Below the pieces are notes generated by a model that saw only the letters and a program-made list of their open reading frames with translations, had not been told where the DNA came from and did no database searches. Positions 1-64,000 of a stretch of DNA of 64,000 bases are shown one piece after another. Each line of letters starts with the position of its first letter. The first letter of the stretch is position 1. The position numbers and the translations under genes were made by a program. Source of the stretch: Rhodosporidiobolus odoratus (Eukaryota > Basidiomycota > Microbotryomycetes > Sporidiobolales > Sporidiobolaceae); assembly GCA_034387635.1 (NCBI GenBank), contig JAOANU010000007.1, positions 496,001-560,000 on the forward strand. Reading direction: 5' to 3'.

Positions 1-1
1 T

Positions 2-1150
2 CTATGGGCCTGGCTTGACCGCATCGCAGCCCACTTTGAGGCGAAATTGCCGGACGAGGCCATGCAGCTGGTCAAGTTGATGCGAAGCAGTCAGAGTGTA
101 CAGTGCTACGTCGACAAGGAGTATGGCGGCAAGCTCCCGGAACCGGCGTACAACGCTATCATCGTCGGGCTGCTGGCGAACGGGAAGCGGGCCGAGGCGG
201 AGGCGCTTCTCCAAGATATGACCAAGCAGGGTACGCCACCGTCTACCTACACGGTCAACGGTTTCATCAAGCACTACTCGAGGGGCAGCAAGCCTGACCT
301 CGCCGCCGTCGCTCGGCTCATCAAACTCGTCACGGATCAAGGTCTCGAAGCCAATGTCTACACTTTCACGATGGTCCTCAAAGCCCTCCTCGAGGCGAAG
401 CAGAAGGACGCCACGGCGAAGACGATTGCGATCATGGAGGCCTCGAACGTCAAGCCGACTGTGACGACCTACGGTGCCATCATCGCTTCTCTCACCCGGG
501 ACGGCAAGTACGAACATCTTCAAGCGGCGGTCGAGCTCCTCGATGAAATGGAGAACAAGAAGATGCCAACCAACGAGATCATCTACACCACACTCATCCA
601 AGGCTTCCTGCGAGGAATGCTGTTCGTTCCGGCCTCTTCTCCTTCGCCCCTTCCCTCCGACAAGTCCTCTACTACGACTAACCCCGCTGCCCCCAAGTCG
701 TCCCGTCTGCCTCCGATATCCGGTTCACCTGCCTCGCACCCTTACCTCGCCGCCGCTCTGACCCTCAAAGACCGGATGCAGCACCGCAATCTCCCCCTTC
801 GCCGGGTCGGTTACAACGCCCTCATCTCCTCCGCCCTCGACCTACAGCACGAAGCCGGGACGCAACTTGCGCTCAGCCTCTTCAAGGAAATGCGACACCG
901 ACTCCGCTCGACCTCTGGCTCTCCCGCGAGCACAACCCTCGGCGAGTCTGAGCAAGATTCGAGCGGTCGGCAAGTCACCGTCGCGGATACGTGGTACATC
1001 CTCCTGCAAGGGTTTGCGAGGATGCACGACTGGCAGAGGGCTCATGCCATTGTGACCGAGATGGAGAAGAATAAGTTCGAGGTGCGGAGTAAAGGGTTGA
1101 AGAAGCTGGTCAGGCATGTTGCGAGGAGGGAGTACCAGTACCTTGCGTAG
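2..1150 (+). CDS. Pentatricopeptide-repeat (PPR) protein, 5' end outside window
   Basis: The reading frame is open from the left edge and ends at a TAG at 1148-1150, so the N-terminus is missing. The 382 residues seen contain helical pairs of PPR type: the stretches with AYNAIIVGLLANGKRAEAEA, TYTVNGFIKHYSR, VYTFTMVLKALLEAKQK and TYGAIIASLTRDGKY each start with the usual (V/T)(T/Y)(Y/F)xxxI pattern at about 35-residue spacing. A Ser/Pro-rich insert (about residues 210-245) separates the last repeats. Fungal PPR proteins act in mitochondrial RNA processing, stability or translation; the RNA target cannot be told from sequence. No intron is visible in this portion. Family call firm, specific role unknown. 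Confidence 0.85.
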   Translation, partial: LWAWLDRIAAHFEAKLPDEAMQLVKLMRSSQSVQCYVDKEYGGKLPEPAYNAIIVGLLANGKRAEAEALLQDMTKQGTPPSTYTVNGFIKHYSRGSKPDLAAVARLIKLVTDQGLEANVYTFTMVLKALLEAKQKDATAKTIAIMEASNVKPTVTTYGAIIASLTRDGKYEHLQAAVELLDEMENKKMPTNEIIYTTLIQGFLRGMLFVPASSPSPLPSDKSSTTTNPAAPKSSRLPPISGSPASHPYLAAALTLKDRMQHRNLPLRRVGYNALISSALDLQHEAGTQLALSLFKEMRHRLRSTSGSPASTTLGESEQDSSGRQVTVADTWYILLQGFARMHDWQRAHAIVTEMEKNKFEVRSKGLKKLVRHVARREYQYLA

Positions 1151-1632
1151 CTTGCAGGTTGCAAGGTGGTCTGTCTCTACCCTGCTCTCAACTGCGTCTC
1201 GCCGGAAGAGGAGCAAAGGGATATGGCAGCTTGAGAAGGTTGATTCTCTCCGGTCCGCCAGCCCTTACGCTTAGTAGGCTGCGTGATACACACCTCTGCC
1301 CCGCACCGTCCCACTTGGTGAGCCGTGCAGCTCTCGACGCTGTCGCAAAACGCCGCAATTGCGGCACAATACGGCGCGTTCGACGCTTGCCCGGAATAAA
1401 GCAACGCCGCGAAAAGTTCCAAGCCTTTGTATTCCAGAAGAACCATTTATAATCAGCCATAAACAGCCGTAAGTTGGCCGTAAGCTCCGCGTGGGGCGCC
1501 GAGCGATTGCCCTCGGCAACCTCCACTCGGGGTCGAGGTCGCGGGGGGAAGTTTTTGCCGAACTGGACTCAAGTCAAGATCACTCTTCTCGTTGCAGCAG
1601 TCGCACAAAGATACACGCAGATACCAGCAGTC
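1151..1632. other. Intergenic, PPR gene to aldehyde dehydrogenase gene
   Basis: About 480 bases between two same-strand genes. It must hold the 3' end of the PPR gene and the promoter of the dehydrogenase gene. I see no convincing coding exon, RNA gene or repeat; the short ORFs on both strands have no family resemblance. Confidence 0.6.
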
Positions 1633-4163
<2,531 letters not shown>

Positions 4164-4424
4164 GCGATGTGAGTGAGGCAGGAATTCAGTCATCTTGGGT
4201 GTCGCGGTTCACGTGTACGACTACTTCGTCGAAATTCTAGCAGGCGCAGTCATGTTCAAGCCAATTGCCCCGAGAGTATAGTAAAACCCGACAACAACCA
4301 TCTGAATCGTCTAAGTTTCTTGCTTCGAAAACGGAAAGCGACCTGCGCTCAAGCAAAGAAGAGGCAGTACAACAGACGCGATCACCCAATTCCTCTATGA
4401 TTTTTCCACAAGGTGCCAGTAGCT

Positions 4425-6344
4425 CTAACCTCTACCACCGATCCCTACCGCTTCCTCTCGCCCTCGATGGCTCTTGACCTCCCCCAAAATCACGCCTCCG
4501 AATGCAAGGACGATCATCGCGCCTCCGAGGAGGGTGAACGAGGTTAAAGGAGGGGCGGAGGGGATGAAGAGGTAGTCGGAGAGGGCTACGAGGAGCAGGG
4601 TCAAGAGGTTGGCTATTGACTGTGTTGCGGGAAAAAAGGTCAACGAACGCGAGTTGACTCGCGTTCCAAATGGCCCAAGCAAGAGTGGAAAATCTTGAGG
4701 TTAGGTGGAAGAAGTAGCGAAAGGGTTGTCGAGAGCTTACGGAAATGACTGGACCCCAAATGCTCAACATGATCATGAATCCGCCGTTGAACACCACTCC
4801 TCCTACGATGATCCCGCCAATGACTCCCCAAACCTCTCTAGGCGGGACTTCGAACGCTTCCCACCCTATCCAGTGCAAGAGGGGTATTGGGATCCAGAGG
4901 AAGAGGACAGTGCAAAGACCTATGAGGGAGGTTAGGGTTGTGGAGTAGAGGAAGAAAGTGGTCGGCGAAGTGGACATTTCGGATTGCGGCGATTGACGGG
5001 AGGAAGGCATGGGGGATTCTGGAACGCTGAGAGGGGTGGACGAAGGGGAAGAGAGTAGAGAGGTAGATTCGTGCTGTTCTTCCAACTCGGCGTCGTCCTG
5101 CAGTCTTCCTTCTTCGGCTTCGTCGTCGGTCGAGGAGAGGTGGAAGTGAGCCGAAGTGGGTGAAGTTGGTTGCGAGAGAGTCTGTAACTGCGCGCCCTCG
5201 TCGGATGAAGGCGAAGGCAGAGCAATCTGTACAACCTCCGCAACCTGTCAGTATGCGAGTCGAATCCGGAGAATTGAGAGAAAGAGACGGAATAACGGCA
5301 GATAACGCACATTAAGTTTGTACCAAACTTCGTATCCACCATAGCTGATGCTGCCGAAAAGCGCCAACAGGTTACCCGCCAACCTGCTTGCGCCGTCAGG
5401 GCCCCCCTCTCCCTCCGATGGGCTTTTTGGTGCCTTACCTCCGCCATACGCAATCACGAGTACGCCCGAGATGGCGAGAACGACGGAGAGGGCATCGAGG
5501 GGGTTGAGGCGGGAACAAACGGAGGTGGATCGGGAGGTGTTTGTGGAAGGGGAAGCCGGGGGAAGATAGTGTAGGGTGAGAAGGTATGCCCACTGTGACC
5601 GAGGAAAGAAGAAGTAGGGCCGCGGCGAAGCTTAGTCAGGACATTGCAAGGATGTGACGACGAAGCAGGAAGGACTCGGGACAGCAGGCCAGGGAAAAAA
5701 GCGAGACTCACGAAAGCGAACGAGTTGTAGATCGCGGTGATGTCCACCATAGCTGTCAAGGGCACAGCTCCATACCAACTCAGTGCCGGCGCCGAGATGA
5801 AAACGGTCAAAACGGCGACTTTCTTTCCCAGCTCCCGTACCCAGTCTTCGCTGACCGCCTCTTCTAGTTCACGGAGACACGTGAGAGATGTCCAGGACGC
5901 TGCCAAGGAGAAGGAAACTTCGCGGTGTCGTCTCGACACGGCGGCATAAGGAAGTGAGGTCGTAGAGTACTTGTCCTGGAGGACGGTAGACACGGAGGAC
6001 AGGGCGGGCTTGACGGGAATCCCCATGAGCTTGAGGACTACCAGATGTAGAGGTTGCAGAAGTATGTAACCGCTGCACAGAGACGGTACGGGACGAGTCA
6101 GCATCGGAAGGAGAAAAGGCGGGCATTGGCTGAGGGGTGTACGCGAGGAGGAAACGCAAACGCACCTGTGTGTCATGTAGAACAAGAAGTAAGGTTTCTT
6201 GTAGCCGACCTCGTGTTGGACATAGCTGGCCAGCTCGGTCTGAACCGTGTAGGCAATCAAGACGAGGACGAGGATGAGGACTGAGCTGGAGGTGTGAAGG
6301 CTGAGTCGGCCCGAGGCAGGGGGAGGAGGGGACGGAGCAGTCAT
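4425..6344 (-). CDS. EamA/DMT-type transporter, SLC35F-like
   Basis: Five exons on the minus strand: 6344-6166, 6072-5712, 5592-5311, 5244-4741, 4619-4425, giving 1521 bases (506 aa). The start is the ATG after which a hydrophobic segment (VLILVLVLIAYTVQTELASY) begins. Further membrane segments follow, including SGVLVIAYGG, TSLIGLCTVLFLWIPIP, VIGGIIVGGVVFNGGF and TLLGGAMIVLAFGGVI, about ten in total as in the drug/metabolite transporter fold. The hallmark ELASYVQHEVGYKKPYFL and YNSFAF segments match the SLC35F5/yeast Thi74 group. A long polar Ser/Glu-rich loop (about residues 310-400) is inserted in the middle, which is unusual. The last intron separates the halves of one helix. Location is probably a Golgi or vacuolar membrane; the substrate is unknown. 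It converges with the aldehyde dehydrogenase gene (261 bases apart). Confidence 0.85.
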
Positions 6345-6806
6345 CAACCGCTACTCGAGGGCATCGGTGAAGGGGAACACGGCGGTGGGGACGGAATTTG
6401 CCGAGTTTGTGATCGAGCGAGTGGGGAAAAGAGGCGAATGAGCCTGTCGAGGCAAACTTAGTGCGTCTTATCGATTGGTCTAGTCAGAAGCAACGTACCT
6501 GAACGCTGTACAAGTCTGTGATGCCCGCCTGGTGCTCTCGCTGGCTAGTGAAGACGTGTATTGACGAGTGAGGTAAAGTGGAGCCGGAAATTGGGAGAGG
6601 GGAGCTGGGGCAGGCCAAAGGGGGTTGGTGAGCGTGTCGTGACCTATACTGTTGAAGTCTATACAAGTCAGAGCCTTTACGATCAAGTGCTCCTGGGTGA
6701 ACGAGGTGAATTTCCTCCTTCGACCTTGTCACTTGACCTCAGTTTCGTCCCACGCCACATAGGTCACTCCTGGCACACCGACGTCGTCAGTAAAAGCTCG
6801 CTTACG
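6345..6806. promoter_or_regulatory. Divergent promoter region, transporter / RNA-binding protein
   Basis: About 460 bases between two divergently transcribed genes. Must contain both promoters and 5' leaders. No individual element can be assigned with confidence. Confidence 0.5.
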
Positions 6807-9800
6807 ATGGCAGACCCAGCAACTGCTCCAGAAGACCCGTTCCCGCTCCTTCACCTCGCCGACCTCGAATTCACTCTCGATGCGATTCCAACTCTCCACG
6901 CTTATCAACTAGCGTTAGCTCACTTGCATCCCGACTGTAAGCTCACTCTCAACCCCTCACACCCCTCGCAACTCCCCACCTTGACTCCCTTGCGATCCAT
7001 ACACCCTCGCCTCGCAGATGACCCTGCCTACACTCTCAAAGTCAAACAAGCCTGGCGCAAGAAACGCGAAAAGGCTCGCAAAGACATAACTGCAAAAGTA
7101 CCCATGGGCGTCTTCAGCTCGATCGACCAACAGCAAAAGGAGCAGAGCCCGTTTGCCCGCTTCGAACTCATCGACCTCAGTTTTCCCGTCGAGGCTGGGG
7201 CCATGGAAGGCCTCACAAGCGGCCAGCTCGCCGTGCGTATCTTCTCTCCGGCTTCATACTTGACAAGGCAGAGCTAACTTCCACGACGAGCAGGCTATCG
7301 TGTTCCATCCCAAGGCGACCGAAGAATTGATCGAAGAAGCGTCCGACGTGCGTCCGCTTTCTCCTAGAGCCTATCGGTGCACCAGGCACCGTGCTCACCT
7401 TGCAGTCCCTCGTCACCTGCAGATCTTTTTCAACCGCCGCGAGCGCGACTTTGGCCTTGACCTTTCTCCTCCATCTCTCGAAAATGCTCCTCCAGCCCAG
7501 CCCGCTGCTCCAACCGAAGCCGCACCAAAGCCTGCTGCCGAAGTGCCGCAACCTATACAAGCCCCTCCAGTTTCTGCGTACACCGCACCTCCACCTGCGG
7601 CTCTTCCAGGCTCTCGTCTACCCGCCCATCGTGCCCCGCCTCCGCCTCCACCACCCGCTGGCCTGATTGCTGCGCCCTTGTCGGCAGGTGACGACCCTTC
7701 CTCTCTCCCCTTCGGTCTTCCCGGCCTTTCAGCCCCGGCCAAATCGAAGCTCGAGAGTACGGCTGCCGTGGCGGGGGCCGAAGTCAAGCTGCGCAATGGC
7801 GACGAGTCGAGGGAGCACGAGAAGGACAAGGGTCTGAGCTTGAAGGAGAGGGAGAAAGAAGCTCACCGCAGGAGCAAGGAGGAGGAGGAAGCCAAACCGA
7901 GGGAGAGGAGGAGGAGTGAAGGGTCGCCGAGCAGGGATTCTAGGAGGGAGCGGTCGAGGGAGAGGGAGCACGGCAGAGAGAAGGAAAGGGACGTGAGGCG
8001 AGATGACCGTGACCGGCCGAGGAGGAGATCAAGGTCGAGGTCACGCTCGCCGACTCGGACCAGCCTCAGCAGCAGGCGCGAATCTTACCCTCAGCCGCAG
8101 TCTCAAGGTCATCAACAGAGTCCGAACCCGTCCTCTCCGCGCTACGACCGCGAGAAGGAACTTCGCGATGAACTCCTCAAGTCTTCGTCGTCCATGTCGA
8201 GGAAGAGAAGCAGGGCGTCCGATGAGGTCAAGGACCGCGAGCGTGAGCGTGAGCGTGAACGTCATCGCGAAAAGGAACGTGAGAGGGACCGCGAACGAGA
8301 GAGGGACGGAAGGGGCAGAGCGGCAAGCCCTGCGCGGAGTGAGGGCAGTACACGGAGCCATGTCAGGCGAAGGACTGAGGACGACGCGACTCGCCAGCGC
8401 GACCACAGCAGGGAAAGGGCCAGAGAGAGGGACAGGGAGCGCGAACGCGAACGTGAGCGCGACAGGGGAGACAGGCGGCGTTCACCCTCCCCGCCTCGTT
8501 CCAGCAGTTCGAGAACGAAAACCGGTTACGGCCCCCCGCCGCGTGATTCGACGCCTCCTCCTCAGATGCCCGCACCCGACTCCTTTATTCCCATGTCGCT
8601 GCAACAGAGCCTCTCGGTGCTGTTCCTCCGTCACTTCCCTCCCAACACGCAAGACAGCGACATTGCCACTTTCCTTTCTTCCATCTACCCACCCAACTCT
8701 CCTCAGTCAGTTCCTCAGCCCGTAGGGATCAAGCTGGCCTCGCAGAAGACGGTCAATATAAACCCAGGCGGTCCGCAAATTCACATGTATGCGTTTGTAG
8801 CGTTTGAGCGGGCGGATGAGGCGAGGACCGTGATGGCCGGTATGCAGTCCAGAGGAAACGGAACAAAGAAGATGTGGAAGGGGATGGAGGTCAGTGCTAG
8901 TTACGGGAAAGACGTGAATAAGCGTCCGTCAACGTCCCTACTTTCCTTATTGCATTGCCGTCGTCAATCCTGTACTGTCCATCTTCCGCTGACAATCTTT
9001 CTCCGCCTTGCGCAGCCGTCTGGCGCTGGTCAAACTTCCCCACCTCGTTCGTCGAACGTTGCTACCAGAACCAGCTCGCCGCCTTCGCCGCTCGCAAAGC
9101 CGGCCCGTCCTCCCTTGGTGGACCGCCCGCGCCTCCTCCCCCTCCCTCCCTCCTTTCGGACGCTAACGGTCCCCTGCCTTCTTCTCCCGCCGCTAACGCT
9201 CACTCTCGCTTGCCTGCTTCGCTCGCTTCCCGTTTGGGTGGTCTTCAGGAGGAAAAGGATAAAAAGGGTCCAGCGGTGAACAGGGAGTTGCAGGATGATA
9301 TTTTTGGATTGCGGGTCGAAAACGTGCCGGATCATGCGTCGTTGAAGGAGGTCAGGGAGTTTTTCAGCGAACATGGTACGTCTTCCTCTACGTTCGGCCT
9401 CAATGCGAGTCCGTCTTCGAAGTAATGCGCTTACCTTGGTTCCTGGTCGCACTCCTTACAGAGGGCCTGATCGGCCTTGCCCTCCTCCCCGCTCACCAGC
9501 TTCGCGACTTGCGTTCAAGCAGCGTCTACCTCGCCTTCGAGGGTCCTAAACACAAACGCATCAATGCGAAACGGTCTATGGCAGGGATTCGCTTTCAAGG
9601 TCACAGAATGAAGCTTTGGGTTGAGATGGAGGAGGATTTCGCGAGAAAATCGGGCGAGAGTGCGTTTCTGCTCCGATACTCAGCTGTGCTATCCGACCTT
9701 TTTCAGCGTGATGATGGAGCTGACTGAATCTCGTTCTTGGCACACCTCTCAGGGCATGACTGGCTCTGGAGTGAGCTGCCGTTCTCTTTCTTCCCTTGTA

Positions 9801-11623
9801 TTGGGGCTCTGAGCGCGATACTGCGCCGTCTCCCTTTGTCCATAACGCAAGGATGCTCGACGGTCTTGGCACAACTGGGCAACATGGGTGACGGAACAAT
9901 CACATCACGACAATACAATGTCTGAACGAGTCTGATTCCTTCCTTCCGTTCTCCTCTCTTTGTCTCCTTCCTCTATATGACCTTGTCACCACTTTCAGGC
10001 GAGATGACCAAGGTGCGCCCCTGCGCTTCGTACGGTTCGTGCCCGTTCACCCTTGGCTGATCCGCCTTCTGTGCACAGGAGTATCGCAACGCTCACCGCG
10101 AAGCCTACGAGCGTGCTCTTGCCGAATCCGGTACTGCGCCTCTCTCGCCTGCCGTTTCTCGCAGTGGCGCATCCGTCTCGTCGGGCTACGAAAGGGATCG
10201 TAACAGCAACAACGCGAGCCTCAGCACGGATGCAAACGAAGACGTGCACATGCAAGACTCGTACTCGCACCTACAAGCTCGGCCGCAGCTTGCGGTCGTC
10301 GCAGGTTACTCGCCGTTTTCGCCTGCGACGAGTGTCACTCCAATCAACGCTTTGCCGACCTTCGACTCGTCTCGCCGCCCTGGTCCTGTTTCTTCCTACC
10401 CTCAATCGCAGCCCAACTCGGCACAGGAATACTCGCCAATTCAACCCGGTCTCGGCGTCAGTCTACCTCTTTCATTCCCGCCTCGTCCCCAAGCCGCTTT
10501 CCTCGATGGGCAGTACGGTACACCCTGGAGGCCTGAAGGTCTCTCCCCGGCTGTACAACCCCCGGCAGCCTACGCTGCGCTTGCGTCGCACCCTCAAGCT
10601 CAAGCCCTACAACATCCGCTTCCTGCCCCGCCTGTGGCGGCCCTTCAAGCGATCCCGTCTGCGGCGCTTACTCCCAGCGCAAACTCGGGAGGTATCCATC
10701 CCGCCCGATTGGCGATGTTGAACGCGACGGCCGCTCACGAACCGGTCCTTCAAGATGCAGGAGCTGACGAGGTCAACATGGGAGGAGGCGACAGCGCCGA
10801 ACGGTTGGACGCAGCGGAGGAGAAGAAGATGGCGGAAGAAACCCAACGTAACGCCTGGGGTCGCGTCCGACGGGCTTCGGCGAATGGTTCCGTTGACCTT
10901 CCTGCCTCGACTTCGGTACCGATATTCCCGACCGCTTCTTCGTCGTCGTCGACCTCTTCGCCCCAGACTCGTCGTCAGACCTCTCCACCCTCGAATGCCC
11001 CCACTGGTCCTCGTCAACTTAGCGTCAAAGGTCTCGCTCGTTCCCCTCCTTCTGCATCATCAGCAACCCTACCCTCCCTCTCCTCTTCTTCCTCCACGTC
11101 CATCTCACCTTCGAAAGCATCCTTCCTCCCCGCTCGACCAGGTTCGCCTTCTCTCGCGAGTCGAACTTCGGCTTTGGCGCAGGTTAGTCTGCCCAGGTTG
11201 GCCGAGGTGCAGCAGTACAGTCCAGTGGTACCTAACCCTAACCCTTCTCTTCTGGCGAGACTGGGGGAGGCGGTTGGCAATGGTGGAGAGGCACTGGCTT
11301 CGAACGATCATGAACGTCAGAGGGAGGTCAAGGAAGAACTGCAGCAGTCGCAGTCGCAGGCGGAAGGGGACGATGGGTTGACCGCCGGGCAGCGGTTGAA
11401 GTTGCAGGAAAAGGCGAGGTATGCAGCTGAGAAGGCTAGGAAACTCCGGCAGCAGCAGCAGCAACAGCAGCAGGAAGCGACGGCGGCGGACGGTGCGGAA
11501 GCGGGCATGAACGGCAACAATGGCAGCACTGAGGACCCGGCGCCGACTGCCAACGGGGCGGAGAATGTGAAGAAGGACGATGCGGGCGGGTCTGAGGAGA
11601 ATGGGACGGCACGAAGCGGCTAA
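6807..11623 (+). CDS. Large RRM protein with RS/RE-like repeats
   Basis: Proposed exons: 6807-7232, 7294-7347, 7423-8923, 9016-9375, 9462-9659, 9753-9770, 9999-10012, 10079-11623 (4116 bases, 1371 aa). A unique N-terminal region (about 1-170) is followed by a Pro-rich linker and a long Arg/Glu/Ser/Asp-rich tract (about 270-560) with many RERERER and SRSRSRS runs typical of splicing or mRNP proteins. RRM1 follows with RNP2-like SVLFLRHF and RNP1-like MYAFVAFERADEA. RRM2 has FGLRVENVP and SVYLAFEGPKHKR. After the WSEMTKEYRN segment there is a low-complexity Ser/Pro tail with eight Gln in a row (11450-11473) and an acidic C-terminus. Exons six and seven are 18 and 14 bases and restore the frame between RRM2 and the tail. 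The 75-base intron 7348-7422 is a multiple of three, so its retention would also be in frame. Probably nuclear and RNA-binding; no orthologue named. Confidence 0.8.
11450..11473 (+). repeat. CAG/CAA tract encoding polyglutamine
   Basis: Eight Gln codons in a row within a predicted coiled segment near the C-terminus of the RRM protein. A CAA interrupts the CAG run. Confidence 0.9.
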
Positions 11624-12100
11624 GGAGGGGAGACGAATGCTTGAATGGTGAAAAGGCGGATCAAGGGCATGCTTGACAGAATTGGGTATAAAGAGCGACA
11701 GATGGGTGTACAGCAATTTGGTTTCATGCGACTCTGTCGATTCTCCGGGCTCTGCTGGGCGACTCGCAAGCTGGACGCGTGCTCTCGTCTCACTTGCCAG
11801 TACCCTCTCGTCAAACGCGGAACGAACGGATACACGAAAAGGAAGAACCTCGAAGTACCTCGAGACTTTGTTACGAAGCTTTGCGCATGACCGTTTACAT
11901 GAGACGAGAGAGACGAGAAGAGACGAGAGACTGAACCGAGAGGAGAGAACGAAGGAGAAGAGAAGGGACAGCAGGAGCGAGACAACGAGAAAGAACGAGG
12001 CGAGCCTGGGTGAGTAGCAGGTGAGCAGAGAGACGGGGGAGAAAAGCGTGGGAGTGCGGAGGTCAGGTTGGAACAGTGCTGCAGCCCTCGGGTATACTCC
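11624..12100. other. Convergent 3' region with GA-rich repeats
   Basis: Lies between the 3' ends of the RRM gene and the 4E-T-like gene. From about 11900 to 11990 it is strongly purine-rich with imperfect repeats of GAGACGAGA. Both transcripts must terminate here. No coding sequence is supported. Confidence 0.6.
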
Positions 12101-15100
12101 TCATCGCTGCCCACCCATTCCACCCATCATCATCCCCATCATTCCCAACCCCGGTGCTCCTCCCCCTACACCATGACCATGCTGAGCCTGTCCCATAGGC
12201 TGAGGCGGACCAATCCTAGCCCCCCCACCGCTGTTCAACAGCGCCATCAAATCCGCTCCAGGGTTCCCTCCAGGTGGACCTCCGGGAAACATTCCTTGCA
12301 TGCCTGGCATGCCTGGCATACCAGGGAGACCTTGTGGAGGAGGAGGAGGAGGAGGAGGGAGAGGTCCGTTCATGCCGAGGTTGGGAGGAAGACGTCCTCC
12401 AGGTCCTGGTCCGGGTACGAATTGAGGGGAAGGACCGCCCATGTGAGGCGGAGGAGGAGGAGGCGGGTGATTGGGGAAGCCCATCGGAGGCGGTGGTGGA
12501 CCGTTGGGGGGGAACATGAGGTTGAACTGGTGATGGGGTGGGGGAGGAACGGGAGGAAAAGGAGGAGTGGGTCCGTTGTTGAGGCCGGGTTGGCCTCGGG
12601 GTGGGAATGGACCCGAAGGAGAGGGTACAGCCGTGTTTGGCTGAGAGTGCGAGTGCGAGTGCGAGTGGGGCGAGGGACCTCCTTGAGTAGAGAGTGGAGG
12701 GGAGAGCGGTCCATTGGCGCGGAGCATGTTCGGGGAAGGGAAGGGTAAACCGCCGTGAGGGGGAGGTGCTGAGTGACCTTGACCCTGACCTGGACCAGGC
12801 GGAGGAGGTATAGGACGGCCGTCGGGAGTGAAAGCCAGAGGGCCGGAAGGCGGGAAACGACCGAGGAATTGGGGTGGCATTCCCGGAGGAGGGGGAGGGG
12901 GCGAGGTGAAAGGTCCAGGCTGGTTATGCTGAGGAGCGTTGTGGACCTGCTCGTGCGAGCGAGGGTTCGCTGGAGGGTTGGGAGGAGCGGGAGGGGAGAT
13001 GGGACCCGAACGGGCGTACGAGTCGGGGTGACCGTTCATAGTGGGCGCACGACTGTGCACCTGAGAAGGGGGAGCAGAACGGAAGTCAAGCGCTGGAGAA
13101 GCGGGACCAGAGAGAGGGAAACTGGGCGGAGGAGGGGGCGGCGCGTTCTGCGAGGGCGGCGTAGGCAGTCCGGAAGGCGGAATAACTTGAGTTGGGGCGT
13201 GAGCGGTCTGCTGAGCGTGGCGCTGCTGAGTCTGGGTAGGAACAGCCGCGGGCGACTTAGTGAAGTTGAAACGGCTAGTGGCGCGCCCTTCGCTGCTGTA
13301 CTCCGACTGGGGCTTCGAGGCGGGAGAGGGAGCGACAGGCGAGGCTGGAGGTTGAGCACCCAAACCTGGCGGTGGCGAGAGGGCTTGCGCAGCGCTAGAC
13401 GGGAAAAGCGGAGACGGCTCCATGGCTGGACTCTTGACCTCGCTTTGCGGGCTCGACTTGGCTCCCGATACCTGCAACATCCCGAGCAGCCTTGCCATAC
13501 TCTCCGCGTCCTCCTTGCTAGGACCTTGTGCACCAGTCGTACCTGCGCCCGCCGTGCCAGTACCGGCCATCAAGGCGCCGAAGATGCTCGAGGACTGAGG
13601 TGGAACGGCAGCTGACATCGAGGGCGAAGAGGCTTGGGTCGTCGGAGGTTTGCCATCGAAGAACTTGGCGAAGCGAGAGGAGCGGCTGCCTTCGTAAGCG
13701 GGTGCATCGGCATCATTCGTGTTGGAAGTATGGGAAGGAGGGGCAAGACCAGGAGGGAAGCGGGCGATGCCGAGGTCGGCGAGGATAGACTTTGAAGCGA
13801 CTGGCGCGGCAGAAGCAGAAGGGCCTACCCCGGTGAGAGCGCTAAACACGGAAGCCTGCGCCTCCTCCTGTGCTGCGTCGGTGTCGATCGGGCTCTTCAG
13901 CGCCTCAGCTGTTTCCTTCGCCGCAGGCTCATCCAGCGTAATCCCCTGCGCCTTGAGCTCCCTCTCCTTCTCCCTCTTCTCCATCTCCTTCATCTGAGCC
14001 TTCCAAGCCTGAATCGAATCCATCCCATCCTTACCCCCTCCACTAAACTCTGCCAGCCCACCGACCTTTTTCTTCTCCGTCTTCTCCTTCTTGTCGAGCG
14101 CATCTTCTTCGACGGTTCCACCTGCTCCAAAGCTCAGGGTTCCACTCGCAGGAGCGTCCATCCAAGACGGCGAAGAACCGGTGCCGGCAGCTTTTCCGCC
14201 TTCGGCATCAGCATCGTCGTCCATCCAGGCCGGGCGACCGCCGAGGCGCGAGTTTGGACCGCCTCGACTGTCAAGGTCGCGGTCGCGGTCTCGAGGAGCG
14301 TCACGATCACGGCGAGCATCACGAGAGTCGCGAGGCTCACGGGCGTCCGAATTGTGGTTGCGGGTGAGGCGTTTCTCCCGTTCTGCCAAGTGAGAAACGA
14401 AGGGGGTCAGTCGAGCGACCTTGGCCTTGCTGCTGCACGCAGAGGGAGGGAGAGGGAAGCGACAACGTACCTTCTCTCGACAGTCCAACATTCCTCCAAC
14501 CGCCTTCGTCAGCCGGTCCAATCCCCCTCCTCATGTCTTTCCTGCTCGCGCCTCCCAGCTCGCCCGCCGCAGCACTCTCCCCCCCCCTCCTCCTCTCCCT
14601 CTCAATCTCTCCCATAGCCCTCTCGATCCCACTCAACCCATTGTTTTTCCTGTCCCCGACGCCTCTCCTCTCCCCTCCCCGCTCCCGCTCTCGTTCCCCA
14701 AAGAACCCTCCACGCTTACTCGATTCGGTCGGACTCGTCCCCGGCTCGTCGAACCTGCCCGTCTTCTCTTCTCCCCTCGTTCCCCTGCCCAGCCTGACTC
14801 CGCCTCCACCACCCAAATGAGGGGGCAACTCCTTGCCCCCCTCGCCCAACCCACCCCCGTTCCCATCCGTTCTCCTGTCCGTCCTCCGCCTACCACCACT
14901 CGCACCCCCTCCAATCTCCTCGAGCGCGACCCCACCATCGACGCCGAACCGGCCAAAGTTGGTGAAGGGGTTTGAAGAGTCGGTTTGAAGAGGGCGTCGG
15001 GAGGGGGTCCGGTCGTTTCGGTCGCTGGGGCGAGAGGGGAGAGCGTGACGTTGCAGAGTCGGAGAGGGGGGATCGGTGAATTCGCTGTTGACCAGGATGA

Positions 15101-15377
15101 TGCAAGGAGAGCGAGCAGAAGGGGGGAGGAGGTGAAGGGTCAAGCGTTAGGGCCGAGAAAAGAGAGCGGAGAATGGATCAACGTACCCATACCAGTCGGC
15201 AAAGTCCTTCATGCCCTCGAGGCGGTTGGGGACCAGCGGGGAGGAATAGAGGTCGAGCAGCTGGGTGCGGGAGTAGACGACGGGAGGGCCATCTTGGGAC
15301 GTGGCTGGGGACATGCGAGCGTAAGCAAGCACTTCTCTGCGGTGCGTACGAGGGTGTAGCTTACTCGAGTGTGCCAT
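12101..15377 (-). CDS. eIF4E-binding protein resembling 4E-T (EIF4ENIF1)
   Basis: Exons 15377-15187, 15084-14471, 14382-12101 (3087 bases, 1028 aa); the final C-terminal half is extremely Pro/Gly-rich. Close to the N-terminus is YSRTQLLDLY, an exact match to the canonical eIF4E-binding motif Y-x4-L-hydrophobic, followed by RLEGMKDFADWYG. Further on, Arg/Asp-rich repeats and the Trp motifs RPAWMDDD and PSWMDAP appear, then SRSSRFAKFF, which recalls the SRFSRWF box of 4E-T and Drosophila Cup. This order (4E-binding motif, SRF box, low-complexity tail) supports a translational repressor or mRNA-decay scaffold acting in the cytoplasm and P-bodies. This is an inference from motifs, not overall similarity. 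A possible extra 54-base intron (about 15364-15311, gtaagc...ccccag) would shorten the N-terminus in frame. Confidence 0.7.
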
Positions 15378-15866
15378 TGTCGAGGTTTGGCTATGAGAAG
15401 GAGGGGAGAGAGGAACGGCGGGGCGAGCGCCCTAGACCGCTAGAGTTGGTGGGCGGTGCTGAGGGTTGAGAGGCGTAGGGCTGATGAGCTTGTGGTACCT
15501 TGTGAGCTAGACTGGACGCGGAGTGTGAGCGTGCAAAAGAAGAGAGAACTTGAAGAGAAGCGACTCGAGAAGCGGGACAGGGAAATTTATTGACGCGACG
15601 GCTACACCGAGAGATGAGAACCGCTGGTGGTCCTGATTCGGTCTCGTCAACGCCAAGAGCACTGGAATCGCACAGCTTGCCCTTGTCGAGCCAACGCGAC
15701 CTTGTTCTCCTCGTCCTAAATTCGATTCCCGTTGTTTCCCTTAGCTTTTCAAATTTCCTGCTGTTCCTCACCCGCTCCTCGTGCTTGATTCCAATTGAAC
15801 CGCTACGACACGCTGCCGCCTCGGTTCTATCCTCCCGCCAACCAACCCAACTACCCGACCTTCCCC
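15378..15866. promoter_or_regulatory. Divergent promoter region, 4E-T-like gene / MPDU1 gene
   Basis: About 490 bases between divergent start codons. The plus strand before 15867 is pyrimidine-rich, as expected for a leader. The open frame running into the MPDU1 start from 15795 begins with a non-ATG codon and is not counted as coding. Confidence 0.5.
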
Positions 15867-17244
15867 ATGGCGCACTACCTCGCCCACCATGCCGAGAAAC
15901 TACAACCTATAACCAGGAACTTGCCCGCCCCGCTCAGAGACGCTGCAGTGGCTCTCATAGGCCAGGTGAGCACCCCCATTCTCTTCAACGTCGGTTCATG
16001 CCAGGTGCGGGCAAAAGCACCGAGACCAACAAGGTAGCGAACGAAGAAGCAGCACCGGCCTATCTCTGCGAGACATACCGGGGTGCTCGTGGGCTTTCCA
16101 GGCGGTCGCCGCGAGCAGCAGGACTCTCTAAAGTGACCAGCTGCCATGGGTCAAGACACACCGCCTGACGTTTTTCCTCGCTTCTCTTTTCTCCTCTTTT
16201 CCTCCCCCGCCCCAGGAATGCTACACCACTCTTGTCTGGAACACCGACCTCACCGACACGCACTGCCTCTCCTACTCGCTCTCGAAAGCCCTCGGTCTCG
16301 CAATGGTCGCTGGCGGAGCCATCCTCAAACTCCCCCAGATCATCACGGTCGTCAACAGCGGCAGTGCCAGAGGACTGTCCCTCTCGTCTTACGTCCTCGA
16401 CACGGTTGCGACTGGAATCACCGTCGCGTACAACATCAGGAACGAGTTTCCCTTCTCGACTTATGGAGAAATGCTTTTCCTCCTCGCCCAGAATGTGCGT
16501 GTTCCCCTCGTTTCCCAAATTTCTCTGCACAATGAGTCGGACGTGGTGCTCATCCTATTTCCTACCTGCAGGCGGTCCTCATCGTCCTCATCTCCACCTA
16601 CTCCCCCCGCCCCACTCTCCCTCGCCTAATCCCCATCCTCACCCTCCTAGCCTCCCTCAGCTACGCCCTCTCCTCCACCTCCCTGATCCCTTCATCAACC
16701 CTCGCCTTCCTACAAACCCTCACGATCCCCCTCTCCCTCTCAAGCAAGATCCCCCAAATCTTGACTAACTTCCGTAACGGCAGTACAGGGCAACTGTCCG
16801 CTTTCCTCGTCTTGAACTCGCTAGCCGGGCAAGTCTTTTCCTACTTCTCGTGCACATCTCGCACAGAAAACTGACGTGGCTTACTTGGGGTTGTGCAGCT
16901 GCCTCGCTCGCGTCTTTACCACCCGCACCGAAACCAACGACCCAGTCCTCTTCTGGGGATTCCTCCTCTCGGCCCTCCTCAACGCCGTCCTCGCCTTCCA
17001 ACTCTTCCTCTACTGGAACCTCTCCACCCTCGAAGTGGTCGAGAAACGTGCAGACGGTCACGTTAAAGGGATCGACACTTTGAGCGGAGTGGACAAGATT
17101 GAGGTGCCGGCGCAGATCGTCGCAGCGGGGGACAAGGCCGGGTTGGCTACGCCTGTCAAGGGAAGTTTGCAGAAGAGGACGCGGAGTCCAGCGGGGGGCA
17201 GTACGCCGGGAAGTGCGAGGCGGTATGTGAGGAAACTGGACTAG
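15867..17244 (+). CDS. MPDU1: Mannose-P-dolichol utilisation defect 1 (MPDU1) homologue, PQ-loop protein
   Basis: Exons 15867-15965, 16216-16494, 16572-16828, 16899-17244 (981 bases, 326 aa). Matches the family along its whole length: ECYTTL near the N-terminus, LSKALGLAMVAGGAILKLPQ with the first PQ motif, ARGLSLSSY, YNIRNEFPFSTYGE, a second PQ-loop KIPQILTNFRNGSTGQLSAF, ARVFTT and LLFYWN-like LFLYWN before a polar tail. Family members have seven membrane helices in the ER and are needed for use of dolichol-P-mannose and dolichol-P-glucose in N-glycan and GPI assembly. The third intron begins GCAAGT rather than GT; only this GC-AG junction keeps the frame SLAG|CLARVF. C-terminal extension of about 70 residues beyond the human protein. 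Confidence 0.93.
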
Positions 17245-17448
17245 CCACGCGCTTGGTCGAGGAAAACAGCTTGCATTGCAGCATCTGGTCAGACATGCTC
17301 TTGTGTGTGCTGAGGCAAAAGTGGCGAGTTACTGGAAACAACAACAGCGACAACAAAGTCCGCTTCTACCGACCGACCAGTCTTACCATCTATCCACCTT
17401 GTCTTCTCCCCATCTTCACGCTTCATGCTTCAAACCCCCAATGTTACA

Positions 17449-19614
17449 TCAATCCCTCCTCCTCGTCGGCCTCCTAACCCTCTCCCCCCTCTTCCACCTC
17501 TCCCCCGCCAACCTAACCTCTTCCCTCCACCCCAAATTAACCTTGCGAATCCGATTCAGGTGCCGTAGTCCGTACAGAGTCGCGCCCGAGGCGATGAGGA
17601 AGGAGGAGAGGGTGACGAAAGGGAAGGCCCAAGGGGTGGTTTCGAGGTAGGTCGTCAACTGAAAAGACACGACCAGGCGACATTAGCTTGAGGGTGCCGA
17701 TGGTGATTGGGATGGAGAGCACGGGATGAGAGAAACGGCTTACGTTCTACATGGGGGCAAGACGGTCCAAGAAAAAGGCACAAACAGCGTCCGAGCGCCC
17801 AAGGGTCAGCTTCGGGCGACGTTGTACAGGTCTGGGGAGAGTACGCACCATCCCAAACAACGCAGCTAACAGTGCCCCAGCCGTCAAGCCCAACGTCGCG
17901 ATACTAACCTTAAGATCCAACCCGAGCAGAGAGTTCCGATTCGAATCCAAAATGAGCTCAATGATATCTTCCGTGTGTCGCACATTGGCCTACGAGTATG
18001 TCCTCCGTCAGCCAGTAGACGAGCAAGAAGGGAGAGGGAAGTTACAACGCACGGAGAGCGTCTCTACCTCGCTGACAATCTCCTCGCATTGTTTGCTGAA
18101 ACTCTCCAGGAGTAGCTCTATCTCTTCGTGATCCTCCAGCGTCCGGGGTTTGTTCTGCAGCTTTGAAGTGAGGTACATTGAGGCAAGGTCGGCGTCTGCT
18201 CGGCATAGGCGGCGGAAGTCAGTCATATAGCGAGTTAACGTCGCGTAGGTAGGCAGGAAGGAAGGAGGCGGGTTCTGGACTTACCATTGGCGAGCAGCTC
18301 TTCCAGACATTCTTGCACCAGTGTCGCTCTCTTTTGAAAGACTGTCAATCTCCTCGAGTAGCTAAGCAACAATCGCAGGTTTTCGCGGTCTGCGAGAACG
18401 AACACAAGTTGTCAGGAGAAGTTGGACGACAGAGAGGCGAAGGACCAAGCAGCACAGACGTACCAATGTGTTCCTCCATGTGACCGAGCAATTCAACGAC
18501 GTGACTTCGGATGTTTCCTAGATCTGTCTCGAGCGCCGTAAGGACGCTGACCAAGCAGGCCTCAAGGGCGCGAAACTCGTATGGTAAGCCGTGCGCCGCT
18601 TTTGCTGGTGTCTTGAGGGCGTGCTGGTAGCAGAACGCACGCGTGAGCTTGGTAGAATCGAAGAGGGGCTGGAGGAAAACCACACTTACCTCAAGCGACC
18701 AAACAAACACTCCCTTCAACCAACTATCCTCACTCCCAACCGAATCAAAGATGGTCACTTCCCTCGCGGTGATCGCCACTCTGAGGTGCAGCATGGTGAG
18801 CAAGATACAGCTTTTCCGGCTGAGAATGGTAGGGACGACAGTAGGTACGCCCGAGTCGAGCTTGCGGAGGTCGCGAGGGGGGATCCCGAATTTGGAGCAG
18901 AGGGCGGGCTTGGAAAGGGCAACGGAGGTGGTCGTGACGGTACCTGTAAGAGAAAGCGGTCAGACTAGAAGCCACGCATGGAAAAGAGCAATGGTGAAAA
19001 GCATGGGCTTCTTCGAGGTGGGATGAAAGCGAGCGCAGAGTGTGTGCGAGACCGGATGAGCGGAATGCGAAGGGTATGAAGTGCAGCCTACCTTTAAAGT
19101 CCAAAGTCGTGGCCCTCACCTCCATTGTTCCTCCCGTCCCTCCTCCCGTGCCATATCCACTCCCCCTAGTATTCCTCAACATACGCTCAAGCGCTTTGAC
19201 CGTCTCTTGATTCCTCTCTTTGCTCAATCGTTCTTCGTCGAGGTAGGAAGAACTGGCAGTGGGAAGAGGTGGGCGTTTTTTCCGTCGTGGGAACCAGGAA
19301 GTGAGGAGGCTTCGTGGAGCCGGTGCGGGGGTGGGTGAGTTCTCCGCGATAGCGAGACGGGAGAGAGGGTTCGAATGAGGAGATGAGGATGCTGAAGTGG
19401 AAGAGGGAGATGAAGGTGAGGGGAGTTGCGAGGTTGAGCTGTTGAGGGCGGGTGAACCGTAGAGGAACCTAGAGAGGGGTCCATCTCCATTTTCTGATCT
19501 CACTGCGGTTGACCCTAATGCTCTTTGTTGTGGTCGAGGTGTGCAGAGTTGCCATGATGAGGGAGTTGGGCTGAGCAACGGGACCAGTCGATCTCGCGCT
19601 GTGCGGGCGAACAT
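17449..19614 (-). CDS. MRS2: Mitochondrial Mg2+ channel MRS2
   Basis: Exons 19614-19092, 18943-18690, 18623-18464, 18389-18285, 18195-18053, 17989-17849, 17746-17744, 17658-17449: 1539 bases, 512 aa. The start MFARTARDRLVPLL is a typical basic, Ser/Leu-rich mitochondrial presequence. Conserved parts are LPYEFRALEACL, long helices with SFSKQCEEIVSEVE and EDIIELILDSNRN, a first membrane helix ending in FGMN, and a second (WAFPFVTLSSFLIASGATLY). GMN is the selectivity signature of CorA/Mrs2 channels that carry Mg2+ across the inner membrane. The Asn (residue 443) comes from a separate 3-base exon, flanked by tag and gtaagc; joining the neighbours directly would delete it. The intron at 18689-18624 is a multiple of three and could be retained. 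It converges with MPDU1, 204 bases apart. Confidence 0.92.
17744..17746 (-). other. MRS2: 3-base microexon (AAC) of MRS2
   Basis: On the minus strand the bases read ccccatgtag, AAC, gtaagccg. An intron with a gtgcgt donor ends before it and another with a ttttcag acceptor (at 17659-17660) begins after it. Both junctions are in phase 0. It supplies the Asn of the GMN motif, which no other nearby sequence can provide. Confidence 0.8.
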
Positions 19615-20209
19615 GTCACGTAGGACTTTCCGATCAGCGCCACGTATGCTCTGTCGGCCACCGGGCAAGTCTAGCGAAGGTGGCGTAATTTCGAGATGAT
19701 CAAGGTCAATCTTGCGAAATCTGTACGGGCATCGACCGCGATTTCAACAGCATCGCACTCTCTTGACGTTTTTCCGGGTCGCGCGGGTCTGAGATATGCG
19801 GGCCTATTTCAGCATGTGGTCTGGTCTAGCAGCGCTAACGCCGGAACCTTTTGCTAGCCTTGCCCTGACATCGCCTGTCCCGCCTTTTCCCACGCTTCCT
19901 CCAGTCTCAAAGTCCACCACGAGCCTTGCATATTGGGTGCGCATGTCGAGTAAGCTTTCACAGGCGCGTCATAGGCTTCAGTGACTGCAGGCGGAGCCAG
20001 CCGAAGATAGGTTCGTTCACCGAACCAACGCTCGAATGCTCGAGAGTGCGGCTCAGTGCGCGAGACAGGGCGCGAAGCTGAGGTTCACGACAGAGCCAGT
20101 CAGGCGTGCAGGGACCGAGGGAAGATGAACGATGTGAACGAGAGACGCACCGGCTTGTTTTTTGGCTGGTCCCGCTGAGCCGTGGCTAACTCGGTACCTT
20201 CGCGGCCTC
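19615..20209. promoter_or_regulatory. Intergenic upstream of MRS2, downstream of LYR-motif gene
   Basis: About 600 bases between two minus-strand genes. The short ORFs here lack family resemblance. Presumed to hold the MRS2 promoter and the 3' end of the LYRM gene. Confidence 0.5.
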
Positions 20210-20694
20210 TCATTTCCCTCCGCGGCGTCCTCTCCACTTAACCCCTTGACTACCCAGTAGACTGCCAGTCGCGTTGAGCTGCTTGAGCTGCCTTGACCCG
20301 AGCGCGAGAAGAGTTTTGGCTTTTTCCTGCCGGTGTACCTACCCGTCAGCGTCTACACGAGTCGTAGCGGCGAGGCTGGCCGAGCAGAGAAGGTGCGTAC
20401 AGACTCGACGACGCCCCTATACCGTTCAAAGTCGGCGCGGACCCATTCGACTGTTTCCCATCGAGCGGTCAAGTCGCCGAGGGATCTGCTTGCGCGGATG
20501 AAATGGCGGTAGAGGGAAAGGGAGGCGGCGCGATTGATGAACTAGGAAGTAGAGCAAGTCAGCTGTCGTACGGACGAGAAAGTCGAGGGCAGGGAAACGC
20601 GACGTACGAAATCGAGAGGGAGAGGAGGAGAGTTGGCAAAGCGCGAGGGTCGCTTCGCGATGGGCTGAGCGAGTACAGATACAGTTGCACGCAT
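20210..20694 (-). CDS. LYR-motif (LYRM / complex 1 LYR family) protein
   Basis: No long ORF marks this gene; it was found by reading splice sites. Exons 20694-20608, 20541-20401 and 20326-20210, all joined in phase 0, give 345 bases (114 aa). Introns have gtacgtcg...ttcctag and gtacgcac...ccggcag borders. Exon two begins FINRAASLSLYRHFIRASRS, containing the LYR tripeptide at residues 39-41 followed by Phe and basic residues, then WETVEWVRADFERYRGVVES, which corresponds to the second and third helices of the family. The N-terminus (MRATVSVLAQPIAKRPSRF) is basic and could target mitochondria. LYRM proteins bind acyl carrier protein and serve Fe-S assembly or respiratory-complex assembly; which one is not determined here. 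Size is normal for the family. Confidence 0.75.
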
Positions 20695-21422
20695 GGCCGT
20701 GCGGTGTATTAGCAGATCGAGGTGCGTTGTGGAGTTACTCCAATCCAAAGTGGTGAAGATTTAAGCAGCCTTTGCTCCTCCGCTGCTACATCAGATCGAT
20801 CTCCGTTGCGTTCACGAGCACCAGAACATCCTGCTCAACACCACAGGCGAGTCTGGCGGCGATCCCCGAGAGAATCGCCGTCCTTTCCTGCCTTTCCTCG
20901 ACGCTTTTCTACCTGTGGTTGATTGGTCGCCATGAGTGCACAGAGACCGGTAGGGATGCAAGTCTGTGATATACTGACTGCACTCCACTCGGGCCAACCG
21001 CACGCGATTCTGCTGAGCATGTCTACTAAACATCTGAACCGTCAGTTTCTCGCTCCTTTTTCTTCGTCCTGAAATGGCTCAGTCAGCCGCCACTTGTCAT
21101 GTCCTTACATTGCCGCTCAACCGCTACCGGACTTTCCGTCCTTCTTCTTCGCGGCCCCTTTCTGCTTTTCCCTTCTTTTCAGCCGGAACACGCTGGCGAG
21201 GTCGCGTGGCAGGCCAAGGATTAGCGCATGCATAGAGCTTGCACACTTCTATCGGGGTTCTGATACCCCGACGAGCGTCCGTCAACGGCTGGCTGTCTAT
21301 CGGCCGGTCGCGGCAATCGGGCTCGTTGACTTCCGTTACTCAGCTCGACTTCACTCACTCCTTTCTGCTCAGCTTGATCAGCTTTCCATTCTTATCCGCC
21401 AGCCGCAGTCCCTCCACTGAAG
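20695..21422. promoter_or_regulatory. Intergenic, LYR-motif gene to monooxygenase pseudogene
   Basis: About 730 bases. It should contain the promoter of the LYRM gene and the former promoter of the monooxygenase copy. No coding exon or RNA gene is evident. Confidence 0.5.
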
Positions 21423-24053
21423 ATGAAAGAGGACGCCGTGATTCCAAGCCGGACATTCACCGCGCAGGATGGGTTCGAACAGCACAGCGCGGCGGTTGAA
21501 AAGGGTCGCTACACAGCGTACGTCCTCTTACCTGCCTGCTCGCCCCTAATGGATTCAAGCAATGTGATCGCAGAGTCGGAATCGGCGCAGGGCTGTCTGG
21601 TATGGCGACCACGATCCAGCTGAAGCGGAAGATGGGGCTGGAGGACGTCCTCGTTTAGTTTGTTTCCTCCCCTATTCTTTTTATTTTCTGCTGTGCCTGC
21701 GACGTCTGACGGTCCCCTCGTGATAGCGAGCAGGGCGGCGATATCGGCGGGACTTGGTCGGCAAGTGCGCAGCCGCCGTTTCTCCGCCTTTTTGATTACT
21801 ACCATGCTTACCAGTCTCCACAAATGACCCTGAAGACGGGTATCCTGGAGCTGCCTGTGACATACCCTTCTCGTTCTCTCCGTTTTCTGTGCGCAGGCTG
21901 TTGCCGCCATCACTCGCTCAAGGTAGCTGACATTGCTCGTGGTCCGCAGTTCGCGCCGGCTTACAACGTCCAGAGTCAATGAGCGTCCCGGGTCAACATT
22001 CTCAGCTGTATGTCCTTCTAGCATTGGAGGACTCGATGTGAGCCTGACGCGTGGTGCCTTGATCAGATCTCCACGACGTCCAAGCCAAATTTCAGCTGAA
22101 CAACATTAGCTTCCGCCAATCGTCGAGACTGCTGCCTTCTCCCGTCAGACCGGCTTGTGGGATCTCATCGTCAAGAATGTGTCCTCAGGTCAGCGCCGAA
22201 CCCGCACGTCAACATCCTCATCTCCTGCCTTGGACCGCTTTCAATCCCAAAGGAGCCGCTTTTCGACGCCTCGCATTTCCAAGGCCATTCAGCAAGGTGG
22301 AAGCCCGATTTCAGCGTCAAGGGCAGATATCGTAGGGAACGGTGCGTCGCCGTTTCCATGCTTTCCCCTTTCATTGCGCTCACCTCCCAGGTTGTTCTGC
22401 CGCTCAAATCCTTCCCGAGATTGTCAAAGACGCAAAGTCGGTGACTCAGGTCGCCTGTTCACGCCAGACTATTGTCCCTCGCAAACTCTTCGCCAGTCCG
22501 GCTCTGCAATTTTGCGTGCGATATCTACCCGGCATATGGCGGGTTTCCCTCCTTATTTCCATGTCGAGACACTTTGCTGACCGTACTGATCTCACTTTAG
22601 TGTGAATACCTCCTCCGCTTCGGCATCTGCTGGCTGCTTGAATCGTTCTTCAAGTGAAGCGATATCGAGAAAGGCAAGAACATGCAGAAAGCGACATTGA
22701 AGGAGATCAGAGCCTAGTGCGCTTTCAGTCTCTCAAGCATCTGGAGCGACCATGCTCACCCCCACTCGCACGCAGTATTCGTCAGGCAGCACCGGAAAAG
22801 TACTGGGACGTCTTGGAACCCGATTTCGGAATAGCGGCCAGGGTGCGCCCTTTTTCTTTCACATCCGCAGCTGGCGCTCTTGCTGAGCTCGCTGAGTTTG
22901 CCATACAGCGCCGCGTCTTCGACCTGGGCTACCTCGCTTCTCTGCATGCGCCGAACATGCGACTCTTGGCCAACGAGGAAGTCGACGCGGCGAAAGGTAA
23001 AGAGGTCCGCATGAGGAGTCAAAAAGTAGTGCGAGCACATGCTGTCATCTTGGCAACGGGGTTCAAGACAGGGTAGTATACGTTCAGGAGCATCCATCTT
23101 TTCTCGCTACGTGACCTTCTCAAGCTGAAGGACCACCTTTCCCGTCTACCCTGCCAACCCCCGATTTGGCAGATTTCCACCCGCTTGTCAACAAGAATGA
23201 TCGGGGAGAGAATGTGAGGGACAAGTTAAAGCAGAAGGGCGGAAAGGTGTTTCAGTCCACGCTCGTATCTGGCTTTCCCAACGTATGTCTGTCTTCCACC
23301 TACACTGTTGCTTCTGTCCATCGTCAATCAGCTGCTCATGCTCCATCTCCGTTCTGCCTAGTTCTTCTGGATTCTGGGACCAAAGTCCGTCCTTTCTCGT
23401 CCTAGCAAGCGCTTCTATCGATACTGACCACCCTCCCTCCCTTCCAGCTCTGCTACCAGCCGCTCTTCCGTTCTCTTCGCAGCTGAAACTCAGCTCAAGT
23501 AAGTCTCCTTCCCTTCCTGCCTTTTCTCCCTTCTTGACGTTCCTCACTTGTCAAACGGCCTAGTCTTCCACCTCCTCCCTCCCCTCCTCTCGCAACTCCG
23601 CAAAATCCAGCTTCTCGAGCCGGCACCCTTCATTGAAGTCACGCCAGGGGCAGAAGATCGGCAATGGACTGAGATGCGGCGAGAGATGGAGAAAAAGGTA
23701 CGGGAGAAGGGTAAGTTTACTCTCCACCTCTCCCCTTCTCTCCTTGACAGGCTGTCCCGGTCAATTCCAAGTTTGACCTCCCTCCCTGGCTGCGTCCCGC
23801 GCGAGAGGCGGCGTCGGGCGGTTTGTTGACAAAACCACCGGAAAATGCAACCGTTCGTCTCCCAGTTCCTCCTCTGAAGAAGCCGTTCTCTGACGTCGCT
23901 ATACTGGTATGCGACCGCATTGCTGGACAGATTCTGCACCCCTGGCCACAGAGTCACTTCTGGCGACGCTGTACATTCCCCAACTTCAGCGACCTTGTTT
24001 GGACAAATGCGACTAGACCGGCAGCTTGGAAGGCTTGGGTCGGGTGGTGCTGA
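21423..24053 (+). pseudogene. Degenerate Baeyer-Villiger monooxygenase copy
   Basis: Aligns by eye over its whole length with the intact gene at 30549-33207, including the same intron positions. Recognisable pieces include TFTAQDGFEQHSAA, GIGAGLSGMATTIQLKRK, GYPGAACDIPFSF, CSAAQILPEIVKDAKSVTQV, RRVFDLGYLASL, FFWILGP and the C-terminal HPWPQSHFWRRCTFPNFSDL. Breaks: a Trp codon has become TGA at 21980-21982, there is a one-base loss near 22115-22120 and another frame change near 22206, and a second TGA stands at 22655-22657. The segment that should carry the FxGxxxHxxxWP fingerprint is shortened and altered (FQGHSARWK). Some donors are weak (gtttgt). It therefore cannot make the full enzyme. 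Recent enough that the reading frame can still be followed throughout. Confidence 0.85.
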
Positions 24054-24276
24054 GAAGGGTCGGGGGAGCATTCTTCAGGCGGACCGAGGCGGACCGCTGT
24101 TGTAGTATCCGCTGTGTCTATGTAGAGAGGCCTTTGTATGGTTTGTTTGGTATACACTCTGCCTGGATCGCTTTGATCTCGAATTCGGAGGCTGTTCTTC
24201 CCTTCAGCTCCAATGTAGACAGACAGGCCGCAGTGCAGATGTAGGAAGTGTGCTGATCTATTGCGTCTCTCTAGGG

Positions 24277-25927
24277 CTAAGCCTCTTGGACCTGGGCTTT
24301 CTTCGCATGCTGCTCCTCCTCATTCGAAAGGAATGGTAACCCTTCTCGTATCAGCACAAGGGAGATTTCGAAGGCGATGAGCTGCAACGAGAAGCTTTAG
24401 CTAGAGCTCTGGGATGAGGGCGGAGGGGAGGAAATGTACCAGGATGATGATCCATTCGAGCCGGTGGCTCGTTTGGGCGTTGAGCAGTTCCATGAGGGTC
24501 GTTTGAAGGGAAAAGGCGTAGTCGACGCGGTCGTTGAGGGTTCTATGAAGAACAGGAGAGGTTTTGAGTAAGACACAGTGCCTAACAGGGAGCGAGCACT
24601 GCACCCGGCTAGCGCTGGGAAATAGGAAAGAAGAAACGCACGTCAAGCGGCTCTCAAACTCCAGCGCTTTGCAGACCGCTGTGTAGTGCCCATGCAGCTC
24701 CGCATCCTCCCACAGGAACTCTGGTTCGTCGAGCAAGTTCTCATCTTCGAGGTTGAGCTTTTGACGGAAAGAGTGCAGCGTTCCGACTCGTTTGATGATG
24801 TCGGTCTTCTTAACGGGTGCTTCGGAACCCTGTACGAGCGGTCCTTTCAGCCAATATCACCAAGGCGAGCCGTGAACCTGAGTGAGAGAAATTTACATAC
24901 CGACTGAAGCAGCTTGGGAATGCCAGCAACCCCTTCGGCAAAGGCATCAAACTGCTCCTCGTACACCCCGAGCTTTGTTACCCGCGCCATACCCGCACTG
25001 AAAGCGAGTCGCTCGAGGAGGTCCTTGCTCGGTGAGGAGGATGCCGAGGCGAAGATGTCGGACGAAGTCGAGGAAGAGGAAGAAAGGGTTGAGGGTGCGC
25101 TAGCGAGGTGGATCGAATCGCCAGACATGCGCGTAGAGCTGCGAGCCATTGAGCAGTGAGAGGACTGGCCTTGATGGCAGGGTACCAAAGGCGGAGAACA
25201 GCAGGGAAAGTTTAGAAGGTGAAGAAGAGGAAAGGAGAGGAATGGAACTAGACACGAGCAGGACGCACCCCTTGCCCACCCAAAAGTCGAGCACCTCCGT
25301 CTCTGGCACTGCATACCGCCCCTCCTCCACAAACCCATTCCCCTCCCCTCGAATGACCTTCCTCAAGAAAGTTTCCGTCGCCGCCATACTCAATCCCCAA
25401 CTAACCACCGTTCCCGACTCAAGCACATAGACCTCTCCAGCCTCTGCCGAACCAGGTTCTGCTGCTCCCTCGGCGTCGAAAAAGGTTGAATCGGCGGGAG
25501 ACCATCGAGGCAATAAAATCGCCTCGCCAAGGACATTGACCGCGCCATCCAACAACCCCTGAGACTGTAAACGCTCGAGTAGTGCCGCAGTATCATACGA
25601 TTCTGCGGTAGTGAGTGCGATCACTCGTCCATCTGCTGGTCTGCCTTTGGCCGGAGAAGTTCGCAAGCCCACGGGAAGGAGGCCGCCGTCGATGGATTGC
25701 TGAGACGCTGAAGGTGAAGGCTGCTTGGTCGCCTTGCTCTTCTTTGCTTTGTGCTTCTGTGGTCGTTGCAGCGCAGGTGGAGTGGGAGGAGATGCCGAGG
25801 AAGGTGATGCTGAGGAAGTTAAAGTGGGAACAGAGTAGCGAGCGAGGCGCGGAAGGAGTGCAGGAGGCTGTACAGGTGCTTGTAGCAGCGCCCTCAGCGG
25901 TACAGCACTCCGTATCGAGCGGAACAT
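24277..25927 (-). CDS. RMND1/DUF155 family mitochondrial protein
   Basis: Exons 25927-25269, 25138-24901, 24829-24642, 24542-24440, 24381-24277 (1293 bases, 430 aa). The start MFRSIRSAVPLRALLQAP is a mitochondrial presequence; the longer open frame begins with a non-ATG codon. The conserved DUF155 core is present: RVIALTTAESYDTAALLERL, VYVLESGTVVSWGLS, FVEEGRYAVPETEVLDFW, RLAFSAGMARVTKLGVYEE, then the helical C-terminal part with LHSFRQKLNLEDENLLDEPEFLWED, SHRLEWIIIL and a final membrane-prone segment LIAFEISLVLI. Members (human RMND1; yeast Rmd1, Rmd8, Sif2) lie on the inner mitochondrial membrane or in related compartments; RMND1 supports mitochondrial translation. Here the presequence argues for the mitochondrial member. 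Its 3' end faces the monooxygenase pseudogene. Confidence 0.9.
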
Positions 25928-26200
25928 GGTAGTCGCAGCGGTGAGAAAAGCCAAGTCAATCTAATCAGCCTATCTTACTTTGTATTCCACATTAGCTTTA
26001 GTTTCCATTTTGGCTTGGCGAGAGCTCTCTCGGCCGCTGACGAGCTCGACAAACGTAGACCGACAGGAGGTCTACGGGATCGACAGCAAGCAACGTTTGT
26101 AACCTGAAATATGAAAGCTGAGAAGGTCCATCCACTCTTTCTTCCGCCGGCCTTGCAAAGGCCCGACTCGCGACCTATTCCATCCCGGACCCACGTAAGC

Positions 26201-28091
26201 TCACCGTCCATCTGTGTGCCAGGCATACGCTGATCCCGGAAGATCGGCTCTGGCCGGTCCAAAAGTGTTGGCGAAAGAAGAGGCTTGAGGCAAATGCTCG
26301 TGCTTGTCTTGGTACGGCTGCGGCTGCTGCGGTGGTAGGCGAGAGCGCGGGGCAATGGGACGAACATGGTTCGGCTCAAGCTGCTGAGGGCCTGGTGGTG
26401 CAAGGGGAGGAACACGCTGATAGGCAGGAAAAGGGAATCGGGGACGGCACAGGCAGGTAGGCGGGTGATCAAGGGGCTCTGAAGGATGAGTAAGAGCTGC
26501 ACGCATGGCTTTTGGGCGAGAAGGCGGGCGAGGCACCTCCTGTGGAGAATGCGACTCCGCTCTTTCCTCGACATCCTTTTCCTCCTTCTCCTGCTCTTTT
26601 GCCCTTGCGACCTCTCGGCTGTTCTTCCGAGCGAGCAGCGCCGCTTGAAGACTTTCTTCCCTCTCTTGATCCGACTGTTGCTCCGCTGCCGCGGTCTGAC
26701 GGGAAGAGGAAGACACGGAAGGACTCATAGTCAATGGCGGACTTGAGGAAAACGAAGGGGCATTAGGTCCGTCGTTCGCCTTGACCCAGTCCAGACTTAT
26801 GTTGCTCCACCTCCACGGCTCGGGCCGGTCGCGCATTGCGAACCGCATTCTCGGCAAGTTGGACGCGAACCGCTTGCTCCGAAAAAATGCCTGCATACGG
26901 AATTACTGAGGAAAAAGAGACGGGAAGAGAAGAAAGGCCGAAGCAGTATGGGGCTGTCCGGTTTGTGTTCCAGAGCATGGGTTGTCAGAATTGTTAATGA
27001 CGATCCCGGCCGTTGAAAAGGGAGGCAGGTAGTCGCGGAGGGTCTCGGCATCAACATTCTTGGGAAGGTCTTGGAGTAGGAGGGACGCAAGCGGAGTGAT
27101 CAGTCGTGGGGGTATGTAGTCTTCAGTCGTGCGTGCGGTCGTCAGCAAAGAGATGGAAGGACTCGAAGGCGGCAAGGACAAGCTTTGCATGCGGTCCAAA
27201 GAAGCAGTTCCGCCGGAAGAACGGAACGCAGCGTATTGGACTGAAGGTGCACCCGGTTCCTCTGCAAAGAGAGAGAAAAGGCATCAGCCCCGTCCCGCCA
27301 GTCTTGTGTTGTCCAGGAGGGCGGTAAGTCGTGTTGCGTGTGAGACGGACGGCGCATGGCTCTGGGAGGTGCGAGGGAGCGAGACTGGCCCATACCATGG
27401 CCTCGGGTACATCAGAAAGGAGGGAACCGATAAAAAGGGTAGTCCAGCCTCGCGTAAGCTCCGCGGGGATAAAGTCGGCTGCAGCATACTGCGGCCCTTG
27501 ACCAGTCGTTCCGATTGATGGCAACTTGGCGGGTGTCACTGCGGCAGGATCCCGTTGGCGACGAGCTCGGACAATGTGTCTCGCCCAGTCGACGAAAGAC
27601 GGGTGGAAGTCACGATGAAAGGGGAGTAGCTGTGCACAAGTGCGACAGTGTAGCAAACAGCATGAGAGCCCAGGTCGATAGGGACAGAATCGACAAGCAG
27701 AGAGTAGGAGGTAAGGACGGGAATCGGGGGAAAATAGAACGAACCGCCAACTGCACCGAGTCCAGCCTGGTCAATTTCTCGGGGATCTTCCATTCCATCG
27801 ACATCGTCGAAAGGTAGTCGTTCGCCTTCGGCCCCCCGTCTGTACTCCTCCTGCGAGACTCTCGTACATCCGGAGGCAACGCTCGCGCCTACTGCGCCAC
27901 TCTTGCACCATGAAAGACCAGTGTGAGTGAACCTTCCACGCTGCATGTGGTGCTATCCATGCCATTGCGAGTTGCGCTGTAGTGAGGGACTCGAGCGAGG
28001 AGGAAGTGGGGATGTCAACGTCGAGCGGGGTGAGTTGGAACCAGTCAAACGCGGAGCTGCTTGAGGGTACACAGTCTGGAGTGCTAGGCAT
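26201..28091 (-). CDS. Protein with two degenerate RRMs
   Basis: Start ATG at 28091 and stop at 26201 are clear; internal splicing is only partly resolved. A workable model is 28091-27933, 27850 to about 27752, 27629-27351, 27259 to about 27025, then about 26885-26201. A first RRM-like unit has TTLFIGSL and, after an intron, VQYAAFRSSGGTASLDRMQS. A second has LASLLLQDLPKNVDAETLRDYL followed by AFFRSKRFASNLPRMRFA. The C-terminal part is charged (AREKEQEKEE-like) and then Pro/Arg-rich. One junction (27259) fits only if the acceptor is the second AG of gcagag. Probably an RNA-binding protein; no orthologue recognised. Exon borders should be treated as approximate. Confidence 0.6.
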
Positions 28092-28838
28092 TGCAAGCGG
28101 AAGTGAGGTCCGAGAGTGAAAAAAAGACGCAAAGGAAAAGAGGAACTGAGAAGAAAAGGCCAGCGACCGAGCCGGCCTCGACGAGGTAATTGCTGGGGCT
28201 CACGTGGGCTATCAGCCTGCCGACGAGTCTCGGCATTTGTGCTACAGCGTAAGCTACACGTCGTCAGCGGAACTTTTCTGGTCTCCGTTCTTTCCTCTTT
28301 TTCCGTCCGTGTGTTGGACGCTGCTAAATTCGTGATCACGGAAGACCGAAAGGGAGGCAAGCGTCCCGGCTCTGTTCCTTAGTTGATGTGGTTCCGATTA
28401 CACTCGGGCTGCATGAAAGGGAGGGAGGGATCTCAGATCTCTCTCGTCAAATTCTCAGCGTAACGTCTGGAGGGCACCGAGTATTGTTGATAGATATCAC
28501 GGTGATATAGCTACGCAGATAGGCTAGCTAAAGCCCTGAGCAGACTGACTCTCAGGGTTGCTTCCCGGGCGAGATGGAAGAAGCCACAACCTGCTGCGGC
28601 TCGCGCGCGCAGGAAGGGCGCTCGATCGCTCCTCACCTCCCTAGGAGGGCAGGACGAGAGCTCAGCGCGAGTCTACTGGAAAACCGGCCGCTGAAAGGCA
28701 AGGTGGGCGTCCATCAAGGACGGAGGAGGCGAGAGCCGGTCAAGGCGATGATGCGCACAGCGCTTCCAAGCGTAGCTGCAGGAGGAAGTCAGCCTTCTTG
28801 CTCAAAAGCTGAGGATAGAGTAGCAGTAGCGTACTGGC
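28092..28838. other. Intergenic region upstream of the two-RRM gene
   Basis: About 750 bases between two minus-strand genes. A plus-strand open frame at 28574-28924 overlaps the end of the secreted-protein gene and has no recognisable domain. Presumed promoter and 3' flank; nothing else supported. Confidence 0.5.
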
Positions 28839-29501
28839 TCAGAAGGCGGGATCCAGCGACTTGCCGAAAGAAGTCTGGCGAGTCTTTGAGGCGACGGTCG
28901 GTACGGGCGCGACAACCCATTTGATCTTTGGGGGAGGAGAAGCCGAGGATGGTTTAGATGACGAAGACGATGACGAGGAATGGCGAGTGGACATCGTCCA
29001 GGCCGAAGCAGGAGTGGTGAAGGAGGAAGAGGTTGCGGTGGAGATGAAGGTCGTAGGAGCGGCCGGAGTGGTCGTGCGAGATGAAGCGGCGGGGGCTTGG
29101 CCGGGTACTACCCAGTCCCTTTTCTGCACCTTCCTCTCCATTCTTGAGAAGCCCGGCTGTTGGACCGGCAGCGCTCTTGCCTTTTCTTCGTCCGGATCAA
29201 TCCGCCTTGCTGCCATTACCGCTGCCAAGCTCGCCTCGACCCCCGACTCAGCAAAGATAGAGTCGCCGTGGTCGAGAAAGGTGGTGAGGGCGGATGGGGA
29301 CGCGCCCTCGTCATGAGCGTCGGCGGCAAAATGGAGCTGAGGAAGCAAGGTGGGGCGGGAGAAGGGTTGTTGAGCCTTGAGGCCTCGGGAACGCTGGGGT
29401 AGAAGGGTTGACTCCCGCGGAGGAATAGGGAGGGCGGCCACGTGGAAAGGGCTGGCGGTCAACGCGAGGAAGCAGGCGAGGTAGATGACTTTCGAGAGCA
29501 T
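28839..29501 (-). CDS. Secreted Ser/Thr-rich protein with Kex2-type site
   Basis: Single exon, 220 aa. MLSKVIYLACFLALTASPFHVAA is a good signal peptide with likely cleavage after VAA or ALP. The middle has a dibasic KVQKR followed by DW, a good site for Kex2-type processing, so the product may be cut into two peptides of roughly 110 and 85 residues after the signal. The part after KR is rich in Ser, Thr, Ala and Pro (SSRTTTPAAPTTF, SSSSSSSSKPSS) and would be heavily O-mannosylated. No cysteines are seen in the mature part and no GPI signal at the C-terminus. I recognise no family; it could be a lineage-specific wall or effector-like protein. It is divergent from the intact monooxygenase gene. 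Confidence 0.7.
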   Translation of the reverse strand: MLSKVIYLACFLALTASPFHVAALPIPPRESTLLPQRSRGLKAQQPFSRPTLLPQLHFAADAHDEGASPSALTTFLDHGDSIFAESGVEASLAAVMAARRIDPDEEKARALPVQQPGFSRMERKVQKRDWVVPGQAPAASSRTTTPAAPTTFISTATSSSFTTPASAWTMSTRHSSSSSSSSKPSSASPPPKIKWVVAPVPTVASKTRQTSFGKSLDPAF

Positions 29502-30548
29502 GGCAGAGGATGCGATTTGGTGTGTGCGGGCGAGTAGTCGAGTTCGAGATGGGACAAGGAAATGAAGAGCCCGCCAGTCCGCTTATGAGCAGTTGCTCTA
29601 CGTGTCTAGCCATCTCTTGCGGCTGGTACAGCAGTTCGACGTGGGCGAGAATTGTGTTCAGCCATCTCTACAAGGGGAGACAGAGGGCGCGTGAGATGGC
29701 GTCGACGGCGTCCGCTGTTTCGCGTCTAGACTTAGCACGCTGTTAAGTAATGTTCGAGAGTGTCAAGCGTCGTTGAAGCGACTACGAGAGCGGGAGCAGG
29801 TGCGGGACGAGGACGAGACAACGGAACATTGGCGACAATTACTACCGCTCGACTCGCTGTAGGCTTGTGTGCTGAAGACAAACGATGCGCGTATTAGCGT
29901 GCTGCTCCGGGCCAGCGGTCCAGCGTGTTGCGCGCTTCGCCTGAAGGTGTTCTCTTTCTCATCTACTTTTCCTTCTTCTGGGCACGGTTCTGCTTCCGGA
30001 GGTGTGAGTCTACATCTACCCGCTCAGTGTACCTCTCGCAAGCCGTTCGTGCCTTCAGCTCGACACCGGATTGGCCTTTCGCTGCTTTCTGTTCTCTTGA
30101 GCTTATTACAGCTCTTCCTCCGCTTCACCGTCCCTTTTCTCGCTCATTACGCCTCTCTGTGTACATTGAGGTCGACGCCATGCGCGTGAAGCTTGCATGC
30201 GGCTTCGATTCTACCAACATGCCCATCCACGGCTCGCCACGGCGAGTCCCGGTTACGCTCGGCAGATGAGACATGGGCAACGCTGTTTCTCCGCATGTTG
30301 GACGGCTCCATGCCGTCCGCCCTGGTACCGGTAGCTCCTGTCCAGCAACGCCCTTCCTTTCGACTTCTCTCCTTCGCCCCACCTACTACCACAATCTTCC
30401 TGCTGTCTTACGTGTCTTACTCTTGTTAAGTCTTGCACCTAGCAGCGACCTTATTCAGATCGCAAACACCCTCTGCAACCACCGCGTACGCTATCACGTC
30501 GCATATCTCCGGCACCTCCGCACGTCTTCCCTCTCCAACGCACTCGCT
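29502..30548. promoter_or_regulatory. Divergent promoter region, secreted protein / monooxygenase
   Basis: About 1050 bases, one of the longest gene-free stretches. The last 150 bases before 30549 are pyrimidine-rich, consistent with a transcribed leader. No coding exons or RNA genes could be supported on either strand. Confidence 0.5.
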
Positions 30549-33207
30549 ATGAGCAAGAAGATCATCGTCGAGGCCAAGACCCTGGTCACGCAGGATGGCT
30601 ACAAGCAGCACAGCGCCGCCGACACGAAGGAGCACTACACGGCGTCAGTGTCGTCTCTTATCTCTTTTTCCCGGGACTGCGGAAGCTGATACACTCATGT
30701 TATCCAGAATTGTCATGGGGGCGGGTTTGTCGGGTATGGCCGCCGCCATCCAGCTGAAGCGAAAGTTTGGGTTGGGATTGGAGGATGTCCTCGTCTAGTA
30801 CGCCCTTTTTTCTCCTCCCTTCAATGTCGTCTGCAGCTTACCTGTTTCGTGGCTGTACCGTAGCGAGCGGAGTGACGATGTCGGTGGAACGTGGTCTGTC
30901 AGTGAGTCGTGGCCGCTCTTCCTCCTGAACTGCCTACAAGCCTAACGCAACCTTCGCCTTCAGACCGTTACCCGGGTGCCGCTTGCGACGTCCCTTTCTC
31001 TTTCTACTCGTTCTCCGTATGCTCAGCTCAATGGATCTGCCTCGAAAGCTGCTGACCCTGTTCTCCCGCAGTTTGCGCCCGCCTACGACATTGAGAGTCA
31101 GTGGGCTACTCAGGAGAGTATCCTCAAATGTAAGACAGAATGCCCTGCCCCCCTACGCACCGTGATGACCGAGCATCTATCTCGCCGATCGCAGACCTCC
31201 ACGACACGCAGGAAAAATTCAGCCTGAACAACATTTGCTTCCGCAACGCCGTCGAAACCGCCACATTCTCCCGCGAGACCGGTCTCTGGACTCTGGTCGT
31301 TCGCGATGTGGAAACCGACACTGTTCGCACTCGTACTTGCAATATCCTCCTATCCTGCCTCGGGGGTCTCACGGTGCCCAACGATGCGCCTTTCGACACC
31401 AAGCCTTTCGACGGACCCGTCTTCCATTCTTCTGACTGGCCCCGAGACCTCAAGCTTGAGGACAAGAATGTCGTGCTTGTCGGAAATGGTGCGAGACTTC
31501 CCCCTGCTCCCGTTTCTAATCCTGTCGGGTCATCTTCGCCCATCCGACCGACTTTTCTCATCTGACCCGTACTTTGGCCTTATTGCGCGCAGGCTGCACT
31601 GCCGTACAAATTCTCCCCAACATCACGGAAGCCAAGTCCGTCACCCAAGTCTCCCGTTCCCGTCAAGCAATCATGCGCCGCGTTCACGTTCCCGACAACT
31701 CGCTCATCCGGTTCCTGCTTCGATGGATTCCTGGCGTATGCTCGAGTTCTCCTCGCATGGCTTGCGCCTCAGCTGACGCTTGCTATATCGCCTTCTGCGC
31801 AGTACGGTTACTTCCTGCGGTGCTGCATGTACTGGATCATGGAATCGCATTTCCAGATCTCGCACATTGAGGATGGTGCCAAGGAGCGCACGCATGCCAA
31901 GGAGAGTATCAAGGCATAGTACGTCATTTCTTCCCGTCGCCCCGGTTTCCCTTGACGATTTGTATCTGTTGCAGCATCCAAGAGGCCGCGCCCAAGGAAT
32001 ACTGGAACAAGCTTTACCCTAATTTCGATGTCTCGGGCAAGGTGAGCTGCAGCCAGTCCTTTGTGTGCGTCTTCGGCCTGCCCACTGATGCTATTCTCTC
32101 CCGAGCACAGCGCCGCGTCTTCGACAGTGGTTACTACTCCGCGCTCGGCAAGGACAACGTTGAGCTCGTCGCGGACGACGAAGTTGTTTCCGCAAAGGGC
32201 AACGAGGTTCTCACGAAGGGCGGAAAGACTATCAAGGCCGATGTCATTGTTCTCGCCAACGGCTTCAAGGTCCGCGACTGTAAGTCGCCGGTTTGCTACT
32301 TTTCTTCGCAAACATCAAGCTAATGCTTTCTTCGACGCGCAGATTTTGCCCCGCTGAAGATCTACAACGACAAGGGTGAGGATCTCAAGGACCTCCTGAT
32401 GTCGAACGGTGTCAGGGTGTACCAGGCGACCGTGATCAATGAGTACCCCAATGTATGTTTACCGCAAGCCTTACTGCGTTGATTATCGAATCTGACCTTT
32501 CTCGATCTTCACAGTTCTTCTGGATCATGGGACCAAAGTGAGCCTCCAGCCTCCGACTCTCTTCAGCTTCAGACGACACTCGAGTCCGTATAACAGCGCT
32601 AACGCTGCTCTTGTCGTGTCCAGCGCCGCTACCGGTCACTCCTCCGTGCTCTTTACCAGCGAAGCGCAGCTCAGGTACGCTCACCCACCGTGACGACGCC
32701 ATCGGAGCCTGCTCATGCATAGTTTCCATGCCTCGCAGCCTCACTTTCCACATGATCGCCCCTGTACTCGCCGAACTACGCAAAGTCAAGCTTGTCAAGC
32801 CCGCACCTTACGTTGAGGTCACTCAGGACGCTCAGGAACGTTACTGGCAGGGCATGAGGGCCGAGATGAAGAAGCGTATTTGGGAGGAGAACGGTATGCT
32901 CTTTGCTCTTTCCTAAGCTGCGCTTTCTTTCTCGTTCGGCGAGCACCGAGTTGACCTTTATCCCTCTCTTGCACAGGTGGTGTCTCTTGGTATGTCGACA
33001 AGCAGACCGGCTATTGCACGGTAAGCTTGCCTTTCTCGAATCTCCATCCCCCTGGGCAAATACTAAACCCGGCACCTCGCGCAGGCCCTCTACCCGTGGT
33101 CTCAGACCCACTTCTGGCGCAAGTGCACCTACCCGACCTACAGCGACTTTGCCTGGACCAACTCGAAGAAGCCGGCGGGATGGAAGGCTTGGTTCGGCTG
33201 GGTTTGA
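30549..33207 (+). CDS. Baeyer-Villiger (class B flavin) monooxygenase
   Basis: Sixteen exons: 30549-30643, 30708-30797, 30864-30901, 30964-31016, 31072-31129, 31195-31488, 31593-31735, 31803-31918, 31975-32041, 32111-32279, 32343-32452, 32515-32537, 32624-32674, 32739-32893, 32977-33020, 33085-33207 (1629 bases, 542 aa). The FAD-binding motif GAGLSG is at about 36-41, the type I Baeyer-Villiger fingerprint FDGPVFHSSDWP at about 183-194, and the NADPH-binding VGNGCTA near 207-213. Such enzymes insert oxygen next to a carbonyl to make esters or lactones, with FAD and NADPH. The substrate is unknown. The C-terminus ends in a Trp-rich KAWFGWV. Up to 23-base exons occur (32515-32537). A broken copy lies 6.5 kb upstream. 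Confidence 0.93.
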
Positions 33208-33540
33208 GGCGCGTCCCAGGTTTGCGTAAAAAGGCTTCCGTTTCCCTGCTTCCTCTCTCTCCTGTGTCTTTCCTATCGTTCTGGATTTCCATCGGTTTCG
33301 CCGCGTTTGTAGGATTCTTGTCTCAGTTTTGGGGACTCTTCCGTAGTTTTCGGTATTTGGTACGCAGCGCCGTCTTCTCTCTCTCTCCTTGGCAGGGAAT
33401 GGCCGAGCTGCGGTGAGACGAGAGTTCGAGGCTTGAGTCCAGATGAAAGACTGCGACACCGAAACTACAGATAGAAAATCAAGAACGAGAGAAAACCGGA
33501 AAACAGGATGAAAAGCCCGAGAGTGGTCTGATGCGGTCGC
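33208..33540. other. Convergent 3' region, monooxygenase / CFEM gene
   Basis: About 330 bases between facing 3' ends, with pyrimidine-rich plus-strand sequence. No coding sequence supported. Confidence 0.5.
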
Positions 33541-34639
33541 CTAGAGGGCAAATACGGCGGCGAGAGCGGCAATACCCGCGAGGGCGCCCCCCTTCTTCAA
33601 GGTGGAGGCATCGGACTGCGATAGGGAAGAGCGTGAGTGACGGTGCAGACGAAAACAGGGTGGGTGCAAAAAAGGGATGCAAGCTGACGTCACCGCTGGC
33701 AGTAGCAGACGGAGCGGACCCGGTCGCACTGGAAGCTACCGAGGAAAGTTGGGAGCTGTGTAGCGAGAACTGAAGTTCAGGTAAGGTAGGCGGAGAAGGT
33801 AAAGAAAGGAAACGTACGAGAGGCTCGAAAGAGCAGACGAGGCGGACGAGGCCGACGCGGAGGCCCCAGAAGCCACAGAGGACAGTGCCGACGCAATAGA
33901 CGAGGTTGCACTACCGCTGGCGGAGGCGGAAGAACCCGCTGCGGCTACGAAAGACGAAAGGAAGAGGTCAGAACCGTTTGAACCCACTCTCGCGAGTACG
34001 GAAGAATCGCCGACGGCAATTGCAGCGGAAGAGAACCGTAGGCAAGGTGCAGAGCGAAGAAAATGGTGTAGAAAAAGACATGGGAAGGGGAAAAGGCTCA
34101 CTGGCGGTGGCGAGTGCCGAAGTGTCGACAGTCACGCCCGCAGCACTGCAGGTCTGGACCGCGTAGGTCCCTCCAGCCGCAAAGTCACTGGCAGAGGTCT
34201 GAATGCCGGAACGGGTCAGCCCAGACATGCGCCGGCAACTCAGCTGGTCCCGGGATTAAGCAGAAAACGAGTGGACGTACGCAAGTAGATTGAAGGCAAC
34301 TCGTGACTCCGCCAATGAACGCCTGGTCGGCGCCTGTCCCACGTCCAGGAAGTCAGCCATCGCACCGGCAGAACAGGGAGGAAGTGGTAACAAGGGAGAA
34401 CAAGTTGGGCTGCTGGACGTACAGAGACAGGCGACTTCGGTCAAGCCGCACGACGAGGAAGCGCCGACGGACTGGTAGCAGCTGAGGAAGCATGCGGGGG
34501 GAGTAGCCTACCAGACGGAAGGGGAAAGGTCAGTGGGGCCTCCCGATAGAAAGGCAAGGTGGGGAGAGGTTGGACGAACCTGAGCTGCGACAAGGGAGGC
34601 GGCGGCGCCGAGAGCGAGGACGGGAGCATAGAAGCGCAT
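33541..34639 (-). CDS. CFEM-domain GPI-anchored surface protein
   Basis: Seven exons: 34639-34580, 34507-34423, 34333-34281, 34198-34102, 33944-33818, 33755-33689, 33615-33541 (564 bases, 187 aa). MRFYAPVLALGAAASLVAAQ is a signal peptide. The CFEM domain follows with eight Cys: PACFLSC, SSSCGLTEVACLCAD, VTSCLQSTC and VQTCSAAG. A Ser/Ala-rich stalk comes next, and the C-terminus GGALAGIAALAAVFAL preceded by polar SDAS fits a GPI-anchor signal. CFEM proteins of fungi sit on the wall or membrane and many bind haem or iron. The residue that is usually the Asp haem ligand (C-x-x-x-D-x-x-C-x-C position) is Glu here. Exons follow protein modules closely: signal, domain halves, stalk, anchor. Confidence 0.88.
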
Positions 34640-35712
34640 GACGAATCAGGGAGCGGGAGTAAAGAGAGAGGTGGAGACGAGTGAGAGGGGAGGAAGGAGA
34701 GGAGGGAAAAAAAAAATGAAGTCAAAGGTGGACGTCAAAGGTCGCAGCATGTGGGGACAGGTGGGCGGCAATGAGAGAGCCCTTTACCGGAGGCCTGGGG
34801 TGTGATCGCTTGCTTGGAGGCCAGTTCCAGATGGCCACCTGACGCTTTGCAAGGCACAGCAAAGTAGCCGGAAAGCGCTTTGCTTCGCTCAACAGCCCAG
34901 CGTACCTTTGCTTGTTGGGGTGCAGGCGTGGAGCCCAGACTCCGACGCGTGTCTAGCCAAGTTGCAATTCCAAAGAAGGTGCTTTCGACGAGAAACTCGA
35001 TGTCAGATTATCCGGTTCTCCCGCTCAATGGCCTTCTCAACCTGCCCTTTTCCCCTCAGGTTCGACCTCGAGCAGCAGGCTGCGGAGCTGTGGCCGTCCG
35101 TACGACTGAAGAGAGCAAGAGCTGCCCCCACACCAGGCCACTGTATTCAATCGGGAGCTTGGGACGTGCTCCTCAGGCCGCAGGAATCTCCTCGCAGGAG
35201 TCGGCGAGAAAAACTGGGCGTGCGCGGCGGCCGCCGATTCGCGACAGGCGCCGGCCTAGCGAGGTACAACAGGCAGTGATCAGACACAGGAGTAGCACGC
35301 TGTGCGTCTGTCGAATGTCTCGTATGCACGGAAAAGCCTCAGGCTGTTGGCGAGACGTCGTCAAATGTCGACCAGCAGCTACCAGATATTCTGCTACGCC
35401 GGCGCATCTAGCAGTCCCTGCTGCAGCTGAAGCAGCCGGGACTGTTCTCAGAGACGAGTACGGACTGACCGCAGAGGAAGCGCAGAAGGAGACAACCTCA
35501 GCGAGCTCGCACAGGCCTCCTCAGCCTGCTCTTCCGCCTGCTCCTGACGGAACACACGCGTTCAGCGTCAGTCGAGAAGCGAAGGGTATCATGCCTAACG
35601 TTGGGACCCAAGACTGCTGTCACCCTCTAACCCCAACCTAGTAAGTAGGAAGATCGCCTTTTAACCTCGCGTCCGATCTAAGCCTCCCCCACCACCTTCG
35701 ACCCAACAGGGC
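34640..35712. other. Long intergenic region upstream of CFEM gene
   Basis: About 1070 bases. It must include the CFEM promoter and the 3' flank of the FPP synthase gene. An A10-like run lies at 34709-34717. A 253-codon plus-strand open frame (34880-35641) has no recognisable domain and is not called a gene. Confidence 0.5.
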
Positions 35713-37550
35713 TTACTCTGCAACGGCGATGAGAGGCATCAGTACCCAGCGGGAAAGACGCTGAAGGGACGAGAGAAACTGACTCTGACGCTTGTAAACC
35801 TTGGCCAAAAACGACCTAAACACCTCCCTCTTCAACCCTGCCTCGTCTCCTTGTTCCGGGATCTGGTTGATCAACCCATTAATGCGCTCGTACGAGTCGG
35901 CTTCGTACTCTTCGAATCGACGCTTGAGTTCGAGTTCGACAAAGACGGCTTTGACGCGAGCTTCAGACTCGGATGATTTGACGCCGTAGTTCTCCTGTAG
36001 AGGGTACGAGAATTGCCGAGAGAGATACGACAAGTGCGGTGCGACAAGTGGAGGCAATGTGAGCAAGAGGAGAAGGGGAAGGGATGGTGCAAGACAAGCA
36101 AGAATGGGGGGAGGATTGCAAGGCGTCGATGGGAAATGATCAGTCACGAGAAGCGAAGAAAGATCGCCAGAGGAGCAAGCACACGTACGTCAAGCACCTT
36201 CCGCTGATCAGGAGAAGCAATCTTCAGAGCCATGTTGATCAACCACCCGCACTTGTTGTCCAAAATATCGGTACCGATCTTGCCGATCTGTTCCGGGGTA
36301 CCGTAGCAGTCGAGGTAGTCGTCCTGTACCTGGAAGTACTCGCCCATGGGGAGAAGGATGTCGAGGGCGGCTTTGTAGGAGGCGGGGGAAGTGACGCCGG
36401 ACATGTGCATGGCGAGGGCGACGGGGAGGTAGAAGGAGTAGTAGGCGGTCTTGTAGATAACGATAAGAGAGTGCCTGCAGGCGGTGAAGTTAGGTTCCGT
36501 CTGAACTGATACGAGACATGGCTGAGAAGGGCGAGCGTACTTTTCGAGGGAGAACTTGCTGAGGTCGACGTGGTCTTCCGGGGCGGTGATCAAGTCGATC
36601 AGCTGGCCAAGCTCGGTTTGGAAGGTAGTCTGTGCGAGTAGGCAACCGAATGAAGAATCGGGTAGCGACAAGGGAATAGTCCTCATTTAGCACATAACGC
36701 GAAAATTCGCAGCAAACGTACCTCGTGGAAAAGCTCAAGCAGGTCAACGTAGTACTTCTCCTGTCGGAAGTACTTCTTGAGGAGGAAGTAGATGGCGGCT
36801 TCAAGCATGAAAGCGTCATTGATAGCGATGTTGCCGACGTTTTCCTGCGGTGGAACAGACATGAGTGCGAGAAAACAAGTTGTAGGCGGGGAAGTTACGC
36901 ACAACGCGGTACCAGCACGACTGACCCCGACGAGTAATGCTCTGGTCCATCATGTCATCCGCAACAAGGAAGTAGGCTTGGAGCTGATCATCGCAACAGG
37001 AAAAACCAATTTGATCAGTTTTCTCCTGCGATCCTGTAATCAAGACTGAGAAGAGACTGACGAGCTCGATACACCACCCAAGAATAGCCGCCTTCTTGTA
37101 CTCCTCCTCCGTCAACAAGCTTCCCTTGAAGATCTCGACCGTGTCGACGACGGAAATACCGCGGTTCAGCTTGCCTGCTCGTATCGGTGCGAAGGTCAGT
37201 CCTGCCCCCGTCTGCTCAGCGTTAGACAGCATACCTCCAGGAGTGTTGTAGTCTAGACTCTGCGGGTTCAAGGATCAGGTTAGCCCACTTTATCTCCAGA
37301 TTGGGGACAAAGATCAGGAGAAAGGGAAACGCACGCGCTTGAACCAGTCGACCGCGTCCTTGGGCATGTTCTCCCCCTTGAGGTAGTCAGTCAATTCATC
37401 GGACAAAGCAGGCCAGACGGCGAGGAAGGCATCGCGTTTCGAAGCGGAGGACCTTGAAGCAAGGGTACAACGAGGACGAGGTTAGAAGGCTGGCTAAGGG
37501 TCGGTTGGCGCGTCTGAGCTGCTACTCGAAGCTTATAGCTGAACGTACAT
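35713..37550 (-). CDS. ERG20: Farnesyl diphosphate synthase
   Basis: Exons 37550-37549, 37452-37335, 37259-37235, 37174-37062, 36983-36903, 36844-36722, 36629-36541, 36474-36189, 35994-35784, 35717-35713: 1053 bases, 350 aa, exactly the family size. Both Asp-rich motifs are present: DDMMD (95-99) and DDYLD (235-239), which bind Mg2+-diphosphate. Tyr90-Phe91 just before the first motif are the bulky residues that stop growth at C15. Other landmarks are [18 protein letters not shown] and [22 protein letters not shown]. The enzyme joins DMAPP and IPP to GPP and FPP for sterols, dolichol, quinones and carotenoids. The initiator is split AT|G by an intron (37548-37453), and the last intron (35783-35718) leaves only AG-TAA, giving the usual ...YKR-K-stop type of end (here KVYKRQK). 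Confidence 0.95.
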
Positions 37551-38061
37551 GGTGTAGGTGTCGAGAGACGCGGATATCAAGGTTCGTGCCGAAAGTGGAA
37601 CGACAGAACAAGCGATCAACATATTTCTCTCCCTTGTCTGCGAGACTCTACAAAGTAATACTCCGGAGATACTCCGGAGGTTCCCCTGCGCGCAGGTGGA
37701 CCAATCCGAGCCAAGCCGAATACGATCCGACGACCCTCTCCTCCTCGATCCCGCTGGAAAAAAAGGTAACAAAGTCAAAGAGGGGGGTTATGCATTAAGC
37801 GAGGGTATACAACGAGCAGGAAACAATGAAATGGGTGATAGGAAGGAACGCTACAGAGGGGGAATCATGTGTGTGGGTTGCTGCTGCAGTCAATCGTGTT
37901 TTTGCGAGTAAAAGAAAGAAAGAAAAGATGAAGGGAATCCCCTGGCGGCCGATGTGTGTCCCCTTCCATGGCAGCAACCTCCCCATCTGCCTCACTGTAT
38001 CGAACTCCAAGCGGCTGCTTCCGAAACCCTCCTTCTTCGCCAGTGCTCCTTACGCTTCGCT
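37551..38061. promoter_or_regulatory. Promoter region of FPP synthase, 3' flank of ICE2
   Basis: About 510 bases between two minus-strand genes. No coding exon or clear sterol-response element could be identified by eye. Confidence 0.45.
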
Positions 38062-39704
38062 TCACTCAGTCTTCCACCTCGAAACGCCTCCATCGACCTC
38101 ATCCATGTGCTGGCCTAGGCGCAGCTCGACCGCCCAGAGCAACTGCACGAGGAAAACGTTCGACCAACGCCAGAAAGACTGTTCGGTAGTCGGGAAGGTG
38201 GAGAGGAGGAGGAGGTGGGTGTAGACTGCACACAAAGTATGCAAGGTCAGGCTTGTTCATCACTCCCAGTCAAACGAGCGGAGATGGCTATTCGGCTAAA
38301 GCGCAAGTGAAATTTACGGAAGACAGCTGAAACGTACCGGCGATGAGCAGCGACCTAGCATAAGCCAGACAAACCGTCATGAACCTGGCGAAGGGTTCCT
38401 CCTCGCTTAGCTTGCGGTTATCCTGGTACCCTCCCGTCTCCCGCTTGAGGGCGAGAACAATGCGCGTGGCGGCGTAGAGTGCGGTGACACGGTAGAAGAG
38501 GAGAACGAGGACGGATAAGGGCAGGGCGGAAGAACTGCACATTGTCGAGACAGTGGTGAGTTATGCGAAGAAGCTTGAAGAGAGCAAATTCCTCACGCGG
38601 CCGTGACAAACTCGACGCCAGCACCAAAAGTCTGACTTGCCAGACTGCTGATGGCCTCCAGGCTTTGAAGGACGACAGGTGGTAGAGGCGGATGACCATT
38701 ACTTCCCGGAGCCTTGAGGACATGCTTCAAGAGCCCGCCCGTATACATCTGAGGGCGAGAAGAAAGGTGGAAGATCTGGAAGACGGCGTAGCTACGCTCA
38801 CAGAAAGGTCAGAATAGGCAAGCAAGGTGTGGAAAGCAAACGCGGCATACGCAAGCATGAGCGACGTCTCGATCGGGTTACCCTTTTGCATGCTGAAGGA
38901 AATGCCGGAAAGAAAGATGATGGTGGTGACCGCGACACCGATGAGCGTGGCGGAAATGGTATCGGGCACGGCGCCGTAGCTCTGCGACCGCGAGGGTTTA
39001 GTCGAGGTCAAAGATGGGAAAAGCTCAGAAGCGCACCTCCCAAAGGAAGTAGGCCGAGCCCACATACAAAGCTGCCACGCCCGGTAGCAAAACCATCTTG
39101 AGCAGATCGGGGCTGCGCGAGTTCTCGATGCGCGCGAAGGTGAATCGGCTGACTGCCTGAATGCATAAAAGTGTGCAAAGACCTTCCAGGATAGTGAAGA
39201 CCGGAGATGAGGTGCGCAGAACTTTCTCCCAGTACGCCGGCGCCGAGCGTGCGACGGAAAGAAGGGAAGCGGTGAGCTGAGAGGAGGGGAGTTCGGGCGT
39301 CTGCTCAGTCGATGCATGGGCATGAGGATGGAAGAGCTTGTCGCGCAAGGATGGAGGAGACGAGGGCGACGAGGAGTACAGGTTGAGCGTGAGGAGAAGG
39401 AGGACCGGAATGAGGAGAGGCTGGAGAATCGAGATGGTTGTGCTCAGTGGCCTCAGGAAGGTGTTCCGGGTGATGAGGTGCAGGGTTGCCGAGATGCCGA
39501 ACGCCACAGTCAGGAGAAGGGAGAGCGCGACTGCAGATGCCAAGCGTCAGCGGGAAAGGCAGGAAAAGGCCATCGAGAAAGAATGGACTGACGCATGGCC
39601 TCTTTCCCCGCGATATCGAGAGCGAGTGGCAGATACAGCAGCACCTGTGCCGTGCTCACCGTGTGGGCTACCACGCGGAAGAACGTCTTGATGTGCGCCG
39701 CCAT
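38062..39704 (-). CDS. ICE2: ICE2 family ER membrane protein
   Basis: Exons 39704-39593, 39530-39037, 38981-38802, 38748-38597, 38534-38338, 38225-38062 (1299 bases, 432 aa). The protein is a string of hydrophobic helices: VSTAQVLLYLPLALDIAG, ALSLLLTVAFGISATLHLI, LQPLLIPVLLLLTLNLY, VFTILEGLCTLLCIQAVSRF, LKMVLLPGVAALYVGSAYFL, TISATLIGVAVTTIIFLSG, and two more near the C-terminus, with a polar luminal or cytosolic loop rich in Ser/Pro. The layout and the EGLCTLLCIQAVSRF segment match fungal Ice2. In yeast this ER protein is needed for cortical ER inheritance and for channelling lipid-droplet lipids to membrane synthesis. The start is the ATG beginning the first helix. Family call moderately strong. 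Confidence 0.78.
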
Positions 39705-40056
39705 GAGACCTGGAAATGGCAAAAAGTCAGCTCGCGTGCCGGCCCACCCACACCTGGAGGATGAGACGAAGGCTCCGGTCGGTCGTTTACCGGTCAGCGA
39801 GGGGATGCTTGGCGCACCTGATGCTTCCTACAGCGTTACTGCCGCTAGTATATGCACACTCGATTGGCGGTCCTTCAACACGCTCCTGCAACAACGTGGT
39901 CTGGTTGACGTGTATGCTACGCTTCAATATCGGACTCGAGCGTCTAGTGTCGGTTCGGCAGGTGCTTTAGTGGAGTAGCGATGTGAAAGAGACGTCGAGA
40001 AGCGGTCGACCCCCTTCTGGACCTCTTCGATCACCGCCAGTAACGTCGTACCCAGT
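39705..40056. promoter_or_regulatory. Divergent promoter region, ICE2 / VPS28
   Basis: About 350 bases between two divergent start codons. No specific elements assigned. Confidence 0.5.
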
Positions 40057-41213
40057 ATGAGCTTCAATCTAGACGAAGTACGCCCTTCTTGGACACTCCG
40101 GTTCCTGCGGCTGACCCTCCCACTCCGGCAGGAAGTCCGCTTATCAACATCAAACGCCGACCGCGAACGGATCGAAGAACTCGCCAACTTGTACAGCTTG
40201 ATCGTATCCCTCAATTACCTCGAACGGGCCTACGTCAGAGACTCCATCACATCGAGCCAGTGCGTCGCCCGCTCATGCCGTTGTAGCGTCGAGGCTGACA
40301 AGTTTGCGATGTGGGGGTTTCCCTTTCGCCCCGCGGACAGGTATGCACCGGCATGTACGAAGCTTCTGGCGCAGTACAAGACGATCATGAAGCTGGTAGG
40401 CGACAATGTGCCGAGTCTTGAGGCGTTTATGCAGGAGTACCGCGTGCGTTCTTCCCTTTTCTTTCCTCTCGCTTTCCCTCTTTCTCCTCCCGTGCTGACT
40501 GCCGCTCAAGCCGCAGATGGACTGCACGGCCGCTGCACATCGACTACGAGTAGGAGTACCTGCTACAGTCGAGCATGCTGCAGAAGAACAGGGCGGAAGC
40601 GGGGCAGATATGGCCAAACAAGTTGCAGAAACAACACAGGTGCGTTTGCTACTTTCCCCTTCGTGTCCCTTTCTCTTGCGTTACCTCGTAGTGTCACCTT
40701 AATCCTCGTGATCGGCCTAATATCTTGTCTCGCAGAACTTTATCACCTTCATGGACGCCCTCAAGCTCAAACTGCGAGCGAAGGATCAGCTACATCCGCT
40801 GCTCACAGACCTGATGAGCGGATACACTCGCTTCAAGAATAGCAACGAGTGGGAAGGCCGACCAAAGATCTTGCATTGGTAGGTTGATCTACCTCATTTT
40901 CCAACGCGCCGGCTGAAAGGCTCGAATCGTTCGTTATGGGCTGACTCGAAATACTACACAGGTTGATCACACTGCATCAAATGAGAGCTAGCGAAGAGAT
41001 CACAGAGGATCAGTCAAGACAGGTGCGCAACCTCGCTCGTCTGCGTCATCCTGCTCCTCCTCGCTCTCGCTGATCGTTTTCGTTGCAGATGCTCTTCGAC
41101 GTCGAGCACGCTTACTCAGAGTACGATCGCCCCGACGATCACGCTCTACAGCAGGTTGCTGATTCTTCTTTCTCCATTGCAGGTTCTTCCGCTCGTTGTC
41201 CTCATCCCGCTGA
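40057..41213 (+). CDS. VPS28: ESCRT-I subunit VPS28
   Basis: Eight exons: 40057-40077, 40132-40259, 40341-40443, 40517-40639, 40736-40878, 40962-41022, 41089-41120, 41183-41213 (642 bases, 213 aa), the normal length. The N-terminal part has RERIEELANLYSLIVSLNYLERAYVRD and KLLAQYKTIMKLVGDNVPSLEAFMQEY; the C-terminal four-helix part has NFITFMDALKLKLRAKDQLHPLLTDLM and KILHWLITLHQMRASEEI, ending at FDVEHAYSEFFRSL. VPS28 joins VPS23 and VPS37 in ESCRT-I, which sorts ubiquitinated membrane proteins at endosomes; its C-terminal domain binds ESCRT-II. All junctions keep phase. The first exon encodes only MSFNLDE. Confidence 0.95.
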
Positions 41214-41447
41214 TCGTGTCCTTCAGCTCGCCGCCGCCTTTTCCGTGTTTCAGCCGTACCTCGTGTTGTATCGAGTCGTGTCGTAGGATAGAGCGCCAAG
41301 TACACATTGTGCTCTCCGCTCGTGCTGACTGCACCAAGAGCAGGATACGCATCGCGCGTCTGGCGGATCTGAGCACTCCGTTCCGTTTCCCTTCGCTGCT
41401 CAGCCTAAGTCCGTGTCTCTCAGTCGTTTGTTCACTCCCAGGAGACA

Positions 41448-42258
41448 ATGACAGATGAACCATTTCAAGCAAGTGATACGGTCTTCACCCTACAAGCGAT
41501 TATATGCTCTGCTTCTCTTTTCTATACGACCCCCGGCTCGTCCCAGGTTAGTAAGCCCGTTCTGCCCGATTCTCAGGCTTCCATCGAGCTGGTCTTCGCA
41601 GCCTTCGTGCGACGAGGGTGATAGGCGATGCAAGGAGGGTCGAGGGTGCGAGGGGGCTTGATCTGAGAAACTCGAGTGGCTTCGTGATAGACCGCGCTAA
41701 TCTGCGCCATTCTTGCAATCAGTCGGAAAGGCGATAGAGGCAGTCTAGGAGACACGTTGAGCGGAGTGGCAGAGGAGGAACGCGGCGTGACAGCTCTCTC
41801 CATCCGTTGAATTTCGTTTGTCTCCCATGCGTGTTCTCCCAAGTCCACGTGGCCTTCTGATCGCGCTCGTCGAGGTCTTTAACCGTGGCATCGTTCGCGT
41901 CCGAATATCCGAGTTCGAAGAGCGCATAGAGGACGGTCGTTACTTTGAGAGGAAGAGAGAAACGAAATTTCGGCCGTTGCGGGATCGACTTCGCAGGCGA
42001 CAGGACTTAATAGGTGGCGGGCTGAACGAAGCAGCCTTTCAGATGGCTTACGATGCGGTTTTTCAGGTAGATGCAGCAGAGGCGGCTGCGTTACAAGCGG
42101 CTGAGGATGGATGGTCGTCTGTCAAGGGTGATGTACCGCTCTTCAGTCCGGGAGACAATGAACAGGCGAGTGGCGATTTGCGTCCAGAAGACGATGACAT
42201 GGGCGGCATGGACAACACTGAATTGTTTGATGCTGTGTCTGAAGGTATGGATGGCTGA
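41448..42258 (+). CDS. Hypothetical protein, tentative four-exon model
   Basis: The firm part is a 3' exon with an open frame ending at 42258. It has a basic helix-like segment (EERIEDGRYFERKRE, LRDRLRRRQDLIGGGLNEAA) and a very acidic C-terminus (PEDDDMGGMDNTELFD). In-phase upstream exons 41448-41546, 41577-41606 and 41691-41786 with gttagt, gtgcga and gtgaca donors can be joined to it to give 202 aa. The joined N-terminal part would have hydrophobic stretches (TLQAIICSASLFYTT, ALICAILAIS). An alternative is a single exon starting at the ATG at 41827. I recognise no family, and the gene may be partly or wholly wrong. It lies between VPS28 and a broken transporter. Confidence 0.35.
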
Positions 42259-42464
42259 AGAGGAGCAGCAGACACCCGTCAGTCCTTTTCACCCCTCCCC
42301 CGACACCCTCCGCCTCAGGCGGCGCGCCAGAGTGTACCTTCTGGCGGTCTCTCACAGGTTTGTCCTCTTCCTTTTGACCCTGTGCACCGACAGACTGACA
42401 GCCGTCTACCTTGCAGCTGCATCGAGTCTCTCCTGATGTTCGTACCTTTGATCTCTGCCTCTGA

Positions 42465-42486
42465 GGTTAGGTTAGGTTAGGTTAGG
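42465..42486 (+). repeat. Interstitial (GGTTA)4 telomere-like repeat
   Basis: Four perfect GGTTA units followed by GG. It resembles the TTAGG/TTAGGG telomere class but is 5 bases per unit and short. It lies just before the truncated transporter. Confidence 0.8.
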
Positions 42487-42681
42487 AGTGGGCGGATCTG
42501 GGTTTTGCCTATTCTCTACAGGTTGTCAAGTCTCTCCGCTTCTAGTATGACTTGGAGTTGGATGTTTACTGACCAGTAGTACCACTCACAGTCCTGTGGG
42601 TGCGTTGGACCCGTCGCCTCTGGCCCCTGGGTGACCTTCTCAAAACCGCCTGACGCCCTTCTGTCGCCCGTCTCCCTGCAG

Positions 42682-43853
42682 AACGACTCGCTCAACGCGC
42701 AGAGCATCATGTCAATCTGGCTCAAAAGCTTCAACACCGTTGACACTGGGACCGGACTGCGGTACTCGGTTCCGCAGGTCCGGGCAACTTTCTTTCGCAC
42801 TTTGGCTCGCCCATTTTGTCCTGTCCAGGGCGGGCTGTTCCCCTGCCCAGCCACCATCTGATGCGCTATTCATGTGTCCCAGTTTGATCACGATGTCATG
42901 CCCATTATTGGGGTCTATGTCATCACCGCCTGGTTCTTCGCTTGGACCTCGGATGGGTGGCTTCGCGGTCGACATTGGCCTTGGATTGCCTTCACCACGC
43001 TGCTGAATGCATCAGTCTGCATCGCCCTCGCCAACCTTCCATTGTACAAGCATATCCCGGCTCATTTCTTCCTCTATTGTGCATGCAATTTCCACTCTTT
43101 CTCCCTTCGACGCGTCGCTGTGAGCGGGAAAGACTAACGACACCAGACACTCATATCGTTCCTGCGGCATACAGACCTCACACAGGTAGGAGGCGGCATG
43201 TCTGGCCTACTCTTCAATTGGGCGAGCGAGATTTGTACATCTGACAGCGAAGAGCGGTCCTTAGTCATTGCGCTCACAAACAACTTTGTGCGCTTTTGTC
43301 TTCCCTCGAGGTCTACGCGCTGAATGCATGGGATGTCGCTAACTTCGCGGGTTTCTACTTGGGGCCTTGTGTCGTCCAAGCTATTGGTGCGTCTCTCCCG
43401 TTGCCCTTCCTTTTTTCCCACTCGGGGAGTAACCTGCCCATGTCCGACCTCAGTCCCCAACTTTACTTGGAAACAGACTTCCTACCCCAAAAGTACTGTG
43501 GGGTTATACTACTAGACCGGTCTCTCTCTCGCTCTATGTACGTTCCGTGCCGTACCCTGTCGAGTCTGAGTCGCAAATGCTCTTGCTCCGCCTGTCCCCC
43601 TCTGGCAATAACAGCCTTCTGGACCCTCCCTCCCGTTACATACACTTCAGTCTTTTGGATCTTCCCCACTTGCCACTTGTACCATCGAGACCGCGCCCTT
43701 GCTGCGCGTCGACAGCAAGGTCTTGCGTCGTCGACCATCCAGGGCGCGTCGATTGAGGCAGAGCTGTATGGTTTGACGGGGAATGGTCAGTCAGGAGAGT
43801 CGAGAGAGGGGAGTGTGGACAAGCTGGAAGTCACCAAGGAGGGGAGGCGGTAA
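42682..43853 (+). pseudogene. 5'-truncated MFS anion:cation symporter (allantoate/pantothenate permease family)
   Basis: Only the C-terminal half of a major facilitator of the Dal5/Fen2/Liz1 group is seen. Exon 42682-42777 begins NDSLNAQSIMSIWLKSF and ends GLRYSVPQ; then come QFDHDVMPIIGVYVITAWFF, GRHWPWIAFTTLLNASVCIAL, GGGMSGLLFNWASEIC, EERSLVIALTNNF, YALNAW and a cytoplasmic tail TIQGASIEAELYG. These match helices about 7 to 12. No N-terminal half with the first six helices exists in the 1.4 kb upstream, which instead holds the end of VPS28, a hypothetical gene and a telomere-like repeat. The remaining exons appear intact apart from uncertain borders near 43390-43480. Most likely a decapitated relic; a separate promoter for a half-transporter is less likely. 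Confidence 0.7.
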
Positions 43854-44091
43854 GCACAGTGTAGGTACGCGGACCACGTTGGGGGCGGACAGAAGGGCAG
43901 TAACGGGTTGGAAACCAGGTGTCGTTACATATCAGTAGTCCTGGCTTCGGCTCCAGTATTCTGCACGTGGATGTCTCTCCGGTTCCTTTGGCGAGCAAAA
44001 ATGAGAGCAGCGGTATGACTAGGGCAGAATGCAATCTTACAACAAGCTTTTCCTATTAAGCTGACAAAGCTCTACCCATATCGCCTTATTC

Positions 44092-44879
44092 CTATTCCGG
44101 TACTTCCTTCGGACTGACGATCCCATCCCTCAGCACGTAATAGACGATGGAGGAATCTTTCTCGACGATAGCAAGGTAGATAGTTGTCGGATTCGGGTCT
44201 TCTTGCTCGGACGGGAGGAGCGCTTTCTTCGCTTCGCCTGATGGTGTTGGTGGCAATGAGGAGTCGTTGGTCTTGGCAGCGTCGGAGGTGGAGGAAGGCG
44301 AAGGGTAGCGGGTTGAAAGGGCTTTAAGAATGGCGGTCAGGCTGGGTTGGGTAGGCGTTAGCAGGAGGCACCGGGGAAGTGTGATTCTCGTTCCAGCCAT
44401 CTAGGACAGTGAGGACACTCTGCGACAATGGCAATGAAACTTACGCAGCGAGGGATGTCGGAGTGGTCAGACTCATGGGGAGGACCACGGCCGGAGGAGC
44501 CTGAATGCAGCTGTAGTCAGCGGATACTCGTCTTGATTTTTACGGAGGAAGAAGCGCGCGGGACGAACCTTGCTAGGCGTTCTTGGCCGTCCTCGCAAGG
44601 CGGCAGTAGCGCATTCCTCGAGTTCAACCACTTCGAGATCCCGCCATTGCTGGGCTATGGGGGTTTGACATCAGCATATAGGACTGATCACGGATTGTGA
44701 AATTGCCCGAAGAGAGCGTACCGAGGGAGAGGTCGATGAAAGACTGGAATAGAGAACTGGCTTGGTGAGGGTAGCGTTTACAGTACGGGAGAATTTGCGG
44801 TGCCTACAGAAGGGTATCAGTGGGCTCACTGGCGGGGCTGATCAGTTCTAGAGCTCACCAGAGGGTGTGAGGCAGACAT
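44092..44879 (-). CDS. SEN15: tRNA-splicing endonuclease subunit SEN15
   Basis: Model: exons 44879-44859, 44803-44722, 44654-44569, 44400-44092 (498 bases, 165 aa). The core has SSLFQSFIDLSLAQQWRDLEVVELEE, then LLTPTQPSLTAILKALSTRY, and the highly typical C-terminal TIYLAIVEKDSSIVYYVLRDGIVSP of the Sen15 fold. Sen15 is a structural partner in the Sen2/Sen34/Sen54/Sen15 complex that cuts introns from pre-tRNA. A Ser/Pro-rich loop is inserted before the last strands. A further possible exon (44500-44445, APPAVVLPMSL...) has good splice borders but does not join the last exon in phase, so I treat it as intronic or an alternative form. Start codons of this gene and ATG3 are 119 bases apart and divergent. 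Confidence 0.82.
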
Positions 44880-44998
44880 TGTGTTGATCAATCTACTTCG
44901 TCTCATCTGTTGAATCACTTGAACCTGTTCTTACTCACCTCGAACTCACTTGGACAGGTCACTACACCTACACAAGCATTCGACACACACCTACAGAC
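44880..44998. promoter_or_regulatory. Compact bidirectional promoter, SEN15 / ATG3
   Basis: Only 119 bases separate the two divergent start codons, so both core promoters and leaders must share this space. No TATA-like element is evident. Confidence 0.6.
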
Positions 44999-46961
44999 AT
45001 GCTCGGTTCCATTCAGGTGCGTTGTCGCTCTTGTTTCCTCCCCCACCTCCTCTTGTCCCCTTCCTCCACCTCCCCAAACACGTCCCCTCGACTCTCTAGT
45101 CAACGCCGAGCTGCCCTCAATTACAGTCGAATACTACCGAAGGACCAAGCTCACCCTGTACCCCCGCTCAGACTCACTTCTGGGCCGTGCGCGACTACCT
45201 CGCCCCCGTACTCCGCGATAGCAAGTTCAAGGAGAGCGGCCGCATCACCCCGGACGAGTTCGTCGCCGCCGGTGACTTCCTCGTCTACAAGTTTCCGACC
45301 TGGCAGTGGGAGGCCGGAGAAGCGGGCAAGGCCAGGGATTTCTTGCCCAAGGATAAGCAGTACCTCATCAGTAGGAACGGTAAGGCCAGACTTTCTCTCC
45401 CTGCCTCCTCTGTCAGTTCCTGGCATCACCTGCTGGTCGTACTCTGGTGTAGGGGCTCTCGGTGCTGCTAGACGGCATGGTCACTCCGTATCCAGCAGCC
45501 TTTCCTTCCCTCTCCCTCGCTGACTTTTTTCTGCCTCTTTCGCAGTGCCTTGTCTCCGCCGTGTGTCGCAACTCGGAAATCAAGGGGGAGGTCAAGACGA
45601 GTATGCCGAGATGCTCTTGTCGTTTGCGGAAGAGCTCGACGTCGGTGAAGCGGGAAAAGGCGGCGAGGACGACTGGGTCGCGACGCATACAAGCGCAAAA
45701 GGTACGCCTTGTCGTCTTCTCCAGCTCGTTCCGCTCTATACAGACTACTGATAGATCCATCGTTGCAGACCCTCAATCCATCACCTCTATCCCGGTCATC
45801 GCCGACATTCCCGACCTGGACGAGCCTTCTGCATCAGCCTCCGGCGCGGAAGGCGTGACCTCGCAACTCGCAGACACGTCTATCAGCCAGGATGAAGTCC
45901 TCGATCTGGATGACATTCCGGATATGGACGACGAAGATGCGATTGGGGGCGGATTAGTCGAGGAGGAGGATGACGCGGCGGTTCAGGTTGAGCCGGTTAG
46001 CACAGGGTGAGTATACTCCGCTAACTTTCCTGGTGCTCGATCTCGGCGGTTACGGGAGCTGCGAAAGTGGGATTCTTGCCTTGCAACTGACCACTTACCT
46101 TTTGGCCCTAGATCCGATAACCTCGTTCAGGTTCGCACCTACGACTGCATGATCACCTATGACAAGTACTATCAAACGCCGAGGATGTGGCTGCTCGGTT
46201 ACGACGAGGTACGCTCGCTTCCATCCATATTCCCATGTGAGGGCGACCTTCCTAACCCGATTTCTCCTTCGTTCCCGTCCCCTCCGTGCCATGTTCCCCT
46301 GTCGGCTCGCTCTGCGCGGACGCCTGTATATCTCCCTTACTGCCATGGGCTCCTACCTCCGTGCAGCAAAAACGCCCTCTGCCGCCTGCCTCGGCCCTCG
46401 AAGACGTCTCCTCGGATCACGCCCTGAAGACCGTCACCATCGAGCCCTTCCCCCACTCTTCCTCCCTCAGCATCGCCTCTGTCCACCCTTGTAAGCACAG
46501 CAGTGTCATGAAGAAAGTGATTGAGCGGATGGACAACAATGTACGAGAGATTCAGAGGAGGCAACGAGAGGCCAGTGGGGATAGTGAAGTCAAGGAGGAG
46601 GGAAAGAAGAAGGGGGGAAGTAAGTGGTTGGGGCTGGGGAAGAAGAAAGAGAAGTCGTCGTCGTCCACCTCGGGGGATAAGGAGAAGGACCGGGATGCGT
46701 ATGCGCAGGGTGGAGAGGAGGACGATGAGTTGGGGGGTCTAAGGGTTGATCAGTACCTGTTGGTGTTCCTCAAGTTTATTTCGAGCATCGGTAAGGTTGC
46801 TCTCTGCGTCACCCCTACATGACCTTAGCCGCGCGTGACTGACCAATCCGTGACCTTCAGTTCCGACTATTGAGGTCGATTCGACAACCAACATCGTGAG
46901 TTTCCCGTTACGTGGCTCTCCCTAACCTCTGTTGGACTGACTCTCTGCGCTTTGTCAGTGA
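44999..46961 (+). CDS. ATG3: Autophagy E2-like enzyme ATG3
   Basis: Exons 44999-45016, 45172-45379, 45546-45701, 45769-46006, 46112-46208, 46367-46790, 46861-46895, 46959-46961 (1179 bases, 392 aa). N-terminal [44 protein letters not shown]; an acidic flexible region ([13 protein letters not shown]); then the E2 core [23 protein letters not shown] and the catalytic HPC with Cys about 281 ([15 protein letters not shown]). A Lys/Ser-rich insert precedes the final [11 protein letters not shown] and PTIEVD. ATG3 receives ATG8 from ATG7 and transfers it to phosphatidylethanolamine on the phagophore. The stop codon TGA can stand alone as the last exon after a gtgagt...ttgtcag intron; reading through that intron adds only seven residues. 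Confidence 0.93.
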
Positions 46962-47412
46962 TGCGCGTTACCCCGCACCTGATAACCCGCCGCCATCGCG
47001 CCCGTTCTTCGCCTTTTCTCCCACCATTACATGTTTTTCTCCCTCTCTTGTTCAAACCTGCGCCGTTTGCTTGTCTCGCATGCCGCCCACACCCACTCTC
47101 GCGGTCTACTCCCGCCCCAATTCGTTCAGACACTGTGCCATACCCGTCTTTCGCTGCTGTTTTCTCTGTCCGCGGTTTTTTTTCTTTCGAATCTCACTTT
47201 CACGTCGTTCTCTTCCGCTGGCATGTAACGAGATCTTCCATCCTACGCATCCGCTCAGCTGCACCGCGAGCCTTGGCAAGAAGGAGAGCCTAGTCGAGGA
47301 GATGAAGGCAATCTGCAATGCCGAATACAAACCCTTAGAATTGCCCATTTATATTTCAAGCTCACCGCGATCAGTTGAACTCATCTTGCCAAAATTCCGA
47401 CCTCGGACCAAG
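46962..47412. promoter_or_regulatory. Intergenic, ATG3 to PRP43
   Basis: About 450 bases, strongly pyrimidine-rich on the plus strand (46980-47220), consistent with a promoter/leader for PRP43. The longer open frame through here starts within ATG3 and has no domain before the PRP43 start. Confidence 0.5.
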
Positions 47413-50449
<3,037 letters not shown>

Positions 50450-50720
50450 GCGGTGTAGAGGCAAGCTGAACAGAGGGTGTAGGGAGAAAGCCGTTTGTGC
50501 TCAGTCGTCTTTCGGATTTCAGAGGGTTTGGGCGGTTTGCTTGTACCAACCCCGGTTTCCAAAGCGCATTCGGCCTGCCGACTGTCACCGGCACGGTCCC
50601 GTCCCGCATTGCGCTTGCCGAGCGCAATCCCGCCAAATACAACGAGAAAGAATGGACCAAGGTCACTTACGAGATGCGGAAAAAAAAAAACCGGCACGAC
50701 TACGATCGAGGACAGGAAGT

Positions 50721-52785
50721 TTAAGAGAACGACGCCGGGCGAGGTGCCTTACCGGCCATATCGAAGACGATGCCAGCCACGCGCTGAGCGAGAGCTATGG
50801 GGGACAAGTGGGTCAGTCGGGTCGGAAAGAAGAGAAAGGAATGGGAGAAAACAAGCGCACCATCCGCCGTCGACCGCGTTGCTGCCTCGGCATAAACCCT
50901 TACACAATCCTCCGTTCCCGAAGGACGAACAAAGCTCCTCCCGCCAACGACCTCCTTGACCGCCTCATCAATCTTGGCCTGCAACCCTTCAGGCTTGTCC
51001 ACCTTCCTCTCCGCATCTGTAGTCGTGAACGCATATCGATCGGTAACCAACACCTTGACGAGCCTATTCGGGAAGTCGGTGTACGCCGCATCCCATTGAG
51101 CCGGAGTCCACTGACGATGCAGCAAGACAGTTTCGACGAGAAGCATATCGCTGAGGGCGTCACCGACTGTTTGGTTGATCAACTCGGTGAGGGCGTTGAG
51201 GTTGGCTAGAGCGGAGGATTCGGAGGGAGAGGAGGGGGTCGCAGCACGGATTGCGGCGAGGGTGGTGGGGGAGAAGAGGACGGTGCCGTGGCCATTGGCT
51301 TCGAAGTAGACGCCCACGTCATACGCTTCGGCGGCGTGGTGGAGGTACTTGACACCGGTAGGGACGCATGTGATCGGAACACCCTGTCAAGAAACTTGAA
51401 TTAGCTCGAGCGGTTGGGGAGAGAAGGTCAAGTCCGCACGAGAACCTCGGTGAGATACTTGGTTGATGCGCCGTTCGCATAGGCAGTTTGCACGACTCCG
51501 ACCTTTACACCTAGTCCAGCATCCTTGACCAATCCCATGATGAAACCCGCCACCAATCCAGCGATCTTATCTCCATCAAGCAAGTGGAACGTTCCATTCC
51601 CATCGGCATAATAGTAAACGATCCTATCGGCATCACCATCATATGAACAGTACCTCTGCCAAGGAATCAACTCGACGTTGCGAGGTCCTTGCTGCTTAGT
51701 TTTGACAAAGTCGGCGCCGCAGTTTAGGTTGAGGTTGCCGGGCAGAGTGTGATTGTCGCGGACTGTAATGAGAGGGAGAATGTCGGACCCGATTATCTTG
51801 GCGAATTCTTTTAGCTTGGGAGCACCGACCCCGTTGGCGCAATCGACGGTGACGGCAGGGAGGAGTTCACGACCTTTCTGCGGGTAGGAGAGAAGGTTTC
51901 AGTCCGTCTGGCGCGCCATTTTGCGGTTCCGGCCAGCGAATAGGGAGAATGCGTGAGATGACAGGAGAATGGGAGGACATAGAGGACCAGCGCGTCAGGA
52001 GAGCCCGACTCACAGCGAGAGTCGTGTATGCCTTGGCAAGCTTCTGGTAGTATCCCTCAATGGTGGGTTCGCCGTAAGCCTCGGCAGTTCCAGCAGTGTT
52101 GTAGCACCTGACGAGGTAGTGTAGCATGGGGGTAGTGACCAACCCAGCCGGGACGAGCTCCGCCTTCATAGCATTGAACCCGTCCACCAGGCTGGCGACG
52201 AGCTTGCGACACGACGGGCGAGAGTCGTGACCGTACACAACCTTGGCCGGGACGTCGAGGTCGATCTCGGCGGTCTGGATGATCTGTTTTAGGGTTGCGA
52301 CGAGGTCGTCGGGGGTTTGGGCATTGGCGAGAAGAGTTGCGTAGCTTTCCCAGGAGGCGTGCAGCATTTCGCCCATAGGGTCGACAACCTTGACGCCGTT
52401 GTCCTGCACATTGATAATGATCAATGGAGTGAGCGGCTGGGCAAGGCAATGGCAGGACAGAGAAACGGGACGGACCTTCTCCGGGTTGTGCGAAGCGGTG
52501 ACCATTACTCCGATGGACTTGCCCCCGAGCTTCTTGCTCCTCAAGACGGCGAGCAGTCCGACGCGATAGAAGACCGAGTCGAGGATTTCGGCACTGCAGG
52601 AATGGAGACAGAGGGTCAGAGGAAAGGAGAAGATGGAAGGCGGAGGTGCCGACGGGGGGGGGGGGGAGGGCGGCGACAGCAACTGACTCTGCGCGGAATC
52701 CGGCAGTACCGTAGCTGTAGGTGAGGCTCGCAGGCTTCGGGTGAGCGATCGAGCCCTGTATAACAGCTTGATTGTTGAGTGACAT
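50721..52785 (-). CDS. PCM1: Phosphoacetylglucosamine mutase
   Basis: Exons 52785-52688, 52593-52476, 52403-52014, 51877-51440, 51383-50861, 50794-50721 (1641 bases, 546 aa). Interconverts GlcNAc-6-P and GlcNAc-1-P on the way to UDP-GlcNAc, needed for chitin, N-glycans and GPI anchors. All active-site loops of the alpha-phosphohexomutases are there: the phosphoserine loop TASHNP (Ser about 67), the Mg2+ loop DGDADR (about 282-287), the sugar-binding EANGHGT and the phosphate-binding RPSGTED. The N-terminus YSYGTAGFRAD is typical. Cytosolic. Its start lies only 79 bases from that of the divergent complex I subunit gene. The first intron carries a 13-base run of one nucleotide (G on the plus strand at 52654-52666). 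Confidence 0.95.
52654..52666. repeat. Homopolymer run of 13 G (plus strand)
   Basis: Lies inside the first intron of the PCM1 gene, where it reads as a C run and forms part of the polypyrimidine tract. Confidence 0.85.
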
Positions 52786-52864
52786 GTTGAACAAAGTTGA
52801 TGGGGAGAGAAGAGCGAGACCAGCAAGTGGAGATCGAGTTGAACCTCTACGCCCCCAGTACAAC
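52786..52864. promoter_or_regulatory. Very short bidirectional promoter, PCM1 / complex I 12 kDa subunit
   Basis: Just 79 bases lie between two divergent ATG codons. Either the core promoter is shared or the transcripts overlap at their 5' ends. Confidence 0.6.
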
Positions 52865-53799
52865 ATGCCTGCCCCACAATCTGCTATCCCGGACAACTTC
52901 CTAGGTCAGTACTCCCCCTGCAAGCTTGATTTGACGTTTCTCCCATCTTTATTCGCCCTCCTCCGCCCACAACTGCAACACCTCGACGTCTCGACGACTA
53001 TCGCCTCAACCTTCCCGAGACGAACAATGGAAGCAAGACGGAGCGCTCAACACCTCGCACGCGGTCGGAGAGGCCAGCTCGAGAGGGTGTAGGAGAGTGC
53101 GGGGCGAGCCAAAGGGATCAGGCATGTTGGTTGGCGCGACTGAGGAGGGCTAGCTCGACAGCCAGCACCACGCGTCTGCAGCGACGATAGTTCGGTATAC
53201 CTTGATGGTAAGCACAGCGGCACTATGCGGGCGGGGTCGTCTCTGCGCCTCGAAGCGAATTGCGGCGCTGTTCACCAACCACAGGTCGCCGGAGCCACCT
53301 GGTCGAATCAATGAGCAACATGAAGCAACAGCTCGGGACGATGCTGACATAATCTACTTCCCGTCCCCCTGTTCTTTTCGTCCTGGCTCTTGTCCAACAT
53401 GCAGAGATCAAGGCGGCCCGCGAAGAAAAGATCCGTCAATCCTGGATCGGCGTTATGGAGGCTAAGATCGTGCGCGAGGAGTTGCAGAAGTGCTGGCGAA
53501 CTGAGGGTTCGTTGCTTCATCTCTTGCCATTCGCCAACCCTCTTTCTCAGCTTCGTTCTTTACCCTTCCCTGCCTGCTCTTCTGACTGATTGACTGACAC
53601 GTCTGCGACTGGACAGGCGTCAACCACTACGAAGTGTGCCACCCATTGACGGAGAAGTATCTTGACATGCTGCGGACAAACCGAGTGCGTACTCCTGCTT
53701 TTTCTCTCTGACAACTTTTCCAACTCTCCTTTGCGAGGACTCCTCTGACTGTCCTATTTGCAGGTGGAGGGATACATCAAGCTGGACTTTACGGCATGA
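52865..53799 (+). CDS. Mitochondrial complex I 12 kDa subunit (NDUFB10-like)
   Basis: Exons 52865-52904, 53182-53207, 53407-53506, 53617-53684, 53764-53799 (270 bases, 89 aa). The recognisable body is KAAREEKIRQSWIGVMEAKI, VREELQKCWRTEGVNHYEVC and LTEKYLDMLRTNRVEGYI, which matches the fungal NADH:ubiquinone oxidoreductase 12 kDa subunit, including the Cys pair (KCWRTEGVNHYEVC) that can form a disulphide in the intermembrane space. The 26-base second exon (ATIVRYTLM) is required to bring the start into frame. The third exon works in phase if the acceptor is the second AG of gcagag at 53401-53406; using the first AG would need a different upstream donor. N-terminal structure therefore less certain than the body. 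Confidence 0.8.
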
Positions 53800-53967
53800 G
53801 ATTGTGTAGAGGGGGTGTAAGGCTGCTGAACTTTCCAAACTTCTCATCGAGAAGCTGTTTCCGCGGCGTCGCCAGTTTCGCTTTTGGCCTTCTTGGCTCG
53901 TACCTCACAGACATGAGGGAGGCGATGATGCGATACTCGAATGATCGGGCTAGTCCTGCTAGAAAGC

Positions 53968-54944
53968 CTAAGCAAACTCCGCCTTGACCTTTCCCTTTTT
54001 CCCTCCGACCTTCAAGCCCTCCCAGAGCTTCGCCTCAATCTCCTCCTGTCCCTCTGTCCTACCCTTCTCCTTAGCCGCCTCAACGACCTTATCCCGTAGC
54101 TGAGCGAGCGAAAGCGCGTCGGCGGTGAGAAGGGGCGCAACAACCGCATTGAGGAACGCCGACAGGGGTTCTTCCTCAGCCTGTGCCTCAGTACCGTTCG
54201 CTGCAACCGACTCACCCTCCTTCTCCGCCTCCGACTTCTTCTGCTTCTTGTCCTTCTTGCTCTTCTTCTTCTTGGGTTCTTCGGATACCTCTACCGGCTT
54301 TTCCTCTTTGGCCTCTGCGGTGGTGGGAGCTGACTGCTCCTCCTCGTCCTCGCGAGCACGCTTCTTTTCCGAGATCTGGTCTTCTGCCGACGCGGCTGGG
54401 GCGGGCGTAGAAGGGGTAGAAGGGGCGACGGGGGTTTGGTTCGCGCCTGTTTGTGCTTGTTGCTGCTGCTGGTTCTTTTGGCCCTTCTGACCTTTACCCT
54501 TAGGGGCTTTATAGACACTACAAGCATGAGAACGATTAGTCGGGCAGTTGAGCGCATCCTTCGGTGCGCGACTGGACAGACAAGAGGGAAGAAGGAAGGA
54601 AGACAGAAGAAAGCGCACCTCTTGTGATACCTCTGCTCCTCGCTCACACAGCTCGTGTGACCACGGTAGCTCGTACCCTCGAAAGTGACGTTGCAGTCGA
54701 TGCCTACAGAAACGGACCGACGTAAGAGGATCAGGCCAGGGTTCGATGCGACAAAGCGAAGAGAGGAAAGGAGACGGACAGGTGAACTGGGCCCCACGGC
54801 ATCGACCGGCGTGTTGGTCGAGCTTGGGCTTCTTGACCGTGTCGTTGCCTGCAAATCCCGACAGTAAAGTAGGTTAGATGGTAACACAGGCAGGTCACAC
54901 TGGGGCGAATTCAGCTTACATTGCTCGCAGCAGAAGGAGACCAT
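53968..54944 (-). CDS. LYAR-type C2HC zinc-finger nucleolar protein
   Basis: Exons 54944-54920, 54848-54780, 54703-54619, 54517-53968 (729 bases, 242 aa). The N-terminal 70 residues are the LYAR zinc-finger pair: VSFCCEQCNDTVKKPKLDQH, RCRGAQFTCIDCNVTFEGTSY, and HTSCVSEEQRYHKS, with the Cys/His ligands conserved. Then comes a Gln/Lys-rich linker, an acidic and Lys-rich low-complexity region (EPKKKKSKKDKKQKK), and a short C-terminal helix region ending VGGKKGKVKAEF. LYAR proteins are nucleolar and act in pre-rRNA processing and ribosome production. Strong family call on the fingers; the C-terminal half is too biased for finer inference. Confidence 0.9.
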
Positions 54945-55383
54945 GTTGGCTTAGCTGATCACGTAGCGCCGTAGACGGTGAATGATACGATTGATAGAGC
55001 GACAGGGTGACCGGCGCAGGTGTAAGCGGTTTAGCGGTAGAGAAGCGGAGTTGGACCAGGTGCGGAGGAGGTTGAGTCGTTCCAGCGGACGTCGAACGGC
55101 GTGCGCGAGGTGGACAATACGCGGAGAGCATCGAAATATCAGATACAGAACTTTTTGCAACGGTCTGCGGCACTCACAGGCGGTGATTGACGGTGTTGGA
55201 AGGTGAGAAGGTCAAGAAACGGCGGACCCGAAGCTCAGAGGGGCGTCTGCTCGTGCGATCAAGCCAGATCTAGCTTGGTCACTAGCCGGGTACATAGCGA
55301 GAGCATAGGGCTGAGGTGCGCCACTCTCTGGTGTCTCCGTCGCTTCTCCGCTGACCCCCGCTTCCTTCAACCTCGCCGTACAG
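54945..55383. promoter_or_regulatory. Divergent promoter region, LYAR gene / MTQ2
   Basis: About 440 bases between divergent starts. Short open frames here have no family signal. Confidence 0.5.
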
Positions 55384-56358
55384 ATGATCCCCACCCCGAC
55401 CTACTCGCACCTGTCAAGTGCAGACTTCGAGGATGTGTACGAGCCTGCTGGTGAATTTGACTCGGTCGCCGTCAACCGGAACGGCAGCTGACGCTTATGC
55501 CGTCGTAGAGGACACGTTTATCCTCCTCGATGCTCTCGAGCAGGATCAAGCACTCCTGAAGGGTAGCCGGGTCTGCCTCGAGATTGGGTACGCAGTCCAT
55601 CTCCCGGAGCGCCATGACCAAGCTGACCTTGGGGGTGTCGCGCACAAACAGCTCCGGATCCGGTTGCGTTTCCGCTTTTCTCGGTTCCATTTGCGGTGCT
55701 TCTTCCGCCCGTACGCGTCCCTCCCTTTCACTCATCTTTGCCTACTGATTCGGAGGAGTGCAGTCTACCTTTGCACCGACCTCAACCCTCCGTCGACCGT
55801 CGCCACGTCCCGTACTGGAACCGCCAACAAAGTCCCCCTCGAATCTATTCTGACGGATCTTACTTCGTCCCTCTTCCCTCGCCTCAAAAGGCAAGTGGAC
55901 GTGCTCATTTTCAACCCACCGTATGTTGAGACGGACGAGGAAGAAGCGGTAGAAGCTCAGGAGAGTGGGGTTATTGAGAGGGCTTGGGCGGGAGGAAAGA
56001 GCGGGATGAGGGTCACCAACAGAGTGCTGGAGCAGGTCGAGGTGCCTTCGCTTTCTTCTGATCTACCCAGGTCCAAGCTGAGCTTACTCGAGATCCGAGG
56101 CATGAGCAGAGTCTGCTGTCGGACCGGGGACTTTTCTACCTCGTTGCGGTACCGCAGAACAAACCATTGGAGATCCTAAAGGAGATGGAAAAGCGGGGGC
56201 TGCATGGCGAGGTACGTCAGCGTCTTGCCAATGTAAGCCGCGAAATGGGTAACCGACGGAACAACAAGCAGATCATCCTCAAACGTCGAGCCGGCAGAGA
56301 ACACCTCCATATCCTTCGGTTCTCTCGACCAAAACACCCGTCTCTGGCGTCCCCATGA
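55384..56358 (+). CDS. MTQ2: eRF1 glutamine methyltransferase MTQ2 (HemK2/N6AMT1)
   Basis: Exons 55384-55450, 55509-55587, 55652-55710, 55764-56023, 56071-56211, 56272-56358 (693 bases, 230 aa), matching yeast Mtq2 in size. Begins IPTPTYSHLSS and DVYEPAEDTFILLDALE, the substrate-recognition start of the family. SAM-binding motif I EIGSGSG is at about 47-53, followed by CTDLNP, and the catalytic NPPY at about 119-122. LLSDRGLFYLVAVPQNKP and KRRAGREHLHILRF close the fold. With Trm112 it methylates the Gln of the GGQ loop in release factor eRF1. The 47-base fourth intron is the least certain: donor at AGA|gtgctg chosen because a 29-base alternative is too short. The last acceptor may be three bases upstream. 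Confidence 0.9.
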
Positions 56359-56512
56359 GTCTCGACTTCGGAGCGTGAGTCTCGCTGTGTGCGCCGGCGA
56401 CACAGACGTAAAGAGCGGCACACTTCAGGGGAAAGCCCGCATATCGCACCTCTTCACGCCTGCTTGCGAGCCGGTCTACTTAACCCTCATTTTGCCCCTT
56501 TCCCCGCACGAC

Positions 56513-58745
56513 CTACTGCCCTTGTCGCTCCCACCGCAATATAACCACCTCCCCCTTCCTTCTACTATCATCATTCCACCCCCCCATCGCGTTCCAAAAC
56601 CTCTTTTCAACCCGATATCCTCTCTGCTTAAACAACCCACCTATCGTACCTTCTTCCCCGCATTCACCAACAAGCTTTGTGCGTAGGGCCTCGAGGCTGG
56701 TGTCGCAGTCTAGCTCAAGTAAATTCGAGAAAATGAGAAACCGTTCCGGCCAAGCGTGGTACCAACCCAAGTCGTTCGGATCGTTGGCATTTGGCACAGC
56801 AAGCGGCAGGGCGGGTGAAGGTGGGAATGAGGGATCGACCTCGGAGGGAAAGCGGGAGAGGAGGTAGGTCGAGGGGGAGGCGTAGAAGTAGTCGGATTGG
56901 TCGAGATAAGTTGACAGGGATTGTCCGCTATGAAAAGGGGGTGCAGAGTCGAGTGTTAGCATGGATGAACTAGAGGAGAGGCGCAAGGAAGTTTGGAAAG
57001 GGCAAATGTCTACGGACCGGATCGGTGGCTCGCATTCTAATTGCCACAACCTCTTCGCGCCCTCTTGCTCTTCTTCCAACTCTAGCTGTGGAGCATGTAA
57101 GAATGCCTGCCAACCGGTAGAATGACACGGCATCAACATGCCCACACTCGTTCCGCCTCTCGTTTGGCTCGAGGTGGTGGTGGTGGTGGTGATGGTGTGA
57201 TCTTTTCGCTGTTTTTCGGCGAGGGCGATAGAGAGATAGTGCATGGCGTTATTCTGGCCGAGCCCGTGAAAGGCTGTCAGATAGATCGCTGGAGGGAGGG
57301 AGAGGAGGAGGAGTAGGAGATGACGAGTGCGAACTGTAGGAGCTAGGGCGGAGTTGGCTGAGGTTTGGCCAGGCACGCCGGCGCGAGATACGAGAGAGCG
57401 ACCAACGAAGAGGTGGAAGACGGGTAGGAGGGGGTGGAGGAACCTCCATTCTTTGTGGCTCAGGCAGGAATAGACAATCGTCGTCCCTGCAGCTGTGAAC
57501 AGCAAAGCGCGCAGACCTCCCTCGTTCTGTACGACGTCTCGGCTCTGCAGCGTCTTATAGACACCGTCTAGGAAGAAGGGCAGTTGAGTGAGAAGGAGTA
57601 GAGGGATGGCTTGGAAGAGGTAGTAGTGCCAGGGAGAGCGGCCGTAGAAGTGTGAGATCTGATGGAACAGGTTGAGGGAGAGGAAGCGGAGAGGGGTGAA
57701 AGTCGGGGTGCCTCCGAACATAGTGTCGAGTGCGAAGCTGAAGAGGGAGGCGAGCAAGCTGAAGCAAGTCGGGCAGTAAGCTTCGCCACGAGAAAAGGAG
57801 AAAGAGGGAAAGCGACCGACCCCATCAGGACCGTCGTACGAAGGACAAGCGAGCCTTGACCAGCTGCTCGAGCGCGGTCGAGCGTCATGGCGCCGAGCAA
57901 AAGCCATATCACCCCGTTTGAGGGTCGCATAATGGTGGCCAAAGCTGCGAGCGCCAAACTCGCCCAGAGCGATTCCTCATTCGTCGTAGATGGAGGCGAT
58001 GGGCGATCCTTGTCGGCTTCCATACTGGGACATGACGGCGAGCGAAAAAAGGACCAGGGCCAGTACGAGAGGGCGAGCGCTGTCAAAGAGGTTTCAGTAC
58101 TATTGGAAAAGGTTCGGGAAAGGGTGTAGAAGTGGAAGAAGGACAGGAGAGATGCGAGGAGCTATTGAAGGTACCCGGCTCAGTATGCGCTTTGGTCGCG
58201 GAGGGTAGAGACGGAGCAGAATGAAGGAAAAGACGCACAGCTGCTCCTGCATAACGAGGACCGAGGAGCCGTCGAGACAGGCGACAGACGGCAACGTCGG
58301 TAGCGGCAGCAAAGACAGCCTGTACCAATCGAGGGACGAGGACCTGCATAAACGAAGCAGCTCAGAACCAGCCTGGAAACCAGAGAATAGAACCGTAGAG
58401 CAAGACGGATCCGAAACGCCGCACCGGCAGCCATCCAGTGTCCCAACCCGTCTGCTTGAGAAGCCAGTACGCTGCCGCCGTCGGTAACACAGGCAGCGGG
58501 CTCCTTATTCCGCCTCTTCCTCCCTCGACGACCTGCTTGACCACCTGTGGCCATCCCCCGTGTCCAGCGACTGTCGACGAGAGGTCGTCGAACTGCGTGC
58601 GCCATTCCCAGGTTGCGCGACCGTAGCCCCACACCCACCTATGGGCGATTTCGAGGTTCTGCCAGTACTCGTCGGGTTGAAAGTGGGCGCGGGACAGGAA
58701 GGCGGAGAGCAGACGGAATGGTAGGGCGAGGACCAGAGGATGCAT
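56513..58745 (-). CDS. GPI10: GPI mannosyltransferase III (GPI10 / PIG-B)
   Basis: Exons 58745-58425, 58343-58239, 58161-57821, 57737-57018, 56927-56513 (1902 bases, 633 aa). A GT22-family polytopic ER enzyme that adds the third, alpha-1,2-linked mannose to the GPI precursor using dolichol-P-mannose. Near the N-terminus AHFQPDEYWQNLEIAH and YGRATWEW contain the conserved luminal Asp-Glu and the family signature. Later landmarks are SFFHFYTLSRTFSNSTETSLTALAL (NTMET-like), MRPSNGVIWLLL, SPWHYYLFQAIPLLL and SHKEWRFLHPLLPVFHL. Many hydrophobic helices are present. The start is the first in-frame ATG; a longer open frame upstream lacks ATG. C-terminal luminal part ends WERQGQ. Converges with MTQ2, 154 bases apart. 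Confidence 0.93.
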
Positions 58746-59572
58746 CGGAGCGCACCACGGGCGAGCGGAGGTGATTGCCGAGAGCCAAGCAAGCAAGAGC
58801 GGGGACGTGGCAGCACCAGCAATGTCTGATTGAGGTCCGAATTGCGCCTGGGAGACCTATTGTAGCTGGACGGCTGGAGCCATTCAAGTCAAGGACGTTA
58901 CTTCAAAGTCATATAGGATGGCGCGTGTGGTGAAGAGCTTGAGCTGAGACGGGCGTTGACGGAACCCAACTTGGCTGGAGGAGCAGGAGGAGGAGAGGTC
59001 GGTGAGGGGGTGGAGGGAATCGCGGATGCTATGGTTATGGGCAAGCAATGATGTGGAGCAAGCGAGTGGGGTTGAGTATGCGAGGATTGATTGTAATGTT
59101 GAAACGAGGTTTGTAAGGAAAATAGGAATTATTTGCGGGGGAGAGGGGAGAGCGAACGAAGGTGGAGGAGAACGCCCTCGTTTCCCCCGGTTTCCAGGTC
59201 TGCTCGCAGGCAAAGACAGCTGCTAGGCCAGCTGACAACCGACTACTTGAACCACCCTACCCAGCTCATCAAAACAACTCCGACCCATATCCCGCAACTT
59301 CACTCCGTTCCCTCGACTTGCTTCTCAGCTAGCTCTGACGACTCAATCTTCCTCCTGAGCATCCCACACCTCGCCCGCGCCTCTCTGCTGCCCACCCGCA
59401 GCCTGCACATCTCCCAAACAACGCTACAGACCCGTCTAAGCCTCTCGACCTTCTCACTTGCCTCTTCAACCTCGCTCTCCGCCTCGCCTTCGTCTTCCTA
59501 CGCCTTGGACTCCAGCTTCCTCGCTTCCCTCGCATCTCGTACAATCGACTCGGAGGCCTCAGCAACCCAACC
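58746..59572. promoter_or_regulatory. Divergent promoter region, GPI10 / ITC1
   Basis: About 830 bases between divergent starts. The stretch before 59573 is pyrimidine-rich and Ser/Thr-Leu-like in one frame but lacks an ATG in the ITC1 frame, so it is read as leader. No other gene is supported. Confidence 0.5.
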
Positions 59573-62500
59573 ATGCCCATCCTACGCCGTCGTCCCGTAC
59601 CCATCTTACCGCTGCCCGACCTTCAAGGCATCCCAGACGATCAGCCAGTCTACTATCTCAAGGCCACCGGCGAGATCTTTCTCGACTACGAGTGCGTCCC
59701 ATCTTTGCTCTTTTCGATGGCACATCTCTTGCTGATACATCCTACCCGCTTTTCTTCTCTTCCTTTTCTTCGGCAAAAACTGTCTCGTCCGGACGTCCGG
59801 TCCTGCAGGTCCTACGCTACCCGCCTCTCGTTCCTCCTCCAGCGCCAGTTCCAATGCGAGTATTCGGGCAAGACCAATCTCGACTACTTTTCGGCGCTGC
59901 AAAGCGAGAGAGCCGAGAGTAGGATTGTCCGCGAGCGCTTCCCGGATGAGCTGAAAGGTCGAGTGCTGGCTACCGTGCAGTTCCGTGAGCATCTTCTCCT
60001 CAACCCAATTCAGAGTCAAACCCCCTACTGAAACGATAAGGGTTACGCAGGCGTCATGGGTCGTTTGGACACCCTCGTAGATCACGTCTACGAGCGCTAC
60101 AAAGATAGGTTCTTCGCGGCCGAAAAGGTCTTTGTCGATCTCCAGGGTGACAAGTGAGTCACGTCCTGCCCGGTCGCCCTTGCGCGCCGTCCAGCCGTGA
60201 TCCCGTTAACAATCGATACTCAATCTTTTTCTCTCCATGCAGATACTTTGCCCGCATCGCGTCGGTCTTCCCTCCGCAAAATATCCGCGACATGCTCCCT
60301 GCGTCCGCGTCTTCTTCGACTGACACCGAGGCGCCGGACTACGTTCCTGTCGCGCACAAACTCGGGATCGACCTCAACATCGATGCGAAGCAGGCCAAAT
60401 CGCAGGACGACGCAAGCGAGTACCTGTACACCGTGCAACTGATGGACGAAGAACACAAGTTTGAAGGCAGCTTTATGGAAGTCAGAGCGCGGAGCTTGTC
60501 GTGCGTCTTCCTCCTTTTCCTCCCCTATTCTTCCTCGTTTGCCTGCTGTCAGGCAGTTTTTCCTACCTGCGCGGCTCATGTCCGCGGTTGTCACTTGTTG
60601 CGCTCTCCGACGTTGTGCTGACATCTCGCCGTCTCTGGATGTCTTAGTCGCGATCGCCTCTCCTTCTCCAAATCCATCATGAAGCGCTACCTCCGCGAAT
60701 GCCTTACGAGGTCTGCCTCAATCGGCGCGCCTTGGATTGTGAAGCCTTCTATCGCTCGCGCCTTTGACATCCCCACCGAACAGACGGACAATGAGGAAGA
60801 AAGGAATAGGATCGCCAAGGAGGGCAAGTTGGCTAAGAGGAGGAAGACAGGAGAGGGGACGCCGGTTGGTGCCGTGGAAGGCAGGGCGGAGGGCGGCGGT
60901 AAGAGGAGGAGGACGGGTACGTCTCCGCTTTCTACAAAGGCTCCTCGAAGGGTGAGACAATTGACCCACATTGGCTCGATGTTTCTCCCACGCTTGACGT
61001 CGACACGCACAGACGCCCCCGGCACCCCCTCCTCTGTTGCCGACACCTCAGCGTTAACTTCTGCCCTAGCCTCAGCATCAGCCGCCAAGAAACCTATCAA
61101 GTACCCTATCGAAGATCTCGACCTCGACGCTACTTCCGTCATTGACGGTCGCATCCTCCGCCGCACGAAGACGGATGTGCCCGAGTTACCGGTCAAGCCG
61201 CAACCGAAGAAGGGACTGTTAGTGCCCAAAGAGAGCGTCGATCGGTTCGTCGAGACGTGGAACACGCTAAACGTCTTTTCGTTCGTTCATGCCTGTTCCT
61301 CCTCTACTTCACTCCACTTGCTAACCTGATACTTGTCCGCACCTTCGCAGCAAGCCTCTGTTCCTCTCTCCTTTCAGCCTCGACGACTACTACGGCGCTC
61401 TCACCCACACTACCCTCGACCCCCGCTGCACTCTCCTTGTCGAAATCCACGCTTCCCTCACAAACGTCATCGGAACCGACACGTCTCGCGTCCTGGGGTC
61501 TACGGGCGCAGTCAAAGCTTCTCAAGTCTCTCACGCCACTCACACGCCGACCCCTGGACCGGAAGAAACGGGCACACCAATGGGGGAGGATTCGAACCCG
61601 CTCGATGCGGCTCAGGATGAAGGGCCCGGAGGAGGAGGGGGAGAAATCGATTCCCTCGCCGCATATGAACAGTCGGAGACCAACAAGCTCGTTCGCCTGG
61701 GGATCTCGTATGGGAAGAGGTGGGATCGTCAGGCGAAACTCAAGTCTGCGGAAGGGAGGGAGGGGTGGGAGAGGCATTTGATTGGTGCGTTGTGTCAGCG
61801 GGGTGGACCGATGTATCTTGAGGGATTTGTGAGGGTTATGAGGCATCTGTTTGTCGGCCACCCGGGATTGCCGGAGAGGGACGATGAGGCTCCGGCGGAC
61901 GGGGAGGAGAAACCGCAGGTCGGTGCAGGAGATGCGAATGGAGTCAAAGGAAAGGAGAAGGGGAAGACTAAGGTCAAGGCGGAGGACGACGATGAGCAGG
62001 AAGAGGAGGAGGAGGAGGACACGTCTAACCCGGAACTCGCTTACCTTTCGCTGTCACTGGCGGACAAGCTCGAGGTCATCGCGTATCTTTGTACGCTGGT
62101 CATGGGGTCTAAGGCGGTCAGGACGTACATCGAGGAGTGCGACGTGAAGCTGACGGAATTGAGGAAGGAGAGGGCGGAGGTGAACAAGGAGAGGAAGACA
62201 CTGTACGTCTAGTTTCGGTTACCTCTCGAGTTCTCTCGAGTGCACGCCTGGCTTCCCGAGCCACTTTTCGATCCTAGGTTGACATAACGTTTTGCTGCAG
62301 TGTGGAACAACAAGCCACGCTTGCCGCCGGCGGCACCATTCCCATCAGCCCGACTGCCTCTCGTAACGGCGACGCCATGGAAGTTGACTCTCGCGCCCCG
62401 TCTGAAGCTGGCGATGCCTCTTCGTCTGCCGCGCGCCCGAGTAGTCGTGCTCCCGCCACGGCCAACGGCGAGGAAGACGACGAAGAAGATCAGCTCGACT

Positions 62501-63476
62501 CGGACGCCGAATCGACCGGCGGTGCTTCAGAAGCGGGATCCACCCTGTCCTCCTCCGTCTCTCGTCGCACCGCCGCGCTCGAAGAGAAGCGCCTCGCTTC
62601 CCTCGCTGGTTCGTCGGGTCGCGGCCAAAACATCGAGCAACTTCGCGCTTCAGCAGTGGCCAAGACGAAGGGTCTCGTGGCGCGTGCTACCATCGATGAC
62701 AAGATCCGCGTGAACAGCATCAGGGACGACACGGTCGAGCGCGAGTTTAGGAGGTATCAGCTCGTCCCGAGATGTCGACCGCTTGGGAAGGACCGGTTCC
62801 ATTGTCGGTACTGGTGGTTTGATGGAATCGGAGGGATGGACCTCATCAAGAAGTCGACGGTGGATCCGAGTGGCGAGGTCGTGACGTATGGGACGGGGAG
62901 GCTGATTGTGCAGGGTCCCAGTAGGGAGGATTGGGAGATGATCTCCGAGAGCCGGTCGAAGGGGGTTGATGGGGAACTCAGCATGACGAAGAGGAGGGTT
63001 GAGGAGGAGGCGGCGGAAGATGAGGAGGCGTTGCTTGGACCGGATGAATGGGCGTACTACGAAGACGAGGACGATGTGCGCTTCTCTTTTCCTTTTCAAG
63101 AAAAACCCTCGAGTGTTCTGTTTGCGCCTCCCCTGTGCTGATCTTTTGGTCGGACTTACGCGTAGCTCGACACTCTCTCGACCTGGCTCAATAGCAAGGG
63201 CACTCGCGAGCTCGCCCTCAAGACTGCAATTGCGAAATGGAAGAACCTGCTCGTCGCAGGCTTCCAAAAGCGGCTACACGTGAGCTCCGCACTATCCACT
63301 TCGTGCTATCATCCCGCATGCTCACTGTCTCCTTTAACTTGCAGGACGCCGCACACCCCGAACTTCCGCGCTACGAGCCCACCCCCCTCGCGAGCCGCAG
63401 GTCCCGTAGCGTCAAGGCCGAACCCGTCATGCCGAACACCTATCTTGGGTACATCAACCGCAACTCGAAGTACTGA
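59573..63476 (+). CDS. ITC1: ISWI-complex subunit ITC1/ACF1-like (WAC, DDT, WHIM domains)
   Basis: Exons 59573-59691, 59809-59984, 60051-60153, 60243-60500, 60648-60916, 61013-61280, 61351-62202, 62301-63075, 63166-63279, 63345-63476 (3066 bases, 1021 aa). The start MPILRRRPVPILPLPDLQ leads into the WAC domain (PVYYLKATGEIFLDYE, RQFQCEYSGKTNLDYFSALQSE, FPDELKGRVL, GRLDTLVDHVYERYKDRFF). The DDT region is near residue 400 (KPLFLSPFSLDDYYGAL). A C-terminal WHIM/WSD part has EREFRRYQLVPRCRPLGKDR and YWWFDG around 820-860. These proteins are the large accessory subunit of ISW2/ACF nucleosome-spacing remodellers, bound through DDT to the ISWI ATPase. Acidic and Lys-rich linkers separate domains. 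Intron 60917-61012 is a multiple of three and could be retained. Confidence 0.93.
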
Positions 63477-63897
63477 GTTGGGGTGTAGGCTGACGACCGG
63501 AGAAGACAGTCGCTTGTTGGAGTTGGTAGAATGCAGTCGCTTTCGTTTTTCCTCTGCCTTCCTTACGCCTTATACTCTTCTCTGCCCTTGCGCTAGCACT
63601 CTGGCACTCACTGCTAAAATTCCAATCTCGTCTTCACTGTCCATTACGTTCCAACCTTTTCCTCGCATAGCATAACCATTTTTCTTGGCCCGAAACACAG
63701 CTTGGTCGTCGACATCTCCTTCCACTCCATCAGAGTTGCCGCTACTCGTTGATGGCCTGAAGACGATTGCTACAGCAGGGCTCGAAGCGTACTGCCCGGG
63801 CGTACTCAAATAGGGGGTTCCGTTTACCGTCTTTGCTCGCTCTGTCTCTTTCCCCTCTCCTTGTTCCCGTCGATCTCTCTTGCTAGCTTGTGTAACC
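63477..63897. promoter_or_regulatory. Intergenic, ITC1 to the right-edge gene
   Basis: About 420 bases. A minus-strand open frame (63570-63926) overlaps the next gene start and has no domain; it is not called. Contains the 3' flank of ITC1 and the promoter of the next gene. Confidence 0.45.
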
Positions 63898-64000
63898 ATG
63901 TCAAGCCGCGCCAAATATCCACGCAAAGCTACGGAAGGGTCCGTTTACGTCGACTCGTCACAACTTGACGAGAGCGGGGCGTCGAGTGATGAAGGGGAGG
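63898..64000 (+). CDS. Start of an unidentified gene, cut by the window edge
   Basis: An ATG at 63898-63900 after a pyrimidine-rich leader opens a frame through to the edge: MSSRAKYPRKATEGSVYV followed by DSSQLDE and Ser/Glu-rich residues. Basic then acidic and Ser-rich, as in many nuclear or phosphoregulated proteins. Too short to identify. Confidence 0.5.
   Translation, partial: MSSRAKYPRKATEGSVYVDSSQLDESGASSDEGE

Follow-up and report, generated by a model that had tools for sequence, protein, structure and literature searches.

In Fusarium CYP621A, a single-nucleotide exon lies within a conserved motif and is missed by most gene models, according to the accessible part of that report (PMC12940212). 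For the 1-nt exon of Arabidopsis APC11, Guo and Liu favour, in the text available, intron definition with stepwise removal of the introns (PMC4674806). A 3-nt exon that keeps the frame and is conserved among related species has been described in Drosophila homothorax, where it is alternative and, in the excerpt at hand, derives from a 48-bp exon sharing its acceptor (PMC7392893). Tiny exons are also found in intron-rich basidiomycetes, the shortest named in the available excerpts being 5, 6 and 18 bp in three bglA genes of basidiomycetous yeast (PMC9142197) and 6 bp in P450 genes of Phanerochaete (PMC1184071), while plant microexons, surveyed by RNA-seq at scale, are conserved and mostly unannotated as far as the accessible text goes (PMC8831610). 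For the magnesium channel CtMrs2, the available text states that the Asn of the filter motif GMN (N443) contributes to magnesium binding, that the N443A exchange prevents the Mrs2-dependent nickel toxicity in E. coli, and that the triple Ala mutant of GMN reduces growth (PMC11919701).

Here we describe three bases, AAC, on the minus strand of the window (the whole 64-kb stretch of DNA analysed, from a genome of 24.8 Mb). They are most likely a constitutive exon of an MRS2 gene that supplies the Asn of GMN, and are likely joined to their neighbours by the successive removal of two separate introns of ordinary size; we put the probability of this reading at roughly 0.9. Like the CYP621A exon, AAC would be an ultra-short fungal exon in a conserved motif, with a joint intron that exceeds the median. 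It differs in gene and phylum, in its size (3 nt instead of 1 nt) and in its phase 0, so that its omission goes unnoticed, whereas omission of the CYP621A exon breaks the frame; moreover, in the accessible text the latter is shown by transcript reads, while the MRS2 exon is known here from DNA (PMC12940212). With APC11 it would have in common that the exon is constitutive and too short to be recognised by exon definition, although the APC11 exon belongs to a plant, has 1 nt and, in the text available, was tested by expression constructs. The 3-nt length and the preserved frame recur in homothorax, unlike the alternative use reported there. The basidiomycete exons named above are all longer than 3 nt and belong to other genes, and conservation together with missing annotation would be a likeness to the plant microexons. 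If the reading holds, the MRS2 exon would be among the shortest known. A preliminary description had counted it among the shortest possible exons, which is fair, although 1-nt exons are in print for APC11 and CYP621A and 3-nt exons are known in animals. In the literature searched, with most subscription journals outside it, nothing was found that treats MRS2 and a microexon together. The accessible parts of the papers retrieved for Rhodotorula microexons (PMC9142197, PMC1184071) are not on MRS2, and none of the papers on 3-bp or 3-nt exons concerns fungal MRS2, judged by title or the start of the abstract.

The MRS2 gene occupies 17449..19614 on the minus strand. Its eight exons, at 19614-19092, 18943-18690, 18623-18464, 18389-18285, 18195-18053, 17989-17849, 17746-17744 (the proposed AAC exon) and 17658-17449, read open throughout from ATG at 19614, the likely start, to TGA at 17449 and encode 512 amino acids. 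An exon set beginning at ATG 19490 was out of frame, and the frame from ATG 19614 was adopted. The introns measure, in order, 148, 66, 74, 89, 63, 102 and 85 nt. Matched exon by exon, the product scores 118.4, 49.9 and 27.9 bits with the MRS2-like family PF22099, over the curated cut-off; a search of the genome with the CorA profile PF01544 gave no match. The protein is 99% identical to a record from Rhodosporidiobolus odoratus (P0001), a yeast that is placed in the class Microbotryomycetes. It can be aligned through GMN with the solved Mrs2 structures 8q8p and 8q8q, and homology with these suggests a pentameric magnesium channel of the inner mitochondrial membrane.

Exon 6 encodes the first transmembrane segment through the Gly-Met of the filter and ends in GGGATG, directly followed by the donor gtgcgt. 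The last exon starts with the Leu that follows GMN, at 17658 (TTGACGACC) behind the acceptor gtcttttcag, and continues to the stop. Between the two, AAC at 17746-17744 has ccatgtag on its 5' side and gtaagc on its 3' side, and is in phase 0 on either flank; it has its own 3' and 5' splice sites around no more than 30 nt, as defines a microexon. With AAC included the protein reads ALFGMNLTTYLE, i.e. FGMNLTT, and only then does GMN follow the first transmembrane segment. With AAC skipped it reads ALFGMLTTYLE (FGMLTT) in an unbroken frame. The DNA therefore agrees with the preliminary description on the junctions GGGATG/gtgcgt, tag/AAC/gtaagc and ttttcag/TTG and on the intron lengths of 102 and 85 nt, and translation confirms that a direct join would give GM-LTT, with the Asn lost and the frame kept. 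An exact search of the 24.8 Mb genome with 15 bases of the spliced junction gave no match, as expected since the site is split by introns.

Both introns around AAC are complete, with an appropriate length, donor, branch-type motif and acceptor. Intron 6 (17848-17747, 102 nt, GTGCGT...TAG) contains CTGAC 59 nt before its AG, which is unusually distant, and intron 7 (17743-17659, 85 nt, GTAAGC...CAG) contains CTAAT 24 nt before its AG. For comparison we used 132 other introns of the window, modelled by a home-made gene finder that served for intron statistics only, so that these introns count as predictions. As their median length is 87.5 nt, 102 and 85 nt are ordinary, and 4 of the 132 have 190 nt or more, the distance from exon 6 to the last exon. 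GTGCGT is the commonest donor among them (21/132) and GTAAGC occurs in five; GTAG and TCAG form the intron end in 10 and 17 cases, respectively. A CTRAY-type motif 8-60 nt from the intron end was found in 80 and was lacking in 52, and 79 of the 80 have it within 48 nt of the end. With its CTGAC at 59 nt from the AG, the acceptor before AAC may be weak, and the stretch from this motif to the splice site is free of AG, as expected for a distant branch point. Although it has no minimum exon length, the gene finder itself chose one 190-nt intron and not the AAC exon; it also got exons 1 to 3 of MRS2 wrong and fused an upstream LYR-type region to MRS2. Tiny exons of its own making elsewhere (e.g. 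42481-42487) were taken for artefacts.

To enumerate the splice forms possible in the 190 nt that separate exon 6 from the last exon, all GT and AG dinucleotides were combined with introns of at least 45 nt. Nine of the 65 resulting forms enter the last exon in frame and without a stop, and a single one, with the 3-nt AAC exon, gives GMNL in frame. One more form contains GMN followed by an insert (GMNVSRFSHPL), from a 24-nt exon off the same acceptor, and as the sole other in-frame form with GMN it is the candidate for an Asn supplied by different splicing, which the preliminary description had named as an outcome that would speak against the 3-nt exon. We give it next to no weight: its seven additional residues (VSRFSHP) would lie in the post-filter loop, where none of the 92 records whose spacing is of the GMNL type has them, and its donor GTGCTC has no G at position 5, the base found there in ~93% of the modelled donors.

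The composite site is also rare by chance. In dinucleotide shuffles with the outer splice sites kept, the pattern YAG/AAY/GTRNG with at least 50 nt in both halves arose in 10 of 50,000, and in 1 of 50,000 when CTRAY 8-60 nt from the end was required in both halves. No 3-nt composite of this kind, with any codon, was found in the 132 other modelled introns of the window. These figures weigh against a single 190-nt intron in which AAC is a chance match and which would leave the protein, here and in other species whose records lack the Asn, truly without this residue. The models of 16 relatives, the nearest (P0001) included, are nevertheless built in that way, and introns of such a length do occur among the modelled ones, as noted above.

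With the 512-aa protein as a query, 419 matches were obtained, and the best 120 were compared at the Asn. The nearest 28 of these come from red yeasts and related fungi; the six genera that were checked all belong to the Microbotryomycetes, as presumably do the remaining ones. Among these 28 records the filter Asn is absent in 17, namely P0001-P0007, P0010, P0011, P0013, P0014, P0016-P0018, P0021, P0026 and P0028, and GMN is present in 11. The absence is an exact one-residue gap (GM to L) in 16 of the 28, while P0018 has 29 other residues, in which back-translation admits no AG-AAY-GT. All of the other 92 records listed (92/92) contain GMN. On a protein tree with 31 rows, for which the Asn was left out of the alignment, the distribution of the Asn requires seven changes. 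A number as low came up in 9 of 500 shuffles, and the Asn-less records thus lie closer together than most shuffles would place them. It is hard to believe that an invariant residue of the filter was truly lost and regained so often, and since a single 190-nt intron would require exactly this, we regard that explanation as very unlikely. A tiny exon that is overlooked by gene models, and is fused to its neighbour where one of the introns is absent, would explain both the scatter and the clustering. Automatic gene models would splice exon 6 directly to the last exon, and the Asn would drop out. The 17 Asn-less records among the nearest 28 listed are probably faulty at the filter; given a real 3-nt exon, this would be why their ion filter seems broken, a point of consequence for annotation, for structure prediction and for gene synthesis from databases.

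Further support comes from a cDNA-like sequence. P0009 (542 aa) reads GMNLLNRIEE and most likely derives from RNA, because its longest contig of 1778 nt leaves no room for introns. The genomic ORF P0127, identical to P0009 in 81 of 82 residues from the Leu onward, reads PSTQ/LLNRIEE, with the end of an intron immediately in front of the Leu. The Asn is absent from the models of R. dairenensis and R. pacifica, the nearest named relatives of P0009, which read GMLLNRIEE; that P0009 has the Asn and they do not is a further point against a single intron. A similar case is P0128, with 85 residues identical to the end of the Asn-less R. sphaerocarpa record and a Gln before the Leu.

A search with the last exon gave eight matches (P0123-P0130), of which only P0123 and P0124 extend back to the Met codon. 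P0123, a read-through ORF from a Rhodosporidiobolus relative, reads LFGM/VR...Q/LTSHLE over 171 nt. Its back-translation offers a single place for YAG/AAY/GTRNG, which would leave introns of 70 and 98 nt, and 32 of 5000 residue shuffles admit the pattern; the looser AG-AAY-GT fits in the same place and in one other, 4 nt on. As P0123 is known from its translation alone, its AAC is compatible with the record and not read from it. In P0121 and P0122 a donor-compatible pair (Val-Arg or Val-Ser) directly follows the Met. P0124, nearest to Sporobolomyces phaffii, reads LFGMN/VSSSS...Q/LTSHLEE, with the Asn contiguous with exon 6 and the second intron only; hence, the 3-nt exon is not universal. P0125-P0130 begin after the Met codon and are therefore uninformative on the exon, while P0126-P0129 have a Gln directly before the Leu, the residue that a CAG acceptor would leave, and in P0129 the loose AG-AAY-GT fits and the strict form does not. 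The preliminary description's central claim of a 3-base exon supplying the Asn of GMN is well supported, and the comparison with other red yeasts that it called for points in the same direction, within what can be learned from protein records and read-through ORFs. The records are best read as a 3-nt exon that would be found across much of the class Microbotryomycetes and has been overlooked by gene finders. In the simplest history, the state with two introns would be old in the class and the first intron would be absent in some lineages.

The preliminary description had gone on to suggest that skipping of the exon could act as a switch, i.e. that AAC is a real exon and a regulated fraction of transcripts omits it and yields a filter without Asn. 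The frame would survive the skipping, the acceptor before AAC lies far from its branch-type motif, the donor of exon 6 could pair with the acceptor of the last exon, and the accessible text on Trichoderma Xlr2 provides a precedent for a microexon switch in fungi (PMC11121469). The sole transcript-like red-yeast sequence reached, P0009, has the Asn, however, and in a search with the Asn-less filter region (27 matches) the Asn-less ones were either models derived from genomes or read-through ORFs, with nothing transcript-like among them. The effects of the CtMrs2 Asn mutants also lead us to expect that an Asn-less MRS2 channel would not work. We found no evidence in favour of a regulated switch and consider it improbable on these grounds. 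Slightly more doubtful still is its extension to an ancient, class-wide 3-nt exon that serves as a one-codon filter switch, in which the unusual acceptor would tune the share of Asn-less subunits, and these would enter the pentamers and shut mitochondrial magnesium uptake.

What is seen directly for the proposed constitutive AAC exon is the DNA sequence with its splice sites and phases, one branch-type motif per intron and a GMN that is restored exactly; its presence in the MRS2 mRNA is inferred. Two splice sites 3 nt apart can hardly be occupied simultaneously, which suggests that each intron is recognised across itself (intron definition). Once either intron is out, the other would be flanked by normal exons. 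Intron 7 may leave first, since its motif is better placed (24 nt) and it ends in ttttcag; AAC would then join a normal exon and skipping would no longer be possible. Removal around AAC may thus be stepwise and similar to recursive splicing. A ratchet point of recursive splicing has its acceptor and donor directly juxtaposed, and the mRNA keeps no exon. At AAC three bases remain between AG and GT, which is why we rejected strictly recursive splicing. If the reading is correct, AAC would, unlike frame-restoring 1-nt exons, be silent to frame checks, its omission costing one invariant residue only. MRS2, with its Asn codon between two introns in some species and beside one in others, would then seem a natural series for testing the use of splice sites 3 nt apart and the order of intron removal.

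A second MRS2-type gene of the same genome (L004 1501-2460), which we take to be possibly an Mfm1/Lpe10-like partner, has an uninterrupted GMN behind a 75-nt intron that lies within the Gly codon, so that the filter is carried there in the ordinary way. The position of this intron differs from those in MRS2, yet it is again inside the filter motif.

The records of R. odoratus (P0001) and R. microsporus (P0005) show an LYR-family domain (PF05347) ahead of MRS2. The window has an LYR-like exon that begins at ~20694 on the minus strand (region 20694-19092), before the ATG at 19614 where MRS2 probably starts, and the LYR-MRS2 fusion in both records is therefore probably an annotation error. Directly after the filter, the 29 extra residues of P0018 and the 22 of P0023 (Leucosporidium) look like a retained intron; those of P0023 start with Val-Ser, as a GTNAGY donor would, and resemble P0124 after the Asn.
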